Source: Thermoleophilia bacterium
Lineage (GTDB): Bacteria; Actinomycetota; Thermoleophilia; Gaiellales; SKUG01
Direction of reading: 5' to 3'
Assembly (NCBI GenBank): GCA_025964555.1
Contig: JAOPYQ010000015.1
Location: 62,001-126,000 of the forward strand
DNA: 64,000 nucleotides
Of this stretch, positions 1 to 64,000 are shown one piece after another. The notes beneath the pieces were generated by a model. It did not search any database. It was not told where the DNA came from and saw only the letters and a program-made list of their open reading frames with translations. Made by a program: the position numbers and the translations under genes. Within the stretch, counting starts at the first letter, position 1. Every line of letters begins with the position of its first letter.

Positions 1-1
1 C

Positions 2-241
2 CGCCTCGCACGGCTGCCGCTCCAGCAGCGTCGCGAGGTGAACGGACTCGAGCCGGCGCGTGCACCGGTGATCGTCGGCGGGCTGCTCGTGCTCGCCGAG
101 GTGCTCGACCACTTCGGCCTGTCGCACGTCGAGACCAGCGAGCGCGACATCCTCGATGGCATCGCACTCATGGCAGGGCGCATCGCGCTCGAGGAGGGCA
201 TCACGGAACTGCCCGAGCCACACGGGCGTACGGTCTGCTGA
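2..241 (+). CDS. Exopolyphosphatase/GppA-type phosphatase, C-terminal fragment
   Basis: The reading frame is open from base 2 to a TGA at 239-241 and has no start in the window, so only the last 79 residues are present. The segment LPLQQRREVNGLEPARAPVI followed by VGGLLVLAEVLDHFG and a late DILDGIAL matches the end of the second actin-like domain of Ppx/GppA phosphatases, where an 'R-x-x-G-L-x-x-x-R-A' segment precedes a G-rich helix. Known members hydrolyse polyphosphate or pppGpp. The catalytic N-terminal half lies outside the window, so the choice between Ppx and GppA cannot be made here. Confidence 0.8.
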   Translation, partial: RLARLPLQQRREVNGLEPARAPVIVGGLLVLAEVLDHFGLSHVETSERDILDGIALMAGRIALEEGITELPEPHGRTVC

Positions 242-333
242 GTCGGCGAATGCGGCCGAGGACTGGCCTGATTCGCAATTTCATGGTTCCGTGGTTGCAG
301 GACGAGTCACGAAACGACGAAAAGGACCTCCCC

Positions 334-891
334 ATGTGCGGATCCATCCCGCCTGCCCCGCTCACGGCTGCACTGCCTGGAAGCACGGCCGGCGCCAACG
401 GCGGTGGCGCGACGACGACCACCCCTGCTCCGACCACCACTCCGCCCGCTGGCACGACCCTGCCTGTGACCACGGCGGCGGCGACGACAACGGCAGCTGC
501 TGCCGCGACGACCACTGCAGGCGGTCCTGCCACCAAGGCCGGCGGGCCCGAGGCCAAGGGAGGCGGCGCCACCGAAGGTGTCGCGAACCTAAACCAGGCA
601 CAGCTGCAGGCGACGATCACCTCGCTCGTGCAGGCGCTCACCGCGCTCACCGAGCTGCTCAAGAACATGCCTGCAACGGCCGTGAACGGTGCCAATGGCG
701 GCGGACCGACCCAGGCTCCGACGCAGGCGCCAACGCAGGCACCTCCCACGAAGACTCCGGCCCAGGGTGGCGGCGCCGCTCCGGGCAAGGGCTGCGACAC
801 GCCGCCCCCGGCGCCACTGTCCGCAGGCGGGGCGACGACCACTGCTCCGGCCGAGGCGCACGCGCATGCACCCGGGACGCCCGCGCACTGA
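334..891 (+). CDS. Low-complexity Thr/Ala/Pro/Gly-rich protein of unknown function
   Basis: The gene encodes 185 residues if it starts at the ATG at 334, which follows AAAGGA at a suitable distance. An in-frame ATG at 250 has no such site. Residues from about 16 to 85 are nearly all Thr, Ala, Pro and Gly. A short predicted amphipathic helix (NLNQAQLQATITSLVQALTA) interrupts the disorder near residue 90, followed by three TQAP repeats and a His/Ala tail. I see no hydrophobic signal peptide, catalytic motif or anchor. The composition could suit a surface or spore-coat filler, but that is a guess. The helix may drive oligomerisation. No family is recognised. Confidence 0.55.
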   Translation: MCGSIPPAPLTAALPGSTAGANGGGATTTTPAPTTTPPAGTTLPVTTAAATTTAAAAATTTAGGPATKAGGPEAKGGGATEGVANLNQAQLQATITSLVQALTALTELLKNMPATAVNGANGGGPTQAPTQAPTQAPPTKTPAQGGGAAPGKGCDTPPPAPLSAGGATTTAPAEAHAHAPGTPAH

Positions 892-1179
892 TCCACACCA
901 CATCGAGTCGAGGATTCGGCCCGGTCGGCGCGACACACCAGCAGGTGCGTCGTGGCCGCCCGGGCCGTTTTCATGGCGCCAGGAGCCGGATAACACCTCC
1001 CGCACATGGCCCTTGCCGGATACCGGAAACCATGGTTCAGTAGAGGTGTGGGATGACCTCCCACCGGGACACATAGACGGGGACGATCCACTGGCGAGGA
1101 CGAACATCCCGGTGTCCAGTTCGGTTTTCGCGGTTCGGCGACTGCGACTTCCGTTAGCAACACCCTTCCAAAGCAACTC

Positions 1180-1213
1180 GTTGAGAGGTCCGATCGGCGT
1201 CGGACCTCTCAAC
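1180..1213. terminator. Perfect 14-bp hairpin
   Basis: GTTGAGAGGTCCGA (1180-1193) pairs perfectly with TCGGACCTCTCAAC (1200-1213) around a 6-nt loop. No T-run follows on either strand. It lies between converging transcripts and could terminate both, or form the 3' half of a structured RNA. Confidence 0.5.
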
Positions 1214-1218
1214 ATCTT

Positions 1219-1248
1219 CCGGGGCCTCCGCGACAGCGGGGGCCCCGG
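1219..1248. terminator. GC-rich hairpin downstream of YhaM-type gene
   Basis: CGGGGCCTCCGC pairs with GCGGGGGCCCCG around the tetraloop GACA, one G-T wobble, extended by one C-G pair. It begins 15 nt after the stop of the minus-strand YhaM-type gene and is well placed as its terminator. Confidence 0.55.
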
Positions 1249-1262
1249 TTGCGTTGGGTGAC

Positions 1263-2282
1263 CTAGAAGAGGCCGGTCGCCTGGGCGGTCGGCTCGCCGG
1301 ACGGCGAGGCGCTTCCGTCCGCGAGCGAGTCGAAGCCGCGCGCGGCACCCGCGGCTGCCTCGTCGGCGAGCAGCCGGTCGAGCGCCAGCTGTGCCTTGCG
1401 CTCCTTCTCGGTCTCGCCGAGGCGCGATGAGAAGAAGTCCGCGGCGGCGAGCGCCTTGGCCTCCGGACCGAGCGCGTCCTGCCACTCGGCGTGCTTGTAC
1501 GCGCCGTGGGCCTGCTCGATGATGTGCAGCAGGCGCGCTTCGACGCTCCTCGGGGCACCGGCCACTCCGCACGCCTTCGCGAGCCGGAACGTCGACCAGA
1601 TCTGGTGCTCGCCCATGAGGCCCTGCGCGGTGTAGGAGATCGTCGGGGGCAGCGTGTAGGTGTCGAGCTTGCCGAGGTCGTGCAGGAACACGCCCGCGAG
1701 GAAGTACGGCCGGTCGTAGTCGGTGCCGGTCGAGTCGAGCAGCGCGAGACCCGCGCTGCCGACCTCGACGAGGTGGCGCACCAGCCCTCCGGGCTCGGCG
1801 TGGTGCAGCCGCACGGCCGCGGGCGCCATGCAGAACGCCTCCCAGGTTCCCGGCTCGGCGAAGCAGGCGCGCAGCACGTCGCCATAGACGGTGCCGTCAC
1901 ACTGGCCGAGCCACGCCTCGAGGGTCGCGACGCGCTGTGCGTGGACCTCGGGGTCGAGGCCACCCAGACGCAGCACGTCGTCGGATGTCAGCTCGGCGAC
2001 GTCCCAGGCATTGATGACGCAGCTCATCGCGCCGTTGAACTCCTCGACCTTGAGCCGAGCATCGATCGCGCCGGCTTCGTCGATCCCGACGATGAGCGCT
2101 GCATCGAACGCGCGCGCCGTGAACGATCCCGTCCCGTCGCGCAGCTCGACGGTGGCGAAGCGATTGCCGTTCTTGCTGTCCTTGAACGTGCAGTTGACGA
2201 CCGCGAATCGACCTTCGGCGAAGAACGCGCGTCCGCCGGCGACCTCGTACTCGGCTCGGATCTGCTCCACGGTCTTCGGCAT
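1263..2282 (-). CDS. YhaM-type 3'-5' exoribonuclease (OB-fold plus HD domain)
   Basis: The protein has 339 residues. An N-terminal OB-fold (about 20-95, including FKDSKNGNRFATVELRDGTG) is followed by an HD domain. The metal-binding residues are seen as LVRHLVEV near 167, HDLGKLD near 200, GEHQIW near 224 and HIIEQAHG near 248. This arrangement is that of the YhaM/KH-HD family, which degrades RNA or single-stranded DNA from the 3' end. The start ATG is preceded by GGGAG at 5 nt. The last 30 residues are Ser/Ala/Gly-rich and probably disordered. The gene is transcribed alone, towards two strong hairpins. Family assignment is firm; substrate is not known. Confidence 0.85.
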   Translation of the reverse strand: MPKTVEQIRAEYEVAGGRAFFAEGRFAVVNCTFKDSKNGNRFATVELRDGTGSFTARAFDAALIVGIDEAGAIDARLKVEEFNGAMSCVINAWDVAELTSDDVLRLGGLDPEVHAQRVATLEAWLGQCDGTVYGDVLRACFAEPGTWEAFCMAPAAVRLHHAEPGGLVRHLVEVGSAGLALLDSTGTDYDRPYFLAGVFLHDLGKLDTYTLPPTISYTAQGLMGEHQIWSTFRLAKACGVAGAPRSVEARLLHIIEQAHGAYKHAEWQDALGPEAKALAAADFFSSRLGETEKERKAQLALDRLLADEAAAGAARGFDSLADGSASPSGEPTAQATGLF

Positions 2283-2393
2283 GCGTGCTCCCTGCGCCCC
2301 GCGTCGGGGTCGTCCAGCGTTTCCTCAGAAACCACTGTAGACGGAAAGCCGGATGTCAGGCGTCGCTCGGCCGATCGACCATTCGGCGCGTCG

Positions 2394-4289
2394 TCAGGCA
2401 GCAGCCGCGTCGGACGTGGTGCGTGCGATCCGCGGCACGGCGTAGGCGCCCTGCTCGAGGCGCGAGAGCCAGCCGTTGACCGTGAGCACGGTCCACAGCT
2501 CGCTCGCCTCGAAGCGCGTCGCACCGGCCAGGTAGTCGGCGCCGAACACCGCTTCGCCGCTGCGCTCGTCGGGGACGGTCCATCCGCCACCGGCGTCGGC
2601 AGCGCCCCGCCCGGCGACGGTCAGGTCGAGCACGAGCTCGCGGAGCGCGGGGCGCTCCTGCCACCAGTGCAGCGGGGTCGGGAACCCCTTCTTGTCGCGG
2701 CGGCCGACGACCTCCCTGGGCAGCCACGGCGCGACGGCGCGACGCAGCAGCGGCTTGGGATCGTTGCGTGCGAACAGCAGCTCGGACGGGATGCGCAGCG
2801 CGAGCTCCACGAGGCGATAGTCGAGCAGCGGCGTGCGGCTCTCGATCGAAGCCGCCATGCTGGTGCGGTCCTCCACGTGCAGCAGGCCGGGCAGGTAGCT
2901 GCGCAGGTCGTGCCACATGAGCTCGCGCACGTTGGCGTAGCCCATCGCGCCGCGGCGGACCTCGTCGCGCACAGCCGGATCGACGCGGTTGAGGAAGGTC
3001 GGTGCGAGCTGCTCGTCCTGGACGCGCGTGCTCGTGCGACGGACGCGGCGCCACTCGCCGCGCGCCATGCGGGCGAGCTCGAGCGTTGCGGCGGCGCGAC
3101 CGAGCGGACCACCCGACTGCATGTTGCGGCGGTAGTGCAGCGCGCGATGGCGCAGGTAGCCGCCGAAGAGCTCGTCGCCACCCTGGCCGCCGAGGACCGC
3201 CTTCACGCGCTGTCGCGCGACGAGGTCGCACACCTGCAGCTGCGGGAACACGCCGGGGCCTGCGATCGGCTCGTCCATGTGCCAGAGGATCCTGCCGAAC
3301 TGGTTCGCGAGTTCGTCGACGCCGATCTCGACCTCGTGCATCTCGACGCCGTGGCAGTGTTCGGCGACCGCGCGTGCCCAGCGGCGCTCGTCACTCGCGG
3401 CGTCGTCGGTGAACGCGCCGGTGAACGTGTGGAAGGGCTGGTCGCCCGTGTGGTGTCGTGCCGCTGCCGCGACGATGGCGCTCGAGTCGAGTCCGCCTGA
3501 CAGGTGCGCTCCGACCGGCACGTCGGCGCGGAGGCGGATGCGCACCGCGTCGTCGAGCAGCTCGCCGACCGCGTCGGCCCAGTCCTGGGCGGAACCGAAC
3601 GCCGCGTCCTCGCCACGCTCCGGATTCCACCACTGCCACGTGCGCAGCGGTGCATCGTCGCTCATGAGCAGTGCGTGACCGGGCTCGAGCACGTGCACGT
3701 CGGCGTGGAACGATCGTCCGCCACTCGTGTAGCCGCGCGCGAGGTACTCGTAGACCGCGTCGGGGTCCATGCCGCCCGGGGCGAGGCCGGCGGCATGGAG
3801 CGCCTTCGCCTCGCTCGCGAATCCGAAGCGACGGCCGTCCCACGTGTAGGCGAGCGGCTTGACGCCGAGCCGGTCGCGGGCGATGAACAGGGTGCGCTCG
3901 CGGCGGTCCCAGATCCCGAAGGCGAACATGCCGTTGAGGCGGTGCAGGCACTCGACGCCCCACTCGGCGTATGCGGCCAGCAGCACCTCGGTGTCGCTCG
4001 TCGATCGGAACCCATGGCCGAGCTGCTCGAGCGTCGCTCGCAGTTCGACGAAGTTGTAGACCTCGCCGTTGTAGGTGATGACGTAGCGGTCCTCGCCGTA
4101 CGACATCGGCTGGGCGCCCTCGTGCGAGAGGTCCAGGAACGCGAGGCGACGATGCCCGAGCACGATCCCCGGATCGGCCCACATGCCGCAGCCGTCGGGG
4201 CCGCGGTGCGCCTGGACGTCGAGCATTCGTGAGACGGCGCTCGAGTCGCTGTCACCCTGACGATCGTAGATTCCGGCAATGCCACACAT
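2394..4289 (-). CDS. asnB: Asparagine synthase (glutamine-hydrolysing)
   Basis: The protein has 631 residues, usual for AsnB. It starts MCGIAGIYD, so Cys2 is the N-terminal nucleophile of the class II glutamine amidotransferase domain. The pattern GHRRLAFLDLS and the Asn/Gly segment NGEVYNFVELR follow. The synthetase domain contains the pyrophosphate loop LSGGLDSSAIV near residue 266. The enzyme makes asparagine from aspartate, ATP and glutamine. Homologues of this type also lie in polysaccharide clusters, where they may amidate uronic acids. The gene is close to the exopolysaccharide operon downstream, but it is not translationally coupled to it. No clear Shine-Dalgarno sequence precedes the start. 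Confidence 0.92.
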   Translation of the reverse strand: MCGIAGIYDRQGDSDSSAVSRMLDVQAHRGPDGCGMWADPGIVLGHRRLAFLDLSHEGAQPMSYGEDRYVITYNGEVYNFVELRATLEQLGHGFRSTSDTEVLLAAYAEWGVECLHRLNGMFAFGIWDRRERTLFIARDRLGVKPLAYTWDGRRFGFASEAKALHAAGLAPGGMDPDAVYEYLARGYTSGGRSFHADVHVLEPGHALLMSDDAPLRTWQWWNPERGEDAAFGSAQDWADAVGELLDDAVRIRLRADVPVGAHLSGGLDSSAIVAAAARHHTGDQPFHTFTGAFTDDAASDERRWARAVAEHCHGVEMHEVEIGVDELANQFGRILWHMDEPIAGPGVFPQLQVCDLVARQRVKAVLGGQGGDELFGGYLRHRALHYRRNMQSGGPLGRAAATLELARMARGEWRRVRRTSTRVQDEQLAPTFLNRVDPAVRDEVRRGAMGYANVRELMWHDLRSYLPGLLHVEDRTSMAASIESRTPLLDYRLVELALRIPSELLFARNDPKPLLRRAVAPWLPREVVGRRDKKGFPTPLHWWQERPALRELVLDLTVAGRGAADAGGGWTVPDERSGEAVFGADYLAGATRFEASELWTVLTVNGWLSRLEQGAYAVPRIARTTSDAAAA

Positions 4290-4302
4290 ATGCGCGTGCC
4301 AT

Positions 4303-4319
4303 CGGCGTTCGGGACGCCG
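4303..4319. terminator. Small hairpin between secreted protein and asnB
   Basis: CGGCGT (4303-4308) pairs with ACGCCG (4314-4319) around TCGGG. It lies 14 nt upstream of asnB and 24 nt after the stop of the preceding minus-strand gene. It could reduce read-through or affect asnB translation. Confidence 0.3.
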
Positions 4320-4342
4320 GCCTTGAGCGCCGTTTTCGCCTG

Positions 4343-5740
4343 CTAGCGCGTAATTCGCACCGTGGACTTCGCAGGCACGTAGCCAGTTGCGGACCCGGTC
4401 GCGGCGATCGCGCCGCGCATGGCACCCGCAGGGACCACGAACTGCGCGAATCCGGTGGCATCCACGACCTTGGAGGTGCCTCGGAAACGGATCGTGCCGC
4501 CCACGGGATCACCGGCGTCGGTGAGGCGCAGTTTCACGATCCGGGCGACGTTGTTGCGGGCGATGAGGATCGGCGGGTTGATCTGCAGCTTCGGGCGCAC
4601 GCGGGTGTGCCAGGTGCGGAAGTCGTCGCCGACGTTGAAGTTCGCGAACAGGTCGTAGGTGCCGCGGTCGGCGTTGCCGCTCGTCTGCCAGGCCGTGTCG
4701 AAGCTGCGCGGGCCCTTGAGCAGCTGGAGCGGGCCCCACTGCGTGAGCGCCTTGTTGCTGCGTGCAGCCCACACGCCGCTGGAGTCGGCCCACGACACCC
4801 ACAGGCGGCCGTTGGGCGCTGCGGCGGTCCAGAGGGTCTCGGCGTTGGCGGAGCCGGGCAGCCGCAGTCGCAGGTTCGGTCCGGACACCGCGCCGACGCG
4901 GAGGCCGGTGCAGCTCGGGTAGCGGTCGCAGTAGGCGGCGTACACGCCGCCGGTGGTGCGAGCGGCGGCGGCCATGCGCTTGGTGCGCGAGAGGGAATCG
5001 TTGCCGTAGCGACCGCCGGGCAGCAGCACGCGGTCACCACGGGTCGGTGCAACGCGCTGGATGAAGTAGCCGTGGCCCTCGTCGGCGTTGGAGTAATAGG
5101 TGGCGTAGATGTCGCCGGTCACGGCGTCGCGGCCGAGATTGGAGGCGTAGTCGCAGCAGCCGCCCGACAACGACGGCTCCTCGGTTCCGGTCGCGAGGCC
5201 GGTGTGCACGCGCAGGCCGAACGTTCCGGTCCACGAGCCCCACAGGGTGCCGTCCGCGGCGAGCGCGGTGGAGAACTCGCTCGAGGCGTACGCAGTGGTC
5301 AGCGCGGTGAGCGGCGTGCTCGAGAGCGACCAGGTACCGCCGGCGCGCGAGGCGTACCAGGCCTGTCCGCTCGACGCCGGGTCTGACGTGTCCGTGGAGC
5401 GGATGCCGCCGAAGAACACGTGCGGGATCCCCGCGATGAGTTCGATGTCGGGATCGGTCGTGCCCGACCAGCCCGCAACGACCGTCTCCGCCGCGGACCA
5501 GGTGCCGCCCGGCGACAGGGTGCGGTAGCGGATGCCGCTCGTGGAGACGCTCTCGTCGTCGGTGTACACGACGTGCAGGGTGCCGTCGGCTGCGCGCACC
5601 GCGGACGACTGGTCCAGGTTCTTGCCGCCCTTCTCGCTGACGAGGCGCCATGGGTTGATCGCCGGAATGGCGACGGCAGCTGCGGTGGACGGCGCGACGA
5701 GCGCGGCGACGAGGACGATGGCGAAGGCGATGCGGCGCAT
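4343..5740 (-). CDS. Secreted beta-propeller-like protein with C-terminal Ig-like domain
   Basis: The protein has 465 residues. Residues 1-23 are a signal peptide (MRRIAFAIVLVAALVAPSTA and AxA site). The middle resembles BNR/sialidase-type propellers, with recurrent blades such as DGTLHVVYTDD, GIPHVFFGG and NGRLWVSWADSSGVW. No full Asp-box or sialidase Arg triad is evident. The last 75 residues (GGTIRFRGTSKVVDATGFAQ) look like a bacterial Ig-like domain with a Thr-Arg end. GGGAG lies 7 nt before the ATG, and a TAGTGT box is about 35 nt further upstream. Function is unknown. A carbohydrate-binding or adhesive role is possible given the nearby polysaccharide genes. Confidence 0.65.
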   Translation of the reverse strand: MRRIAFAIVLVAALVAPSTAAAVAIPAINPWRLVSEKGGKNLDQSSAVRAADGTLHVVYTDDESVSTSGIRYRTLSPGGTWSAAETVVAGWSGTTDPDIELIAGIPHVFFGGIRSTDTSDPASSGQAWYASRAGGTWSLSSTPLTALTTAYASSEFSTALAADGTLWGSWTGTFGLRVHTGLATGTEEPSLSGGCCDYASNLGRDAVTGDIYATYYSNADEGHGYFIQRVAPTRGDRVLLPGGRYGNDSLSRTKRMAAAARTTGGVYAAYCDRYPSCTGLRVGAVSGPNLRLRLPGSANAETLWTAAAPNGRLWVSWADSSGVWAARSNKALTQWGPLQLLKGPRSFDTAWQTSGNADRGTYDLFANFNVGDDFRTWHTRVRPKLQINPPILIARNNVARIVKLRLTDAGDPVGGTIRFRGTSKVVDATGFAQFVVPAGAMRGAIAATGSATGYVPAKSTVRITR

Positions 5741-5872
5741 GCGGGACTCCCGATCGGGGAAGACGGTTCGGCGACGACACTACCGCTCGCCCACGCTCGG
5801 CGCACCACGTGCTCCGAATCGCGGATGGTACGGAGGCTCACGTTCCCGGCCGCGGATGACGATGGGACCGCG

Positions 5873-6967
5873 ATGGCCGAGCCCGCCCCGCAGCCCACCT
5901 CCGAGCCCGATGCAGCATCGATCGACGACGTCGCGCCGCTGCGGCTCGTCGCGCCGGTTGCCGAACCCGACGCGGTTCCGGGCGCGAAGATCGTCCGGAC
6001 CCGCAGCACGCTCATCAGGGTCGAGCCGATCCTCGCCCCGCCGACGCCGCGGTGGGTTGCCGCGTCCCTCGTGTTCCTCTACGTCTCCGCGGCTGCCTTG
6101 GGCGCACATCAGGCGCTGGGCTGGTGGCCGGGATCGACGGCGTTCTTCAGCCACGGCGTGAACAACGTCATCTTCGTCGGCGCTGCAGTGCTGACGATGT
6201 ACCGCGCGGTGCGCTTCCAGGCGGAGCGCCTCGCCTGGTGGACGATCGCGATCGGGCTGACCGCATACTGCCTCGGCGACGTCGTGTACTCGGTGTTCTA
6301 CGCCGACACCGATGCACTGGTCACCCCCGCCGATGCGCTGTACCTCGCGTTCATGCCCTGCATGTTCGCGGGGATCGTCCTCCTCGTTCGTTCGCGCATC
6401 AGCACGTTCGAGCTCGATCGCTGGATCGACGGCATCGCGGCGGCACTGCTCGTGTCGGCGCCCGCCGTCGTGCTGGTCCTCGCGCCGATCATCAAGGCGA
6501 GCGAGGGAACGCTGCTCGTCAAGTCGGTGAGCGCCGCGTATCCACTCACCGACATCGTGCTGCTCGGTGCGGTCGTGGGCGTGATCGCGCTCGCGGGCTG
6601 GCATCCGGGCCGCGCGTGGTTCGCGCTGGCGCTCGGCCTCGCCGCATTCGTCGCCGCGGATTCCTTCTACTCGGTCGAGAACCTCACCGGGACCTACGAG
6701 CTCGGTGCGTGGTACGAGTTCATGTGGCCGCTCGCTGGACTGCTCATCGCGACGAGCGCGTGGCTGCGTCCCGTCCGCCACGGCGAGGTGCATGCGTGGG
6801 GGTGGCGCGCGATCGCGCTTCCGGTGCTGTGCCAGATCGCGCCGATGGTGCTCATGTTCCTCAAGGACGAGCCGGCGAGCGAGCAGCTGCTCATGACCGC
6901 GGTGCTGGCGATCGTGCTCGTGCAGCTCGTCGTGAGCCGTCCGCGCCGGCCGGCCGAGCTGGCCTGA
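5873..6967 (+). CDS. Polytopic membrane protein, sensor-like, without output domain
   Basis: The protein has 364 residues from the ATG at 5873; an in-frame ATG at 5825 would add 16. About 55 charged and Pro-rich residues are followed by eight or nine hydrophobic segments from about residue 65 to 360. The segment WWPGSTAFFSHGVNNVIFVG and a paired-helix layout resemble the membrane-sensing halves of diguanylate cyclases and other signalling proteins in Thermoleophilia. The chain ends in SRPRRPAELA without GGDEF, EAL or kinase domain. It is transcribed away from the secreted propeller gene and converges with the next gene. The family relationship is from memory and uncertain. Confidence 0.6.
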   Translation: MAEPAPQPTSEPDAASIDDVAPLRLVAPVAEPDAVPGAKIVRTRSTLIRVEPILAPPTPRWVAASLVFLYVSAAALGAHQALGWWPGSTAFFSHGVNNVIFVGAAVLTMYRAVRFQAERLAWWTIAIGLTAYCLGDVVYSVFYADTDALVTPADALYLAFMPCMFAGIVLLVRSRISTFELDRWIDGIAAALLVSAPAVVLVLAPIIKASEGTLLVKSVSAAYPLTDIVLLGAVVGVIALAGWHPGRAWFALALGLAAFVAADSFYSVENLTGTYELGAWYEFMWPLAGLLIATSAWLRPVRHGEVHAWGWRAIALPVLCQIAPMVLMFLKDEPASEQLLMTAVLAIVLVQLVVSRPRRPAELA

Positions 6968-6977
6968 CGGCGCAGGG

Positions 6978-7433
6978 TCAGGCCTGAGCCGCGATGCGCT
7001 CGGCGATCGAGCGTGCTTCGTCGAGCTGGGATCGCACGACGGATTCGACTGCATCGAAGGTGCCGCTTCGCCCGCCCGTGGCGATCCAGTTGCCGAGGTC
7101 GCCGCTCGCCTGCTCGGCGAGCGCCTCGGCGCGCTGCAGCTGGATGAGGCCGGCGCCGCCCGGGTGCTCGGCGACTGCGCGTCCGAGCAGCGAGTGTGCC
7201 GCGTCTGCCTTGGTCCAGCCGTCCCAGACGCCGCGGTTGCCCTGCTCGGCGAGTTCCAGTGCGGCATCGAACGGATCGTCCCAGCTGCTGCCCGAACCGA
7301 GCGCGTGGGTGATCTCGTCGAGCGCCGACGCATCGCCGCGGAGGGTCGCCAGCGCCGATGTCGATTCCGAGGCGCGCTGCGCTGCCAGCGCGGCGTGGTC
7401 GCTCCACGTTCGAATCACGTTGAGTGCGGTCAT
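6978..7433 (-). CDS. Hypothetical alpha-helical protein
   Basis: The protein has 151 residues, mostly Ala-rich helices, without signal peptide, membrane segment or known catalytic motif. A GGGGGA sequence 4 nt before the ATG supports the start. It contains LGSGSSWDDPFDAALELAEQ in the middle and a helical C-terminal half (VRSQLDEARSIAERIAAQA). It converges with the membrane protein gene, leaving only 10 bp between the two stops. I do not recognise the family. It may be a small soluble scaffold protein. Confidence 0.6.
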   Translation of the reverse strand: MTALNVIRTWSDHAALAAQRASESTSALATLRGDASALDEITHALGSGSSWDDPFDAALELAEQGNRGVWDGWTKADAAHSLLGRAVAEHPGGAGLIQLQRAEALAEQASGDLGNWIATGGRSGTFDAVESVVRSQLDEARSIAERIAAQA

Positions 7434-7530
7434 GTCGTCCCCCGACTGGCGTCGCGCGTCCCGAACGGCGCGTACATCCCTGCCGGCTCATCGGGCCGGA
7501 CACGGCGCGGGTTTCAGCCCCCACGCACAC

Positions 7531-7578
7531 GTGCGCCCCGGTGCCCGGCCCACGAAGGGGCCGGACGCCGAGGCGCAC
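7531..7578. terminator. Long 19-bp hairpin after the LPFTG gene
   Basis: Arms GTGCGCC, CGGTG and CCGGCCC (7531-7551) pair with GGGCCGG, CGCCG and GGCGCAC (7558-7578), with two single mismatches and a 6-nt loop. It begins 17 nt after the stop of the LPFTG protein gene on the minus strand. No T-run follows. It probably terminates or stabilises that transcript. Confidence 0.6.
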
Positions 7579-7594
7579 GAGGCAGATCGGTGCG

Positions 7595-8563
7595 TCAGCG
7601 CGAGGCGCGGACAGCGGCGACGCGTGCAGCGCGGCGGTGGACCATCGTGCCGGCGAGCATGAGGAGCATGCCGGCGATGGCGACGAGCCAGGTCGGAGCA
7701 CCGGTGAACGGCAGCTCGCCGCTCGGTGCAGCGCCCGCTCCGGCCGTTGCCTGGCCAGCCGGAACCGTGGTTGCGTCAGTGGTCGCTTCGACCGTGGTGT
7801 CTTCAGCTTCGGCAGCGCCGGGGCCGGCCGTCTCGCTCGCCGCAGCCTCGCCAGCAGTCGCCTCGGGGGTCGTGCCGGGGGTGGCAGCGTCCGGAGCGGC
7901 AGCGCCGGTGGTCGGGGTCGGGGTCGGGGTCGGGGTCGAGGCGCCGGTGGTCGGCGTCGTGCCGGACGTGGCCGGGGTGCCGGCAGGCGTGCCGGTGGTA
8001 CCCGTGCCGGGCGTCGACGGAGCGACGCACTGACCGTCGACCATCACGAGCCCAGCGGGGATGGTCGCCTGTCCATCGGCGATGTTGGGGCAGACGTCCG
8101 TCGCAGCCGGCGGGGCCGGCTCGACGCAGCGACCGTCGACCATGATCAGACCACCGGGCACGGAAGCCTGCGCTCCGCCCAGGTTCGGACAGAGGTCGAC
8201 GACGACCGGCGGCAAGCACTTCAGCGGGTCCTTCTGGACACCCTTGATCAGGTCACAGACGTCCTTGCAGTGACCGGGAACGCCGTTGCCGTTGTTGTCG
8301 TCCTCGCAGTCGGACTCGTTGCCGCTCCCGTTGTTCGGGTCGGGGTCCGGGTTGCCGCTCGTTCCGCCGATGCAGTCCGTGCCGCCGTTCTCGGTGCCGT
8401 CCGGATCGGAGGGGTTGCAGTTCTTGGGCGCATTCTTCACGCCGGCATCTGCGGGCTGGTCAGCCCAGGCGACTCCGGTGGCGACCATGAGCGCTGCCAA
8501 GAGCGCGAAGAGTGAAAGTGCCAGCGCGAGTGGGCGCCGTCGGTTGGGGCGGGGCTGCTTCAT
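7595..8563 (-). CDS. LPFTG-anchored secreted cell-wall protein
   Basis: The protein has 322 residues from the ATG at 8563, which follows AAGGA at 8 nt; a longer frame upstream lacks a site. Residues 1-35 form a signal peptide ending AWA-D. An Asp/Asn-rich stretch (NPDPDPNNGSGNESDCEDDN) resembles Ca-binding thrombospondin type 3 repeats. Two 25-residue repeats follow (CPNLGGAQASVPGGLIMVDG and CPNIADGQATIPAGLVMVDG). Then comes a Thr/Pro/Ala stalk with TPTPTPTP encoded by a short DNA repeat. The C-terminus carries LPFTG, a hydrophobic helix and HRRAARV, a classical sortase signal. No sortase gene is in the window. Confidence 0.8.
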   Translation of the reverse strand: MKQPRPNRRRPLALALSLFALLAALMVATGVAWADQPADAGVKNAPKNCNPSDPDGTENGGTDCIGGTSGNPDPDPNNGSGNESDCEDDNNGNGVPGHCKDVCDLIKGVQKDPLKCLPPVVVDLCPNLGGAQASVPGGLIMVDGRCVEPAPPAATDVCPNIADGQATIPAGLVMVDGQCVAPSTPGTGTTGTPAGTPATSGTTPTTGASTPTPTPTPTTGAAAPDAATPGTTPEATAGEAAASETAGPGAAEAEDTTVEATTDATTVPAGQATAGAGAAPSGELPFTGAPTWLVAIAGMLLMLAGTMVHRRAARVAAVRASR

Positions 8564-8710
8564 GGAGACGGTCCTTGGTGAGTGAGGAAAGGGGTGGTGG
8601 AGCCCACCGAGAATCCCCCGCCAACCACCCCTCACACGCGACACGACGCGCAAAACGACGCTAATGCGCAGAAACTGCTCGAAGTGGCGACCCAGAACGC
8701 CGAACTGACA

Positions 8711-9874
8711 TCACGCAGCGCGTTCGGAACCCGCGTCGCCATCAGCGATGGCGGCGTCCCACGTCACGCCCACGAGCGAGTCGACGAGCAGCTCGCAGGC
8801 CGCGAGGTTGGTGTCGCGGTCGGCGCGCTCGGCAACCACTGCGAGGTTGTCAGCCGCCACCTGTTCCCGGTCCAGGCGCGCTGCGCGACGGATGCCGTCC
8901 GCGATGTCGACCGGATCGATGTCGACGAGGATGCCGGTCGCCCCGTCGTTCACCCATGGGCGGTTCGCCGGGATGTCACTCAGCACGGGAATCGCGCCGA
9001 GTGACATCGCCTCGAGCAGTGCGAGCGACACGCCGTCGCTCTCACTCACCGAGACATACACGTCCGACGCGCCGACGGAGCGCTCGACCTGGGCCGGCGT
9101 GACCGAGCCGTGGAACGTCACGCGCGACTGCAGCCCATACCGCTGCACCTGCTGCTCGAGCGCCCCACGTTCGGGGCCGTCGCCGAGCAGGTCGCAGTGG
9201 AAGTCGAGGTCGCCCTCGCGGTCGAGCAGCGCGAGCGCATCGAGCAGGGCGTCGACGCGGTAGAGCTGCAGCAGCGCGCGCGCCGACACGATCCGCAACG
9301 GACCGGGAGCGGCAGCTGCTCGGGCGCGACGTCCGGCCTCTGCCAGCCGCGCACTCTCGACGCCGTACTGGAACACCGCGATGCCGGCCGCTGGGGGCGC
9401 CTGCGGCGCGAGCAGGTCGACGACCGCGTGATGCATCGGATCACCAGGCACGGTGATGAGCTTCGCCGCGCGCAGCACGCGCTGCACGAGGCGGCGCATG
9501 AGCGCGTTGTTCGGCGCGATGAGCACGTCGTCGCCGTGCGCCGTCACCACGAGCGGCACGTGTGCCTGGTCGGCGGCGAGGGCGAGCATGCCGTAGGAGG
9601 TCAGCCAGTGCGCGTGGAGCACGTCCGGCTGCAGCCGGCGCACGACGCGCCGAGCGGCACCTCGCTTGAGCACGTAGCCGAGCTTGCCGGCACGCGGCGT
9701 GCCGAGCTCGTGCACGGCATATCGCAGCGGAAGCTCCTCGCCATCGGCGTCCACGTCACGCGCGTCGCCGCCACCACAGGTGACGACGTGCACGTCGTGT
9801 CCGCGCTCGGCGAACCAGCCGGCCCAGCGACGGGTGTGGACCGATCCGTGCCATGCGAGGTAGACGATCCGCAC
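8711..9874 (-). CDS. Family 4 glycosyltransferase
   Basis: The protein has 387 residues and a GTG start one base after the stop of the epimerase-like gene, so translation is probably coupled. It shows the GT-B layout: N-terminal MRIVYLAWHGSVHTRRWAGW, then VLHAHWLTSYG near 85. The C-terminal domain has the GT4 donor-binding region with SDVYVSVSESDGVSLALLEA (E-x7-E pattern) near 290-309. GT4 enzymes are retaining transferases that use nucleotide sugars at the inner membrane face. It is the last gene of the polysaccharide operon. Donor and acceptor cannot be read from the sequence. Confidence 0.85.
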   Translation of the reverse strand: MRIVYLAWHGSVHTRRWAGWFAERGHDVHVVTCGGGDARDVDADGEELPLRYAVHELGTPRAGKLGYVLKRGAARRVVRRLQPDVLHAHWLTSYGMLALAADQAHVPLVVTAHGDDVLIAPNNALMRRLVQRVLRAAKLITVPGDPMHHAVVDLLAPQAPPAAGIAVFQYGVESARLAEAGRRARAAAAPGPLRIVSARALLQLYRVDALLDALALLDREGDLDFHCDLLGDGPERGALEQQVQRYGLQSRVTFHGSVTPAQVERSVGASDVYVSVSESDGVSLALLEAMSLGAIPVLSDIPANRPWVNDGATGILVDIDPVDIADGIRRAARLDREQVAADNLAVVAERADRDTNLAACELLVDSLVGVTWDAAIADGDAGSERAA

Positions 9875-9875
9875 G

Positions 9876-10856
9876 CTACGCGGCCTTCCGGCGTGGCTTC
9901 ACGAGCCGGAACCCGACCTTGCGCGCGACGGCCGTCGCCCGAACGAGCGGCGCGCCGAGCGCCTGCTCCCAGCGGTCGGACGTCGTCGAGAACTCCTCCG
10001 CGAGCTGCTCGTACGGGGCAAGTCGCTCCGTCGCACGCAGCATCTCCACGTGCAGGCGGTGGTAGAAGGGGCTCGCCACGTTCGCGATCGGGTGCGGGTA
10101 GCGGTCGTAGGTCGACCAGCCGCGGCCGGTCTCGTACTCGGGCAGCTGCCTCGCGAGCGATGCGATGCCTGCCTGGAAGGCGTCGGCCGCTGCCGCGCGC
10201 ACGTCCTCGTCGAGCGCGCCGTCTGCGTTGGCCAGGTCGTACAGCCCGAACAGCGCCCACATCCAGCCGTTGAGCACGTGCGGTCGCGGCTCGGCCGGAT
10301 ACTCCTCGAGCACCGGGCCGTCGTCGGTCTGCGAGACGAGCCCGAACTGCGGCTCGAGCAGGCTGCGCGCGGCACGTGCGGCGTCGTCGTCCATGCCCAG
10401 GCGCACGAGCAGGCTCACGCCCAGGCCCTGCGCCATCGCCGAGTGCCATCCGCCCGGGATCGCGTACGTGTGCGGCATCGGCTGGTGATGGATGAAGCGT
10501 CCGTGTCCGTCCATGTCGACGGCGGCCCACTCCGCGACGAGGCGGGCCATGCGACTCCACCCGCTGCGGTCGGGATCCTGCTCGTCGATGCTGCGCTGCC
10601 AGGCACCGATGCCGAGCTGCAGCACGGTCACCGGCATCACGTACTCGCGACGCGCGACGAGCAGGTCGAGCCACGCCTCCGCCTCGGCTGGCGGGCCGTA
10701 GGAGCCCGCGACTCCGCGCAGGTCCATGTGATAGCCGCTCTGCACCGCGCCCGGTGCGAAGAAGCCCATCGGCTGCGACCGGGCGTCATCGTTGAGCGGG
10801 CGGGCGGCAACGTCTCGTGCGGGCATCGTGCGACCCTCGCTTCGTCGGTTCGTCAT
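9876..10856 (-). CDS. D-glucuronyl C5-epimerase-like protein
   Basis: The protein has 326 residues and no signal peptide. The C-terminal two thirds match the Glce_C fold: HVLNGWMWALFGLYDLANAD near 190-210, then GRGWSTYDRYPHPIANVASP and FYHRLHVEML near 245-275. In animal and bacterial heparosan/alginate-like epimerases this region holds the tyrosines and catalytic cleft that invert C5 of glucuronate to iduronate. An early GYHMDLRGVAGSYG segment also fits. The gene overlaps the upstream GT4 by ATGA and is one base from the downstream GT4. Context suggests action on a cell-surface polysaccharide, or on its precursor inside the cell since no export signal is seen. Confidence 0.75.
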   Translation of the reverse strand: MTNRRSEGRTMPARDVAARPLNDDARSQPMGFFAPGAVQSGYHMDLRGVAGSYGPPAEAEAWLDLLVARREYVMPVTVLQLGIGAWQRSIDEQDPDRSGWSRMARLVAEWAAVDMDGHGRFIHHQPMPHTYAIPGGWHSAMAQGLGVSLLVRLGMDDDAARAARSLLEPQFGLVSQTDDGPVLEEYPAEPRPHVLNGWMWALFGLYDLANADGALDEDVRAAAADAFQAGIASLARQLPEYETGRGWSTYDRYPHPIANVASPFYHRLHVEMLRATERLAPYEQLAEEFSTTSDRWEQALGAPLVRATAVARKVGFRLVKPRRKAA

Positions 10857-12043
10857 GCGGCCTCCTGGCCTGTCTCGAACAGTGGGGCCGGTTCGGCCTC
10901 GATGTGCGTCGCTCGACGTGCCCGCTCGGTGGCGAGCACGTCGACATAGATGTTCTGGACGCGACGGACCATGCCGTCGAACGAGTAGCGTTCGGCGACG
11001 CGGCGGTGACCGGCGGCCGCGATGCGTGCGCGACGATCGTCGTCATCCATGAGCTGTGCGATGGCCGCGGCGAGCTCGCCGGGGTCGGCGGGTGGCACGA
11101 GCAGCCCGGCGCCACCTTCGAGCAGCGTCGGAAGGCCACCCACGGCGCTGGCGACGAGCGGCACTCCGGCAGCCATCGACTCGAGCGCGGCGAGGGGGAG
11201 GCCTTCCCAGTGCGAGCAGATCACGCCGGCATCGAACGCGCCGGCGAGGGTCGCGGCGTCACGACGCTCGCCTGCCCAGGTGACGCGGCTCGCGATGCCG
11301 AGCTTGCCGGCGAGCAGCTGCAGTTCGGCGCTGCGTGGCCCGTCACCGACGATGCACAGGCGCACGTCGCGGCCCTGGGTGACCGCCAGCTGGGCGATCG
11401 CCTCGAGCAGCACCTCGTGTGCCTTCTCCGGGCGAAGTCGCCCGACGATGCCGACGGTGAACGATGCGTGTGACAGGCCCAGTTCAGCGCGCGCCGCGCC
11501 GCGTGGCCAGGCCCCGTCGATGCGCACGCCGTTGGGGACGAGTTCGATGAGCCGATCGGGCACGCCGCAGGCGCGCTCGATGTCGGCGACGCTCTCGGAC
11601 ACGCACATCACGCGGCGCGCACGGCTCGCGATCCAGCGGCGATCGATGAGGCGGCGCGAGCGGGACGGCTCCTGGCTGAAGTTGTGTTCGTGCACGACGA
11701 GTGGCACGCGCGCCGTGCGCGCCAGCAGCGCGCCCCAGGCGTTCGAGCCGAACTTGTGCGAGTGGAGCACGTCGGCGTCCTCGACAAGGTGGCGGTGCGC
11801 GACGCGCCACGGGCGCAGGTCGAGCGCATCGGTGCGGCCGAGGATCGTGAACGGGATGTCCTCGCGCTCGAGCACCTCGCGCAGCGGGCCGTCGTCGCGC
11901 GTGACGAGCACGTGGGATTCGAAGCGGTCGCGGTCGAGCGCGCAGGCGAGCTCCACGGCGACGCGCTCGGCGCCCCCGGCAAGCAGCGAGTCCACCATCG
12001 TCGTCACGCGAATCGGGCGGTGCGGGTCGGGCGCAGGGGTCAT
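10853..12043 (-). CDS. Family 4 glycosyltransferase
   Basis: The protein has 396 residues from the ATG at 12043, which overlaps the preceding stop as ATGA. The frame is open further upstream, but that part is in another gene's coding region. The N-terminal domain has MVDSLLAGGAERVAVELACA, typical of WcaA/GT4 enzymes, and VLHSHKFGSNAWG. The C-terminal domain has VGIVGRLRPEKAHEVLLEAI and HWEGLPLAALESMAAGVPLV, which holds the E-x7-E donor motif. It acts in the cytoplasm on a lipid-linked sugar. It belongs to the polysaccharide operon and itself overlaps the epimerase-like gene by ATGA. Confidence 0.88.
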   Translation of the reverse strand: MTPAPDPHRPIRVTTMVDSLLAGGAERVAVELACALDRDRFESHVLVTRDDGPLREVLEREDIPFTILGRTDALDLRPWRVAHRHLVEDADVLHSHKFGSNAWGALLARTARVPLVVHEHNFSQEPSRSRRLIDRRWIASRARRVMCVSESVADIERACGVPDRLIELVPNGVRIDGAWPRGAARAELGLSHASFTVGIVGRLRPEKAHEVLLEAIAQLAVTQGRDVRLCIVGDGPRSAELQLLAGKLGIASRVTWAGERRDAATLAGAFDAGVICSHWEGLPLAALESMAAGVPLVASAVGGLPTLLEGGAGLLVPPADPGELAAAIAQLMDDDDRRARIAAAGHRRVAERYSFDGMVRRVQNIYVDVLATERARRATHIEAEPAPLFETGQEAA

Positions 12044-13230
12044 GCGACCTCCGTGTGTCGCTGGCTCGCTGCCTCGGCGGCGGCAAGTCGGGCAGGGTGC
12101 AGTTCGGCGTAGGCGTCGGCCATGTCGCGCGCCCACCGACGCATCGAGTGGCGTTCGACCACGTGGCGGCGGTTCCCGGCGCCGAGCGTGGGCCAGCTCG
12201 GTCGTGCATGCACGAGCGAGCGGATCGCATCGGTGAGCGCATCGGCGTCGCCGACCGGCATCGTCGCGACTCCGTCGATGCCGTCGAACGTCTCGATCTG
12301 TCCGTCGGCCATCGCGGCCACGGCGACGCGTTCGCACGCCATCGCCTCGACGAGCCCGTTGCCGAAGCCCTCGGAGCGGCTTGCGCTCACGAAGATGTCG
12401 CTCGCCTGGTGGTACTCGTGCACGCGCTCGCTGATCGGCAGCTGGCGCACCGAGCCGAGCAGCGCGTCGGGCGGCGCGCCGATCGAGAAGGCCACGATCT
12501 TGGGATCGCTCAGCGCGGACAGCGACGTCGCGGCCTGCGCGAGCAGGTCACCGCCCTTGCGGTGCCAGCTCCACCCCATGTGCAGCACCATCACGTCGTC
12601 GTCGGCGAGTCCGAGCGACTCGCGCACGCGCGCGCGCGTGGCTGCGTCACGGCGGAAGGTGTCGGTGTCGCAACCGGCGACGATGCCGCGGCAACGCTCC
12701 GCGGGTGCACCGCGTCGCGCCACCTCGTCCGCGAGCGCGCGCGTGACCCCGACGAACAGGTCGACGTCCCGGCCGGCGTGCGCGAACTTGATGCGATCCT
12801 TGAGCCGGCGCGTGAACGAGCGATCCTCGACGGCGGTCTCGAGCGCCGTGCGGTAGTGCCACACGAGCTTCGGCATCGCGCCCTTGAGCTGGCGTCGCAG
12901 CATGCGCATCGCGAGGCGGGCGGACAGGTCGAACGTGCCGAAGTGCACGTGGACGATGTCCGGGCGCTGCTCGAGCACGGCATCGGCGATCGCCCTGGCG
13001 ACGTGTCGCTGGGTGCGCGTCGCACCGTTGGGCAGTTCCACGAGCGACCAGCCGTCGTCCTCGAGCTGTCGCGCCCAGGGGCGATCCAGCGCGAAGCCGG
13101 TCAGGCACAGTGCGCTCGGGCGACCGCCGCGCGAGCGGATCTCGTCGTCGAGCATGCGCAGCTGCCGGATGAACGCGCCCTCGTACGCCGATGCGTAGTC
13201 GGTGACGTGCAGGACGCGGAAGCCGGACAT
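12040..13230 (-). CDS. Family 4 glycosyltransferase
   Basis: The protein has 396 residues. The start ATG is 3 nt after the stop of the Wzz/BY-kinase gene with no separate ribosome site, consistent with coupling. The N-terminus reads MSGFRVLHVTDYASAYEGAF. The donor-binding half has LHMGWSWHRKGGDLLAQAAT near 205 and SDIFVSASRSEGFGNGLVEA near 290, a typical GT4 E-x7-E motif. The acceptor site is unknown. Its position among a chain-length regulator and two other GT4 enzymes places it in assembly of an exported glycan repeat unit. Confidence 0.85.
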   Translation of the reverse strand: MSGFRVLHVTDYASAYEGAFIRQLRMLDDEIRSRGGRPSALCLTGFALDRPWARQLEDDGWSLVELPNGATRTQRHVARAIADAVLEQRPDIVHVHFGTFDLSARLAMRMLRRQLKGAMPKLVWHYRTALETAVEDRSFTRRLKDRIKFAHAGRDVDLFVGVTRALADEVARRGAPAERCRGIVAGCDTDTFRRDAATRARVRESLGLADDDVMVLHMGWSWHRKGGDLLAQAATSLSALSDPKIVAFSIGAPPDALLGSVRQLPISERVHEYHQASDIFVSASRSEGFGNGLVEAMACERVAVAAMADGQIETFDGIDGVATMPVGDADALTDAIRSLVHARPSWPTLGAGNRRHVVERHSMRRWARDMADAYAELHPARLAAAEAASQRHTEVA

Positions 13231-13233
13231 CGG

Positions 13234-14946
13234 TCAGGCCACCGCGCCTTCGCCGTGTCCACCGTCCGCGCGGGGCGGCATCGGCAGGCCGGGGATCGGC
13301 ACGGGCGTGATCGACGAACCTGCCTGGGGCGAGCCCGGCGATGTCGGCGGGGGGCCTGCCGGCTGCGGTGCGGCTACGCCGGGCTGCTGCGCGGGTGTCG
13401 GCGCGTGCTGCTGCACGGCCTGCGGCGCGGTGCTCGGCATCCCCATGCGCGGCGCGGCGCGCAGCTCGTGGTCGTAGCCGTAGCCCTCGGGGCGTTCGGT
13501 GCCCATGAGCACCATCGCCTGCGGCGTCTGCGCGGCGCTGGCGATGTAGCTGTGCGCCTCGCTGATCTCGGCGATGTCGGAGGAGTTCACGCGTGCGACG
13601 AGCAGCACCTGGTTGGCGGCCGGCGCGACGGCGAGTGCATCCTTGACCGCGAGCACGGGCGGCGCGTCGATGACGATGACCTCGGAGATCTGTGCGAGCC
13701 GGTCGAGCATCTGGCGGAACGCGACGCTCGCGAGGAGCACGGACGCGTTCGAGTGGCGCGGCCCGCTCGCGATCGCCGCGAGGTTCGGCGCGACGAGCGT
13801 CAGCGCGCCCTCGAGCTCCGCACCTCGCGTGAGCACCTGGCTCAGCCCGGGTCGGTTCTGGAGCATCGGGAAGACCACGTCCTGCGTCGGGCGGCGCATG
13901 TCCGCATCGACGAGCACGACGCGGCGTCCACCGAGCGCGAGCGCGGAGGCGAGGTTCGCGGCGACGGAGCTCTTGCCCTCGCCCGAGCGTGCGGAGGTGA
14001 CGAGGATCACGTGTGCGCCGTCGCCGAAGCGGTCGAGCATCACGCGCGAGCCGAGTGCGGCGAACGCGTCGGCGACGATCGGTTCGGCCATCGCCGGTCC
14101 GAGCGGCGTTGCCTTCGGTGCGCGCGGCGAGAGCGGCACGCGTGCGATGACGGGCGCCGGCAGCGCGTCGAAGTCGTCGCCGCGCAGGCGGTTGTCGACG
14201 CGAGCCGTGAGCAGCGCGACGCCGGATCCGATGCCGAGCCCGATGAGGATGGCCGCGAACATCGTCGGCACCTTCTTGGGCCAGATCGCCGCATCTGGCG
14301 TCTGCGCCTCGTTGGACACCTTGATCGCGCCGTTCCAGAGCGACTTCTGCGACTTCGCCGCGTTGAGCTCCTGGATCGCGGCGTTCACGAGGGTCGGGTC
14401 GGGATCCTCGGGGTTCTGCTGCCGCTGCAGCTTGCGGGCCTCGGTCAGGGCCTTGGTCGCGTTCTTCACCGCGACGTCGAGGCTGCCGTTGGCGACGACC
14501 ACGCGCTCGACGACGAAGGCGTTCGCCCAGGCGTTGGCACGTGCGGATGCGTCGTCGGCCTTCCCGGATCGGGCGACGAACGCCACGATCGATGCCTCGC
14601 CGTGCGCCTGGACCTTGACCGAGCGACGCAGGTCGCCGGGCTCGATGCCGAGCTCCTTCGCCGCAGCCTCCACGACCGCCTGGTTGTCGGCGATCGCGAC
14701 CAGCGTCTGCACGTCCTCGCGGGTGATGCCGCTCGAGGGAAGCGCACCACCGGTGGGGTTCGCCGACTTGTCGGGAGCCTGGTACGAGACGAGCGCGGTC
14801 GACTCGAAGACTTCCTTGGCCATGAAGGTGACGTAGCCGTATGCCGCCATGCCGGCGAGGATCGTGATCGCGAGCACGGTCTTCCACCGCTTCGAGACGA
14901 TTCCCAGCACCTTGGCGACATCGACGCCCTGTCGGATTTCGTTCAT
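13234..14946 (-). CDS. Wzz/BY-kinase fusion, polysaccharide chain-length and tyrosine kinase
   Basis: The protein has 570 residues. Residues 1-245 form a Wzz domain: a first membrane helix at about 20-40 (VLAITILAGMAAYGYVTFMA), an extracytoplasmic helical part, and a second helix at about 222-245 (FAAILIGLGIGSGVALL). The kinase follows with Walker A (VTSARSGEGKSSVAANLAS), Walker A' (VVLVDADMRRP) and Walker B (VIVIDAPP). BY-kinases autophosphorylate a C-terminal tyrosine cluster. Here only two tyrosines (GYGYDHE) are found, followed by a Pro/Gln/Ala-rich tail of about 90 residues. The fused form is common in Gram-positive-like bacteria. It overlaps the upstream GT-C gene by ATGA and should control polymer length and export. 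Confidence 0.88.
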   Translation of the reverse strand: MNEIRQGVDVAKVLGIVSKRWKTVLAITILAGMAAYGYVTFMAKEVFESTALVSYQAPDKSANPTGGALPSSGITREDVQTLVAIADNQAVVEAAAKELGIEPGDLRRSVKVQAHGEASIVAFVARSGKADDASARANAWANAFVVERVVVANGSLDVAVKNATKALTEARKLQRQQNPEDPDPTLVNAAIQELNAAKSQKSLWNGAIKVSNEAQTPDAAIWPKKVPTMFAAILIGLGIGSGVALLTARVDNRLRGDDFDALPAPVIARVPLSPRAPKATPLGPAMAEPIVADAFAALGSRVMLDRFGDGAHVILVTSARSGEGKSSVAANLASALALGGRRVVLVDADMRRPTQDVVFPMLQNRPGLSQVLTRGAELEGALTLVAPNLAAIASGPRHSNASVLLASVAFRQMLDRLAQISEVIVIDAPPVLAVKDALAVAPAANQVLLVARVNSSDIAEISEAHSYIASAAQTPQAMVLMGTERPEGYGYDHELRAAPRMGMPSTAPQAVQQHAPTPAQQPGVAAPQPAGPPPTSPGSPQAGSSITPVPIPGLPMPPRADGGHGEGAVA

Positions 14947-16148
14947 CCTTCGACTCCCACGACGGCGGCAACAACCTTCACTGCGAGGGCGACCGGGAAC
15001 AGCACGAGCACGGCACGGTGGAGCCAGCGGCGCTCGCCGAGCGCGCCGAACATCCAGAACACGGGCGGGATGAGCAGCGCGAAGCGCGGCATCTGCCACA
15101 GCACGCCGGTGGCGAGGGGCAGCAGCAGGCTCGCGATGCCGAACAGCGTCCAGCCGCGCAGCTGCGCGCGCGAGCCGACCGCGTTCGTGGCGAACAGCAC
15201 GAGCATCGCTGCCGCGCCGAACGTGGCGACGAGTTCGATCGCCTGGCCGATGCTGCCGCCGAACGTGAGGTCGATGCCGGAGCCGAGCGCGCGGACCGGG
15301 CCGTCGAGCGTGACGTGGCGGTTGAAGTCGTCCTGCGCGTGCAGGAACGCCAGCGGGTCGCCCGTTCGGGAATCCAGGTACGCCATGAAGGCGACGATCG
15401 CCGCGGGGATCATCGCGCCGGCGGCGAGGGCGGCGACGACGGTGCGGCGGGCGATCGAGCCCGAGCGCAGCTGGTCGACCAGGACCGCGAGCAGGACGAT
15501 GCCCACGAATGCGCCGGGCGGTCGGGTGATGGTGGCGAACGAGGCGAGCGCACCTGCGCCCAGCCAGGCTGCGGGTGTTGCGCGAAGCGCGAGGAGCACG
15601 CTCCCTGCGACGAGGCCGAGCATGAGCCCTTCGGTGGACGTCACCGAGAACCAGTACGCGAACGGGGCGAGCGCGAGATATGTCGCCCCGCGAATCGCCG
15701 CGGGTCGCCCGACGAACTGCTCGCCCAGCATCGCGACCCCGACGAGCCCGAGCAGGAACATCGCGTTCGAGACGAGGAACGCTGCGAGCCACATCGGGAT
15801 GCCGATCGCGTCGCCGCCCGCCATGATCGCGGGCAGCAGCGGGAAGTTCACGGCGTTCTCGAGCGTGTAGCCACGCGTGGCGACGTCGGCGTAGTGCGGA
15901 TAGGTCTCGGCGAACGCGAACGGTCGCCACGTCGAGGCGTCGCGATCGAGCACGCGCATCGCGAGCTCGGCTCCCCAGCCGACGAGGAACACGAGCAGTC
16001 GGCTCGCCACGAACGCGAGGTACACGGGCTTCCGGGCGCGCACGTGGGCGCGGAGGCGTGCTTCGCCTCCCGCGGGTGCGGGTGCCGGTGCGTCGACCAG
16101 GGCGGGTCGGGCATCGGCCGTCCGGGCGGTGTGTCCGCCGTGAGCCAT
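14943..16148 (-). CDS. GT-C membrane mannosyltransferase, PIG-V-like
   Basis: The protein has 401 residues from the ATG at 16148, with GAGGAG 4 nt upstream. It has about ten membrane helices. The luminal loop PHYADVATRGYTLENAVNFP with LLPAIM matches the 'FPLLP' motif of PIG-V/GPI-mannosyltransferase-type proteins, and FSVTSTEGLMLGLVAGSVLL plus ATITRPPGAFVGI match later conserved helices. Known relatives use polyprenyl-phosphate mannose as donor on the outer face of the membrane. It is the first gene of the coupled polysaccharide operon. The exact sugar is an inference. The long untranslated region upstream may hold its promoter. Confidence 0.75.
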   Translation of the reverse strand: MAHGGHTARTADARPALVDAPAPAPAGGEARLRAHVRARKPVYLAFVASRLLVFLVGWGAELAMRVLDRDASTWRPFAFAETYPHYADVATRGYTLENAVNFPLLPAIMAGGDAIGIPMWLAAFLVSNAMFLLGLVGVAMLGEQFVGRPAAIRGATYLALAPFAYWFSVTSTEGLMLGLVAGSVLLALRATPAAWLGAGALASFATITRPPGAFVGIVLLAVLVDQLRSGSIARRTVVAALAAGAMIPAAIVAFMAYLDSRTGDPLAFLHAQDDFNRHVTLDGPVRALGSGIDLTFGGSIGQAIELVATFGAAAMLVLFATNAVGSRAQLRGWTLFGIASLLLPLATGVLWQMPRFALLIPPVFWMFGALGERRWLHRAVLVLFPVALAVKVVAAVVGVEG

Positions 16149-16531
16149 GTTCTCCTCGTGGTGGTGCGTGTGGGCGTGGGCGCACCTCGCCCGCAGGCAG
16201 GTGCACTCGTCGGGCGCATCGGCACCGACGGCGTGGGACTTGAACGGCCCGATGCGGGTCGAGCGGATCCGCAGCGTGAAAGCGGCCGGTCGCTGTCCGT
16301 TCCGACCGCTCGCCCGGCAGCCGCGACGGGTGCGAGCTCGGGCCAACGCGGTGGCCGCGAACACCCGTTGTTACCTTTTCGCGCCGTTCGACGCTTGTAG
16401 GGGTTGAAGCGACCGAAGGCGCCTTGCGCCGCCGGTTGCCTTGCGTTCGCTGGTGAGGACGTTCGAGACACACCGCCATGTGCCTCGACACCAAGATCCG
16501 AACCAGCGTCGTCACTCGTCGCGCCGTCCTC
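16149..16531. other. Intergenic region between divergent operons
   Basis: About 420 bp separate the polysaccharide operon (minus) and the sigma-factor operon (plus). I see no coding frame with a start signal or family match. The right end holds the sigma-factor promoter, listed separately. The minus-strand promoter for the polysaccharide operon must lie here, but I could not pick a convincing -35/-10 pair. A run TTACCTTTTCGCG at 16371-16383 is the most AT-rich point. Confidence 0.5.
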
Positions 16532-16560
16532 TTGGACGGCGCGACTCGTTCGTCTACAGT
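16532..16560 (+). promoter_or_regulatory. Promoter of the ECF sigma gene, probably leaderless
   Basis: TTGGAC (16532-16537) and TACAGT (16555-16560) are separated by 17 bp, a good housekeeping-type promoter. The start codon begins 9 nt after the -10 box, so transcription would begin at or near the ATG. There is no Shine-Dalgarno sequence. Confidence 0.65.
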
Positions 16561-16569
16561 GGACGCCCC

Positions 16570-17118
16570 ATGGCGGACCCGGAACTCGACACATTTCCCG
16601 TGCTGCTCGCGGACGCGCGCGAAGGCGATCGGGCCGCCTGGGAACAGTTCTACCTCCGATTCGCACCGTCGGTGCTCGGCTACCTGCGCTCGCAGCGCGT
16701 CGATGAACCCGAAGACCTGCTCGCCGATGTCTGGTTGCAGGTCGTGCGCGACCTGGCCGGGTTCGACGGCTCGGCGGACGGCTTCCGAGCGTGGATCCTC
16801 CGAATCGCGCACAACCGTCTCGTCGATGTTCGTCGCGCAGACGCGCGCCGCCCGGACGAAGTGATCGTCGCGACGCTCCCGGAGTTGGCGGATGCAGGCG
16901 ATCCGGCGCCGCCGGTCGATGATCAGGCGGAGCTGGAGCGACTGTTCCACGGTGTCCCGGCCACGCAGCGCGCGGTCCTCTACCTGCGCTACGTGCTCGA
17001 CCTGCCACAGGGCGATATCGCGACAGTGCTGGGATCGACATTGGCAGCGGTGAAGATGCAGCAGCGACGCGGGATCGACGCGATCTCGACACGGCTTGAC
17101 GAGGAGACGGACGCATGA
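16570..17118 (+). CDS. ECF-type RNA polymerase sigma factor
   Basis: The protein has 182 residues from the ATG at 16570. Sigma region 2 is seen as FYLRFAPSVLGYLRSQRVDE, then PEDLLADVWLQVVRDLAGFD and the -10 recognition helix GFRAWILRIAHNRLVDVRR. Region 4 follows: PATQRAVLYLRYVLDLPQGD and IATVLGSTLAAVKMQQRRG, a helix-turn-helix for -35 binding. It overlaps the next gene by ATGA. The pair has the layout of a sigma/anti-sigma operon. It has its own promoter at 16532-16560. Target genes are unknown. Confidence 0.9.
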   Translation: MADPELDTFPVLLADAREGDRAAWEQFYLRFAPSVLGYLRSQRVDEPEDLLADVWLQVVRDLAGFDGSADGFRAWILRIAHNRLVDVRRADARRPDEVIVATLPELADAGDPAPPVDDQAELERLFHGVPATQRAVLYLRYVLDLPQGDIATVLGSTLAAVKMQQRRGIDAISTRLDEETDA

Positions 17119-18188
17119 GCCGCGATGATGAACGGGAATCGAACGTGGGCGACCGCATCAGACGTGCAGCACAGCTCCCGTCGGTCGACCATCTCCTCGA
17201 TGCGCACGTGTCATTGATCGTCGCCGAACAGCGCCGCCTCGCGCAGGCGCGGGCGCACGGAGTCCAGGACAGGGCGCCTCGTCCGACCAGGACCCGGGCC
17301 ATGCGGCGTCGGCGGACGGCGCTCGTCGCGTTCGCCATCGTCGCGGTGCTGCTCGTTCCGGCACTTGCGCTCGCGGGCCAGCTGCCCGCGCCGATCCAGC
17401 GATTCGCCTCCAGGGTCGGGGATGCACTCGGCGTCGACGTTCCCGGGGGCCACCACGAATCGATGCGCGAGGATCGGACCGCGTCACGCCATCGCATCGT
17501 CACCGCGGCCGGTGCGCTGCCCGACGCCTCGTCCAGTGATCGGTCCACCGTCGCAGATGGCGCGGGTGATGATCATGGCCACGGAACGGGCCCGGGCACG
17601 ACCGACACTCCGACGGCACGAGCGCCCGTCGAAGGCCGACCCGACGATGGACCAGGCACGGTCGACGCACCCCTCGCCGGGCCCGCGGAACCCAGCGACC
17701 CGCATGCACCTTCCATCGGTGACCCCGGCACCGGGCTGGGAGTGGACAACGGCAGGTCAGAAGGCGGGACGGGGCGGGTCGACACCGACCCGAAGCCGGA
17801 TGCGACGAAGCCCACGCAGCAGCCGAAGGATCCCAAGCCGGAGCAGCACCCCACGCCGGGCGTGGGCGTGGGCGTGCGTCCGGACGCAGGCGTAGGCGCG
17901 GGCTCGGGCGCGGGACTCGAGCACGGGAACGCCGGCGGAAACAGCGCCAGCGCCGGTGGTACCGGGCATGCCGCCGCGGACGATCACAGCGCGGCACAGG
18001 GTCCCGGCGCGACGACCGACGACCCCCACGGCACTGGCGGCACGAGCGGCACCGGTGCCCGCGACGATTCCACCGTCGCGCATGCCACGCCCGCTCCACC
18101 CCCGGCTGGCGCAAGCACCGGTAACGCCGTCACCCACGGCAACGGGAATGCGGAGCTCGCTCCGAAGGGGCCCGACAAGGAACGGTGA
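17115..18188 (+). CDS. Membrane-anchored partner of the ECF sigma factor, low-complexity exterior
   Basis: The protein has 357 residues. The first 60 are cytoplasmic and helical (VGDRIRRAAQLPSVDHLLDA), with no clear Cys/His ZAS motif. A single membrane helix follows RAMRRRRTAL (about residues 69-88, VAFAIVAVLLVPALALAGQL). The remaining 270 residues are Gly/Asp/Thr/Pro/His-rich and probably disordered, with GVGVGVRPDAGVGAGSGAGL. Its start overlaps the sigma gene stop (ATGA). Position and topology suggest an anti-sigma factor that holds sigma at the membrane, but the sequence does not show a known anti-sigma domain. Confidence 0.65.
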   Translation: MSRDDERESNVGDRIRRAAQLPSVDHLLDAHVSLIVAEQRRLAQARAHGVQDRAPRPTRTRAMRRRRTALVAFAIVAVLLVPALALAGQLPAPIQRFASRVGDALGVDVPGGHHESMREDRTASRHRIVTAAGALPDASSSDRSTVADGAGDDHGHGTGPGTTDTPTARAPVEGRPDDGPGTVDAPLAGPAEPSDPHAPSIGDPGTGLGVDNGRSEGGTGRVDTDPKPDATKPTQQPKDPKPEQHPTPGVGVGVRPDAGVGAGSGAGLEHGNAGGNSASAGGTGHAAADDHSAAQGPGATTDDPHGTGGTSGTGARDDSTVAHATPAPPPAGASTGNAVTHGNGNAELAPKGPDKER

Positions 18189-18250
18189 GCAGCGACCGCG
18201 TCCTGCTCGCCGCGTGCCGCAGCTCGCGCAGTCGACCTGCGTCGGTCGCG

Positions 18251-18256
18251 TAGGAT
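18251..18256 (+). promoter_or_regulatory. -10 box TAGGAT, probable leaderless start
   Basis: TAGGAT ends 7 nt before the GTG at 18264. No Shine-Dalgarno sequence is present between them. Confidence 0.5.
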
Positions 18257-18263
18257 TCGTGGC

Positions 18264-18827
18264 GTGAGCAGCCGCAAGGACATCTACGATCGCAAGGCCA
18301 CGAGCGTCAGCCGTGGCAAGACGATCCAGCGGATCATGGATCGTCAGCACGCGAGCGGCATGATCCCCGGTACCGAGCTGGTGCTCGCGGAGCGCCCGGA
18401 CGGGTCGATCGCCGAGGCGGTCCTCGCGTTCCATGGCGAGTGGGTCGAGCCGAAGCAGGTCACGACGCGGCGCGCCTACGAACGCTCCCTCGCGTTCTTC
18501 GTGCGCGACCTCGCCGCGAACGGACCGGCCCCCACCGAGGCCCTCGCTGCGCTCTCGCGCGACCGCCTCGTCGAGCATCTCGACTGGCGCCTGGCGAACG
18601 GGCTCCACGATCCCGGTGAGCTGCAGCGCGCAGCCCTGCACCTGACGCGGCTATGCGAGTGGATCGGCGGGCACCGAGGCGTCGACCTCGATGCGGATCG
18701 CGCATGGATGCGCGCGCAGGCGGCCGGACGCATCGATGCCGCCCCGCCCGCCTTCCACGTGGCGACGTCCGCCGACGAGCTGCGCGACACGAGCGGCGAC
18801 GCCGACGCGCTCGGCACCTCGGACTGA
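18264..18827 (+). CDS. Hypothetical protein, helical, weakly like a recombinase core-binding domain
   Basis: The protein has 187 residues from a GTG. The N-terminus is basic (SSRKDIYDRKATSVSRGKTI). The middle (TRRAYERSLAFFVRDLAANG and LSRDRLVEHLDWRLANGL) recalls the SAM-like core-binding domain of tyrosine recombinases. The catalytic Arg-His-Arg-Tyr domain is absent. The gene stands alone with its own promoter, between the sigma operon and the prenyltransferase gene. Resemblance is by pattern only. It could be a DNA-binding protein derived from an integrase or an unrelated helical protein. Confidence 0.5.
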   Translation: MSSRKDIYDRKATSVSRGKTIQRIMDRQHASGMIPGTELVLAERPDGSIAEAVLAFHGEWVEPKQVTTRRAYERSLAFFVRDLAANGPAPTEALAALSRDRLVEHLDWRLANGLHDPGELQRAALHLTRLCEWIGGHRGVDLDADRAWMRAQAAGRIDAAPPAFHVATSADELRDTSGDADALGTSD

Positions 18828-18983
18828 CGACCCGCCGATCGGTCCCTGCGGCCAACCCGTGGCCGCTCCGCAACGCTCCGCATTCCGGCACACGACACAC
18901 AGGCAAGCGCGGTGCCGCCGGACAGCGGCCCAGCGCGGAAGAGTGGACGGCAGCTTTGACGGGAGCTGCCATGGACGTGGGCG

Positions 18984-20000
18984 GTGAACGTGACTGACAG
19001 TCACGTCAAAGATGCGGCAACCTCGACCGAGGATGCGACGACGGGCGACGCGCAGGACACGCGCGGCTCGGTCGCACGCGTCTTCGCCTTCCTGATCGAG
19101 CGTTTCCCACCGGCTCCGCAGCTCATCCTCATGGCGGTGCTGTTCGTCGCCGCGACGCTCATGAGCGCCGTGCTGCTTCCCGGATCGCTCACCGGCGCGC
19201 TCGGTGACATCGACGTCGCCAAGGCCATCGCCGGGTTCGTCGGCTCCCTGCTCTTCATCGTGCGCCTGCGCGTCTATGACGACGTGAAGGACGCCGACGC
19301 CGACCGCATCGAGAACCCGACGCGACCGATCCCGCGTGGACTCGTGTCGATCCGCGAGCTGGACGTCACCGGTGTCGTGATCCTGCTCGTCGAAGCCGCG
19401 CTCATCGCCTCGGTCGGAACGCTCACGTTCGTCGTCTGGGCGATCGCCGCCGCGTGGAGCGTGCTCATGCGCGTCGAGTTCTTCGTGTCGGAGTGGCTGG
19501 ACCGCCATCCGGCGACGTTCGCGATCTCGCACATGGTCGTGCTCGGCCTCATCTACGGTGCGCTGCTCGCGATGGGCATCGATGCCCGGGGCGGCGACAC
19601 GAGCGTCTCGGAGCTGCTGACCGAGCCGCTCGCGCTGTACGCGATGCTCGCCGCGACGAGCATCGGCATCGGCTTCGAGTGGGGCCGCAAGTTCGAGCGC
19701 TACTACGCGCCACACGGCGAGCGCGCCTGGTCGCTCTGGATCCTGTGGCCCTCGCTCGGCGCCATCGGCTTCACCGCCCTCGTGCGTGACACGTACCCGA
19801 CCTGGTCGCTGCTCGCGCTCGTCGTGGTGACGGTGGGGACGATCCTCGGTCACGCGCTCGTGATGACGCAGCGCGATCGATCGGGCAGCGTCGTGCCGAC
19901 CGGCAACCTGCGCGAAGCAGTCGAAGCAGTTCCCGGCGCCGCCGGACTGCTCGTGTACCTGGTGCTCGCATCCGCGGGCGTGACGGAGTTGATCGCCTGA
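18984..20000 (+). CDS. UbiA-family prenyltransferase
   Basis: The protein has 338 residues from a GTG (a second in-frame GTG is two codons later). About 45 polar residues precede eight or nine membrane helices. The first aspartate motif is DDVKDADADRIENPTRPIPR near 98-117, matching the D-x-x-D-x-x-x-D and N-x-x-R-P-I signatures of UbiA enzymes. They transfer a prenyl group to an aromatic, sugar or glycerol acceptor. The usual second Asp motif is not obvious; at its place is GFEWGRKFERYY. The stop overlaps the next start by one base (TGATG). It opens a six-gene run that looks like one pathway. Confidence 0.8.
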   Translation: MNVTDSHVKDAATSTEDATTGDAQDTRGSVARVFAFLIERFPPAPQLILMAVLFVAATLMSAVLLPGSLTGALGDIDVAKAIAGFVGSLLFIVRLRVYDDVKDADADRIENPTRPIPRGLVSIRELDVTGVVILLVEAALIASVGTLTFVVWAIAAAWSVLMRVEFFVSEWLDRHPATFAISHMVVLGLIYGALLAMGIDARGGDTSVSELLTEPLALYAMLAATSIGIGFEWGRKFERYYAPHGERAWSLWILWPSLGAIGFTALVRDTYPTWSLLALVVVTVGTILGHALVMTQRDRSGSVVPTGNLREAVEAVPGAAGLLVYLVLASAGVTELIA

Positions 20001-22747
20001 TGCCACACGCCCACGACCACATGAACCTCGACGGCCTCGAAGGGCGCATCGGCGGCAAGGGCGCGAAGCTCGCCCGGATGCAGACCATCGGGTGCAACGT
20101 CCCTGCGTGGTTCGCCGTGGAGGCCGACCAGTTCCGCCGCGCGATGGAGCATCCCGACGTGCAGTCGGCGATCGCGCGAGCCCGCGAACTCGTCGAACGC
20201 GAGCAGTTCGAGGAGGCCGCCGAGACGGTGCGCACGGCAGTGCTCGCGCTGCCGCTTCCGGAAGAGCTGCAGGCGACGGTCGTGCGCCAGTGGCAGGAAG
20301 ACCTCGACGGCGCCGTCATCGCGGTTCGCTCGAGCGCGATCGGCGAGGACGGCACCGACCACTCCTTCGCCGGCCAGTTCGAGAGCGTGCTCGGCGTCGA
20401 GACGCAGCAGCAGCTGCTCGATGCGGTGCGCCAGTGCTGGGCCAGCGCCTGGACCGGGCGCGCGGTCGCCTACCGCGCCAAGCACGGCATGGCGGCGCTC
20501 GACACGCAGATGGGTCTCGTCGTGCAGGTGCTCGTCGACGCGGACGTCGCCGGCGTCCTGTTCACGGGCGACCCCATCAGCGGCGATCCGTACACGAGCG
20601 TCGTCAGTGCGACCTTCGGCCTCGGCGAGGCGCTCGTCAGCGGCATCGCGAACGCAGACACGTATCGCCTTGATCGTCGCCACGACCACCTCGAGGTGGA
20701 GGTCGCCGACAAGGACGTGATGATCGTGCGCGCCTCGGCGGGTCTTACGGAGGAAGCCGACGTGCCCGAGCAGCGCCGCGGCGAACGCGCGCTGACCGAT
20801 GCGCAGGTGCGCGAGCTCGTCGCGCTCGGCTCGAAGCTCGAAGCCGCCGACGAGGGTCGCGCGCAGGACGTCGAATGGGCGATCGCCGACGGCGTGCTGC
20901 ACGTGCTGCAGACGCGGCCGGTCACCACGAAGCTGCGTCCGAAGGGCATCCGCCGCACGTGGGACAACTCCAACATCGTCGAGAGCTACAGCGGCATCGT
21001 GAGCCCGCTCACCTTCTCGTTCGCGCGCGAGGCCTACACCGCGGTGTACTTCCAGGCGCTCAAGCTGCTGCGCCTGCCCGACAGCGAGATGGAGCAGGCA
21101 AAGGTCGTCGTGCGCCAGATGCTCGGCTACGTCGACGGACGGGTGTTCTACAACCTCGCGTCCTGGTACTACCTGCTCTCGGTCATGCCCGACTACGAGA
21201 AGAACGCCGCGGCCATGGAGCAGATGATGGGCGTGCGCGCCCCGCTCGATCGCCGCACCGCGCCACCGGCGAACGCCACGCGCAAGGTGCGCCTGTACGC
21301 CGCGATGGGCTGGCAGCTCATCCGCGTCAACAGGTCGATCGCCGAGTTCCGCGCCAACGTGCGCCGCGTGCTCACCAAGTTCGACCTCGACTTCAAGGCG
21401 ATGGACTCCGACGAACTCGTCGACGCGTACGACCAGCTGCGCACCGAGCTGCTCGGCGACTGGCAGACTCCGATCGTCGGTGACACGCGCGTGATGATCA
21501 TGTTCGATCGTCTGCGCACGACGATCAAGAAGATCGGGCTCGACGACGAGGGCACGCTCCACAACGACCTCATGTGCGGTCAGGGCGAGGTCGAGAGCGC
21601 CGAGCCGACGTACCACCTCGTGCGCGTCGCGGAGCGCGTGCGCGCCAACGACGAGATGCGCGCGATCGTGCTCGACACGCCGGACGACGAGCTGCGTGAC
21701 GCGATTCGCGATCGCGGCGGCGAGCTGGGTGCATGGATCGACGCGCAGCTCGAGGACTACCTCGCCCGCTTCGGCGACCGCTGTGCGAACGAGCTCAAGC
21801 TCGAGACGCCCACGCTGCGCGAGCACCCGGCATTCCTGTACAGCGTCCTGCGCAACTTCGTGCGCCAGGAGGACCTGACCGAAGCGCGGATGAAGGCGCA
21901 CGAGGCGAAGATCGCCGCCGAGGCGATGGCGCAGGTCCAGTCGCGCTTCGCCGCGCAGCGATCGCTCCTGACGCCGATCCGCCGTCGCACGTTCGCATTC
22001 GCGCTCAAGCACGCCCGTGCCGCGGTGCGCGACCGCGAGGCGATGCGCTTCGACCGCACGCGCGTGTTCGGCCTGGCGCGCCGCATCTTCGCGGCGCTCG
22101 GCGAGCGCTTCCACGAGGCTGGCCTGCTCGAGGATCCGCGCGACGTGTTCTTCCTCGAGGTCGAGGAGATCATCGGCACGGTCCAGGGCACGACGACGAT
22201 CACCGACCTGCGCGGACTCGTCGGGCTGCGCAAGGCGCAGTTCGAGCTCTGGGAGCAGAACGAGATGCCCGACCGCATCCTCACCGTCGGCATCACGAAC
22301 GCCAACCCGCGCGACGACGCGTACGCCGCCGTGGACGTGTCCGGCGACTCGATCAGCGGCATCGGCTGCTGCGCCGGCATCGTCGAGAAGCCGGTGCGTG
22401 TCGTGCATTCCCCGGATTCCGGCGTCACGCTCGACGGGGACATCATGGTCTGCACGCGCACCGACCCGGGCTGGGTACCGCTGTTTCCCTCGTGCGGCGG
22501 CCTGCTCGTCGAGCGCGGCAGCCTGCTCTCGCACTCGGCCATCGTCGCGCGCGAGTTCGGCATCCCGGCCGTGGTCGGGATCCCGGGCCTCATGCAGTGG
22601 GCGCGCGACGGCGAGATGGTGCGCATGGACGGCACCGCAGGCACGGTGGAACGCGCCGACGTGCCCGTCGAGGCGCCCGAGGTCGACGATTCCGTGCCGG
22701 ATTCCACCGCGACACTTGACCAGCCCGTGCCAACGGGTACTATGTAA
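20000..22747 (+). CDS. PEP synthase / rifampicin phosphotransferase-like protein
   Basis: The protein has 915 residues, similar in length to RPH and PpsA. The ATP-grasp half has GGKGAKLARM near 16, then VIAVRSSAIGEDGTDHSFAG near 107 and DADVAGVLFTGDPISGD near 180, ending WAIADGVLHVLQTRPVTT near 300. A central helical region of about 500 residues would bind substrate. The C-terminal swivelling domain has GGLLVERGSLLSHSAIVARE with the likely phospho-His near 844. These proteins move a phosphate from ATP through His to a small acceptor. It lacks the PEP-synthase C-terminal TIM-barrel, so pyruvate is unlikely. Its partners suggest a lipid or prenol acceptor, which is an inference. Confidence 0.8.
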   Translation: MPHAHDHMNLDGLEGRIGGKGAKLARMQTIGCNVPAWFAVEADQFRRAMEHPDVQSAIARARELVEREQFEEAAETVRTAVLALPLPEELQATVVRQWQEDLDGAVIAVRSSAIGEDGTDHSFAGQFESVLGVETQQQLLDAVRQCWASAWTGRAVAYRAKHGMAALDTQMGLVVQVLVDADVAGVLFTGDPISGDPYTSVVSATFGLGEALVSGIANADTYRLDRRHDHLEVEVADKDVMIVRASAGLTEEADVPEQRRGERALTDAQVRELVALGSKLEAADEGRAQDVEWAIADGVLHVLQTRPVTTKLRPKGIRRTWDNSNIVESYSGIVSPLTFSFAREAYTAVYFQALKLLRLPDSEMEQAKVVVRQMLGYVDGRVFYNLASWYYLLSVMPDYEKNAAAMEQMMGVRAPLDRRTAPPANATRKVRLYAAMGWQLIRVNRSIAEFRANVRRVLTKFDLDFKAMDSDELVDAYDQLRTELLGDWQTPIVGDTRVMIMFDRLRTTIKKIGLDDEGTLHNDLMCGQGEVESAEPTYHLVRVAERVRANDEMRAIVLDTPDDELRDAIRDRGGELGAWIDAQLEDYLARFGDRCANELKLETPTLREHPAFLYSVLRNFVRQEDLTEARMKAHEAKIAAEAMAQVQSRFAAQRSLLTPIRRRTFAFALKHARAAVRDREAMRFDRTRVFGLARRIFAALGERFHEAGLLEDPRDVFFLEVEEIIGTVQGTTTITDLRGLVGLRKAQFELWEQNEMPDRILTVGITNANPRDDAYAAVDVSGDSISGIGCCAGIVEKPVRVVHSPDSGVTLDGDIMVCTRTDPGWVPLFPSCGGLLVERGSLLSHSAIVAREFGIPAVVGIPGLMQWARDGEMVRMDGTAGTVERADVPVEAPEVDDSVPDSTATLDQPVPTGTM
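22716..22743 (+). promoter_or_regulatory. Internal promoter before the DUF3419 gene
   Basis: TTGACC (22716-22721) and TACTAT (22738-22743) are 16 bp apart, inside the end of the PEP-synthase-like gene. They would transcribe the DUF3419, kinase, GNAT and ligase genes. The operator at 22743-22764 overlaps the expected transcription start. Confidence 0.65.
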
Positions 22748-22764
22748 GTAAGTACATACTTACA
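22743..22764. promoter_or_regulatory. Perfect 8-bp inverted repeat, likely repressor operator
   Basis: TGTAAGTA (22743-22750) and TACTTACA (22757-22764) form a perfect palindrome with 6 bp between. It touches the -10 box and covers the start of transcription. Size and position suit a TetR-family repressor. The regulator gene is not evident nearby. Confidence 0.7.
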
Positions 22765-22782
22765 CACAGGACCGAGCAGCAC

Positions 22783-23958
22783 ATGACCAGCGCCCCCGCA
22801 TCCATCGCCACCGACGCGACGCCCCTCGAGAGCGAGGTGGCGAAGCGTGCCGACTTCGGCCAGGTCCGCTACGCCCAGAGCTGGGAGGACCCGGAGAACC
22901 TGCGCGGCGCGATCCGCCCCGACGGCGATTCGCGCGTGCTGTCCATCGCTGCGGCCGGCGACAACTCCTTCGCGCTGCTCGTCCAGGGCGCCGGGCGCGT
23001 GGTGAGCGTGGACATGTCCCCCGCCCAGTGCGCGCTCGTCGAGCTCAAGCGCGCCGCGATCCTCACGCTCTCGCACGAGGAGCTGCTGCGCTTCCTCGGC
23101 GCAACCGAGGGCAGCGATCGCCTCGCGCTCTACATGCGCGTGCGCCCCGAGCTGCCGATCGATGCGCGCGACTGGTGGGACTCGCAGCCGCAGCTCGTCG
23201 CCAAGGGCGTCATCCACGTCGGCAAGCTCGAGAACATGTTCCGCATCTTCCGCACGCGCGTGCACCCCGCGCTGCACGGTCGCCGCACGACGCGCGCCGC
23301 CTTCGAGCCCCGCACGCGACTGGGCCGCGAGGAGTTCTGGCACGAGCGCTGGAACAACGTGCGCTGGCAGCTGCTCATCCGCATGTTCTTCTCCGAGCGC
23401 GTCATCGCGAAGCTCGGTCGCGACAAGTCGTTCTTCGAGCACGTGCAGATCGACGTCAGCAAGCACTACTCCCAGCGCGCCTACCACGCGTTCGTCGAGC
23501 TCGATCCGTCGACGAACCCGTTCCTGCAGTACATCCTCTTCGGCCGCTACCTCGACCTCGAGCACGGTCACCCGTACCTCGCGCCGCAGCACTTCGAGAC
23601 GCTGCGCGACCGCCTCGCCGACGGCGCCCTCGAGGTCGTGTGCGCCGAGATGGAGGGCTACCTGGGAACCTGCGAGCCCGGGTCGTTCACCGGCTACAAC
23701 CTGAGCGACATCTTCGAGTGGATGAGTGACGACCTGCACGAGCGCGTGTACCGGGCGATCGCACGCACGTCCGCTCCCGGCGGCACCCTCGCGTACTGGA
23801 ACAACCTCGTCCCACGCAGCGCGCCGACGTCGCTGCTCGCCAGCGGCGCCGTCACCACCGACCGTGAACTGGCCGTGCGGCTGCACGATGCCGACCGATC
23901 GTTCCTCTACCGCGATTTCCACGTCGACACCGTCGTCGATCCGGAGGCCGCACGATGA
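22783..23958 (+). CDS. DUF3419/BtaA-like S-adenosylmethionine 3-amino-3-carboxypropyl transferase
   Basis: The protein has 391 residues. The BtaA hallmark region is clear: VRYAQSWEDPENLRGAI near 29-45, VLSIAAAGDNSFALLVQGAG near 52-71, and VVSVDMSPAQCALVELKRAA near 73-92. In BtaA this Rossmann-like part binds S-adenosylmethionine, and the enzyme attaches its aminocarboxypropyl group to diacylglycerol to give the homoserine ether of betaine lipids. Conserved C-terminal pieces such as CEPGSFTGYNLSDIFEWMSD are also present. No BtaB methyltransferase lies next to it. AGGA lies 12 nt before the ATG. It overlaps the next gene by ATGA. The acceptor in this pathway is unknown. Confidence 0.82.
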   Translation: MTSAPASIATDATPLESEVAKRADFGQVRYAQSWEDPENLRGAIRPDGDSRVLSIAAAGDNSFALLVQGAGRVVSVDMSPAQCALVELKRAAILTLSHEELLRFLGATEGSDRLALYMRVRPELPIDARDWWDSQPQLVAKGVIHVGKLENMFRIFRTRVHPALHGRRTTRAAFEPRTRLGREEFWHERWNNVRWQLLIRMFFSERVIAKLGRDKSFFEHVQIDVSKHYSQRAYHAFVELDPSTNPFLQYILFGRYLDLEHGHPYLAPQHFETLRDRLADGALEVVCAEMEGYLGTCEPGSFTGYNLSDIFEWMSDDLHERVYRAIARTSAPGGTLAYWNNLVPRSAPTSLLASGAVTTDRELAVRLHDADRSFLYRDFHVDTVVDPEAAR

Positions 23959-25469
23959 ACATGGACCTCATCCTCCATGAGGCGCTCGGCACCGCGACGA
24001 TCGGTGTCATCGCCATCTCGGTGCTCGTGCTCGCCGAGGTGCTCAAGCGGAAGACGAGCCTGCCGACCGAGCTGACGCGCAAGTTCGCGCACATCGGCTC
24101 GGGCATGGCCGTGCTGCTCATCCCTGCATTCATCGACAGCTCCTGGACGGTGCTCATCCTCGCCGCCGGCTTCGCCGGCCTCATGTTCGGGACGCACGTG
24201 ACCGGCCTGCTGCAGGGCGTGCACGGAGTCGGCCGCGGAGTCGGCGGAGTGCTCTGGTACCCGGTCACCGCGTGGCTGACGTTCTTCCTCGTGTTCGACG
24301 TGCGCCACGGCGAATACCTCGAGTACGCGATCCCGATCCTCGTGCTCGCCTGCGCCGATGCCATGGGCGCAGTCGTGGGCAAGCGCTGGGGCCGCCACCG
24401 GTACGAGGTCGTGCCGGGACACTTCCGTTCCCTCGAGGGAAGCGGGGCGTTCTTCCTCGTGTCGCTCATCTGCATCGCGGTGCCGCTCGCGGTCGGCCTC
24501 GACGTCGACCCGCTCCGCGCGCTCGCCGTCGGCCTGCTCGTCTCGGCCCTCTCCACCGCCTACGAGTCGGTGAGCGTCCACGGTCTCGACAACCTGCTCG
24601 TGCCATTCGGCACCCTGCTCTTCCTCGACCGATACCTGACGCTGTCCTGGACCGAGCTCGGTCTGCAGGCGTCGCTCATCGCGGCGATCGCCGCGACCGC
24701 CTTCGCGATCCAGTGGCGCCGCCCCGCGACCGGTGGCGGAGCTGCCGCGTTCGTGCTGTCGGTCTACACCGTGCTCATCCTCGGTGGCTGGGCGTGGCTG
24801 CCGCCGCTCGCGGGCCTCGTCGCCACGTTCATCGCCTACGAGCGACTGACACCCGTACCCAACAAGTTCGCCAAGGTGCGCTACGAGATGGGCACCGCGC
24901 TCATCGGCCTCACCGTCCCGGTCGTGCTCGTGCTGCTGCACGCGTCCTTCGACGATGCCGGGATCCAGAACGCGCTCTACATCGGCTACCTCGCCTCCAT
25001 CGCCTGCCAGGCCGCCGTGCTCGCGTTCGTGCTGCCCCAGCACCGCTCCTTCCGGTTCGGGCGCATCCGCCGACTCGTCACCGTGAAGGATCCCTGGCAG
25101 CACGCACCGACCCCCGGCAAGCTCGTCTTCGCAGCGATCGGCGCGACTGCCGCGCTCGCCGTCCCGTTCGTCGCGATGCGCCCCGAGGCTGCCGCCAGCG
25201 CCGCCACCCTCGAGATCTCCGCCGTGCTGGTCGCCTGCGCGGCCGGTGTCGCGGCATTCATCACGCTCGCCGCCACCGCCTGCGCGCGCCGCGCGTGCGC
25301 CGCGTGCGGGAACGTCACCCTGCACGGCATGGGCTGCTGCCACGCGCTCGACCTGGGCAACGGCGACACCGTCTCGATGCGGACCCTCACGTTCCGCAAG
25401 ACCTACCTCGTCGCGAACTCCCTCGCGGCGGTCTCGGCAGCAACGGTGGTGGCCGCATGGAGCATGTAG
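23955..25469 (+). CDS. Polyprenol/phytol kinase-like (dolichol kinase family) membrane protein
   Basis: The protein has 504 residues and about thirteen membrane helices. The N-terminal half contains ELTRKFAHIGSGMAVLLIPA near 35-55, ADAMGAVVGKRWGRHRYEVV near 135-154 and FRSLEGSGAFFLVSL, the pattern of CTP-dependent phytol/dolichol kinases and cytidylyltransferase-like relatives (VTE5, SEC59). The second half (RRPATGGGAAAFVLSVYTVL and GWAWLPPLAGLVATFIAYER) recalls DUF92/VTE6-type phytyl-phosphate kinases, which would make this a fusion of both steps. That second assignment is tentative. Start and stop overlap neighbours on both sides, so it is co-translated with the DUF3419 and GNAT genes. Confidence 0.7.
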   Translation: MNMDLILHEALGTATIGVIAISVLVLAEVLKRKTSLPTELTRKFAHIGSGMAVLLIPAFIDSSWTVLILAAGFAGLMFGTHVTGLLQGVHGVGRGVGGVLWYPVTAWLTFFLVFDVRHGEYLEYAIPILVLACADAMGAVVGKRWGRHRYEVVPGHFRSLEGSGAFFLVSLICIAVPLAVGLDVDPLRALAVGLLVSALSTAYESVSVHGLDNLLVPFGTLLFLDRYLTLSWTELGLQASLIAAIAATAFAIQWRRPATGGGAAAFVLSVYTVLILGGWAWLPPLAGLVATFIAYERLTPVPNKFAKVRYEMGTALIGLTVPVVLVLLHASFDDAGIQNALYIGYLASIACQAAVLAFVLPQHRSFRFGRIRRLVTVKDPWQHAPTPGKLVFAAIGATAALAVPFVAMRPEAAASAATLEISAVLVACAAGVAAFITLAATACARRACAACGNVTLHGMGCCHALDLGNGDTVSMRTLTFRKTYLVANSLAAVSAATVVAAWSM

Positions 25470-26674
25470 TCGACAGCACGACCGGCAGCGTGACTCGCGC
25501 GACGAGCGCACGCCACGACCTCGTCATCCCCAAGGTCGCACCGACCACGCGCGTGACCGTGCGCTCATTCGACGTCGACGGTCCGGCCGCCATGGTCGAT
25601 CGCTTCGTCGCGCTCGGCCTGCGCCTGCAGCTCGAGACGCCGCTGCGCATCCCCCAGGCGGAAGAGGTCGTCCGACACCGCCTCTCCTCCGACTTCGGCT
25701 GGTACGCCTCCGGCACCGCGCGCCACTTCGTCGCGACGATCGGCGGCCGCGACATCGGTCGCTGCAGCGCGATGCTCGACCCCGAACAGCGCGACGAGGA
25801 CGGCCGCCAGGTCGGACTGATCGGCCAGTGGGAGTGCGAAGGCGGCGAGGACGGCGCGAGCGCCGCACACGCACTGCTCGAGCTGGCGACCGCCTGGCTG
25901 CGCGACAGCGACGCGCACCGCATCGTCGGCCCCGTCGACTTCTCCACCTGGTACGGCTACCGCTTCCTCGACGACCCGGGTGACGGGCGCGACCCGATGC
26001 TCACCGAGCCGGTCACGCCCTCGTATGCGATCGAGCAGTGGGAGGCCTTCGGCTTCACGCGCGACGAGACGTACTTCAGCGCCGAGATCCAGGACCCGGT
26101 CGAGCAGCTCGAGCTGGGGCGACAGGTCGCGAAGATCCTCGTCGACCAGGGATGGAAGGTCCGCCAGCTGCGCATGCGCGAGTGGGACGACCTCATGGAG
26201 CAGGCCCATGCCATGAGCATGGAGGAGTTCACCCGCCAGCCGTACTTCACGCCGATCTCGCTCGACGACTTCCGCGCGATGTACGCCGGCGTCAAGCGCG
26301 GCGTGGATCCGCGCTACGTCTTCACTGCCTGGTCGCCGGAAGGTGACTTCGCCGGCTACGTGTTCGGGGTGCGCGACCTCTCGCGCGCCGCCCGCGCACT
26401 GCAGTCTGGCGGCATCCGCTCGAAGGTCGCCGCACTGCGCGAGGCGTGGAACGCGGACACGATGATGGTGAAGACGATCTGCGTGGCGAAGCCGTACCGC
26501 AAGCTCGGCATCACGATCCTCGTCCAGCACGCGCTCTACGCAGCCGCGATGGACACCGGTCACTCGCGCGTGTGCAACATGCTCATGCACTGCAACAACC
26601 GCTCGCGCGACCTGACCGCCCTGGCCGGCGGCAAGGAATACCGCACGTACGTGACGCTCAAGCTCGACGCGTGA
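25457..26674 (+). CDS. Large GNAT-like acyltransferase
   Basis: The protein has 405 residues from an ATG 13 nt inside the preceding gene. It resembles double GNAT-fold proteins of the YghO type: an N-terminal half with VPLDFSTWYG-like sequence (IVGPVDFSTWYGYRFLDD near 154-171) and a C-terminal half with a motif A-like segment (TICVAKPYRKLGITILVQHA near 336-355). In the related families the CoA-binding fold transfers acetyl or longer acyl groups to amines. Near a BtaA-like gene that would create a lipid amino group, N-acylation is an attractive but unproven role. Confidence 0.65.
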   Translation: MEHVVDSTTGSVTRATSARHDLVIPKVAPTTRVTVRSFDVDGPAAMVDRFVALGLRLQLETPLRIPQAEEVVRHRLSSDFGWYASGTARHFVATIGGRDIGRCSAMLDPEQRDEDGRQVGLIGQWECEGGEDGASAAHALLELATAWLRDSDAHRIVGPVDFSTWYGYRFLDDPGDGRDPMLTEPVTPSYAIEQWEAFGFTRDETYFSAEIQDPVEQLELGRQVAKILVDQGWKVRQLRMREWDDLMEQAHAMSMEEFTRQPYFTPISLDDFRAMYAGVKRGVDPRYVFTAWSPEGDFAGYVFGVRDLSRAARALQSGGIRSKVAALREAWNADTMMVKTICVAKPYRKLGITILVQHALYAAAMDTGHSRVCNMLMHCNNRSRDLTALAGGKEYRTYVTLKLDA

Positions 26675-26714
26675 GCACGTGCCTCCTGCCCCGCGCGCGG
26701 GTATGGCCCGACCG

Positions 26715-28403
26715 ATGACAGATTCCGACACCACCACCGAGTTCGAGACCGCCGACGCCAACGTCGCGCGGCTCATGGTCGAGCTCCTCGACACCGTCGC
26801 GGACCGCCCCGCGTTCGTGCGCCTCGACGAGCAGGGCCGCACCGACCAGGTGATCACCTTCGAACGCCTGCACTCGCTCGTCGGTGCAGCCGCGGGTGGC
26901 CTGCGCGAACGCGGCATCGGTCGCGGCAGCCGGGTCGTCGTGTTCGTGCCGATGAGCATCGAGCTGTACGTGACGCTCCTCGCGGCGCTGCGCCTGGGCG
27001 CTGTCGCCACCTTCATCGAGCCGTGGGGCGGGCGCAGGATGATCGAGCAGGCCGCCCAGCTCGTCGACGCCGACGCATTCGTCGGCATCCCAAAGTCGTT
27101 CCTGCTGCGCCTCATGAGCCCCGCGCTGCGCCGCATCGACATCGCCGTCTCGACAGGCCAGCGCAAGGTGCCCGGCGCCGAGCGCTTCCAGGACCTGCTG
27201 CGCACGCCGACGAGCCAGCACGTGCTCGACACGGCTCGCATGGACAAGGACGAGCCTGCGCTCGTGACGTTCACCACTGGCTCGACCGGCACGCCCAAGG
27301 GCACGAACCGGACCCACGAGATCCTGCTCGCACAGCACCACGCGCTCGCGCGCCAGGTTCCCGATGCGGAGCATGCGCGCGTGTGGACCAACCTGCCGGT
27401 CGTCGTGCTCCACAACCTCGGGCGCGGCGTCGAGACGGTGCTGCCGCCCGACAAGGTCGGCCAGGACCCGATGCCCGACCCCAAGCTCTTCCACCAGCTC
27501 GTGTCACGATCGGGCGCGACGATCATGGCGCTCAGCCCTGCGCCGCTCGCGCAGCTCGGTCGCGCTCCTGGCCGTGCGCCGCTCGTCAACATCGAGCGCG
27601 TGTACACGGGTGGTGGTCCGGTCACTCCGGAGCTGCTCGAGTCCGCGAAGGCGGTGCTGCCGAACGCCAGCATCACTGCGCTCTACGGATCGACCGAGGC
27701 CGAGCCGATCGCCCACGCCTCCGCCGAGGACGTGCTCGCGCGGCGTGATGCGATGCGCACCCACGGCGGCATCTTCGTCGGGCATGAGGTCGAGGACGTC
27801 GACATGCTCATCGTGCGACCGATGCGCGGTCCGATCGACGTGGAGTCCGGGACGGCGCTTGCCGACTGGGCGGTCGCCGACGGCGCGCCGGGCGAGGTGC
27901 TCGTCGCCGGGGACCACGTCAATCGCGAGTACTGGCAGAACCCGGACGCCGTCCGCGAGAACAAGATCACCGACGAGCACGGTCGCGTGTGGCATCGCAC
28001 GGGTGACATCGCGCGTCGCGACGACGACGGCGGCCTCTGGCTGCTCGGCCGTCGCGGCGGCGGCTTCACGATGAAGGGCCGTCGCTGGTGGGCGCTCGAG
28101 ATCGAGACCCCGGTGACCGACCTGCCCGAGGTCGAGCGCGCGGCGATCTGCATGCCGAAGTTCACGGGCTCCGATCGGGAGTTCAAGAACGCCACGGCAG
28201 TGCTGGCCGTCGAGCCTGCTGCCGGCTTCACGCGACGCGACGCGAACGAGGCGACGGTCCGCGTGCTGCGCGCCCTCGGCGTGGCCGCGCAGATCGAGGT
28301 TCGCTCGCTCAAGAAGATTCCCGTCGACAAGCGCCACGCGACCAAGATCGACGTCGCCGCGCTCCAGGAGAAGCTCAAGCCGGAGAACCAGGATGACTAC
28401 TGA
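26715..28403 (+). CDS. AMP-forming acyl ligase, OleC-like
   Basis: The protein has 562 residues from the ATG at 26715; one at 26703 is also in frame. Adenylation motifs are clear: TFTTGSTGTPKGTNRTHE near 193 (A3), ALYGSTEAEPIAHAS near 325 (A5), RVWHRTGDIARRDDDGG near 428 (A7) and KKIPVDKRHATKID near 541 (A10 lysine). FIEPWGGRRM near 103 and NLPVVVLHNLGRG near 236 resemble OleC beta-lactone synthetases and related fatty-acyl AMP ligases. No oleA, oleB or oleD partner is present, so olefin synthesis is unlikely. It probably activates a fatty or hydroxy acid for the pathway encoded upstream. Confidence 0.75.
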   Translation: MTDSDTTTEFETADANVARLMVELLDTVADRPAFVRLDEQGRTDQVITFERLHSLVGAAAGGLRERGIGRGSRVVVFVPMSIELYVTLLAALRLGAVATFIEPWGGRRMIEQAAQLVDADAFVGIPKSFLLRLMSPALRRIDIAVSTGQRKVPGAERFQDLLRTPTSQHVLDTARMDKDEPALVTFTTGSTGTPKGTNRTHEILLAQHHALARQVPDAEHARVWTNLPVVVLHNLGRGVETVLPPDKVGQDPMPDPKLFHQLVSRSGATIMALSPAPLAQLGRAPGRAPLVNIERVYTGGGPVTPELLESAKAVLPNASITALYGSTEAEPIAHASAEDVLARRDAMRTHGGIFVGHEVEDVDMLIVRPMRGPIDVESGTALADWAVADGAPGEVLVAGDHVNREYWQNPDAVRENKITDEHGRVWHRTGDIARRDDDGGLWLLGRRGGGFTMKGRRWWALEIETPVTDLPEVERAAICMPKFTGSDREFKNATAVLAVEPAAGFTRRDANEATVRVLRALGVAAQIEVRSLKKIPVDKRHATKIDVAALQEKLKPENQDDY

Positions 28404-28418
28404 CGGGCGCTTGCACTA

Positions 28419-28652
28419 ATGGATCGACGCAACCCCTGGACGATCGCGTCCGCCGTCGTGCTCGTCACGCTCGGCGTGCTGTGGGGTGTGTCCAACGTCA
28501 CCGACGTGGACATCCCCCTCGAGTGGCTGCTGCCGAGCCTGCTCGTGCTCGCCGGCGTGCTCATGCTCGTCGGCAGCAACAATGGCAACGGGCCGCGCGA
28601 CAAGCGGCCGCCCTCGCAGTTCGAGCGCGACGACGCGCCGCGCGTGCCCTGA
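28419..28652 (+). CDS. Small two-helix membrane protein
   Basis: The protein has 77 residues. Two membrane helices are seen: TIASAVVLVTLGVLWGVSNV at 8-27 and LEWLLPSLLVLAGVLMLVGS at 33-52. A polar tail with Arg, Lys and Asp follows (RDKRPPSQFERDDAP). The layout is like the LiaF/DUF5668 type of small membrane protein. It is 15 nt after the AMP ligase and may be co-transcribed with the lipid cluster. Its role is unknown. Confidence 0.55.
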   Translation: MDRRNPWTIASAVVLVTLGVLWGVSNVTDVDIPLEWLLPSLLVLAGVLMLVGSNNGNGPRDKRPPSQFERDDAPRVP

Positions 28653-28667
28653 TCGCCGTCGACCGGG

Positions 28668-29444
28668 CTACTGCTCGGTGGAGAGCTTCTCGAGCGCGGC
28701 GTGGTCCTCGATGACGATCCGTCGTCGCCGGGTCGAGAGGATCTCCTGCTTCTTGAGCGCGCTCATGAGTTCGGCGACCGTCTCGCGGGTGGAGCCGCAC
28801 ATCTCGGCGATGTCAGACTGCGTGAACGTCTTGTTGACGATGCGACCGCCACCCATCGTGGGGTGTCCGTAGCGCTCGTCGAGCTCGAGGATCGTGCGCG
28901 CGAGGCGTCGGCGCACGCTCCAGAACGCGACCTCCTCCGCGAGCTCCGTGGTGCGCTGCAGGCGCTGGCCGACGAACTTGAGCAGGTTGAGCCCGACGAG
29001 CGGCACCTCGGTCACGAGCACCTCGAGGTGTCCGGCAGGCATGACGCACAGCAGGCAGTGCTCGTCGGCCTCGGCGTACACGCCGGCGTGGGTCTGGCCG
29101 ATCATGCGGCTCTCCCCGAACACTGCGCCACGATCGAGCACGGCGATCGTCAGCTGCTTGCCCTCGGGGGTGCGGCGATACAGGCGCACGCGTCCTTCCT
29201 TGAGGAAGTAGATCGTGCCGGGCGTGTCCTCGGGTGAGAAGAACACCTTGCCGCGTTCGCACTGCGTCATCGACGTGAGCTCGTCGACGCGCTTCATCTG
29301 TTCGTCGGACAGGCCGCCGAAGATCTCGCTCTCCTGGAGCAGCTCGCCCTTGATGACGGCACGCGGGCGGTCATCCGGCGCGGCATCGGCAGCGGCAAGG
29401 TCATCGGTGTCTGCGGGATTCGGGGCCATCGTGAGCAGGTTCAT
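28668..29444 (-). CDS. Crp/Fnr-family transcription regulator
   Basis: The protein has 258 residues from the ATG at 29444. A polar leader of about 40 residues precedes a cyclic-nucleotide-binding-type beta-roll (GKVFFSPEDTPGTIYFLKEG, GRVRLYRRTPEGKQLTIAVL and GAVFGESRMIG). The canonical cAMP-contacting Arg-Ser pair is not evident (GESRMIGQ). The C-terminal helix-turn-helix is TQSDIAEMCGSTRETVAELM. No N-terminal cysteine cluster as in oxygen-sensing FNR is seen. It converges with the lipid cluster and lies downstream of the aquaporin gene. Targets are not known. Confidence 0.88.
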   Translation of the reverse strand: MNLLTMAPNPADTDDLAAADAAPDDRPRAVIKGELLQESEIFGGLSDEQMKRVDELTSMTQCERGKVFFSPEDTPGTIYFLKEGRVRLYRRTPEGKQLTIAVLDRGAVFGESRMIGQTHAGVYAEADEHCLLCVMPAGHLEVLVTEVPLVGLNLLKFVGQRLQRTTELAEEVAFWSVRRRLARTILELDERYGHPTMGGGRIVNKTFTQSDIAEMCGSTRETVAELMSALKKQEILSTRRRRIVIEDHAALEKLSTEQ

Positions 29445-29500
29445 GCCCTGATCGTGCCGTGCGTCCACCTGTGCGTCTGTCGGCCCGCATACAAATGGGT

Positions 29501-29536
29501 CGAGGGCCGGCCCGACGTGCATCGGACCGACCCTCG
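29501..29536. terminator. Hairpin between aquaporin and Crp/Fnr genes
   Basis: CGAGGG, CGG and CCG (29501-29514) pair with CGG, CCG and CCCTCG (29523-29536), with two single mismatches and an 8-nt loop. It starts 24 nt after the aquaporin stop on the minus strand and probably ends that transcript. Confidence 0.55.
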
Positions 29537-29560
29537 AAGTCGTACGTACCGCCTGGCGGA

Positions 29561-30259
29561 TCAGACCGTGTCAGGCGCGGCAGCGGCGCCGGCGAGGCGC
29601 GGCTTGATGCCGTACAGGTACGCAGCACCCGCAAGCACGGCACCGACGATCGGGCCCACGATGTAGACCGCGGCGTCGTCCCAGCTGTTGGACACGAGCG
29701 CGGGCGCGAACCAGCGTGCCGGGTTGAGCGCGGCGCCAGTTCCCGTCCCGATCATGAGGATGCCGCTGGTGACCGCGAAACCGATCGGCATGCCGGCGAC
29801 CTTGAACCATGCGCCGTCACGATCGACCGCGACCGCGAAGACGACCCACACGAGCAGGAACGTCGCCACCGCCTCCAGCAGGATGCCGTTGCCGACACCC
29901 AGCCCGTCGGCGAGCGCGGGGACCGATCCGGCGAGGTCCTTGCCCTCTCCATCGAAGCCCCACATGATGAGCAGCGCGCCGACGAAGCCGCCCGCGAGCT
30001 GCGCGACTACATAGGCGAGCCCCTCGACCGGGCTCATCTGGCGCAGCACGACCATCGTGACGGAGACCGCGGGGTTGAGGTGGCCGCCCGACACGTGACC
30101 GATCGCCGTGACGCCGACCGCGATCGCCAGACCGTGCGCGAGCGCGACTGCCAGGAGGTCGCCGCCGTTGACGAAGACGCCGAGACCGACAGCGACGAAC
30201 AGCATCGTGGCGATGAACTCGGCGAGCAGCTTCTCTGCCAGGGTGTGGACGGTCGTCAC
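29561..30259 (-). CDS. Aquaporin (MIP family channel)
   Basis: The protein has 232 residues and six membrane helices. Both half-helix signatures are present: SGGHLNPAVSVTM near 58 and LNPARWFAPALV near 184, the two NPA motifs of which the second is followed by Arg of the selectivity filter. Start is a GTG preceded by AAGGAG at 6 nt. The channel carries water or small neutral solutes across the inner membrane. A GC hairpin lies in the leader upstream of the ribosome site. Whether it carries glycerol cannot be told from these residues. Confidence 0.9.
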   Translation of the reverse strand: MTTVHTLAEKLLAEFIATMLFVAVGLGVFVNGGDLLAVALAHGLAIAVGVTAIGHVSGGHLNPAVSVTMVVLRQMSPVEGLAYVVAQLAGGFVGALLIMWGFDGEGKDLAGSVPALADGLGVGNGILLEAVATFLLVWVVFAVAVDRDGAWFKVAGMPIGFAVTSGILMIGTGTGAALNPARWFAPALVSNSWDDAAVYIVGPIVGAVLAGAAYLYGIKPRLAGAAAAPDTV

Positions 30260-30285
30260 GGGCGACTCCTTGCGTGATGAGTGCT

Positions 30286-30308
30286 CCGCGCGCCATGAAC
30301 GCGCGCGG
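30286..30308. other. GC hairpin in the aquaporin leader
   Basis: CCGCGCG (30286-30292) pairs with CGCGCGG (30302-30308) around a 9-nt loop. It lies 27 nt before the aquaporin start and 38 nt after the SulP stop. It may end the SulP transcript. Confidence 0.4.
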
Positions 30309-30346
30309 GATTGGCACGCGAGCCTAAGCTCGTCGTCGGACGATCC

Positions 30347-31846
30347 TCAGTGCGCGAGCAGGCGCCCTGCGCCATGCCGATCCCGCAGCTCGCCGCTGCG
30401 ATCGTCGAGCCCGATGATCTCGACCACGGTCGCGTGCGATGCGTAGCGCGTCTCGATCGCGTCGAGCGCCGCGACGGCCGACGTGTCCCACACGTGCGCG
30501 TTCGTGAGGTCGATGACCACCCTCGGCGGATCACCGGCGTAGTCGAAGGCGGTGATGAGCTCGCGATCGGAGGCGAAGAACAGCTCGCCGACGACCGAGT
30601 ACACCCGGGTTCCCCCGTCGGGCGTGAGCACGCTGGTCACCTCGACCAGGTGCGCGACGCGTCGCGCGAACACGACCATCGCCGTCACCACGCCCACCCC
30701 GACGCCGATCGCGAGGTTGTGCGTCGCGACGGTCGCCACCACGGTCGCGGCCATGACGGCCGTCTCGCCCCGCGGCATCCGACGAAGGGTGCGCGGCGCG
30801 ATGCTGTGCCAGTCGAACGTCGACACCGACACCAGGATCATGACGGCGACGAGCGCGCCCATCGGAATGACCGCCACCAGGCTCGCGAGGGCGAGCACCA
30901 GGACAAGCAGGAACGAACCTGCCGCGAAGGTCGAGATGCGCGTTCGAGCGCCGCTCACCTTCACGTTGATCATCGTCTGGCCGATCATCGCGCAACCCGC
31001 CATCCCGCCGAACAGGCCGGTCACCAGGTTGGCGATGCCCTGCCCGCGCGATTCGCGGTTGCCGTCGGAATCGGTCTCGGTGATGTCGTCCACGAGCCGC
31101 GCGGTCAGCAGCGATTCGAGCAGGCCGACCGCCGCGAGGGTGATCGAGAACGGCAGGATCACGAGCAGGGTGTCGATCGTCCACGGCACGTTCGGGATCC
31201 CCAGCACGGGCAGCGCATCGGGGAGCGCGCCCTGGTCACCGACGGTCGGCACGCCGATGCCAGCCACGACCGTGAAGGTCGTCAGCACGATGATCGCGAC
31301 GAGCGGTGAGGGGATCGCACGTGTCAGTCGGGGCACGCCGTAGATGATCGCCAGACCGGCAGCCACCAGACCGTACACGGCGATCGGTACGTCGACGAGG
31401 TATGGCAGCTGCGCCAGGAAGATGAGGATGGCGAGCGCGTTCACGAACCCGGTCATCACCGATCGCGGGACGAACCGCATCACGCGCGCGATGCCGAGCG
31501 CACCGAGCGCGACCTGGATGGTGCCCGCGAGGATCGTCGCCGCGAGCAGGTACTGGACGCCGTGATCGTGCACGAGGTCGACGACCACCAGCGCCATCGC
31601 GCCGGTTGCCGCGGAAATCATCGCGGGGCGCCCGCCGGTGATCGCGATCGACACCGCCATCGTGAACGAGGCGAACAGGCCTACGCGCGGATCGACGCCG
31701 GCAATGAGCGAGAAGGAGATCGCCTCGGGAATGAGCGCGAGCGCGACCACGAGTCCGGCGAGCAGCTCCGCGACGAGGCGCCTGGGCGAGCGCAGCGCGG
31801 CGCGCACGGAGGTCTCGGGATGATGGTCGAGTGCGCGATCCGGCAT
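30347..31846 (-). CDS. SulP/SLC26 anion transporter with STAS domain
   Basis: The protein has 499 residues from the ATG at 31846. The transport part has about twelve helices, with LAGLVVALALIPEAISFSLI near 26 and TGGRPAMISAATGAMALVVV near 70, typical of SulP. The region LVTGLFGGMAGCAMIGQTMI near 275 is also conserved. The C-terminal STAS domain (VVIDLTNAHVWDTSAVAALD near 438) has the Asp-Thr/Ser phosphorylation loop. Substrates in the family include sulfate, bicarbonate and dicarboxylates, and the choice is not visible here. The start has a -10 box 6 nt upstream, so the mRNA may be leaderless. Confidence 0.88.
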   Translation of the reverse strand: MPDRALDHHPETSVRAALRSPRRLVAELLAGLVVALALIPEAISFSLIAGVDPRVGLFASFTMAVSIAITGGRPAMISAATGAMALVVVDLVHDHGVQYLLAATILAGTIQVALGALGIARVMRFVPRSVMTGFVNALAILIFLAQLPYLVDVPIAVYGLVAAGLAIIYGVPRLTRAIPSPLVAIIVLTTFTVVAGIGVPTVGDQGALPDALPVLGIPNVPWTIDTLLVILPFSITLAAVGLLESLLTARLVDDITETDSDGNRESRGQGIANLVTGLFGGMAGCAMIGQTMINVKVSGARTRISTFAAGSFLLVLVLALASLVAVIPMGALVAVMILVSVSTFDWHSIAPRTLRRMPRGETAVMAATVVATVATHNLAIGVGVGVVTAMVVFARRVAHLVEVTSVLTPDGGTRVYSVVGELFFASDRELITAFDYAGDPPRVVIDLTNAHVWDTSAVAALDAIETRYASHATVVEIIGLDDRSGELRDRHGAGRLLAH

Positions 31847-32496
31847 CCGGACACCGTACCGCACGGGCGCCGCGTCAGGCGCGGCGAAGTGCCGCAGAAG
31901 ACGCGCAGAAGAGGTGCAGCGAGCCGGTGACGCCCTCGTCCACCCCGCCGACATACCCTGCAAGCATCCGACCACGAGGGCCGACCGACTGCGGTGCATC
32001 TCTGCGGAGCTTCAACCTCGGGTGCTCCGTACTCGCTGCCTGATGAACGATAGGGGGCCGCGCTTCCGGCGACAAGGGGTGGGACAGGGCGCTGGCCGGA
32101 TAGCTGCGCAACGAGCGGCATTCGCCGTTCACCAGATGCGTGAAGCTCGACGGCTGGTCGAGGGTCGTCAGGATCGGGACGACCACCGCCGAAACGAACG
32201 ACAGCGAGTTGGCGGCGGTTTCGTCAACTCCTTCCGCGTACGGTACGTGAGTGTCGGTCACGCGCCTGCGATCCGGGGCTTCGTCCTACTCCCGTCTCCA
32301 ACTCGCCGTGCACAGACCAACCTAGCGCGCACCACCACTGTCGTTCCGCGATGTGGTCGCGGCTCGGGGCCAGCCTGTCGGAACCCCCGAAAGCGCCTCC
32401 CAAACGACGGCGATACCCGTCTGCATCCGACGCACCCGCTTACGTGTGGGTGCGAGCAATCGCCACGCATGCCCCGCCCCGGCACGCGATGCAGCC
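31847..32496. other. 650-bp region without a supported gene
   Basis: This is the longest gene-free stretch in the window. It has the SulP promoter at the left end. Short open frames exist on both strands, but none has a ribosome site, a family match or convincing composition. A short plus-strand frame ends in VLAA and a double stop near 32030-32043, which recalls a tmRNA tag, but the tmRNA ends are missing. The recD2 promoter should be near the right end. It might be remnant DNA or encode an unrecognised RNA. Confidence 0.45.
31853..31858 (-). promoter_or_regulatory. -10 box TACGGT of the SulP gene
   Basis: On the minus strand TACGGT ends 6 nt before the SulP start codon. No Shine-Dalgarno sequence lies between them. 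Confidence 0.5.
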
Positions 32497-32511
32497 CAGG
32501 AGGCTTCTACA

Positions 32512-34956
32512 ATGCCCCAGATGTCCGCTGGACCCAAGCGATCCCGCTCGGCCGGTTCGCGCTTCGGCGCGTCCGATCCCGAGTTCTACCGCAAGCGTGC
32601 GCTGCCGCCCGCGCCTGCCGACGAAACCGCGACCACCATCGCGGCGACGATCGATGCCGTCGTGTACGCGAATGCGGAGGGGACGTTCTCGATCCTGCGC
32701 GCGATCGACGAGCACGACAACAAGGTCGTCCTCAAGGGTGGGCTCGCGCACGTGCACGTCGGCGAGCACCTCACGTGCACCGGCAAGTGGCAGCAGCACA
32801 CCGAGCATGGCTGGTCGTTCATGGTCGACCATGCGGAGGCCTCGCAGCCGCACACGACGATCGGCATGATCGCGTACCTCGAATCGTGCGTCCACGGCAT
32901 CGGGCCGATCTGGGCGAAGGCGATCGTCGAGACGCTCGGCACCGAGGTGTTCACCCTCATCGACGCCGACCCGCAGGTCCTGTTCAACGTGCGCACCCCC
33001 TCGGGCCGCAAGATGAGCGCCAAGCAGATCCGCGAGATCATCTCCGAGTGGGAGAACTCGCGCGCGGTCCGACGCGTCATGCACTTCCTCACCTCGCACG
33101 GCGTCACCACGGGCATCGCGACGAAGATCCACAAGCAGTACGGCGACACCGCGCTCGAGCGGATGCAGGAGAACCCGTACTGCATCGTCGAGATCCGTGG
33201 CATCGGATTCAAGATCGCCGACCGCATCGCCCGCAACCTCAACGTGCCGCTCGAGAGCCCGGCGCGCATCCGTGCGGGGATCCGCTTCTGCCTCGAGGAG
33301 GGCGAGGGGGACGGCCACTGCTTCCTGACCGACGAGGAACTCGCGAGGTCGATCGAGAAGCACCTGTTCGTGGACCCGCTCGACGCGACCTACGTCGACT
33401 CGCGCCCCGACGAGACGATCAAGCTCGACGTCATCATCGCGAACCAGCTCGAGGAGCTCGTGCGCGACAACCAGATCGTCATGGACGTCACCGACGACGG
33501 TCGGCGGTACTACCTGCGCGAGCTCTACTGGATCGAGCAGCGCCTGGCGCGTCACGTGCGCGACCTGCTCTCGACGCTGCCGGCGGTCGACGTCGAGCTG
33601 CCCACCCGCCCGACGAGCGGCGACTTCGTTCCCAACGACGGGCAGTGGCAGGCGATCGAGAACGCGCTGACGTCTCGCATCTCGATCATCACGGGTCTGC
33701 CGGGCACCGGCAAGACGACCCTCGTGAAGCTGCTGCTGCAGGTCATCGACGAGGCCGACCTGCGCCTGGACGGCGAGCAGGAGCGCTACCTGCTCGCGTC
33801 GCCGACCGGCAAGGCCGCGCGGCGACTGCAGGAGGCGACGGGCGCGTCGGCGCAGACGATCCACCGACTGCTGCAGTGGGCGCCGTCGGAGGGCGGGTTC
33901 CTGCACGACGAGGGCAACCCGCTCACGGCGCGGTTCGTGATCGTGGACGAGACCTCGATGGTCGACCTCAAGCTCGCTGACGCGCTCTTTCGAGCGATCG
34001 GTCCGACCACGCACCTCGTGCTCGTCGGTGATGCCGACCAGCTGCCCCCGGTCGGCGCGGGGAAGGTCTTCGACGACCTCATCGAGTCCGGCTGCGTGCC
34101 GAGCGTGCGGCTCACGGAGATCTTCCGGCAGGCGGCGCGGTCGATGATCGTGCGCAACGCGCACCGCATCGTCAACGGCGAGAAGCCGTTCCGCAACCGC
34201 AGCGACGGGAGCGTGGAGCTCGGCGTCGATCCGGAGGAGCTGGACGACGACTTCTTCTTCGTGCACCGCGACGAGGCCGAGGACGTCGCGCGGACGGTGG
34301 TCGAGTTCGCTGCCGAGCGCATCCCGAAGAAGTACGGCCTCGACCCCATGCGCGACGTGCTCGTGCTCGCACCGATGAAGAAGGGCCCGTGCGGGCTGGA
34401 GGTCCTCAACTCGAAGCTGCAGTGGAAGCTCAACCGCGACGGGCAGAAGCTCAACATCAAGGACCTGCGCGTCGGCGACCGCGTCATCCAGACACGCAAC
34501 AACTACGACCTCGAGGTCATGAACGGCGAGGTCGGGGTGCTGCGCGCGTGGGATGCCGAGGACGGTATCGCCACGATCGACATCTCGGGTGACGAGCGAA
34601 CGGTCGAGGTCCCGCGCAACCAGCTCGACAGCTTCATGCTCGCGTACGCGATCAGCGTCCATCGCTCACAGGGGTCGCAGGCACCGGCGGTCATCTGTGT
34701 CGTGGCGCGCAGCCACTGGAACATGCTCACGCGTTCGCTGGTGAACACCGCTGTCACGCGAGCCCAGAAGCTGTGCGTGTGCGTCGGGCAGCACGCGGCG
34801 CTCGGACATGCGGTGAAGACGGTCGATTCACGCACGCGCAACGCGGCGCTCGCCGAGCGGGTCGCGGCGGGAGGCGCGCCGGTCGCCACGACGCGCGCGG
34901 TGGCGTCCGTCGATCCGTTCGCGGGCGACTCGGTGATCGGCGCGATCGCCGACTGA
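32512..34956 (+). CDS. recD2: RecD2-type DNA helicase
   Basis: The protein has 814 residues. The start ATG has a perfect AGGAGG 8 nt upstream, unusual in this window. The N-terminal domain has an OB-like part and helix-hairpin-helix pairs (CVHGIGPIWAKAIVETLG and VEIRGIGFKIADRIARNL). The SF1B motor begins with Walker A GLPGTGKTTLVKLLL near 394. Motif II is VIVDETSMVDL near 478, motif III LVGDADQLPPVGAG near 505 and the late motif VHRSQGSQ near 721. RecD2 unwinds DNA 5'-3' without RecBC and aids repair and fork stability. Length is slightly above the average because of the N-terminus. Confidence 0.92.
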   Translation: MPQMSAGPKRSRSAGSRFGASDPEFYRKRALPPAPADETATTIAATIDAVVYANAEGTFSILRAIDEHDNKVVLKGGLAHVHVGEHLTCTGKWQQHTEHGWSFMVDHAEASQPHTTIGMIAYLESCVHGIGPIWAKAIVETLGTEVFTLIDADPQVLFNVRTPSGRKMSAKQIREIISEWENSRAVRRVMHFLTSHGVTTGIATKIHKQYGDTALERMQENPYCIVEIRGIGFKIADRIARNLNVPLESPARIRAGIRFCLEEGEGDGHCFLTDEELARSIEKHLFVDPLDATYVDSRPDETIKLDVIIANQLEELVRDNQIVMDVTDDGRRYYLRELYWIEQRLARHVRDLLSTLPAVDVELPTRPTSGDFVPNDGQWQAIENALTSRISIITGLPGTGKTTLVKLLLQVIDEADLRLDGEQERYLLASPTGKAARRLQEATGASAQTIHRLLQWAPSEGGFLHDEGNPLTARFVIVDETSMVDLKLADALFRAIGPTTHLVLVGDADQLPPVGAGKVFDDLIESGCVPSVRLTEIFRQAARSMIVRNAHRIVNGEKPFRNRSDGSVELGVDPEELDDDFFFVHRDEAEDVARTVVEFAAERIPKKYGLDPMRDVLVLAPMKKGPCGLEVLNSKLQWKLNRDGQKLNIKDLRVGDRVIQTRNNYDLEVMNGEVGVLRAWDAEDGIATIDISGDERTVEVPRNQLDSFMLAYAISVHRSQGSQAPAVICVVARSHWNMLTRSLVNTAVTRAQKLCVCVGQHAALGHAVKTVDSRTRNAALAERVAAGGAPVATTRAVASVDPFAGDSVIGAIAD

Positions 34957-35017
34957 CGTCAGGCGCGCGCGGGTGACACGGAACCGGGCTGACGTCGTGT
35001 CATCCGGCCCGAGCCCG

Positions 35018-35629
35018 TCAGCCTCGTGCGTACCACGCCTGACGGGCGGCGAGGATCGCGGGAAAATCCGCATCGACGATTCCATCGAGGCGTCGTGACA
35101 TCGATCGGATGATGCCGATCGACAGGAAGATCCAGGCCTCGGCGCGCGGGTCGAGGTCCTGCGCGATCCCACCGGCCTTCTGGGCGCGCTCGAGCATCGA
35201 TGCGATGTAGCCGTGCACATCCTGCGTGAACGCGATCACGTGCGGACGAGCCTTGGGATCCTCGGCGAGATCCGTGAGGGCGTAGAGCCAGAGCCGAGCC
35301 GCGTCGTTCTCGTCCTCGAGTGCGGCGAATCCGACCTCGGCGATCTTCGGCAACCAGAGCCGCGCGTCCGGCTCGCCTTCGAGCACCGCCTCCCAGCGCG
35401 CCTTGAGGGAGACCCAGGCCTCCACCAGGCACGCGCCGTACAGCGCTGCCTTGCCCTTGAAGTGGTGGTAGAGGACCGGTTCGGTGATGCCGGCCTCCTT
35501 CGCGATCGACGCCGTCGTCGCGGCAGAGTAGCTGCCACGGGAGAAGACCCGCGTGGCTGCCGCGAGGATCGACTCACGGCGATCGGCGGCGCTCATGCGC
35601 GGTCCACGCCGCTTGGTGGTGGTGGCCAT
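35018..35629 (-). CDS. TetR-family regulator
   Basis: The protein has 203 residues from the ATG at 35629. The N-terminal DNA-binding domain reads RRESILAAATRVFSRGSYSA, then TTASIAKEAGITEPVLYHHF and KGKAAL, a typical TetR helix-turn-helix. The C-terminal part is helical and would bind a hydrophobic ligand. GAGG lies about 7 nt before the start. Its promoter, TTGCGC-16-TATAGT, is overlapped by two tandem TTAG-N6-CTA boxes. Three related boxes lie before the next gene at 36500, so it probably represses itself and that gene. Confidence 0.88.
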   Translation of the reverse strand: MATTTKRRGPRMSAADRRESILAAATRVFSRGSYSAATTASIAKEAGITEPVLYHHFKGKAALYGACLVEAWVSLKARWEAVLEGEPDARLWLPKIAEVGFAALEDENDAARLWLYALTDLAEDPKARPHVIAFTQDVHGYIASMLERAQKAGGIAQDLDPRAEAWIFLSIGIIRSMSRRLDGIVDADFPAILAARQAWYARG

Positions 35630-35667
35630 TCGGCACCTCGTTCCCAATGCCCGGAGGTCATCGATGG

Positions 35668-35695
35668 TTAGCACTCACTACTTAGCACTCACTAT
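35668..35695. promoter_or_regulatory. Two tandem TetR-type operator boxes
   Basis: TTAGCACTCACTAC (35668-35681) and TTAGCACTCACTAT (35682-35695) are direct repeats with a 14-bp period. Each has the partial palindrome TTAG-N6-CTA. They overlap the tetR -10 box and leader. Related boxes occur at 36514-36557. Confidence 0.7.
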
Positions 35696-36500
35696 ACGCG
35701 GGCTTCGCGTCTGCGCAAGCCCCATCGCAATGCGGCACCCCTGCGGGGCCGTCGATCCCGCCGAGCTCCTCGACCACCCGGTCGACGACATGATCGGCCC
35801 AGGCGACCCGGCCTCGTGGACCGCGCGGCACGCCGAGCTCGAGTTCGAGCCGGTCGAGCGCCGCCGCCAAGGCTCCGTCAGCGGGCAGCGACCTGCGCTC
35901 GGCGGCGTACATCGCCGCGTGGAACGAGAGCATGGCAGCCACCCGGAGCGGGGTGTCGATCGCAGCAGCAGGCAGCCGAAGCGCCAAGCCGCATGAAGCG
36001 CGGACCGAACCGCCGCCCGGCCCGGGCATCATCCCCATCACCGCAACGCGGCGCCCGGGCGGCGCCCCCCACGCCGCCCGGACCGCTCCGTGGCTGGTCG
36101 CACGCGGAATGCCTTGGTCCCGCTGCCCCTCGATCCCCTCGATGCCCTCGATCCCCTCGATCCCCCGGTTCCCCTCGACCCCTCGCCCCCCGTCAGGCCG
36201 GACACGCCCCCAGCCGCCTGGCACGCCCCCAGCGAGTTCGATGCGGCCCCCAGCCGCATCGACGACCTCGAGGACGAGCGCACCTGTCGGCGTGAACGCC
36301 GCCAGATTCCAGCCGTCGGCGAGCACCGCGGACACGCGGCATCGCTCGACCTCGGCCAGGCTCGTCGCCCGCACCGCCGGGAGCGCTGCAAACGCTCCGG
36401 CGAAGGCGGCGAGGCCCTCGGCCACCGAGGCGACTTCGGTGATCGCGCCGTCCGTGGCTGGAGCGCGATTCACACCTCCGACGTGCTGCTCGATGCCCAT
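35682..36500 (-). CDS. Hypothetical protein with Gly-Ile-Glu repeats, TetR-regulated
   Basis: The protein has 272 residues, no signal peptide and no known motif. The first 95 residues look folded (VERCRVSAVLADGWNLAAFT). The middle holds GNRGIEGIEGIEGIEG, coded by a 9-bp DNA repeat that could vary in length. The last 100 residues are helical (ALRLPAAAIDTPLRVAAMLS and HAAMYAAERRSLPADGALAA). GGGGA lies before the ATG. The promoter region has three tandem operator boxes, and the stop codon lies inside the tetR operator. Function unknown. Confidence 0.55.
   Translation of the reverse strand: MGIEQHVGGVNRAPATDGAITEVASVAEGLAAFAGAFAALPAVRATSLAEVERCRVSAVLADGWNLAAFTPTGALVLEVVDAAGGRIELAGGVPGGWGRVRPDGGRGVEGNRGIEGIEGIEGIEGQRDQGIPRATSHGAVRAAWGAPPGRRVAVMGMMPGPGGGSVRASCGLALRLPAAAIDTPLRVAAMLSFHAAMYAAERRSLPADGALAAALDRLELELGVPRGPRGRVAWADHVVDRVVEELGGIDGPAGVPHCDGACADAKPAYSEC
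35691..35718 (-). promoter_or_regulatory. Promoter of tetR
   Basis: On the minus strand TTGCGC (35718-35713) and TATAGT (35696-35691) are 16 bp apart. The promoter lies inside the 3' end of the upstream gene and is covered by the operator boxes. Confidence 0.55.
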
Positions 36501-36513
36501 GTCCCCAACTCCC

Positions 36514-36557
36514 CTAGTAACTGCTAATGTAGCGTGTACTAACTTAGCCTACACTAA
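36514..36557. promoter_or_regulatory. Three tandem TetR-type operator boxes
   Basis: CTAGTAACTGCTAA (36514-36527), GTAGCGTGTACTAA (36529-36542) and TTAGCCTACACTAA (36544-36557) repeat every 15 bp with one base between. Consensus NTAG-N6-CTAA. They lie 14 to 57 bp upstream of the start of the hypothetical gene. Confidence 0.7.
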
Positions 36558-36646
36558 CTCTATCGCTTGGCGAGGGGGATCCGTTTCAGTCGATGGATTA
36601 CGCCGCTGAAACCCCGCATGCCAGCGTGCGTCGACGGGATTTCGCG

Positions 36647-36652
36647 TAGGCT
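36647..36652 (+). promoter_or_regulatory. -10 box TAGGCT before lysA
   Basis: TAGGCT ends 8 nt before the lysA ATG. No good -35 box was found. It suggests a leaderless mRNA. Confidence 0.45.
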
Positions 36653-36660
36653 TGGAAGCC

Positions 36661-37989
36661 ATGTTCGAGCAGCTGCGACCCATCCTCCCGACCAGCGCCG
36701 ATGCCCCCGACGGCGAGCTTCGGCTCGGTGGGGTGCCCGTCACCGAGCTGGCCCGCGCGTACGGCACGCCCGTGATCGCCTACGACGGCGCCCACCTCGA
36801 GGCGACCGCGCGGGCATGGATCGACGCGTTCGCCAGCCACCCTGCAGGTGCGACGGTCGCGTACGCCACGAAGGCATTCAGCTCGGTCGGGATGCTGCGG
36901 CTGCTCGGTGACCTGGGCCTGGGCGCAGACGTGTCTTCCCTCGGCGAACTGCAGGTCGCGCTCCGCGCCGGGATCGCACCTGAGCTCATCATCATGCACG
37001 GCAACAACAAGTCGCGGGCAGAGCTCGAGGCGGGTGTCGAGGCCGGCGTCGGTCTCGTGGTCGTCGACGCCGAACAGGAACTCGACCTGCTCGAGAACGT
37101 GCTTCACGTCGCCGATGCGACCCAAGCAGTGCTCGTTCGCGTGAACCCGGACATCGAGGTCGAGACGCACCGCTACATCTCCACTTCCCACGCCGGCTCG
37201 AAGTTCGGCGTGACAAGTGACGTTGCCGCCACGCTGCTCGAACGCGCCGCCGCTTCCGACCGCTTCGATGTCCGCGGAGTCCACGTACACCTGGGCTCGC
37301 AGCTGCTCGACGCCGACCCGTGGCGGCGCGTGATCGCCTGGCTCGCCGGCTGGGCACGCGAGCTGCATGACCGGACCGGCGTGGTCATCCACACGCTCGA
37401 CGTGGGGGGCGGTCTCGGCATCGCTTACGTCGAGGACCAGGTGCCCCCGACTCCCGCCGCCATCGCCGCAGTGGTGCGCGACGCACTGAGCGAGAGCTGG
37501 CAGGCAGCCGGTCTCGAGCTGCCGCACCTGGTGCTCGAGCCCGGTCGCAGCATGGTCGGCCAGGCAGCCGTGACGCTCTACACCGTCGGTGTGGTCAAGC
37601 AGACCGGCGACGACGACATCCGGTACGTCAACGTCGACGGCGGCATGAGTGACAACCCGCGCCCGACCCTGTACCAGGCGCGCTACCGCGCGCTGCTCGC
37701 CGAACGCGTCCATGACGCGGCCGACGCTGCGTGGTGGGTCGCCGGGGTGCACTGCGAAAGCGGCGACGTGCTCATCGAGGACGCTCCACTTCCGACGCCC
37801 CGCCCGGGCGAGCTCCTCGCCATCCCCGCCACCGGCGCCTACGCAGCAAGCATGGCGTCGAACTACAACCTCGTCCCGCGCTGCGCCGTCGTGCTCGTGG
37901 AGAACGGCACGCATCGCCCCCTCGTTCGCCGGGAGACACTCGACGAGCTGCTCGCGCGCGATGTCGATGCCATGGTCGCCTCGACGTGA
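36661..37989 (+). CDS. lysA: Diaminopimelate decarboxylase
   Basis: The protein has 442 residues. The PLP-binding lysine is in VAYATKAFSSVGMLRLLGDL near 67-86, and the barrel continues with GADVSSLGELQVALRAGIAP. The glycine loop is LDVGGGLGI near 245. The C-terminal catalytic cysteine region is GVHCESGDVL near 363, and YAASMASNYN holds a PLP-phosphate contact. It makes lysine from meso-diaminopimelate, the last step of the pathway. The translated start ATG at 36661 fits the -10 box. The stop overlaps the start of the next gene (GTGA). Confidence 0.92.
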   Translation: MFEQLRPILPTSADAPDGELRLGGVPVTELARAYGTPVIAYDGAHLEATARAWIDAFASHPAGATVAYATKAFSSVGMLRLLGDLGLGADVSSLGELQVALRAGIAPELIIMHGNNKSRAELEAGVEAGVGLVVVDAEQELDLLENVLHVADATQAVLVRVNPDIEVETHRYISTSHAGSKFGVTSDVAATLLERAAASDRFDVRGVHVHLGSQLLDADPWRRVIAWLAGWARELHDRTGVVIHTLDVGGGLGIAYVEDQVPPTPAAIAAVVRDALSESWQAAGLELPHLVLEPGRSMVGQAAVTLYTVGVVKQTGDDDIRYVNVDGGMSDNPRPTLYQARYRALLAERVHDAADAAWWVAGVHCESGDVLIEDAPLPTPRPGELLAIPATGAYAASMASNYNLVPRCAVVLVENGTHRPLVRRETLDELLARDVDAMVAST

Positions 37990-39191
37990 GCTCGAGCGAC
38001 CACGACGCCCACGGTCATTCCCACGGGCACGCGCATTCGCACGGCGGCGCGCCCGCTGCGGCGCACTCGCATGCTCCGTCCTCGGCGGCGCTCGCCGGTG
38101 ATTCGCGCGCACGACGTGCGCTGACGTTCGCGCTGGTCCTCGGGCTCGTCGTCCTCGTCGCGGAGGTCATCGCCGGGCTCGTGTTCGGCAGTCTTGCGCT
38201 GCTGGGCGACGCAGCACACATGGCGACCGACGTGGCCGCCTACGGCGTCGCGCTGTGGGCTGCCCGAGTGGCTGCTCGTCCTGCCTCGCGTACCCGGACG
38301 TTCGGCCACGGCCGTGTCGAGATCCTCGCGGCCCTCGCCAACGGCGCGACCCTGCTCGCTGCGAGCACGTGGATCCTCGTCGAGTCCATCCGCCGCCTCG
38401 TCGATCCGAGCACCGTGGACGGCGCCGGCATGTCAGCCGTCGCCGCGCTCGGACTGGTCGCCAACGCCGTGGCACTGTTCGTGCTCTGGCGCGCCGGGTC
38501 CGACAGCCTCAACATGCGCGGCGCGATGCTGCACGCTGCAGGGGACCTGCTCGGCTCCGCCGCGGCGCTCGCCGCAGGCATCGTGATCGCGACGACGGGC
38601 TGGCAGCGCGCCGACCCGCTCGCCAGCCTCCTCCTGACCGCCCTCATCGTCGTCGGGGCCTGGCGGCTCGTGCGCCAGAGCGCCGACGTATTGCTGGACG
38701 CCGCCCCCGTCGGCATCGACTCCGAGCGCGTGGCGGCAGCGATCGTGGCGGTTGACGGCGTGATCGAAGCACACGACGTCCACGTCTGGACGATGGCGCC
38801 CGGCACGATCGCCGCCAGCGCACACGTTCGTGCCGATGCCCGTTCCGACGGCGAGGTGGTGCTCGACCAGGTGGAGCGCGCGCTGCGCGTGGACCTCGCG
38901 ATCCAGCACACGACCATCCAGCTGCGCGTCGACCGCGGGTCGCGACCGATGGAGACGGTGCCGCTCATGCAGCTCGAGGATGCCGTCGACTGGGCGACCG
39001 ACCACATCGCGCGTGCCAATCCCGACCTGTCGCGCGCGGTCATCGCCGCAGCTGCGGGAGCGGCAGCCATCGGCATCGGTCCGGACGGGCGCGTATCGCC
39101 CGTCACGCTCTCGAGCAGGACCCTGCAGTCACTCGGTCGGCGACCCGGCGGCGACCGCGACGACAGCTCTGACCCTTCGGATCAGGCGTAG
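37986..39191 (+). CDS. Cation diffusion facilitator (zinc/cadmium exporter)
   Basis: The protein has 401 residues from a GTG overlapping the lysA stop. The N-terminus is His-rich (HDAHGHSHGHAHSHGGAPAA), as in CzcD/ZitB. Six membrane helices follow; helix II has LLGDAAHMATDVAAYGVA with the H-x3-D zinc site and helix V has HAAGDLLGSAAAL with the matching H-x3-D. The cytoplasmic domain contains GVIEAHDVHVWTMAPGTIAA. About 70 further residues (from 325) are not usual for the family and have an Ala-rich stretch. It exports divalent metals in exchange for protons. Co-translation with lysA may be only positional. Confidence 0.9.
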   Translation: MSSSDHDAHGHSHGHAHSHGGAPAAAHSHAPSSAALAGDSRARRALTFALVLGLVVLVAEVIAGLVFGSLALLGDAAHMATDVAAYGVALWAARVAARPASRTRTFGHGRVEILAALANGATLLAASTWILVESIRRLVDPSTVDGAGMSAVAALGLVANAVALFVLWRAGSDSLNMRGAMLHAAGDLLGSAAALAAGIVIATTGWQRADPLASLLLTALIVVGAWRLVRQSADVLLDAAPVGIDSERVAAAIVAVDGVIEAHDVHVWTMAPGTIAASAHVRADARSDGEVVLDQVERALRVDLAIQHTTIQLRVDRGSRPMETVPLMQLEDAVDWATDHIARANPDLSRAVIAAAAGAAAIGIGPDGRVSPVTLSSRTLQSLGRRPGGDRDDSSDPSDQA

Positions 39192-39364
39192 CGGTCGAAC
39201 CGGTCACGTGCGCGCTCGAGATCGCGTTCGGCGTCCTCGACGCGGCGCGCCGCTCGGTCCTCGTCGCGCTGCGCGGAATCGCGGCGAACCTCGGCGCTCC
39301 GGACCTCGGTCCTCCGCCACTGCGCACCCGCGGCTCCGTGCGATGTCTTGTCGACACTGGCCAT
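39182..39364 (-). CDS. Small charged protein
   Basis: The frame encodes 60 residues with 24 Arg, Asp or Glu in the last 40 (ARRVEDAERDLERARDRFDR). This would form a single charged helix or coiled coil. It overlaps the end of the CDF gene on the opposite strand by 10 bp. GCAGG lies right before the ATG. It has no known family. Coding status is plausible but not proven. Confidence 0.4.
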   Translation of the reverse strand: MASVDKTSHGAAGAQWRRTEVRSAEVRRDSAQRDEDRAARRVEDAERDLERARDRFDRYA

Positions 39365-39483
39365 CCTGCATCACCACCCACGTATCCATCGGCTTTCAGA
39401 CGTGACGTCTGAATGTCGGAGCCTCCTGCGGTTCGTCAGTTTTGCTCGGGTTCTGACGGTTGTTCGTCAGCTCGGCCCGGGGA

Positions 39484-40170
39484 CTACAGGAACGCGTTCT
39501 CCGGCAGCCGCTTGAGCCCGGACTCGTCGAGGTCACGCTGCGCGAGATCCATCGCGGTGCGAGCGTCCCGATAGGACTGCTGCAGGGCGTCCTGCCACGC
39601 CTGCTCCCGTTCGGCGATCCGCTCGTCGATCGCTGTCGCATCACTCTCGGCGTCGCCTTCGCTGCCGTCGCGCCGAATGAGTTCATCCAGCCACCGCTGC
39701 TGGTCCCGGAGCGCGTCGACGCGCGTGTTGCAGGCGTCGAGGGCAAGCGATCGGACGTCCTTCGCCTCCGACGTGTCGATCTCGGCGGAGTCGAGCAGGT
39801 CGCATCCGGCTCGCAGTCGGTCTCGATAGCCCGTGACGTACTCGCGATACATCGTCGTGGTGATCTGCCGGGTTGCCCATCGCTGGCCGGCCTTCTCCCA
39901 GAACGGGTAGCCGAAGCGACCGCCGCCCTCGTCCCAGGCTCGGGCGAGCGCGCGCAGCTCGCCTCGGACCTGCCGTGCCTCGTCGGTCGCCTCGGCGGTC
40001 GGGGGATCGACGGGCTGCGTGTCGGCATCGGTCTCGACAGCGCCGGGTTCGACGCTGGTTCCGCCGCCTTCGGGCGCCACGGTCGCGAGCGCGGTGACGG
40101 GCGCTCCCAGTGCGACAACCACGGCCGCCACGGCCAGCGTTCGGGAGCGCGTGCGTGCCGGACGCTTCAT
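39484..40170 (-). CDS. Secreted helical protein
   Basis: The protein has 228 residues from the ATG at 40170. Residues 1-30 form a signal peptide (RTLAVAAVVVALGAPVTALA). A short Thr/Glu/Pro region is followed by a helical domain with DEGGGRFGYPFWEKAGQRWA and two cysteines (GCDLLDS and DACNTRV). It overlaps the preceding lipoprotein gene by ATGA, and the two proteins have equal length and similar helical make-up (RATREATTTT, RDARTAMDLA), so they may be distant duplicates. Function unknown. Confidence 0.6.
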   Translation of the reverse strand: MKRPARTRSRTLAVAAVVVALGAPVTALATVAPEGGGTSVEPGAVETDADTQPVDPPTAEATDEARQVRGELRALARAWDEGGGRFGYPFWEKAGQRWATRQITTTMYREYVTGYRDRLRAGCDLLDSAEIDTSEAKDVRSLALDACNTRVDALRDQQRWLDELIRRDGSEGDAESDATAIDERIAEREQAWQDALQQSYRDARTAMDLAQRDLDESGLKRLPENAFL

Positions 40171-40853
40171 CGGAGCGCCTCCTCGCGAGCAGGTGGCAGG
40201 CCGAGCTCCGCCAACGCTTCCTGGGTCGTCGTCGTTGCCTCGCGCGTCGCGCGAATCGACTCGTCCCATGATGCGCGCCAGGTCGCGAACCGTTCCTTGA
40301 CGACGCTGTCCCCGAGACCCGAACCTCGCGCTCGGATCGCGCCAAGGAGCTCGTTCGTTGCGCGCGTGCGGACGTCGATCGCCTCGAGGAGCAGTTGCTG
40401 GACCTGCTGTTGGGCAACCGTGCGCACCGGTACCGCCGCCACGCGGGGACGGGCCTTCGCGAGGACGCCCTGCAGGCGAACTGCTTCGATTCGCGCCCGA
40501 CCCGCGCGCTCGCCTTCGACCTTCTCACCCGCATCGGCTTCCACGGCGTCGGCACGCAGAGTCTCGGCAGTGACGAGGAAGTTGATGCGCGCGCTCACCG
40601 GCGCGAAGGCCTTCGCCAGGCGCGCGAGGCCCCGGCCGGCTGCGACGTCGGCGGCGGTGGGCGGCAGGTCCTCGTCCTCCGAGCGCGTGTCCTCGGTCGA
40701 ACCGTCGTTCGCGGTGGCGGTTCCGCCCTCAGGCGTGGTCGCGGTGGACCCCGGCGTGGTCTCCGCCCCTTCGTCGCCCCCGCAGGCCGCGACGACGCAC
40801 GCGACGAGCACCACGAAGACGGCAGCGCGGAGGTTTCGAAGGGCCGGACGCAT
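40167..40853 (-). CDS. Lipoprotein with helical domain
   Basis: The protein has 228 residues. The signal peptide ends with a lipobox (VACVVAACGG), so Cys23 is probably lipid-modified. About 40 Thr/Gly/Glu-rich linker residues lead into a helical domain (ARLAKAFAPVSARINFLVTA and QQQVQQLLLEAIDVRTRATN). AGGAG precedes the ATG by a few bases. It is 11 nt after the phosphoesterase gene and overlaps the next secreted protein gene. Function unknown. Confidence 0.65.
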   Translation of the reverse strand: MRPALRNLRAAVFVVLVACVVAACGGDEGAETTPGSTATTPEGGTATANDGSTEDTRSEDEDLPPTAADVAAGRGLARLAKAFAPVSARINFLVTAETLRADAVEADAGEKVEGERAGRARIEAVRLQGVLAKARPRVAAVPVRTVAQQQVQQLLLEAIDVRTRATNELLGAIRARGSGLGDSVVKERFATWRASWDESIRATREATTTTQEALAELGLPPAREEALR

Positions 40854-40864
40854 CGGCTCCTAGC

Positions 40865-41359
40865 CTAGTCGAGGTGGACGAGGTCGGCTGCGGCGATGGT
40901 GCCGTCCTCGAGCTCCATCCAGACCGCAGTGTGCCTGGGAGCTCGTCGACGCTGGGTGGGACTGCCCGGGTTGATGATCATCGTCCCGTCCTCGAGCGTC
41001 GCGAGCTCCGGCATGTGGGAATGGCCGAACACGATCACGCTGGCGCCGGGGAACCAGCCTCGCAATCGTTCGTGGCGCCCGTTCGACCCGCCGCCATCGT
41101 GGACGACGCCGAAGGTGATGCCGTCGAGGGTGACCGTCGCACGATCGGGCAGCTGCGAGGCAACCTCGGCGTCGTCGACGTTGCCGACGACCGCCGTCAC
41201 TGGAGCCAGCGTCGCGAGCGTGTCGAACACGTCCATCCGCACGAGGTCGCCCGCATGGATGACGTGGTCTGCGCGGTCCGCGAGCCGGAGCAGGCCGTCC
41301 GGCAGCCGTGCACCGATCGTCAGGTGGGTGTCGCTCGTCACGAGGATGCGGACGGTCAT
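40865..41359 (-). CDS. YfcE/MJ0936-type metallophosphoesterase
   Basis: The protein has 164 residues from the ATG at 41359. Calcineurin-like metal-binding motifs are VTSDTHLTIG near 7, VIHAGDLVRMDVFDTL near 36, VVGNVDDAEV near 59, VVHDGGGSNGRH near 84 and VFGHSHMPEL near 105. Small members hydrolyse phosphodiesters such as cyclic nucleotides with Mn or Ni. The start overlaps the stop of the sugar dehydrogenase-like gene (ATGA). Natural substrate is unknown. Confidence 0.88.
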   Translation of the reverse strand: MTVRILVTSDTHLTIGARLPDGLLRLADRADHVIHAGDLVRMDVFDTLATLAPVTAVVGNVDDAEVASQLPDRATVTLDGITFGVVHDGGGSNGRHERLRGWFPGASVIVFGHSHMPELATLEDGTMIINPGSPTQRRRAPRHTAVWMELEDGTIAAADLVHLD

Positions 41360-42597
41360 GCCGGCAGTACCTGTCGGATCGCCCCGTCGAGTGACACGAC
41401 GAACAGCTCGCCTCCGTGCCCGGCGGCGATCGACGCCACCTGCGCCGCGCCCGGCGCGCTCACCCACGTCACGACGCCACGCCTGGGCTGTGAACCAGGA
41501 ACGCCGGCGGCGTCGACGAGTCGAAGGTCGTCAGCACAGAAGTCGGTGAACACGTACCAGCCGCGAAGCCTCGGCACCAGCGAGCCGCGGTAGACGATCC
41601 CGCCCGTCACCGAACAGCCCTCCGTGCGACCGTAGGCCAGCACGGGGTCGATGCGGTCGCCAGGTCCCGCCGTTCCGCTGTCGTCGAACGATGCGTAGCC
41701 CTCCCGTCGACGCCATCCGAAGTTCGGTGTCGTGCCGCCGTCGAGCTGCGCGCGCGTGAGGGCGTCGATCTCCTCGAAGGAGTCCTGGCCGACGTCGCCG
41801 ATCCACAGGTCACCGGTCTTCGAGTCGAAGGAGAAGCGCCACGGGTTGCGGAGCCCGATGGCCCACGCCTCGGGCGCGCCGTCGCGGACGTTGCCCTCCG
41901 GTATCGCGAAGCCGCGCTCGCCGCCTCCGTCGACGTCGAGACGGAGCAGCTTGCCGAGCAGTTCGTCGGCCTTCTGCGCACGGTCCTCCGGGTCGCCACC
42001 CGATCCTCCGTCGCCCATGCCGACATACAGCAACCCGTCGGGTCCGAACGCCAGGTGACCGCCGTTGTGGTTCTCGTACGGCTGCTGGATTTGCAGCAGC
42101 TCCTTCGACCGCGTCGCGCGCGCCGTCGGCGAAGACAGCTCCCACGCCTCGACGTGGGTGTCCCCGGCGGTGTCGGTGTAGTCGAGGAATATCCGCGGGT
42201 CGTCAGGCCAGTTCGGGTGGAACACCATGCCCAGCAGGCCCTGCTCCGATCCGTCGCTCACCTCGTCGCTCAGGTCGACGACGACGTCGCCCGTCTTGAT
42301 TGGTGACTTCGGGCATCGCCCGACGTCCACGCACTGCATCCCGGCGGCGACACGCACACGACCGCCCTTCTCCACCACCGCCATCAGGTCGGTGCCGGGC
42401 ACCGGCAGGACGTGGACGGGCGCTTCGAACCGTCCTACCTCCACGAGCTGCAGCTTCGGCGTGTCACCCGCCGGTCGAGTGGTCGACGCGCCACCCTTCG
42501 AGCCGGGTTCGTCCGAATCGCTCCCGCACGCTGACGTCGCGACCGCGGCCAGGACCAGGAACACGACGCGGCGGAAATGTCGGCTAGCTGACTTCAT
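41356..42597 (-). CDS. PQQ-dependent sugar dehydrogenase-like lipoprotein
   Basis: The protein has 413 residues from the ATG at 42597. The signal peptide ends in ATSACGSD, a lipobox. The six-bladed GSDH/Yli1-type propeller is seen as DGSEQGLLGMVFHPNWPDDP near 115, NHNGGHLAFGPDGLLYVGMG near 178 and AWAIGLRNPWRFSFDSKTGD near 245, with IGDVGQDSFEEID following. In the soluble glucose/aldose dehydrogenases these loops bind PQQ, calcium and the sugar. GC-rich insertions have extra cysteines (MQCVDVGRC). It acts outside the membrane. It leads a four-gene minus-strand operon. Confidence 0.85.
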   Translation of the reverse strand: MKSASRHFRRVVFLVLAAVATSACGSDSDEPGSKGGASTTRPAGDTPKLQLVEVGRFEAPVHVLPVPGTDLMAVVEKGGRVRVAAGMQCVDVGRCPKSPIKTGDVVVDLSDEVSDGSEQGLLGMVFHPNWPDDPRIFLDYTDTAGDTHVEAWELSSPTARATRSKELLQIQQPYENHNGGHLAFGPDGLLYVGMGDGGSGGDPEDRAQKADELLGKLLRLDVDGGGERGFAIPEGNVRDGAPEAWAIGLRNPWRFSFDSKTGDLWIGDVGQDSFEEIDALTRAQLDGGTTPNFGWRRREGYASFDDSGTAGPGDRIDPVLAYGRTEGCSVTGGIVYRGSLVPRLRGWYVFTDFCADDLRLVDAAGVPGSQPRRGVVTWVSAPGAAQVASIAAGHGGELFVVSLDGAIRQVLPA

Positions 42598-42809
42598 GGG
42601 CGCACTGTACCGGGCACATGAACCCTGCGCCTGCACCGGCCCGCCGCGAGCACCGACGTCGAACCGACCGGGTTCCGTCGCACTCCGGCACTACAGCCGA
42701 CCGTTCGTGAGTCAGATCATCTCCTACACGCGCGTAGGACGCGAAGGACGGCTCATCGGCTTTACAAAACCCAAACCACCACCACCCCCGAGCACCCTCA
42801 ACTTTTGCA

Positions 42810-44870
42810 ATGAGGTGCCGATGGTGCTGGCGTCCACGCAACCCTCCGGGGGAATTCCCACTGTTCCAGGCCCGCACAATCGCCGTCGGTTTCGCGCTCG
42901 TCGCGACAGCCTGTGCGTTGGCGATCGCACCGATCGCCGCGTTCGGTGACGATGCCCCGTCCGCGTCGGGCCCGTCGCCCGAGACGGCGGCGCTGCTCGA
43001 GGTTCGCGAGGACGTCGAGGCGGTCAACGAGGACGCCCGCGACGACGCCCCGGCAGCGGTCGGCGCGAGCTGCGGCGCCACGCTCGACGTCGAGGGCGTC
43101 GGCGACACGTGCGTCACCAAGGACGGGCTCCTGCGTGTGGAGCAGGCGGACGGCCGCAGCCACACCATCCACGGGCTCGATGCACCACCGACCGGCTCGG
43201 CCGCCTTCGCCCCCACGTCGCAGTCCGCCGTCAATGGCGCCGACGTCTCCGACATCAGCTGCGTCGGTGCCGACGCTCCGCACTACGTGCTCATCTACGC
43301 ACGACCGAACAACGTCACCTCACGCTTCGCGACGGTCGCCCCGCTGCTGCGTTCGGAGATCTACAAGCTGAGCGCCTTCATCGACAGCGAGAGCCGATCG
43401 GTCGAGCCGACCGCGGGCCGCCGCCTTCCCCTGCGCTGCGAGGCTGGCACGCCGGTCGTGCTGCAGGCATCGCTCACGGGACTGACGTCCGGCACCGCGA
43501 ACTTCGGCGCGATCGTCGACGCGCTCGTCGGTCAGGGCTACGAGTACAACGGTGACAAGACCGGCAACGAGCGCTACATCGTCTACTACGACGCGCCCTC
43601 CCCCTCCGGAGCCGCCGGCACCGGTCACGTCTTCACGACGGATTCGAGCGCCGGCGCCGCGAACCAGAACAACAAGGGTGGCCTCTACGCGGTCGAGTAC
43701 CGCTTCGACCAGGGCGGCAGCGTCCCGCACTGGGAAGTGCTCATCCACGAGGTGCTCCACACGATGGGTGGCGTCGTGCAGTCCGCGCCGCACTCGACCT
43801 CCGCGGGTCACTGCACCGATGGCCAGGACGTCATGTGCTACGAGGACGGCTCGGGAAGCGGCTTCACCGAGAGCGCCTGCACGACGAAGGTGCTCGACTG
43901 CAACCGCGACGACTACTTCAACCCCGCCCCCGCAGCCGGCTCGTTCCTGGCGACGAACTGGAACGCCGCGGCGACCTACAACTCGTGGCTCGTGGCCAAC
44001 GCCGGCGGCGCGCTGCCGGCCGATACCGGCGGACTGACGCAGACCGGGGCGAGCAGCACCGCGATCGGCGTGTCGTGGCGTGCAGCGCCTGGCGCGGGCT
44101 CCTACGTCGTGAGCGTTCGCGAGCCGGGCGGGGCGTGGCGCGACGCGGTGACGACCTCGCGCACCTCGGCGACCGTGACGGGCCTCGCGGCGATGCGCCC
44201 CTACGAGCTCGGCGTCGCCACGCGAGCGACCAACGGCGCACTCGGCGAGCGCGCGACGATCACGATCTCCACCAACGACCAGGTCGACCTCGTCGCGCCC
44301 TCGGCGCCCGGCGCCCTGCGCGCCCGTCACGCGGGTTCGACGGTGACGTTCTCGTGGAGCGACCGCGGCGACGACGTGGGCGTCGCCGACTTCGAGCTGC
44401 GCCAGGTCTCGACAACCGGCCGATCGCTGCGCTCGGCGGGCCGCACTCCCGACACGACGCTCACGATCCCCGCCACCGGACTGCGCCCCGGCGTGCGCTA
44501 CCAGTTCGAGCTCATCGCCCGCGACGGCGCCTCGAACGTCTCCCCCGCCGCCCGCGTGACGCTGCTCATCGCACGGGACCGCGCCAAGCCGACCGCGCCC
44601 GGCAACCTGCGCTCCTCGTCGGCAACCCGCTCGTCCTTCGTGCTCCGCTGGAACCCGAGCCGCGACAACGTCGGCATCAAGGACTACGTGGTGTCGCAGC
44701 AGGTCGGCGGCCGCTGGAAGCAGCTGCGGGTGTCGATCCCGTCGCGACTGCAGACGGTCAAGATCGTCAGCCTCCGGCCGAACTCGACCTACGTGTTCCG
44801 CGTACAGGCGCGCGACACGTCCGGGAACCTGTCCGGCGCCTCGCGCACCGTTCGCGCGCGTACGCACTAG
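42810..44870 (+). CDS. Secreted metzincin-like zinc protease with FN3 domains
   Basis: The protein has 686 residues if it begins at the ATG at 42810, but no ribosome site is visible and the true start may be downstream. Residues 20-45 (ARTIAVGFALVATACALAIA) act as a signal peptide. The catalytic domain has HEVLHTMGGV near 313, an H-E-x2-H zinc site, and a Met-turn-like DVMCYEDGSG near 340. The cysteines GHCTDG and SACTTK suggest disulfides. Three fibronectin type III domains follow (from about 405, 497 and 595). FN3 modules often bind cell walls or glycans. The gene starts after a 210-bp region of unclear function. Confidence 0.78.
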   Translation: MRCRWCWRPRNPPGEFPLFQARTIAVGFALVATACALAIAPIAAFGDDAPSASGPSPETAALLEVREDVEAVNEDARDDAPAAVGASCGATLDVEGVGDTCVTKDGLLRVEQADGRSHTIHGLDAPPTGSAAFAPTSQSAVNGADVSDISCVGADAPHYVLIYARPNNVTSRFATVAPLLRSEIYKLSAFIDSESRSVEPTAGRRLPLRCEAGTPVVLQASLTGLTSGTANFGAIVDALVGQGYEYNGDKTGNERYIVYYDAPSPSGAAGTGHVFTTDSSAGAANQNNKGGLYAVEYRFDQGGSVPHWEVLIHEVLHTMGGVVQSAPHSTSAGHCTDGQDVMCYEDGSGSGFTESACTTKVLDCNRDDYFNPAPAAGSFLATNWNAAATYNSWLVANAGGALPADTGGLTQTGASSTAIGVSWRAAPGAGSYVVSVREPGGAWRDAVTTSRTSATVTGLAAMRPYELGVATRATNGALGERATITISTNDQVDLVAPSAPGALRARHAGSTVTFSWSDRGDDVGVADFELRQVSTTGRSLRSAGRTPDTTLTIPATGLRPGVRYQFELIARDGASNVSPAARVTLLIARDRAKPTAPGNLRSSSATRSSFVLRWNPSRDNVGIKDYVVSQQVGGRWKQLRVSIPSRLQTVKIVSLRPNSTYVFRVQARDTSGNLSGASRTVRARTH

Positions 44871-44950
44871 CGCGCACGTGAAGACGACACGGGCCGCGAC
44901 CGACGGTGCGGCCGCGGCCCGAAGCCGTCATTCGATGTCGTGCGCCCGCG

Positions 44951-45412
44951 TCACGTGACGGTGAGCGTGCCTGTCATGCCGGAGCTCTTGTGCGGCTGGC
45001 AGTAGTAGGTGTAGGTGCCCGGCTCGAGGTCGACGGTGATCGTCGACGTCTCGCCGTCGCCGACGAGCTCGCCGGCGGCCAGCTCCTTGCCGTCCTTGTC
45101 CTCGATCGCGACGTTGTGCTGGATCGTGCTCGTGTTGTTGAGCGTGATCGTCACCGACCCCGCGGCGGTCGACAGCTTCGTCTTGTCGAACGCCAGGTTG
45201 TTGCCGTCGACGCCGAGCTCGAGTCCACCCGCTGTGGCCGGTTCGCTCGCCTCGTCGTTGGATTCGGTGTCCGTGTCCTCGGCTGCAGGCTCCTCCGTGG
45301 TGTCGGAAGACGTCGTGTCATCCGACTTCGAGCTGTCGTCGTCACCACAACCGGCGGCCAACAGCAGCGTGGCAGCAATCAGCAGCAGAAGGGCGGGGAT
45401 TCGTGCGATCAT
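44951..45412 (-). CDS. Cupredoxin (plastocyanin-like) lipoprotein
   Basis: The protein has 153 residues. The signal peptide has the lipobox LLAAGCGDD. A Ser/Thr/Glu/Asp linker of about 40 residues leads to a cupredoxin domain. Copper ligands are His near 102 (TIQHNVAIED), Cys near 139 and His near 142 (YYCQPHKSSGM) and the Met that follows. The protein probably carries electrons at the outer face of the membrane. GAAAGG lies 8 nt before the ATG. It diverges from the M4 peptidase gene. Confidence 0.88.
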   Translation of the reverse strand: MIARIPALLLLIAATLLLAAGCGDDDSSKSDDTTSSDTTEEPAAEDTDTESNDEASEPATAGGLELGVDGNNLAFDKTKLSTAAGSVTITLNNTSTIQHNVAIEDKDGKELAAGELVGDGETSTITVDLEPGTYTYYCQPHKSSGMTGTLTVT

Positions 45413-45479
45413 GCAGGCATCCTTTCATTGGGGCGGTGCGCCCCGATCACTGGTCGTTCACCTCCTACCCGCCTCGCCG

Positions 45480-45518
45480 TGGCCGAATCAGGCCAGAATT
45501 CGTGGCCTCTTCAGGCCA
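45480..45518. promoter_or_regulatory. Two 16-bp palindromic operator-like sites
   Basis: TGGCCGAATCAGGCCA (45480-45495) and TGGCCTCTTCAGGCCA (45503-45518) are two near-identical palindromes 23 bp apart in the intergenic region between the divergent cupredoxin and M4 peptidase genes. They look like paired binding sites for a dimeric regulator. The arms could also form alternative RNA hairpins. Confidence 0.55.
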
Positions 45519-45602
45519 ACGCAATTTGTGGTGAAACATACATCTTCGGCACGCCGGACAGATGCTGCACCACAGGGTTGGGACACGGTGGGAGGAACCG
45601 TA

Positions 45603-46688
45603 ATGAGGACGATGGTTGCAGTGGGACCGGCGAGCACGCCGACAGTGGCGGCAGTACCGGCGGTGACGGCGGCTCCGGCAGCGCCGACGAGTCCGTTCGC
45701 GACGCCGAATCGCGCGACGTACAACGCCAAGGGCAGCGAGAACCCCAAGGGTGGGCTCGGCGACCTGGTGCGCAAGGAAGGCGACGCAGCGACGGGCGAC
45801 AAGGCGATCGACGCCGCGCACGACAACGCCGGCATCGTCCACGAGTTCCTCGAGCAGGTGCTCGGGCGCAACTCGATCGACGACAAGGGCATGCAGATGA
45901 AGTCCGTCGTCCACTACGGCAAGGCGTACAACAACGCCTACTGGGACGGCGAGAAGATGACGTACGGCGACGGCGACGGGAAGCTCTTCACCCCGCTCTC
46001 GCAAGGTCTGGACGTCGTCGGCCACGAGATGATGCACGGCGTGACCGAGCACACCGCCGGCCTCGCCTACCGCAACCAGTCGGGCGCGCTCAACGAGAGC
46101 TGGAGCGACGTGTTCGGCGAGCTCATCGAGATCTGGTCGGAGAACAAGGCTGGATTCGGTTCACCGGATGCCGCCAAGGGCGCCGAGTGGCTCATCGGAG
46201 AGGACGTGTTCACGCCCGGTACGGCTGGCGACGGCCTCCGCTCGATGAAGACGCCGGGCACCGGCTACAAGGGTGACCCGCAGCCGGGCCACATGAAGGA
46301 CTACAAGAAGATGTCGTCCGACAACGGCGGCGTGCACGTGAACTCGGGCATCCCGAACAAGGCTGCGTACGAGGTCGCGATCCGGATCGGCGGCGAGAAG
46401 CTCGCGAAGATCTGGTACAAGGCGCTCACCGACTACATGAAGCCCAACTCGGACTTCAACGCGGCAGCTGCTGCGACCCTCGCAGCCGCCACGCAGCTCT
46501 ACGGCGCCGGCGAGACCTCGCAGGCGATCGTCGACGCGTGGATGGCAGTCGGCATCACGGCTGCTCCGGGCGCGACGGCCGTCGGTCCTGGCGCACGCGT
46601 TGCCTTCGGCACCGGCACGCACGTCGACCACGGCATCGTTCCGGACTTCCTGCTCGACGGCAAGGTCACTGCCTCCGAGCTCGTCTGA
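45603..46688 (+). CDS. M4 (thermolysin-type) metallopeptidase, protealysin-like
   Basis: The protein has 361 residues from the ATG at 45603, with GGAGGAA upstream. The zinc site is GHEMMHGVTEHTAG near 140, the third ligand lies in ALNESWSDVFGELIE near 164, and GGVHVNSGIPNKAAYE near 240 holds the catalytic His region. It lacks the long FTP/PepSY propeptide and has no clear signal peptide; the first 35 residues are Ala/Pro/Thr/Val-rich. This short form is like protealysins, which act in the cytoplasm or leave by other routes. The C-terminal 40 residues are extra. A GTCACCT/AGGTGAC hairpin lies 36 nt after the stop. Confidence 0.85.
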   Translation: MRTMVAVGPASTPTVAAVPAVTAAPAAPTSPFATPNRATYNAKGSENPKGGLGDLVRKEGDAATGDKAIDAAHDNAGIVHEFLEQVLGRNSIDDKGMQMKSVVHYGKAYNNAYWDGEKMTYGDGDGKLFTPLSQGLDVVGHEMMHGVTEHTAGLAYRNQSGALNESWSDVFGELIEIWSENKAGFGSPDAAKGAEWLIGEDVFTPGTAGDGLRSMKTPGTGYKGDPQPGHMKDYKKMSSDNGGVHVNSGIPNKAAYEVAIRIGGEKLAKIWYKALTDYMKPNSDFNAAAAATLAAATQLYGAGETSQAIVDAWMAVGITAAPGATAVGPGARVAFGTGTHVDHGIVPDFLLDGKVTASELV

Positions 46689-46705
46689 GCCACCCAGGAG
46701 CTACG

Positions 46706-48727
46706 TCACGCGGCGTCGGCCACGTCACCTGCACCAGGTGACGGGTCGGCGCCGTCGACGTTCACGAGGCCTTCTTCGCGCACGAGGCGCGCGAGGGCGA
46801 CGGCGATGTCCGGGTCGAGCTCCGTTCCTGCAAGGCGCTTGAGCTCGCCGGCGGCACTGAACGGGTCGAGCGGCGTGCGTCCGGCGACGCCCGAGGTGAG
46901 GTCGTCGAGCAGCTCCGCGGCGCGCAGCACGCGGCTGGCCATCGGGATGGCGTCCTCGCGCTTTCGCTCCGGGTAGCCGGTGCCGTCCCAGTTCTCGGGA
47001 ATGTGGAAGACGACGTCCGCCACGTTGGCGAGGCCAGCGCCCGCGATCATCGTTCGCGAGACCCATGCGTGGTAGCGCAGGGCACCGCGCTGGCGCTCGT
47101 CGAGTTCGGAGTCGGGCATGCGCAGGATCGACGGCGGGACCGCGACCTTGCCGACGTCGTGCAGAACCGCGGCGCTGCGCAGCTCCTGCAGCTGCGAATC
47201 CGAGAGGCCGAGGTCGCGAGCAACGGCAACCGCGTAGCGAGCGACGCGCTGGGAGTGCGCGCCGCCACCGAGGGCCGGATCGATGCCGTCGAGCGCACGT
47301 GCGAGCGCGTGGACGGTCGAGGCGAGCTCCCGGGCGCCGGCCGGCTGGTCGGCGGTGCGCTGGTCCTCGGGCACGAGCGACGCGGCGTCGACGTAGCCGC
47401 CGGAGGGGCCGAACGCGAGGGCGCGATCGCGACCGTCGCGCTGTGCGTGGGCGCAGGCCGCGGCAGCCCTGCGCTCGAGCGCGAGCTGGTCGACGGCGTG
47501 GCTGGGATATTCGGCGACGCCGAATCCGCACGTCACGCGGGTGCGCTCCGGGCCGATGCCGACGCGCTGGGCGATCTCGCGGCGGATGCGGTCGATCACG
47601 ACGGCCGCCTGGGCGGCGTCCGCGCCAACCAGCGCGACGTGGAAGGAGTCGCCGCCGGTGCGGCCGCACGCGTCGGTGGGACGCGTGCAGTCACCGATCA
47701 CGGTGCCGACGTCCGCGAGCACGCGGTCTCCGGCGTTGCGATCGTGCGTACGGTTGAACTCCTCGAGGTCGTCGATGTCGATCGCGAGCAGCGCGATCGG
47801 ATAGCCCTCGCGGCGTGCGCGGGTGAGCTCGCCGCTGAAGCGGTCGGTGAAGGCGTCACGCGTGAGCAGCCCGGTGAGCGGGTCGGTGTTCACGTACTTG
47901 CCGAGCTCGGCCTGGGCCTCCTCCAGCTCGGCGACCATCGCGTCGAAGTCGTCGGCGACGGCACCGAGCTCGTCGCCCCGGTCCCAGCCGATGCGGGCGC
48001 CGCGTGCGCCGCCACGGATCTGCGCCATGACGCGGCGCATCTCCTCGAGCGGTCGGAACAGCTCGCGGCGCAGGAGCAGCAGCACGATCGCGCCGAGCAG
48101 CGAGCCACCGGCGAGCGCACCGAGCAGCAGGCGCGTGCGCGCGGCGCGGCTGCTTGCGGCGATGTCGGCGGTCGAGTACTCGAGCGCCACGACCGCACCC
48201 GCCTCGCCGTCGCTGAACGTGATCGGGAACGCGACGCGGGTGTTGCTGCCGCCGGTGGATCCGGCCGCCTCGTCACCGCTGCGGATGGCGTCCTGCGCGA
48301 TGTCGCGCAGCGAGTCGCCCGAGCCGGCGGGAGTTGCGGCGCGTCCCGCGATGTCGGTGCCGCCGGTGCGCGCGAAGAGCGCGACGCGATGGATGTCGGT
48401 GTCTTCCTGCCGCGCATGCTCCAGGCGCTCGGCCAGCAGCCTGGAGAACTGCTTGTCCGCTGCCTGGAAGTCGGATTCCGTGAGCTGCGACGCCAGGTCA
48501 CGAGCTGCGGCGAGGCTCGCGTTGCGCGCCTGTTCGCTCGACGCGTCGCGGAGGCGATAGTCCGCGAAGCCGGCGATGCCGCCGACGAACGTCGCGATCG
48601 CGAGCAGCGTCAGGAGCGCCAGCTTGACCGGAAGGCCGAGCAGGCTTCGATGGCGACGCTCGGGCGACGTGCCGATGACGGCATCGACTCGAGTGTCCGG
48701 AACGGTGGTGGGCTGGTCCGTGTCCAT
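46706..48727 (-). CDS. Membrane HAMP-GGDEF-like-HD-GYP signalling protein
   Basis: The protein has 673 residues. Two membrane helices (about 33-53 and 199-218) enclose an extracytoplasmic sensor. A HAMP-like linker (RRVMAQIRGGARGARIGW) follows. The GGDEF domain has DPLTGLLTRDAFTDR near 291, but the signature is GRTGGDSFHVAL, Glu to Ser, so cyclase activity is unlikely. The HD-GYP domain contains GGGAHSQRVARYAVAVARDL, LHDVGKVAVPPSIL and NWDGTGYPERKREDA, consistent with c-di-GMP hydrolysis. GGDSF may still bind GTP and regulate the phosphodiesterase. It converges with the M4 peptidase gene. Confidence 0.85.
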   Translation of the reverse strand: MDTDQPTTVPDTRVDAVIGTSPERRHRSLLGLPVKLALLTLLAIATFVGGIAGFADYRLRDASSEQARNASLAAARDLASQLTESDFQAADKQFSRLLAERLEHARQEDTDIHRVALFARTGGTDIAGRAATPAGSGDSLRDIAQDAIRSGDEAAGSTGGSNTRVAFPITFSDGEAGAVVALEYSTADIAASSRAARTRLLLGALAGGSLLGAIVLLLLRRELFRPLEEMRRVMAQIRGGARGARIGWDRGDELGAVADDFDAMVAELEEAQAELGKYVNTDPLTGLLTRDAFTDRFSGELTRARREGYPIALLAIDIDDLEEFNRTHDRNAGDRVLADVGTVIGDCTRPTDACGRTGGDSFHVALVGADAAQAAVVIDRIRREIAQRVGIGPERTRVTCGFGVAEYPSHAVDQLALERRAAAACAHAQRDGRDRALAFGPSGGYVDAASLVPEDQRTADQPAGARELASTVHALARALDGIDPALGGGAHSQRVARYAVAVARDLGLSDSQLQELRSAAVLHDVGKVAVPPSILRMPDSELDERQRGALRYHAWVSRTMIAGAGLANVADVVFHIPENWDGTGYPERKREDAIPMASRVLRAAELLDDLTSGVAGRTPLDPFSAAGELKRLAGTELDPDIAVALARLVREEGLVNVDGADPSPGAGDVADAA

Positions 48728-48814
48728 GGCCGCGCTATCGGCCGTGTTCGGACAGTCCTTGAGCCCGTTCGTTCGAACATCGTCCGGATCGCGCGGCGGG
48801 GCGCGATCACCAGA

Positions 48815-49318
48815 TCACGCAGGAGGCGGGACGTTCGCCGTGCGGATCGTGGCCAGCAGGTCCGCGGGAACGTCCAGGCCCGCCACGGTGGTGCGTGCCT
48901 TGCTGCCGGCCGCTCCTCCGCGTGCCTGGTTGCGGAGCCCCTCGGCGTAGGCCTCGATGCGCGCGAGCTCGCCATCGTCGAGCCAGACGCCGTGCAGGCG
49001 ACACTCGTCGATCGCGACGCCGGAGCCGGCGTACTCGGTGATCTTCATGGGGTCGTTGCAGACCGGGCAGTTGCGAGCGCCGCGGGCGACCTCGGCGAGC
49101 AGGCCCTGCCCGTGGTCGAGCGCAGCCGCGTCGAGCGCCTGCACCTCTTCCTCGGCGGGACGGTCGGCGACCTCGCTGAGCACGACGGCTCGCAGCTCGC
49201 CCTTGTCGAGCCAGATGCCGTGCCCGGCAGGGCAGCGGTCGAGTTCGACGCCCTCGTGGTTGACGACGTCGAGTGTGGCGCTGCAGCTCGGGCAGGTGCG
49301 AATGGTGGTCGTGCTCAT
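48815..49318 (-). CDS. Double TFIIB-type zinc-ribbon protein
   Basis: The protein has 167 residues. Two zf-TFIIB modules are present: CPSCSATLDVVNHEGVELDR and CPAGHGIWLDKGEL near 9-42, and CPVCNDPMKITEYAGSGVAI with CRLHGVWLDDGEL near 84-118. The second has Cys-His in place of Cys-Cys. A mostly polar C-terminus follows. The role of this common bacterial family is unknown. It lies next to tRNA-Leu and near another zinc-ribbon gene. Confidence 0.78.
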   Translation of the reverse strand: MSTTTIRTCPSCSATLDVVNHEGVELDRCPAGHGIWLDKGELRAVVLSEVADRPAEEEVQALDAAALDHGQGLLAEVARGARNCPVCNDPMKITEYAGSGVAIDECRLHGVWLDDGELARIEAYAEGLRNQARGGAAGSKARTTVAGLDVPADLLATIRTANVPPPA

Positions 49319-49395
49319 GGGGGCGAGGTACCCCGCGGCATCTCGGCTCGAACCACCGCACTCGCGTCACGCGCGCGGGCGTGCGCACGAAGAGG

Positions 49396-49479
49396 TGCCC
49401 GGGGCGGGAGTCGAACCCGCACGCTGCATGCAGCAAGGGATTTTAAGTCCCCGGCGTCTACCAGTTCCGCCACCCGGGC
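49396..49479 (-). tRNA. tRNA-Leu (anticodon TAA)
   Basis: The minus strand folds as an 84-nt class II tRNA. Acceptor GCCCGGG pairs with CCCGGGC and is followed by discriminator A. The anticodon loop CTTAAAA gives TAA. The variable arm is formed by TGCTGC/GCAGC. The T-loop GGTTCGACTCC is standard. The terminal CCA is not encoded. It reads UUA, a rare codon in this GC-rich genome. Confidence 0.93.
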
Positions 49480-49525
49480 GGCGTGGGATCCAGCCTACCG
49501 ACCGCGTTGCCGGTGGCTCGTGTCC

Positions 49526-49696
49526 TCAGGCGTCGACGACGCGGAAGAACCGCTGGCACGCCTCGCACCAGTGCGAGCCGTCATCGCCGCGGCGGCCCCA
49601 GAACGACCCGATGCTCTCGCCGCAGAACGGGCAGTGCTGTACGGGCGGCAGCGCCTCCACGACGGGCGGGGGGTCGGTCTCGAGGTCGTCCTCCAT
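49526..49696 (-). CDS. Short zinc-ribbon protein
   Basis: The frame gives 56 residues from the ATG at 49696; a GTG two codons earlier is also possible. It has CPFCGESIG and CEACQRFF, a four-cysteine zinc ribbon, with a short acidic and Pro-rich start (MEDDLETDPPPVVEALPP). No clear ribosome site is seen. It lies between thrS and the tRNA. Such short ribbons are common and of unknown role. Confidence 0.5.
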   Translation of the reverse strand: MEDDLETDPPPVVEALPPVQHCPFCGESIGSFWGRRGDDGSHWCEACQRFFRVVDA

Positions 49697-49963
49697 GGCC
49701 ACATCATCCCAGAAGAAAAATGAGGGCTCGTCTCCGTGAGGAGCGCGAGCCCAACCGCAGGGGGGGTGCGGATCTTCCCCGGGCCCGAAGACCCGGTTGG
49801 ATGACCGAAAGGATACGAATCGGAAGCGTCGCGCGGCCACCTGAATATGGTCAAAGGTGCCGTTCCGCCCGCCGGGACGTTACGAAGCGCAACTTTGTCC
49901 GGTCCGCAAGGCCTACCAGCAGTCCACGATCAGGGATCGTGACAGTCAACCGGCCCAGCGTTG

Positions 49964-51958
49964 TTACTCGGTGGGCGTTCCCTGGAGCGCCGCGAGGACG
50001 TGGTCGGAGAGCCGTCGCTCGGCGACCTCCAGTGCGACCTGCTCGACGAGCTCGGCGACGGGCATCGATTCCTTGGCGTCGCTGCCACGGCGGTTCACGG
50101 TGACCGTGCGCCCCTCGACCTCGGCATCGCCCACGACGAGGACGATCGGCGTGCGCTGCATCCCGGCGTCGCGCACCTTTCGGCCGACGCTCTCGGTGCG
50201 CTCGTCCACGTCGGCGCGAAGGCGCTGGGCGCGCAGTTCGGCGACGACCTCGCGCGCGAAGTCGAGGTGACGGTCGGCGACCGGCAGCACGCGCACCTGC
50301 TCCGGCGCCAGCCAGAGCGGGAACTCGCCGCCGTAGTGCTCGAGCAGGATCCCGATGAAGCGTTCCATCGAGCCGAGCAGCGCGCGATGGATCATCACGA
50401 GCTGGTGCTCCTCGTTGTCCTCGCCGGTGTAGGTGAGGTCGAAGCGCTCGGGGCTCGGCATGTTGTAGTCGAGCTGGATCGTTCCGCACTGCCACGAGCG
50501 ACCCATGGAGTCGCGCACGTGGAAGTCGATCTTGGGGCCGTAGAACGCGCCGTCGCCGGGGTTCACGGTGTACGGCAGGTCGTTGCGCACGAGTGCTTCG
50601 GCGAGCGCGGCCTCGGCGCGGTCCCAGAGCTCGTCGTCGCCGATCTTCTTCTCGGGCCGGGTGGAGAGCTCCATCGTGTAGTCGTCGAAGCCGAAGAGCG
50701 CCATCAGGTCGCGCACGAAGCCGAGCACGCCCGAGACCTCGTCGAGCACCTGGTCGGGCGAGCAGAAGATGTGCGCGTCGTCCTGGGTGATGTGTCGCAC
50801 GCGCATGAGGCCGTGCAGCACGCCGCTTGCCTCGAAGCGATGCACGAGCCCCTGCTCGTTCATGCGCACGGGCAGGTCGCGATAGCTGAGCTTGCGCGTC
50901 TTGATGATCGTCGCGTGCGCGGGGCAGTTCATCGGCTTCATGCCGAACTGGTGCCCCTCTTCGTCGGGCACGGTGAGGAACATGTTCTCGCGGTAGGTGT
51001 CCCAGTGCCCGGACTTCTTGTACATCTCGGGTCGGTAGAGGATCGGGGTGCGGACCTCGCCGTAGCCGCGCGAGACGTGCTGTTCGCGCCACATCTCGGT
51101 GATCGCGTTGAACAACGCCATGCCCTTCGCGTGCCAGAACGGCGAGCCGGGGCTGATCGGGTCGAAGCTGAACAGGTCGAGCTTGGTGCCGAGCAGTCGA
51201 TGGTCGTTCTGCTTCGCGCGCTCGAGGTTGTCGAGGTGCTTGGCCAGGTCGTCCTTGCTGAAGAACGCGGTGCCGTAGATGCGTGTCAGCTGGTCGCGAT
51301 CGGAGTCGCCGCGCCAGTACGCGCCGGCGGTCGAGGTGAGCTTGACCGCCTTCATGCCCTTGGCGTCCTGCACGTGCGGGCCGCGGCACAGGTCGGTGAA
51401 TTCGCCCTGCTTGTAGAACGTGATCGGCTCGTCGGCCGGCAGGTCCTGGATGAGCTCGACCTTGAACTGCTCGTCGCGCTCGCGGAAGTAGTCGAGCGCC
51501 TCGTCGCGACTGACTTCCCAGCGCTCCCACTGTCGTCCCTGCTTGACCAGGTGCTTCATGTCCTTCTCGAGCTGCGCGAGCGCCTCGTCGTTGATGACGA
51601 CACCCTCGGGGAACGCGAAGTCGTAGTAGAAGCCGTTCTCGATCGCCGGACCGATGGTCACCTTGGTACCCGGGTAGCGCGCAACCACCGCTTCGGCGAG
51701 CACGTGGGCCGCGCTGTGGCGCAGGACACCCAGCGCCTCGTCGTCGCGCGAGGTGATGATGCGGACCGTGTCGCCGTCGTCGAGTGGCAGGCGCAGGTCC
51801 TGGGTCGGGCCGTCGTTGACCTGGATCGCCACGGCCGCGCGCGCGAGGCCCTCGCCGATCGAGCGTGCGAGGTCCAGTCCCGTGGCACCCGTCGTCAGCT
51901 CCCGGGTGGAGCCGTCGGGGAGGGTCACGTGGATCTGGTTCTTCGCGGGTGCGTCCAT
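49964..51958 (-). CDS. thrS: Threonine-tRNA ligase
   Basis: The protein has 664 residues from the ATG at 51958. The N-terminal TGS domain (IHVTLPDGSTRELTTGATGL) is followed by the editing domain with HSAAHVLAEAV and the DLCRGPHV motif. The class II core has motif 2 (RFEASGVLHGLMRVRHITQD) and motif 3 (VMIHRALLGSMERFIGILLE). The zinc-binding Cys is in MKPMNCPAHA. The C-terminal anticodon domain follows. TATGCT 7 nt before the start makes this a leaderless candidate; an ATG four codons earlier lies inside that box. It is transcribed alone and not followed by infC. Confidence 0.95.
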   Translation of the reverse strand: MDAPAKNQIHVTLPDGSTRELTTGATGLDLARSIGEGLARAAVAIQVNDGPTQDLRLPLDDGDTVRIITSRDDEALGVLRHSAAHVLAEAVVARYPGTKVTIGPAIENGFYYDFAFPEGVVINDEALAQLEKDMKHLVKQGRQWERWEVSRDEALDYFRERDEQFKVELIQDLPADEPITFYKQGEFTDLCRGPHVQDAKGMKAVKLTSTAGAYWRGDSDRDQLTRIYGTAFFSKDDLAKHLDNLERAKQNDHRLLGTKLDLFSFDPISPGSPFWHAKGMALFNAITEMWREQHVSRGYGEVRTPILYRPEMYKKSGHWDTYRENMFLTVPDEEGHQFGMKPMNCPAHATIIKTRKLSYRDLPVRMNEQGLVHRFEASGVLHGLMRVRHITQDDAHIFCSPDQVLDEVSGVLGFVRDLMALFGFDDYTMELSTRPEKKIGDDELWDRAEAALAEALVRNDLPYTVNPGDGAFYGPKIDFHVRDSMGRSWQCGTIQLDYNMPSPERFDLTYTGEDNEEHQLVMIHRALLGSMERFIGILLEHYGGEFPLWLAPEQVRVLPVADRHLDFAREVVAELRAQRLRADVDERTESVGRKVRDAGMQRTPIVLVVGDAEVEGRTVTVNRRGSDAKESMPVAELVEQVALEVAERRLSDHVLAALQGTPTE

Positions 51959-51965
51959 GCGCGCA

Positions 51966-51971
51966 AGCATA
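51966..51971 (-). promoter_or_regulatory. -10 box TATGCT of thrS
   Basis: On the minus strand TATGCT ends 7 nt before the thrS ATG at 51958. This decides the start, because the upstream in-frame ATG is inside the box and would not be transcribed. Confidence 0.6.
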
Positions 51972-52123
51972 CCCGCGCACGGGGCATGCCCGGAACGTGT
52001 TCGCGGGCCGGGGTGGCACCGGCGGCGACGGGACGGGACCGCTCACGTCCGTCGCCGCGCCAGTGGCGCCATCCCGACCCGCGGTCGGCACGTAGTGCTG
52101 CCTGGTACGAACCTCGGGTGAGG

Positions 52124-53257
52124 TCAGGCAGCTGCCGCTTCTCGCGCACCACGCGCGGAGCTCATCTCGCGCAGCGCCGCCACCGTGTCGGTGAGCAGCT
52201 CCGCGAGGGCCTCCATGAGCGTGGCGTCCATCAGGTGCTCGCCGATCGACAGGTTCAGCTGGCTGATCTTGCGAACGTCGCCGAGGTCGGCGCCGAGCAG
52301 TCGCTCCATGCCCTGGCACAGCTCGGTGCGGACGCTCCAGCCAGGATCGAGGTCGCCGAGCGATTCGAACGACACGACGACGCTGCCGTCTGTGCCCGCC
52401 GCGACCATCGCGACAGGACCGTCGCCCGCGTCGAGCAGCGCCGACATGCGCGCGTCACCCGATTCGCCCTCGTAGGTGACCTCGTCGAATGCCGCGAGGC
52501 ACGCCTTCTGCAGCTGCGCCATGAGTGCGCTCGTGTCGTCGCCGCTCGCCTTGCCGGTTGCCGCGACGAAGCCTGCGGCCCCGAGGTCGGTTGCGCTCGG
52601 CGAGGCTCGGCGAGGCTCGGCGGTGTCCGACGAGCCCGAGGGTGCGGCGTGCGCCTTGATCCCCGAACCGACGTCGACCGCCTTGGCGCGGACGGCGGTG
52701 ACGGTCGCGCTCGCGAAGGACGTTGCCTCGTACAGCGAACCCATCGCGCCGGTGGAGTTGAGGAACCGCATCGACTGCACGAGCGTGGGAGCGGCATCGC
52801 GAACGATGGCGACGAGGCGGAACCTGCCGTGCGCGAGCGCGTCGGCCACGGCGACCTCGAACGACTGCTTGTGGAAACCGCTTCCGGCGCGCGCCTCGAT
52901 GTAGGAGGACAGCGGATCGCCGCTGGCGCGATCACAGTGGCCCTCGAACGCGTCGTAGGACATGCCGGCGAGGCCGCCGCCGAACGCGAGCAGCTGCGGC
53001 AGCGTCAGCGCGCCGTCGCCATCGAGCGCGAGCTGGACGATCCAGACGCCACCATCGGGGTCCAGGCAGATCGCGTCGGGCTGACCGGTGGACAGGACGG
53101 GCTGGCACGCGGCGACGATGACCGGCGCTGCCGTGCCGAGCACGGGGCCGATGTCCTCGCCGAAGACCTCGACGAGGCCACCATCGGGCATTTCGGTCTG
53201 CGGTCGAAGTTCCTCCCAGCCGCCTCCGGCTGCGCGAACAAGCATGGTTTCGGTCAT
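52124..53257 (-). CDS. Hypothetical protein with degenerate PD-(D/E)XK-like N-terminus
   Basis: The protein has 377 residues. Residues 35-110 (AICLDPDGGVWIVQLALDGD and ALTLPQLLAFGGGLAGMS) look like the fold of DUF91-type nucleases, in which 'LD-x-DG-x-x-V-V-E-x-K' carries the metal site. Here the E-x-K is replaced by Q-x-A, so nuclease activity is unlikely. The remainder is helical, with a low-complexity linker near 200. It diverges from the PQ-rich membrane protein gene. Resemblance is by pattern only. Confidence 0.5.
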   Translation of the reverse strand: MTETMLVRAAGGGWEELRPQTEMPDGGLVEVFGEDIGPVLGTAAPVIVAACQPVLSTGQPDAICLDPDGGVWIVQLALDGDGALTLPQLLAFGGGLAGMSYDAFEGHCDRASGDPLSSYIEARAGSGFHKQSFEVAVADALAHGRFRLVAIVRDAAPTLVQSMRFLNSTGAMGSLYEATSFASATVTAVRAKAVDVGSGIKAHAAPSGSSDTAEPRRASPSATDLGAAGFVAATGKASGDDTSALMAQLQKACLAAFDEVTYEGESGDARMSALLDAGDGPVAMVAAGTDGSVVVSFESLGDLDPGWSVRTELCQGMERLLGADLGDVRKISQLNLSIGEHLMDATLMEALAELLTDTVAALREMSSARGAREAAAA

Positions 53258-53458
53258 CGGTCCCGTCCTGGTGTCGTGTGGTGGTGCGTGAGCGGTCGTG
53301 ACGTGGCAGGCAGCGCCCCGTCCCTGATCGAGACGCTCGAAGTTGTGGCTACCTGCGCATCGTGGCGGTCAATTGTTTGTAAGGGGCCACACGAGTGGCG
53401 TTTTCCAGCGCGCGGATCCGTCGCGAAATCGACCCTGTGCCGATTCGAAATCCCGTGG
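53258..53458. promoter_or_regulatory. Divergent promoter region
   Basis: The 200 bp between divergent genes hold an AT-richer core near 53365-53385 (CAATTGTTTGTAAGG). On the minus strand a TTGACC at 53375-53370 could serve the hypothetical gene. No gene is seen. Confidence 0.35.
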
Positions 53459-53464
53459 TACCTT
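53459..53464 (+). promoter_or_regulatory. -10 box TACCTT
   Basis: TACCTT ends 6 nt before the ATG at 53471. No Shine-Dalgarno sequence is present. Confidence 0.45.
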
Positions 53465-53470
53465 CGAACC

Positions 53471-55009
53471 ATGGTCGATCGACGTGACGACCTGTCGGAC
53501 AGGACGGCCGACCCCCCGCAACATCGAGGGACGATGGACGAGCGCTCCCAGCATGGGTATCCGCAGCCGCACGGTGCGGCGCCGGAGCACGCACACGCCG
53601 TGCCGCAGCAGCCTGCGGCCGCCGCGCCGTGGCCGACCTACGCCCCGCCCGTCCCCCACGCCCCGATCGCGGGCAACGCTCCGTACCCCGGCCCCGGTGG
53701 CCAGCCGCAGCAGTTCGCGCAGCCCCAGCCGCCCCAGCACCTTCCGACGATGCAGCAGTTCCAGTACGCCGCGGACGGCTACGTCCTGCCGGGCGCCGGC
53801 CATGCGCAGGGTGCTCCGATGTCCTCGCACGGCGGCACCATCGGCGTGCCGCAGCAGTACGCTCCCGCAGCCGGGATGCCGATGATCAATGGCGCGCACC
53901 AGCAGCAGGCCCATGGATTCGCGCAGCCGCAGCCACAGCCGCAGCACGCGCAGCCGCAGCAGTACGCGCAGCAGCAGCAGTACGCGCCGCAAGCGTTTGC
54001 CCAGCCACAGCAGTACGCGCAGCCGCTTGCGCATGGAGCGGGCGCCGCTGCACCGGCGATGCATCCGATGCTCGATGCGAACGGTCAGCCGCAGGCGTGG
54101 GCGTTCCCGACACCGAACGGGCTGCAGCTCGTGCAGCCGGGTGCGTCCTCGATGGCGCACGGCGGCGGCATGCATGCCGCGCCGCCTGGCGGACCGACGG
54201 CGCGTCGCATGCGCTGGGAGACGATCGTGCCGGCGCTCGCCGTGGTCTGCCTCGTCGCAGCCATCGGGCTCTTCATGCACGACTTCGATCGCATCACCGG
54301 TCGTGACGCGAACAAGGCGGCGCCTTCGGCGGAGACGACCAAGCAGGTCGCCGTCACTACGCCGAAGGCCGAGACCCCTGACGCGCAGGCGATCATGGAC
54401 CAGGCGAACGCGATGTTCGCGAAGGGCCGCTTCGACGAAGCAGCGAACCTGCTCCATCCGCTGCTCGACGCACCGAATCCTGATCAGGCTGTCGTCGCCC
54501 TGCACGACAAGGTCGATGCTGCGGGCGAGCGTGACGCCGCCCTGCTCAAGCGGCTCTCGTCCGAGCGTGCCGGCAAGCGCTGGGGCGCGGTCATCGGCAC
54601 GATCGGCCAGATCGAGAAGCTCCGCCCGCTCGATCGTCAGCTGGTGTCGCTGCGCACTCGTGCCCGAGGCGCCGCCAAGGCAGCCCGTGCGGCGAAGCTG
54701 AAGGCCGCTGCCGCCGAGCGCGCCGCTGCCAAGCTGCGCGCATCCGGTCCGTCGACCGGTGGCGGCGGTGGCGCCCACTCCGCTCACTCCGGGCACACGA
54801 TGCCGCCTGCGGCAGGTGGCAACACGGGAGCGAGCTCGAACGTCCGCCCGCCGGCCGACGTGCCCAAGGGATCCATGCCGACGGTGCCGAACGTGCCGAA
54901 CCCGGCCGGGACCAACCCGGGCGTCGTCGGAGGTGGCCAGGCCGCCGAGACGATGTGCGACGTCACGCGCACCCCGCGCCACGACGGCGAGGACCACGGC
55001 GCCTGCTGA
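53471..55009 (+). CDS. PQ-rich membrane protein with TPR-like exterior
   Basis: The protein has 512 residues; an in-frame ATG at 53534 is another possible start. The first 240 residues are Gln/Pro/His/Ala-rich and disordered, with repeats such as PQQYAQQQQYAPQAFAQPQQ. One membrane helix (TIVPALAVVCLVAAIGLFMH) lies near 247-266. Outside it, AIMDQANAMFAKGRFDEAAN near 310 and a following helical pair look like TPR-type repeats. The tail is Gly/His/Pro-rich with two late cysteines. No enzymatic domain is seen. It may be a scaffold in the envelope. Confidence 0.6.
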   Translation: MVDRRDDLSDRTADPPQHRGTMDERSQHGYPQPHGAAPEHAHAVPQQPAAAAPWPTYAPPVPHAPIAGNAPYPGPGGQPQQFAQPQPPQHLPTMQQFQYAADGYVLPGAGHAQGAPMSSHGGTIGVPQQYAPAAGMPMINGAHQQQAHGFAQPQPQPQHAQPQQYAQQQQYAPQAFAQPQQYAQPLAHGAGAAAPAMHPMLDANGQPQAWAFPTPNGLQLVQPGASSMAHGGGMHAAPPGGPTARRMRWETIVPALAVVCLVAAIGLFMHDFDRITGRDANKAAPSAETTKQVAVTTPKAETPDAQAIMDQANAMFAKGRFDEAANLLHPLLDAPNPDQAVVALHDKVDAAGERDAALLKRLSSERAGKRWGAVIGTIGQIEKLRPLDRQLVSLRTRARGAAKAARAAKLKAAAAERAAAKLRASGPSTGGGGGAHSAHSGHTMPPAAGGNTGASSNVRPPADVPKGSMPTVPNVPNPAGTNPGVVGGGQAAETMCDVTRTPRHDGEDHGAC

Positions 55010-55032
55010 AGCCTCGGACTCGACGCCCCACG

Positions 55033-55038
55033 TAGACT
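55033..55038 (+). promoter_or_regulatory. -10 box TAGACT
   Basis: TAGACT ends 6 nt before the ATG at 55045, with no ribosome site between them. The gene is probably leaderless. Confidence 0.55.
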
Positions 55039-55044
55039 GGGCGA

Positions 55045-56565
55045 ATGTCCAAGCGAGTGCAGGCCCCAGTTCGATCCGGCGACATCGTCGAGGTCACCAT
55101 CGATCGAATCGCCCACGGCGGTCGCGGCGTCGCGCGCCACGAAGGCTTCGTGCTGTTCGTCGGACGCGCCCTTCCGGGCGACACCGTGAAGGCGCGCGTC
55201 ACGCGCGTACGCCGATCCTTCGCCGAGGGAGTCATGGACGAGCTCGTGACCCCGGGCCCCGACTCGGTCGATCCGCAGTGTGATCCTGCGGGCGAGTGCG
55301 GTGCATGCACGTGGCAGCGGCTCGCCTATCCCGCGCAGCTGCGGCTCAAGGAAGACCTCGTGCGCGACGCGATCGAGCGCCTCGGCGGCGTCAAGAACCC
55401 GCCGATGCATCCGATCGTCGCAGCCGACGACCCGACCCACTACCGCAACAAGGTCGACTACACCTTCGCGCAGGACGCCGAGACCGGCGAGATCACCAGC
55501 GGGTACCACAAGTTCGGCGCGTGGGACCAGATCATCACGGTCGACGAGTGCCTCATCGCCGACGAGCGTGGCAACGCCGCCAAGCGCGTCGTGGACGCGT
55601 GGGCGAACCGCTACGACATGCGGGTCTACGACCGCGAGAGCGGTGCCGGCCTGCTGCGCTCGGTGATCATCCGCGTCGGCTACGCGACCGGGCAGGTCCA
55701 GGTGCACGTCATCACGGGCCCGACCAAGAAGGGGCTGTTCAAGGGCGCCGAGCTGCTCGACGACCTCGAGGCGTCGTGCCCCGGCTTCGTGGGACTGCTG
55801 CACTCGGAGACCGACAGTCCCGCCGAGGTGTCATACGGTGCGGAGCCGCCGGCGCTCGTCGGTGGCCAGGACTGGTTCGACGAGGTGCTGGCCGGCCACA
55901 CGCTGCGCGTGCGCCCACAATCGTTCCTGCAGACCAACACCGCTATGGCGAACAAGCTGTACGAGCGCATCATCGACATCGCGCAGCCGCGTGAGGACGA
56001 CGTCGCCTACGACCTGTACTGCGGGATCGGATCGATCACGCTCGCGCTCGCGCCCCACGTGAAGGAAGTCGTCGGCGTCGAGGTGGTCGAGGAGGCGATC
56101 GAGTGCGCCAAGGAGAACGCCGAGCTCAACGACGTCGACAACGTCGAGTGGCAGGTCGGCAACGTGCGCCCGATCCTCAAGTTCGCGAAGGGCGTGTGGC
56201 CCGACCCGACGCTGATCGTGGTCGACCCGCCGCGCGCGGGCCTGGTGCCCAAGGTTGTGCGTCGCATCTGCGAGGCCGGGCCCGAACGCATCGTGTACGT
56301 GAGCTGCAACCCGACGACGTTCGCGGGCAACCTGCCGATGTTCCAGGAGCACGGCTACGAGCTGACGTACGTGCAGCCGGTCGATCAGTTCCCGTTCACG
56401 CCGCACTGCGAGCTCGTGGCCCGCTTCGAGCCGATCGAGGGCTTCACGCCCCCGGCCGAGGAGGACATCGTCTACGGTCGAGCCAAGCCGGACAGCCGTG
56501 TCCGCAAGGCCGACGCAGCGGCTGCCTTCGCCCGAGGCGAGGTCGGCGGCGACGCACCGGAGTGA
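55045..56565 (+). CDS. 23S rRNA (uracil-C5)-methyltransferase, RlmD/TrmA family
   Basis: The protein has 506 residues. An N-terminal TRAM domain (VEVTIDRIAHGGRGVARHEG) is followed by an iron-sulfur cysteine group (CDPAGECGACTWQ near 81-93). The SAM domain has DLYCGIGSITLALAPHV near 323, and the catalytic Cys lies in YVSCNPTTFAGNLPMF near 419. RlmD and RlmC methylate U1939 and U747 of 23S rRNA. Which position is used is not visible. The C-terminus is about 40 residues longer than usual (EEDIVYGRAKPDSRVRKADA). Confidence 0.88.
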   Translation: MSKRVQAPVRSGDIVEVTIDRIAHGGRGVARHEGFVLFVGRALPGDTVKARVTRVRRSFAEGVMDELVTPGPDSVDPQCDPAGECGACTWQRLAYPAQLRLKEDLVRDAIERLGGVKNPPMHPIVAADDPTHYRNKVDYTFAQDAETGEITSGYHKFGAWDQIITVDECLIADERGNAAKRVVDAWANRYDMRVYDRESGAGLLRSVIIRVGYATGQVQVHVITGPTKKGLFKGAELLDDLEASCPGFVGLLHSETDSPAEVSYGAEPPALVGGQDWFDEVLAGHTLRVRPQSFLQTNTAMANKLYERIIDIAQPREDDVAYDLYCGIGSITLALAPHVKEVVGVEVVEEAIECAKENAELNDVDNVEWQVGNVRPILKFAKGVWPDPTLIVVDPPRAGLVPKVVRRICEAGPERIVYVSCNPTTFAGNLPMFQEHGYELTYVQPVDQFPFTPHCELVARFEPIEGFTPPAEEDIVYGRAKPDSRVRKADAAAAFARGEVGGDAPE

Positions 56566-56587
56566 TCCGGGACGAGACGGTCGAACA

Positions 56588-57076
56588 CTAGTTGACGAAC
56601 GGGCCGCCGGGCACCTGCGGACCACTCGGCGCGGCTGCGGCGGGCACGGGAACCTGACCCGGCATGAGCGGCGTCGACGGCGTGGTGCCCATGTGGAACC
56701 AGTCGTACGTCGTGCTGAGCGCGTGCTGCGCGTAGCAGAACCACAGGCCCGTGAAGATCGCGAGCAGCCAGTGCAGGCCGAGGCTGTAGTCCGCGCCACG
56801 CCCGGTGAGGCGCTGCACGCGCTGGATGCGGGTGCCGATGCGGTGCAGACCCACGAGGTTGACGATCGGGATGAACATCGCCACGACCGACAGGCCCGGC
56901 TTGACCTCGGCCAGCTCGGTGTCGTTGTACTGGGCGCCGATGTCGCGCATCTCGCGGTTGACCCGGTACGTCCAGAAGAACAGGTAGATGCCGAACGTGA
57001 TGATGCCGAGGCCCAGCACCGCCCAGGCACTCTGCTTCTTGACGTTGACTCCTGCAACCTGAAGTTCCATGGCCAT
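56588..57076 (-). CDS. DUF4234-type membrane protein
   Basis: The protein has 162 residues. AGGAG lies 8 nt before the ATG at 57076. The core is typical of DUF4234: VKKQSAWAVLGLGIITFGIY and LFFWTYRVNREMRDIG near 12-47. Two more hydrophobic segments follow (LSVVAMFIPIVNLVGLHRIG and HWLLAIFTGLWFCYAQHALS). The C-terminus is Pro-rich and probably cytoplasmic. The family's function is not known. It converges with the RlmD-type gene. Confidence 0.8.
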   Translation of the reverse strand: MAMELQVAGVNVKKQSAWAVLGLGIITFGIYLFFWTYRVNREMRDIGAQYNDTELAEVKPGLSVVAMFIPIVNLVGLHRIGTRIQRVQRLTGRGADYSLGLHWLLAIFTGLWFCYAQHALSTTYDWFHMGTTPSTPLMPGQVPVPAAAAPSGPQVPGGPFVN

Positions 57077-57246
57077 GCGTGCGGCTCCTACTGTGGGGCG
57101 AATGCTCGGTCGAGCCGTCGGGCTCGGACCTGCCCGTATTCGACGGGTTCGGAACTCGAATTGATTCGATGACGCGGATCACAGCGAAGTCCCCAAGGCG
57201 CGTAGGCCACGTCGCCCGTCGGAAGCTGTATCTGTCAGTCGGAGTG

Positions 57247-58020
57247 TCAGCCGCCGGCGCGCTCGGCACTGCGAACGCCCGTGATCGCCCAGACGGCAAG
57301 CAGCGCGAACAGCACCGCGACGGAGACGAGCGCCAGGCCGATGTCATCCGGCTGACCGACGAGCAGGCCGCGGCCCGCCCCCATGATGTGCGAGACGGGG
57401 TTCACCCGGGCGACGGCGTGCAGCCACCCGCTCAGCAGCGCGAGGGGGACGTAGACCGGGGCGAGGAAGATCGCGATGAACATCGGGATCTGCATCGCGG
57501 GACCCAGCTGCGGGTCGCGCGCGCGGAACATCACGCCGGCGGCCCACATGGTCCCGATGAGGCTGAGCGAAAGCGACAGCAGGTACATCCCGACGATCTC
57601 GCCGACGCTGCCGAGCATCTCCAGCCCTGCGATGAACGCGACGCCCGTGACGATGCCGCTCATGAGCGCCGCTCGCAGGAACGTCGACAGCATGTAGCCG
57701 TAGAGGATCGCGTTGCGGTCCGCCACGGCGAGCATGAGCCGCCGAGCGAAACCGGACTGGAAGTCGCCGGCGATCGTGAATCCGGTGGCGAGCCCACCGA
57801 ACAGGCACGTCTGCAGGAGGCTGAACACGAAGATCCACGTCGTGTAGTTCGCCGGGTAATCGAAGCCGGGGATCTCACCGACCCGGCCGAGCGCGCCAGC
57901 GAAGCCGGTGAAGAAGATGAGCGGGAAGATGAACGTCGGCATGAAGTTCGCCGGGACGCTGATCCACTTGTACAGGTGGCGCCACGCGATCGCGCGCGCC
58001 GCTCGGAAGGTGGTGCTCAT
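57247..58020 (-). CDS. ABC-2 type exporter permease, second subunit
   Basis: The protein has 257 residues from the ATG at 58020, overlapping the preceding stop as ATGA. Six membrane helices are present with the ABC-2 pattern FMPTFIFPLIFFTGFAGALG near 26, GDFQSGFARRLMLAVADRNA near 85 and NPVSHIMGAGRGLL near 208. It forms a heterodimer with the upstream permease. DrrB-like pairs export drugs, lipids or polysaccharides. The substrate is not known. Confidence 0.88.
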   Translation of the reverse strand: MSTTFRAARAIAWRHLYKWISVPANFMPTFIFPLIFFTGFAGALGRVGEIPGFDYPANYTTWIFVFSLLQTCLFGGLATGFTIAGDFQSGFARRLMLAVADRNAILYGYMLSTFLRAALMSGIVTGVAFIAGLEMLGSVGEIVGMYLLSLSLSLIGTMWAAGVMFRARDPQLGPAMQIPMFIAIFLAPVYVPLALLSGWLHAVARVNPVSHIMGAGRGLLVGQPDDIGLALVSVAVLFALLAVWAITGVRSAERAGG

Positions 58021-58853
58021 GCCTTCGCCATCCTTCGTCGCAGGGCACGCGCACAGCCGCTGACGCCGATCGCGGTGATGACGACAAGCACGAGCACGTC
58101 CTCCAGCAGCATGCGCGGTACCCACCCGGTGATGATGAGGCTGCGCATCCCGTCGATCATGTACGAGACGGGGTTCACGCGCGTGATGGCAGCGAACCAG
58201 TCGGCCTGGATGAGCTCGCGCGGCATGTTGAGCGTCGACAGGAACAGCGACGCGAACAGCAGCGGGAAGATGCCCTGCAGCGCCTCGCTCTCGCCTGACC
58301 GGAGGGCGATCCATGCGCCGATGGTGGCGAAGGCGAGCGCGGTCCAGGCGGCCAGGCCGAGCAGCGCGAGCACGCCGAGGAACCCGGCATGGAAGTCGAC
58401 GCCGGTGACGAGTCCGATCGTGACGTACAGCAGCGACGCGCCCATCGCGATCACGATCGCGCCGGAGATCTGCGCGACGACGAGCGCGCCGGCACGCATC
58501 GGAGTGAGCGCGAGCCGGTCGAGAAACCCGGACTCGATGTCGCGCACCAGCCCGAGCCCGGCGCTCGAGGTGGCGAACAGCGCGGCCTGCATGAAGGTGA
58601 TGACGATGATGAAGTCGAGGAAGCGATCGGCCGGGAACCCCGGGATGCTCGTCGAGCGCTGCATGGCGGACGAGTTGATCGTCAGCAGCATGAGGGGCAT
58701 GACGATGCCCGGCATGTAGCCGGCGGGGGAGCTGAGCGCGCCGCGGATCGATCGCCGCGCGAGCAGCAGCACCTGATGCGGCAGCGAAGTGCCGACGGCG
58801 TGCGGATTGACGACGCCCTGCGGCGCGGGTGCGGTCGCGGTCGCGCTCGTCAC
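58017..58853 (-). CDS. ABC-2 type exporter permease, first subunit
   Basis: The protein has 278 residues from a GTG that overlaps the ATPase stop (GTGA). The first 35 residues are polar. ABC-2 features include GYMPGIVMPLMLLTINSSAM near 48, LVRDIESGFLDRLALTPMRA near 102 and NPVSYMIDGMRSLIITGWVP near 227. It is similar in layout to the following permease and to DrrB. Together with the ATPase it forms an exporter of unknown substrate. Confidence 0.88.
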   Translation of the reverse strand: MTSATATAPAPQGVVNPHAVGTSLPHQVLLLARRSIRGALSSPAGYMPGIVMPLMLLTINSSAMQRSTSIPGFPADRFLDFIIVITFMQAALFATSSAGLGLVRDIESGFLDRLALTPMRAGALVVAQISGAIVIAMGASLLYVTIGLVTGVDFHAGFLGVLALLGLAAWTALAFATIGAWIALRSGESEALQGIFPLLFASLFLSTLNMPRELIQADWFAAITRVNPVSYMIDGMRSLIITGWVPRMLLEDVLVLVVITAIGVSGCARALRRRMAKA

Positions 58854-59911
58854 GCGACCGGCTCCGCGTCGCGATCGTCTGCGGTCGCGGCACTGGCCGA
58901 ACCCGACCCCGGCGCACCGGGCGCGCCCTCGGTGGCTTCGTCGTCGCCTGCACCTTCGAGCGAACGGCCGGTCTTGGCGAGGAACACGTCGTCGAGCGTC
59001 GGCTCGTGCTGCCGGATCTCGTCGATCTTGAGACCGCCGTCGTCGATCGCCCGCACGATCGTGACGAGGCTCGCTCGATCGCTGCCGCCTCGCAGTCGCA
59101 CGGCGACGGCGCCGGGCTGCGCGGCGGCCAGGCACTCGCCGAACTGCGCGAGGACGGCGGGAAGCGCTGCTCGATCCGAGTCGCTCGTCGGCACGACCTC
59201 GACGGTCGGTGCACCGATCTCGGCCTTGAGCTCGGCGGGCGTGCCTTCGGCGACGATCACGCCGCGGTCGATGATCCCGACGCGGTCCGCCAGCACGTCC
59301 GCCTCCTCGAGGTACTGCGTGGTGAGGAAGACCGTGACGCCGTCCTCGCGGGCGAGGCGGCGCACCTCCTCCCACAGCGCGGTGCGGCTCTGGGGATCGA
59401 GTCCGGTGGTGGGCTCGTCGAGGAACAGCACGCGCGGTTCGTGGACGAGGGCGAGTGCGAGGTCGAGGCGCCGCTTCATGCCGCCGGAGTAGCCGCCGAC
59501 CTTGCGGTCCGCGGCCTCCTCGAGTCCGACGCGATGCAGCAGGTCGGTGGCGCGCGCATCGGCGCGGCTGCCGGTGATGCCTTGGAGCGAGGCGATCAAT
59601 CGCAGGTGCTCGCGACCGGTGAGGAAGTTGTCGAGCGCGACGGCCTGGAGGGCGGCGCCGATCGCCTTGCGCACGTCGGCGCCCTGCGTCGCGACGTCCC
59701 AGCCCGCGACCGTGGCTCGGCCCGCGGTGATCGGCAGCAGCGTCACGAGCATGTTGACGGTCGTCGACTTGCCTGCGCCGTTGGGTCCGAGGAAGCCGTA
59801 GATCTCGCCGGGTGCGACGTCGAGGTCGATGCCGTCGACGGCCTTGGGACCCTTCTTGAACTGCTTGACCAGTCCGCGTACTTCGATGCCGTTGTTCTCG
59901 CTCGTCGTCAT
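58850..59911 (-). CDS. ABC exporter ATP-binding protein, DrrA-like
   Basis: The protein has 353 residues from the ATG at 59911. The nucleotide-binding domain has Walker A LGPNGAGKSTTVNMLVTLLP near 42, the signature YSGGMKRRLDLALALVHEPR near 138 and Walker B VLFLDEPTTGLDPQSRTAL near 159. Then TTQYLEEADVLADRVGIIDR holds the switch region. The DUF4162-like C-terminal part is followed by a 45-residue acidic, Gly/Ala-rich tail. It is closest to DrrA-type exporters. TAGCGT lies 7 nt before the start. Confidence 0.9.
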   Translation of the reverse strand: MTTSENNGIEVRGLVKQFKKGPKAVDGIDLDVAPGEIYGFLGPNGAGKSTTVNMLVTLLPITAGRATVAGWDVATQGADVRKAIGAALQAVALDNFLTGREHLRLIASLQGITGSRADARATDLLHRVGLEEAADRKVGGYSGGMKRRLDLALALVHEPRVLFLDEPTTGLDPQSRTALWEEVRRLAREDGVTVFLTTQYLEEADVLADRVGIIDRGVIVAEGTPAELKAEIGAPTVEVVPTSDSDRAALPAVLAQFGECLAAAQPGAVAVRLRGGSDRASLVTIVRAIDDGGLKIDEIRQHEPTLDDVFLAKTGRSLEGAGDDEATEGAPGAPGSGSASAATADDRDAEPVA

Positions 59912-59918
59912 TGGATCG

Positions 59919-59924
59919 ACGCTA
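59919..59924 (-). promoter_or_regulatory. -10 box TAGCGT of the ABC exporter
   Basis: On the minus strand TAGCGT ends 7 nt before the ATPase start codon, giving the exporter its own promoter right after the preceding gene's stop. Confidence 0.45.
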
Positions 59925-59931
59925 GCAGACG

Positions 59932-60678
59932 TCAGGTGCGCATCGCAGCGCGTGCGTCGCGAATCAGGGCCGGTGCGCAGGCGATCAGGAACGCGACGCA
60001 CAGCAGCGGAAGTGCGGGGATCGCGACGTCGACGCCCTCGACGACGATGACGGAGGTCGCGACGAGTCCGAGTGCGAGCGCCGGGGCCGCGCGACGGATG
60101 CCGAGTGACCAGTGGATGGTGGCGCCCACGAACAGGGCGAGGAACAGCACGTCGACGATGCCGAGGCGACCGAACGCCTCGTAGGGGACGCCCGCGATGG
60201 GCGTTGCGATGGTGGGCCAGTCGAGCCAGCGTGGCTCCTCGCGCGATGCCTCGACGACGGCGTGGGTGACGCCGCGCGAGCTGAACACGCTCCACGCATC
60301 GGCGATGGGGACGAGTACGCAGATCGGCAGCAGCCACCAGGGTCGCTCGATCGCGCGGACGAACGCGATCCCGGCGAGCGTGCCGAACGCGATCTTCGCG
60401 AGGTCGCTCGCGACGTCGATGTCGGCGACGTTGAGTGCCATCACCACGGCGAGCAGCGCCGCGACGGCGAGCAGGATGCGCGGCGTGGGCGTCGCGGCAC
60501 ATGCGCCGGCGACGACGATCGTGAAGGCGACGATGCAGGCGAACCATGCGGCGTGGCTGGCGTAGACGGCGACGCGAATGTCGGTGTTCGAGTTGGGTGC
60601 GGGCAGGTGCGGCAGCACGAGCAGCAGCGCGGCGAGGATGGCGAGCAGGAGCGCCGCGAGCTGTGGTCGGCGGGTCAC
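59932..60678 (-). CDS. Hypothetical polytopic membrane protein
   Basis: The protein has 248 residues from a GTG, with eight predicted helices (LAALLLAILAALLLVLPHLP at 7-26, FTIVVAGACAATPTPRILLA near 53 and others). A periplasmic-like loop carries FSSRGVTHAVVEASREEPRW. No conserved catalytic motif is recognised. It lies between the UDG-like gene and the ABC exporter and may be co-transcribed with the former. Confidence 0.6.
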   Translation of the reverse strand: MTRRPQLAALLLAILAALLLVLPHLPAPNSNTDIRVAVYASHAAWFACIVAFTIVVAGACAATPTPRILLAVAALLAVVMALNVADIDVASDLAKIAFGTLAGIAFVRAIERPWWLLPICVLVPIADAWSVFSSRGVTHAVVEASREEPRWLDWPTIATPIAGVPYEAFGRLGIVDVLFLALFVGATIHWSLGIRRAAPALALGLVATSVIVVEGVDVAIPALPLLCVAFLIACAPALIRDARAAMRT

Positions 60679-60689
60679 GGCTGCGCGGA

Positions 60690-61316
60690 TCAGAACGGGG
60701 GCTTCTCGAGGTACCAGTCGCCGAGCACCCGGAACGCACGCCAGAACGCCTGCTTGGAGGCGGGCCGGTCGAGCGATTCATCGATGTCGGGACACCAGAT
60801 CGCCTCGCAGGCGTGGGTCCAGCGCTGCACGTTGCCGGGCTCGGCGACCAGGCGCGAGGAATCCGGCACCTCGAGCGCGTTGACGGCGTCGAGCGGCTGC
60901 GTGCCCATCACCACGAGCAATTTGGGTTCGACGATCCTGATCTCGCGCAGCAGCCATTCGGGGCAGCGCTCGCGCATGCAGCTCGTGGGATGCGAGGCGC
61001 ACTTGACGACGTTGGTGCCGTACAGGTCGAGCGGATCGACCGCGAGGCGCTCGACGCTGCGACGGATCGCGTCACCGGTGCGTCCGTGGAACGCGACACC
61101 CTCGTCGAGTTCCGCGGCGGTCGGCGTCCACTTGAGCAGCATGACGTCGGCGAGCGGATGGCCGGTGCCGAGCACGCGGGCTGAGCCCTCGTCGTGTTCG
61201 CACATGCCGCACGCGGCGATGTCGTCACCCAACGTGTGGATGTCGACGATCGCCCGGTCCAGGTATTTCTGGAAGACCTGGTCGTCGTCGGCTCGGTTCG
61301 GGTGCAGGTGCGCCAT
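60690..61316 (-). CDS. Divergent family 4-like uracil-DNA glycosylase
   Basis: The protein has 208 residues from the ATG at 61316. Iron-sulfur cysteines are seen as ACGMCEHD near 35-42 and KCASHPTSCMRERCPEWL near 107-124, the spacing of family 4 UDGs. TNVVKC also fits. The first catalytic motif, normally GEAPG, is replaced by KWTPT, followed by VAFHGRTGDAI in place of PFVGRAG. The last motif (HPSYLLR) is absent. It may be a relative with altered base specificity or no glycosylase activity. It is 53 nt after the PHP-fusion gene. Confidence 0.7.
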   Translation of the reverse strand: MAHLHPNRADDDQVFQKYLDRAIVDIHTLGDDIAACGMCEHDEGSARVLGTGHPLADVMLLKWTPTAAELDEGVAFHGRTGDAIRRSVERLAVDPLDLYGTNVVKCASHPTSCMRERCPEWLLREIRIVEPKLLVVMGTQPLDAVNALEVPDSSRLVAEPGNVQRWTHACEAIWCPDIDESLDRPASKQAFWRAFRVLGDWYLEKPPF

Positions 61317-61369
61317 GCCCGAAGTGGATTCGGCGCAACGACCCGTGAGTCCTGCCGGCGCCCCGGTCT

Positions 61370-63244
61370 TCAGTCGCGGCCGACGGCCTCGGGCGGCAGC
61401 TTCTTGGAGCGGCCGGTGAGGTCGTTGACCCACTTGAGGCCCTGCAGGTACAACAGGCTCTTGGGACGCTTGAGGATCTCGCCCTGGCCCAGCGCGACGA
61501 GGAAGCTCTCCTTGTCGTCCCACGCCGGCATGTGGACCGCCGCGGTGCCGAGGCCCTGCACGACGTGCGCGTCGGAGCCGGCGCCCTCGACGAGGTTGTA
61601 CTTGCGCGCGAATCGTTCGGCGTCGCGGTTGTACTGGTCGAACGGAAGTCGCGCGTTGTAGGTCTCGAACGCGTCGATCTCGTCGAGCGTGTCGCGCAGC
61701 AGGTGCACGTCGGGGATCGTGTGGAGCCGGTCGAAGGGATGCGGCACGTACACGAGGCCGTCCTGCGCACGGATCTGCTCGAGCGTCTCGTGCCAGCTGA
61801 GGCCCGGCTCGATGCGCTCGGTCAGGAACAGGCCGATGACCTCGCCTTGGGATGTCTTGACCTCCTCGCCGACGATCACCTGGATGCCGTACTCCTCCGC
61901 GAGCTCGGCGCAGGCGAGCGCGCCGGAGATCTCGTTGTGGTCGGTGACGGCGACGGCGGTGAGTCCCACCTGCTTGGCGACGTAGAGCAGCGCCTCGGGA
62001 TCGGTCGCGCAGTCCCACGAGTGGGAGGTGTGCATGTGCAGGTCGATGACGCAGTTCTTCTCGGACGCGGTCGGTGCCGGGATGTGCACCTGGATGCGTT
62101 CGCGGAGCGCGTCGTACTCGTTGACGTGCGCACGTGCGAGCGCTGCGGCGTCGGGAAGCGCGTCGGCGTCGGCGACGCCGTCCGGGCCCGTCGCGAGCGC
62201 CTCGGAGATGAGCACGTGCAGCGCCTCGACGTCTCGATCCGAGCCGCTGTCGGCGGGTGCGGTGATGTCGACCACCGGCACGCGGGCCGCGAGCGCCTCG
62301 TCGCGACTGCGCGCGTGGGTGCCCGGCAGGGCGAGGTAGGCACCGGCGCCGGCGAACACGGCGTCGGCCTGCTCGCGCGTGGGCGCCTCGACGGTGAGCA
62401 GCCGCCCGCGCAGGGCGCGCGGGGTGGTCGGCCGGTGGTGGGTGCCCCAGCGCGACAGCATCGTCAGCGTCAGCTCCGGACGACTGTCGAGCAGCGGCCC
62501 GAGATCGCGGACCAGGTCGCGCACGACGGCATCGTCGTCGTCGCCCCGACCGACGACGATGACCGGGCCGGCGCCGCCGCTCGCGCGGGTCGGTGTCGCA
62601 CGGGTGGGGACGACACCCGCATCGAGCTTGTCGTCGAGGGTCTCGGCGAGGATCGCGCGGTCGGCATCGGCGCCGACGAGCCAACGATCAACGCCATCGA
62701 CAACGCGATCGCGCAGCGGGGCGGCGAGGGCAGCCGCGACCGTGGCGGGCGGCGCGGCATGGAACGTCGCCACCGTGAGGCCGGTCCAGCGGCGCACGAC
62801 GAAGCGGGTGAGGTCGTCTTCAAGCGGATCGTGCGCGTGGACGAGGTCGAAGTCTCCGCGTTCGAGCAGCACCCGCAGCGCTGCGCGCAGGCTGACCGAC
62901 GCAGGGCCGACGGCGATCGGCAGCGCGACGAGCGGCCACTCGTGCGCGGCCTCGCGGGGGCGTCGCACGCCGGCGGCGGCGGCTGACATGTCGATCTCGC
63001 CGCCAGGGGCGAACAGCTCGGCGGGATCGACGCCGCGGGCGAGCTCGCGCAGCGCGCGGCGGGTGGTGCGTCGCGCGTAGCCACCGGCGCTCGGAGCGAC
63101 GACGACCGGCAGTGGCGCGTTCTCGTCTCCCGCCTCGCGGAGCTCGAGCAGGCCGTCGGCGATGTCGGTCACGTGGTCGTTGACGGGATGCGGCGTCGTC
63201 CACGGATACGGCGTTGCGAGCAGGATGCGACGGGCAGAAGCCAT
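61370..63244 (-). CDS. GT4-like/PHP phosphoesterase fusion
   Basis: The protein has 624 residues. The first 385 have a GT-B fold pattern (RILLATPYPWTTPHPVNDHV, FDLVHAHDPLEDDLTRFVVR and PVIVVGRGDDDDAVVRDLVR) but the donor-site E-x7-E is weak (HARSRDEALAARVPVVDIT). From about 395 a PHP domain follows: VIDLHMHTSHSWDCATDPEA, VAVTDHNEISGALACAELAE, EEVKTSQGEVIGLFL and EGAGSDAHVVQGLG. PHP domains hydrolyse phosphoesters with a trinuclear metal site. The combination is unusual and may act on a sugar phosphate. TAGGGT lies 7 nt before the start. Confidence 0.75.
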   Translation of the reverse strand: MASARRILLATPYPWTTPHPVNDHVTDIADGLLELREAGDENAPLPVVVAPSAGGYARRTTRRALRELARGVDPAELFAPGGEIDMSAAAAGVRRPREAAHEWPLVALPIAVGPASVSLRAALRVLLERGDFDLVHAHDPLEDDLTRFVVRRWTGLTVATFHAAPPATVAAALAAPLRDRVVDGVDRWLVGADADRAILAETLDDKLDAGVVPTRATPTRASGGAGPVIVVGRGDDDDAVVRDLVRDLGPLLDSRPELTLTMLSRWGTHHRPTTPRALRGRLLTVEAPTREQADAVFAGAGAYLALPGTHARSRDEALAARVPVVDITAPADSGSDRDVEALHVLISEALATGPDGVADADALPDAAALARAHVNEYDALRERIQVHIPAPTASEKNCVIDLHMHTSHSWDCATDPEALLYVAKQVGLTAVAVTDHNEISGALACAELAEEYGIQVIVGEEVKTSQGEVIGLFLTERIEPGLSWHETLEQIRAQDGLVYVPHPFDRLHTIPDVHLLRDTLDEIDAFETYNARLPFDQYNRDAERFARKYNLVEGAGSDAHVVQGLGTAAVHMPAWDDKESFLVALGQGEILKRPKSLLYLQGLKWVNDLTGRSKKLPPEAVGRD

Positions 63245-63251
63245 TGCACGA

Positions 63252-63257
63252 ACCCTA
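63252..63257 (-). promoter_or_regulatory. -10 box TAGGGT of the PHP-fusion gene
   Basis: On the minus strand TAGGGT ends 7 nt before the ATG at 63244. It lies back to back with the plus-strand TAGCAT box 25 bp away. Confidence 0.5.
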
Positions 63258-63281
63258 CCGGCAGCGTCGGCCTCCCGGCGC

Positions 63282-63287
63282 TAGCAT
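63282..63287 (+). promoter_or_regulatory. -10 box TAGCAT of the oxidoreductase gene
   Basis: TAGCAT ends 7 nt before the ATG at 63295; no Shine-Dalgarno sequence lies between them. Confidence 0.5.
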
Positions 63288-63294
63288 CGGCTGC

Positions 63295-64000
63295 ATGACG
63301 GGTCGACGCGTGATGGTTACGGGAGCGTTCAGCAACATCGGCTCGGCGACGGCCCGGGAGCTGCTCGCGCGCGGACACGACGTGTCGACGCTCACGAACC
63401 GGGTCCCAGCAGATGGGGACGACCCCCGCATCGAGCGCCATGCGCTGCGATTCGATCGCGACCACCTCATCGCGTCGCTGCGCGGCGCACAGGTGCTGGT
63501 GAACACGTACTGGATCCGTTTCCCGCATGGCGGAGCGACGTTCGAGCACGCGGTTGAGCGCTCGGCGCTGCTGTTCGACGCGGCGCGCGAGGCCGGCGTC
63601 GAACGGATCGTGCACGTGAGCGTCAGCAACGCCTCGCTCGATTCGCCGCTCGCGTACTACTCGGGCAAGGCGCGGGTCGAGGAAGCGCTGCGCGCGGCAG
63701 GTCCGAGCTGGTCGATCGTGCGGCCCACGCTCGTGGTCGGGCCGCGCGACGTGCTCACGAGCAACATCGCCTGGTTCCTTCGTCGGTTCCCGGCGATCGC
63801 GGTGCCGCGTGGCGCGGGGTATCGCCTGCAGCCGGTGCTCATCGACGACGTCGCGAGACTGCTCGTCGAGCGTGTCGAGTCGGTCATCGAGGACGTCGTG
63901 GACGCCGCTGGCCCGGACGTCCTGGGCTTCGACGAGTACATCCGCGTGCTGGCGCGCTCGATCGGGAGGTCGCCGAAGCTGCTGCGGATGCCCCCGCGGG
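63295..64000 (+). CDS. NAD(P)-binding NmrA/NDUFA9-type oxidoreductase, N-terminal part
   Basis: The frame is open for 235 codons to the end of the window. It starts MTGRRVMVTGAFSNIGSATA, with the G-x-x-x-x-G-x-A/T dinucleotide motif of atypical SDR proteins. RFDRDHLIASLRGAQVLVNT and VERIVHVSVSNASLDSPLAY with YSGKARVEEALRAAG follow, giving the S-x(n)-Y-x3-K layout. WSIVRPTLVVGPRD is typical of NmrA-like and NDUFA9-like proteins. Substrate is unknown. The C-terminal part is missing. Confidence 0.82.
   Translation, partial: MTGRRVMVTGAFSNIGSATARELLARGHDVSTLTNRVPADGDDPRIERHALRFDRDHLIASLRGAQVLVNTYWIRFPHGGATFEHAVERSALLFDAAREAGVERIVHVSVSNASLDSPLAYYSGKARVEEALRAAGPSWSIVRPTLVVGPRDVLTSNIAWFLRRFPAIAVPRGAGYRLQPVLIDDVARLLVERVESVIEDVVDAAGPDVLGFDEYIRVLARSIGRSPKLLRMPPR

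Follow-up and report, generated by a model that had tools for sequence, protein, structure and literature searches.

To our knowledge, DUF3419 enzymes have been well characterised only in betaine-lipid synthesis, where they are of the BtaA type. In the BtaA/BtaB system of DGTS, BtaA moves an aminocarboxypropyl group from SAM to diacylglycerol (PMC3972451; PMC10491745). The other described systems closest to the locus reported here are the ceramide synthesis of Caulobacter (Spt, CerR, CerS and AasR), the RPH and PigC/RedH enzymes, the OleC beta-lactone synthetase, and prenol salvage with UbiA, in which VTE5 phosphorylates phytol, with a preference for CTP, and VTE6 phosphorylates phytyl phosphate (PMC9782597). 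We analysed a 64,000-nt stretch (the window) of a Thermoleophilia MAG (2.7 Mb, 64% complete), in which an earlier note had proposed an undescribed lipid pathway encoded by six adjacent genes. It is well supported that these six genes make up a single lipid-type pathway that is neither the betaine-lipid nor the olefin pathway, and no description of it was found in the open-access literature searched. The proposal is partly supported: it stands as far as a conserved six-family unit of lipid type is concerned, and the isoprenoid lipid with an N-acylated homoserine-type head that it predicts is a putative product, discussed below.

The six genes are packed on the plus strand at 18984–28403, and the overlaps that the earlier note had listed are borne out by the open reading frames. 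The gene for a UbiA-superfamily integral membrane protein (18984–20000) meets that for an RPH/PigC-type dikinase (20000–22747) in a TGATG junction. The gene for the DUF3419 enzyme, a probable SAM 3-amino-3-carboxypropyl transferase (22783–23958), shares ATGA (a 4-bp overlap) with a gene encoding a prenol/dolichol-kinase-like (VTE5-type) membrane domain and a C-terminal membrane half (23955–25469), which itself overlaps by 13 bp the gene for a GNAT-fold acyltransferase that has its relatives among the ceramide synthases of bacteria (CerS/CC_1154 type; 25457–26674). The last gene encodes an AMP-forming acyl ligase that falls in the PRK09274/OleC-like group (26679–28403); its mechanically called start at GTG 26679 is uncertain, with ATG 26703 or a later start possible. 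GC content is uniform across the cluster (0.68–0.70), and a GC3 of 0.89–0.93 in all six genes fits the 70% GC genome, so the frames look like real genes. Pfam upheld the family calls made earlier for the DUF3419, dikinase, AMP-ligase and GNAT proteins, whereas the UbiA call is borderline and the kinase, which matched no Pfam or NCBIfam model, is tentatively assigned through its homologues. PDB profile searches gave no match for the DUF3419, kinase or GNAT proteins, and AlphaFold models of the DUF3419 protein and the kinase reached a pLDDT of 37 and 42, respectively, values too low for either model to be informative.

The complete cluster recurs in a second phylum. On plasmid unnamed3 of Roseinatronobacter sp. 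S2, the one record shared by plasmid searches with the kinase, DUF3419 and GNAT proteins, all six genes have the same order and orientation as in the window and are annotated, on one strand, as UbiA, PEP/pyruvate-binding, DUF3419, hypothetical (the kinase), hypothetical (the GNAT) and AMP-binding. BLAST identities to the window proteins, in gene order, are 30, 35, 40, 30 (N-terminal half of the kinase), 27 and 34%. A six-gene order shared between two phyla is far beyond coincidence. This alphaproteobacterium was isolated from a pH 12 serpentinizing spring (PMC10508151), and as a sequenced isolate carrying the entire operon it makes the product directly searchable. The earlier note had suggested looking for co-occurrence of the six families in other genomes, with a lack of co-conservation among related genomes counting against a pathway; the families do co-occur, and lack of co-conservation is contradicted by the synteny in S2 together with the joint loss in congeners described below.

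Beyond these instances the cluster is rare. DUF3419 proteins of any kind were found in 3 of 397 genomes of the phylum and 3 of 399 of the class, and within the order (129 genomes) in the source genome (G000) and one congener, G003, only. No further cluster outside the genus emerged from these scans, the DUF3419 matches in G210 and G451 being without cluster partners. Queries of plasmids with the S2 kinase, UbiA and GNAT proteins returned no third cluster, no relatives turned up among viral contigs, and one scan of genome contigs yielded only the congener record. The cluster was thus found in only two independent lineages, and this patchy presence, along with its plasmid home in S2, suggests that it has spread horizontally.

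The congeners provide a natural contrast between presence and absence. In the congener MAG G003 (Thermoleophilia bacterium isolate RYN_234, record JAOPYS010000183.1), the UbiA, dikinase, DUF3419 and kinase genes lie together on a 6.3-kb contig with 72–82% identity to the window, and the ligase (85%) sits at the end of another contig whose right flank is the same as in the window; the GNAT was not found, and its expected position coincides with an assembly gap. The dikinase gene of G003 (L005 1154–3880) contains one in-frame TAG at codon 560, beyond which the alignment continues; the codon reflects either a genuine nonsense mutation or a fault of the assembly. Two further congeners, G001 and G002, conserve the left flank (window approximately 12.2–16.2 kb) but lack the four middle genes, with no DUF3419 or GNAT found in either. 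The flank is followed in G001 by a UbiA-like ORF alone (L051 5274–6143) and in G002 by a UbiA-like ORF and a ligase (L050 13159–15830). Neither UbiA ORF retains DDxKDxxxD, and in the G002 ligase VGRGGVPVG stands where the P-loop TGSTGTPKG is expected, while RDPTRID replaces RHATKID and so alters the C-terminal lysine. Nei–Gojobori dN/dS values, indicative only at a dS of 0.58–0.99, are 0.59–0.88 for the UbiA remnants and 0.39 for the G002 ligase, where the corresponding values of the kept pair are 0.32 and 0.19. We infer that the state of G001 and G002 arose by loss from a common ancestor. The outer two genes no longer look enzyme-like once the middle four are gone, which argues that the six form one functional unit; this joint decay is the strongest evidence that they have a single purpose, and a dispensable one. 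The UbiA-like and ligase frames of G001 and G002 are long and open, without stop codons, despite their lost catalytic motifs, and could represent either genes decaying at high GC or proteins repurposed for non-catalytic roles.

Among the individual enzymes, the DUF3419 protein is assigned to its family by Pfam score (218.5 bits, cut-off 28.2; E 2e-64), and it has in common with BtaA the YxQxWED motif and a SAM-site-like VxxVDxxP. It likely performs the same chemistry, and the transfer of aminocarboxypropyl from SAM that had been proposed for it is carried forward here on homology. In our tree, the cluster proteins form a clade of their own (90/99), apart from the canonical BtaA clade of Rhizobium, Shinella and Sinorhizobium (97/99), and their identity to canonical rhizobial BtaA proteins is 22–26%. 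In R. leguminosarum a methyltransferase gene comes after the DUF3419 gene, the arrangement expected of BtaA–BtaB, whereas neither the window cluster nor the S2 cluster contains a BtaB-type methyltransferase; five other enzymes accompany the DUF3419 protein instead, and the GNAT among them suggests N-acylation in place of N-methylation. Because identity to BtaA is approximately 25% and relatives occur in adenylation-enzyme and KAS III neighborhoods, the acceptor could also be a non-lipid.

The GNAT scored barely above the cut-off of Acetyltransf_1 in Pfam, a weak match, but aligned over its full length (25% identity over 381 aa, E 1e-13) with a Roseomonas protein encoded in a Caulobacter-type sphingolipid region, alongside genes for LptF/LptG, a CDP-alcohol phosphotransferase, an acyl-AMP ligase and an epimerase. 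The surroundings of Caulobacter CC_1154 (cerS) match this gene set (PMC11324152), and the N-acylation predicted by the earlier note is supported through homology to a ceramide synthase. Another relative, on a Streptomyces plasmid, adjoins class I/II aminotransferase and epimerase genes. As in Caulobacter, the CerS-like GNAT is paired with an AMP-forming acyl ligase, whereas Spt, CerR and ACP are absent from the cluster; one Streptomyces Spt query found no match in G000–G003, a search of incomplete MAGs that had no positive control. The ligase itself (Pfam AMP-binding, E 3e-43) keeps the P-loop TTGSTGTPKG and the lysine of the C-terminal KRHATKID. Its description as OleC-like holds at the level of the PRK09274/OleC-like AMP-forming group but not for OleC proper, as it scored 184.8 and 196.9 bits against OleC models with cut-offs of 850 and 900, and oleA, oleB and oleD are missing from the cluster.

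The kinase-like domain spans approximately residues 1–235, the remainder being the membrane C-terminal half. Its homologues in two complete genomes, G202 and G403, occur in one open frame with DUF92-type sequence (the DUF92 model was run for G202, whose frame the one in G403 matches in layout), which supports the kinase-family call, and RKxxH and GxDN are common to the cluster domain and to these homologous domains. VTE6 is a DUF92 protein. The cluster resembles prenol salvage in joining a VTE5-like kinase domain and a UbiA-like protein in one operon, but it has an RPH-type dikinase in place of a DUF92 protein. The single frames that join VTE5-like and DUF92-type sequences, found in two complete actinobacterial genomes (L012 8852–10627; L013 8894–11236), are candidates for a fused kinase leading from prenol to prenyl diphosphate.

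The dikinase comprises an ATP-grasp/PPDK_N domain (residues 16–312; E 5e-74), a substrate domain and a C-terminal PEP-utilizers domain (812–881; E 9e-22). It aligns with RPH structures in the ATP-grasp and C-terminal parts, with the swivel His845 and the apex R679–E680 aligned to RPH-Lm. RPH and PigC/RedH have the identical domain order, including the swivel histidine; the cluster protein differs from them in its diverged substrate domain, its lipid-type gene context and scores far under the equivalog cut-offs (391.8 against 999 for RPH; 352.3 against 1300 and 363.9 against 1350 for PigC/RedH). Since even the best model, NF004881, was missed (846.7, cut-off 883), the dikinase passes into no named family, and it resembles the condensing enzymes PigC/RedH equally. 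PEP synthase was rejected: TIGR01418 scored 273.5 against 739.75, and Pfam found no PEP-utilizers_C, the C-terminal domain that binds PEP/pyruvate. Two rows of the dikinase tree, L033 and L034, are wrong-frame extractions and were disregarded.

The UbiA-like protein has seven hydrophobic segments and on its own scored 30.0 bits against Pfam UbiA (cut-off 34.2); within the context of its genome it reached 34.4, and its S2 orthologue 43.9. The nearest solved structure is DGGGP synthase (6m31). The first Asp motif, D(D/E)xKDxxxD...RPIPRG, is kept in the window (as DDxKDxxxD...RPIPRG), G003 and S2, whereas the second (DxxxD) is ExxRK in all three and also in the homologue from S. clavuligerus. The earlier reading of a prenyl transferase is thus favored by the first motif but not by the second, whose absence means that the protein may not be a prenyltransferase and sets it apart from the UbiA of prenol salvage. 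EboC, prompted by a Salipiger match, was rejected (30 against 250).

From these families we infer every reaction and its place in the sequence, as well as the product and its isoprenoid core. The VTE5-like kinase, together with the RPH-type dikinase, would phosphorylate, and so activate, a lipid alcohol that is probably isoprenoid, and the UbiA-like protein would join or rearrange the activated unit within the membrane. The DUF3419 enzyme would then place aminocarboxypropyl on a hydroxyl, as BtaA does on diacylglycerol, while activation of a fatty acid would fall to the ligase and acylation of the free amine to the ceramide-synthase-like GNAT. For the DUF3419, ligase and GNAT steps the functional analogies are closer than for the other three, and a role of the dikinase as a second prenyl kinase is a guess; since related dikinases adjoin AfsA genes, in one case together with a UbiA-like gene, the UbiA-like/dikinase pair may have another role, for instance to prepare a carbonyl or hydroxyl for condensation in the manner of PigC/RedH-type enzymes. 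The product that we tentatively favor, at somewhat less than an even chance, is a lipid-type molecule with a 3-amino-3-carboxypropyl group of homoserine type, derived from SAM, and an acyl chain in amide linkage. The conserved combination, in one operon, of a DUF3419 enzyme with an N-acyltransferase resembling ceramide synthase, an RPH-type dikinase and a protein of prenol-kinase-like sequence predicts a lipid or lipid-like metabolite new to the literature searched. A bolder version, which we regard as unlikely, is a new class of glycerol-free or ether-type isoprenoid lipid with an N-acyl-homoserine head, in which the DUF3419 enzyme would act on a prenol-derived hydroxyl, the dikinase would replace the second prenyl kinase, and the plasmid-mobile cluster would perhaps serve at high pH or low phosphate.

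The main and serious rival, itself somewhat unlikely, is that the genes form one pathway that makes, instead of a membrane lipid, a specialised metabolite or signal that is secreted and resembles a butyrolactone or an acyl amino acid. S. clavuligerus has a dikinase and UbiA-like pair within an AfsA/ICMT cluster, which points away from a membrane compound, a related dikinase adjoins AfsA in S. durmitorensis, and further relatives adjoin P450 or FAD enzymes; the occurrence of DUF3419 relatives in clusters with adenylation enzymes or KAS III, and the patchy distribution and loss of the cluster, would fit a signal as well. A lipid is better suited by the ceramide-synthase-type GNAT, the prenol-kinase-type kinase and the presence of two polytopic membrane proteins among the six, and the cluster has no conserved exporter, P450 or carrier protein. 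Quite improbable, in our view, is a glycerolipid variant in which the DUF3419 enzyme produces diacylglyceryl-homoserine, the kinase has diacylglycerol as its substrate in the manner of DGK1, the GNAT and ligase N-acylate the head to give a three-chain lipid, and the UbiA-like protein and dikinase modify chain or head. Yeast DGK1 is indeed a dolichol-kinase-family enzyme. Diacylglycerol is also the substrate of BtaA (PMC3972451), but this variant gives the UbiA-like protein and the dikinase no clear role, the DUF3419 clade stands apart from canonical BtaA, and the joining of kinase homologues to DUF92 points to prenols. Every protein falls in a known superfamily, as six unrelated neighbors with separate known roles would, but an identical six-gene order in another phylum and the joint loss of genes and catalytic motifs in congeners make this extremely improbable. 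The chance of a BtaAB or OleABCD pathway is smaller still, as the DUF3419 domain and OleC-like ligase that recall them lie outside the canonical BtaA clade and far below the OleC cut-offs, and both intact clusters lack a BtaB-type methyltransferase and oleA, oleB and oleD, in agreement with the earlier note.

Several neighborhoods drew our attention in their own right. The S. clavuligerus cluster is plasmid-borne (L023 4355–11033) and runs AfsA, ICMT-like protein, RPH-type dikinase, UbiA-like protein and oxidoreductase. In another Thermoleophilia genome (G653, L029 8125–18436), a DUF3419 gene lies near genes for an adenylation enzyme, a thioester-reductase-like protein and an ABC transporter, possibly a specialised-metabolite cluster that uses aminocarboxypropyl transfer, and a Rhizobium plasmid operon (L026 817–7155) sets DUF3419 in a non-BtaAB context of KAS III, oxidoreductase, MBL hydrolase, 'CoF synthetase' and a hypothetical protein. 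Directly upstream of the window cluster, on the plus strand, lies the gene for an ECF sigma factor (16441–17118), a possible regulator of the cluster; it overlaps the gene of a single-TM protein (17115–18188), a probable anti-sigma factor with one hydrophobic segment. At the corresponding syntenic position of G001 and G002, both without the cluster, no DNA match to these two genes was found, and the conserved flank passes almost directly into the UbiA remnant.
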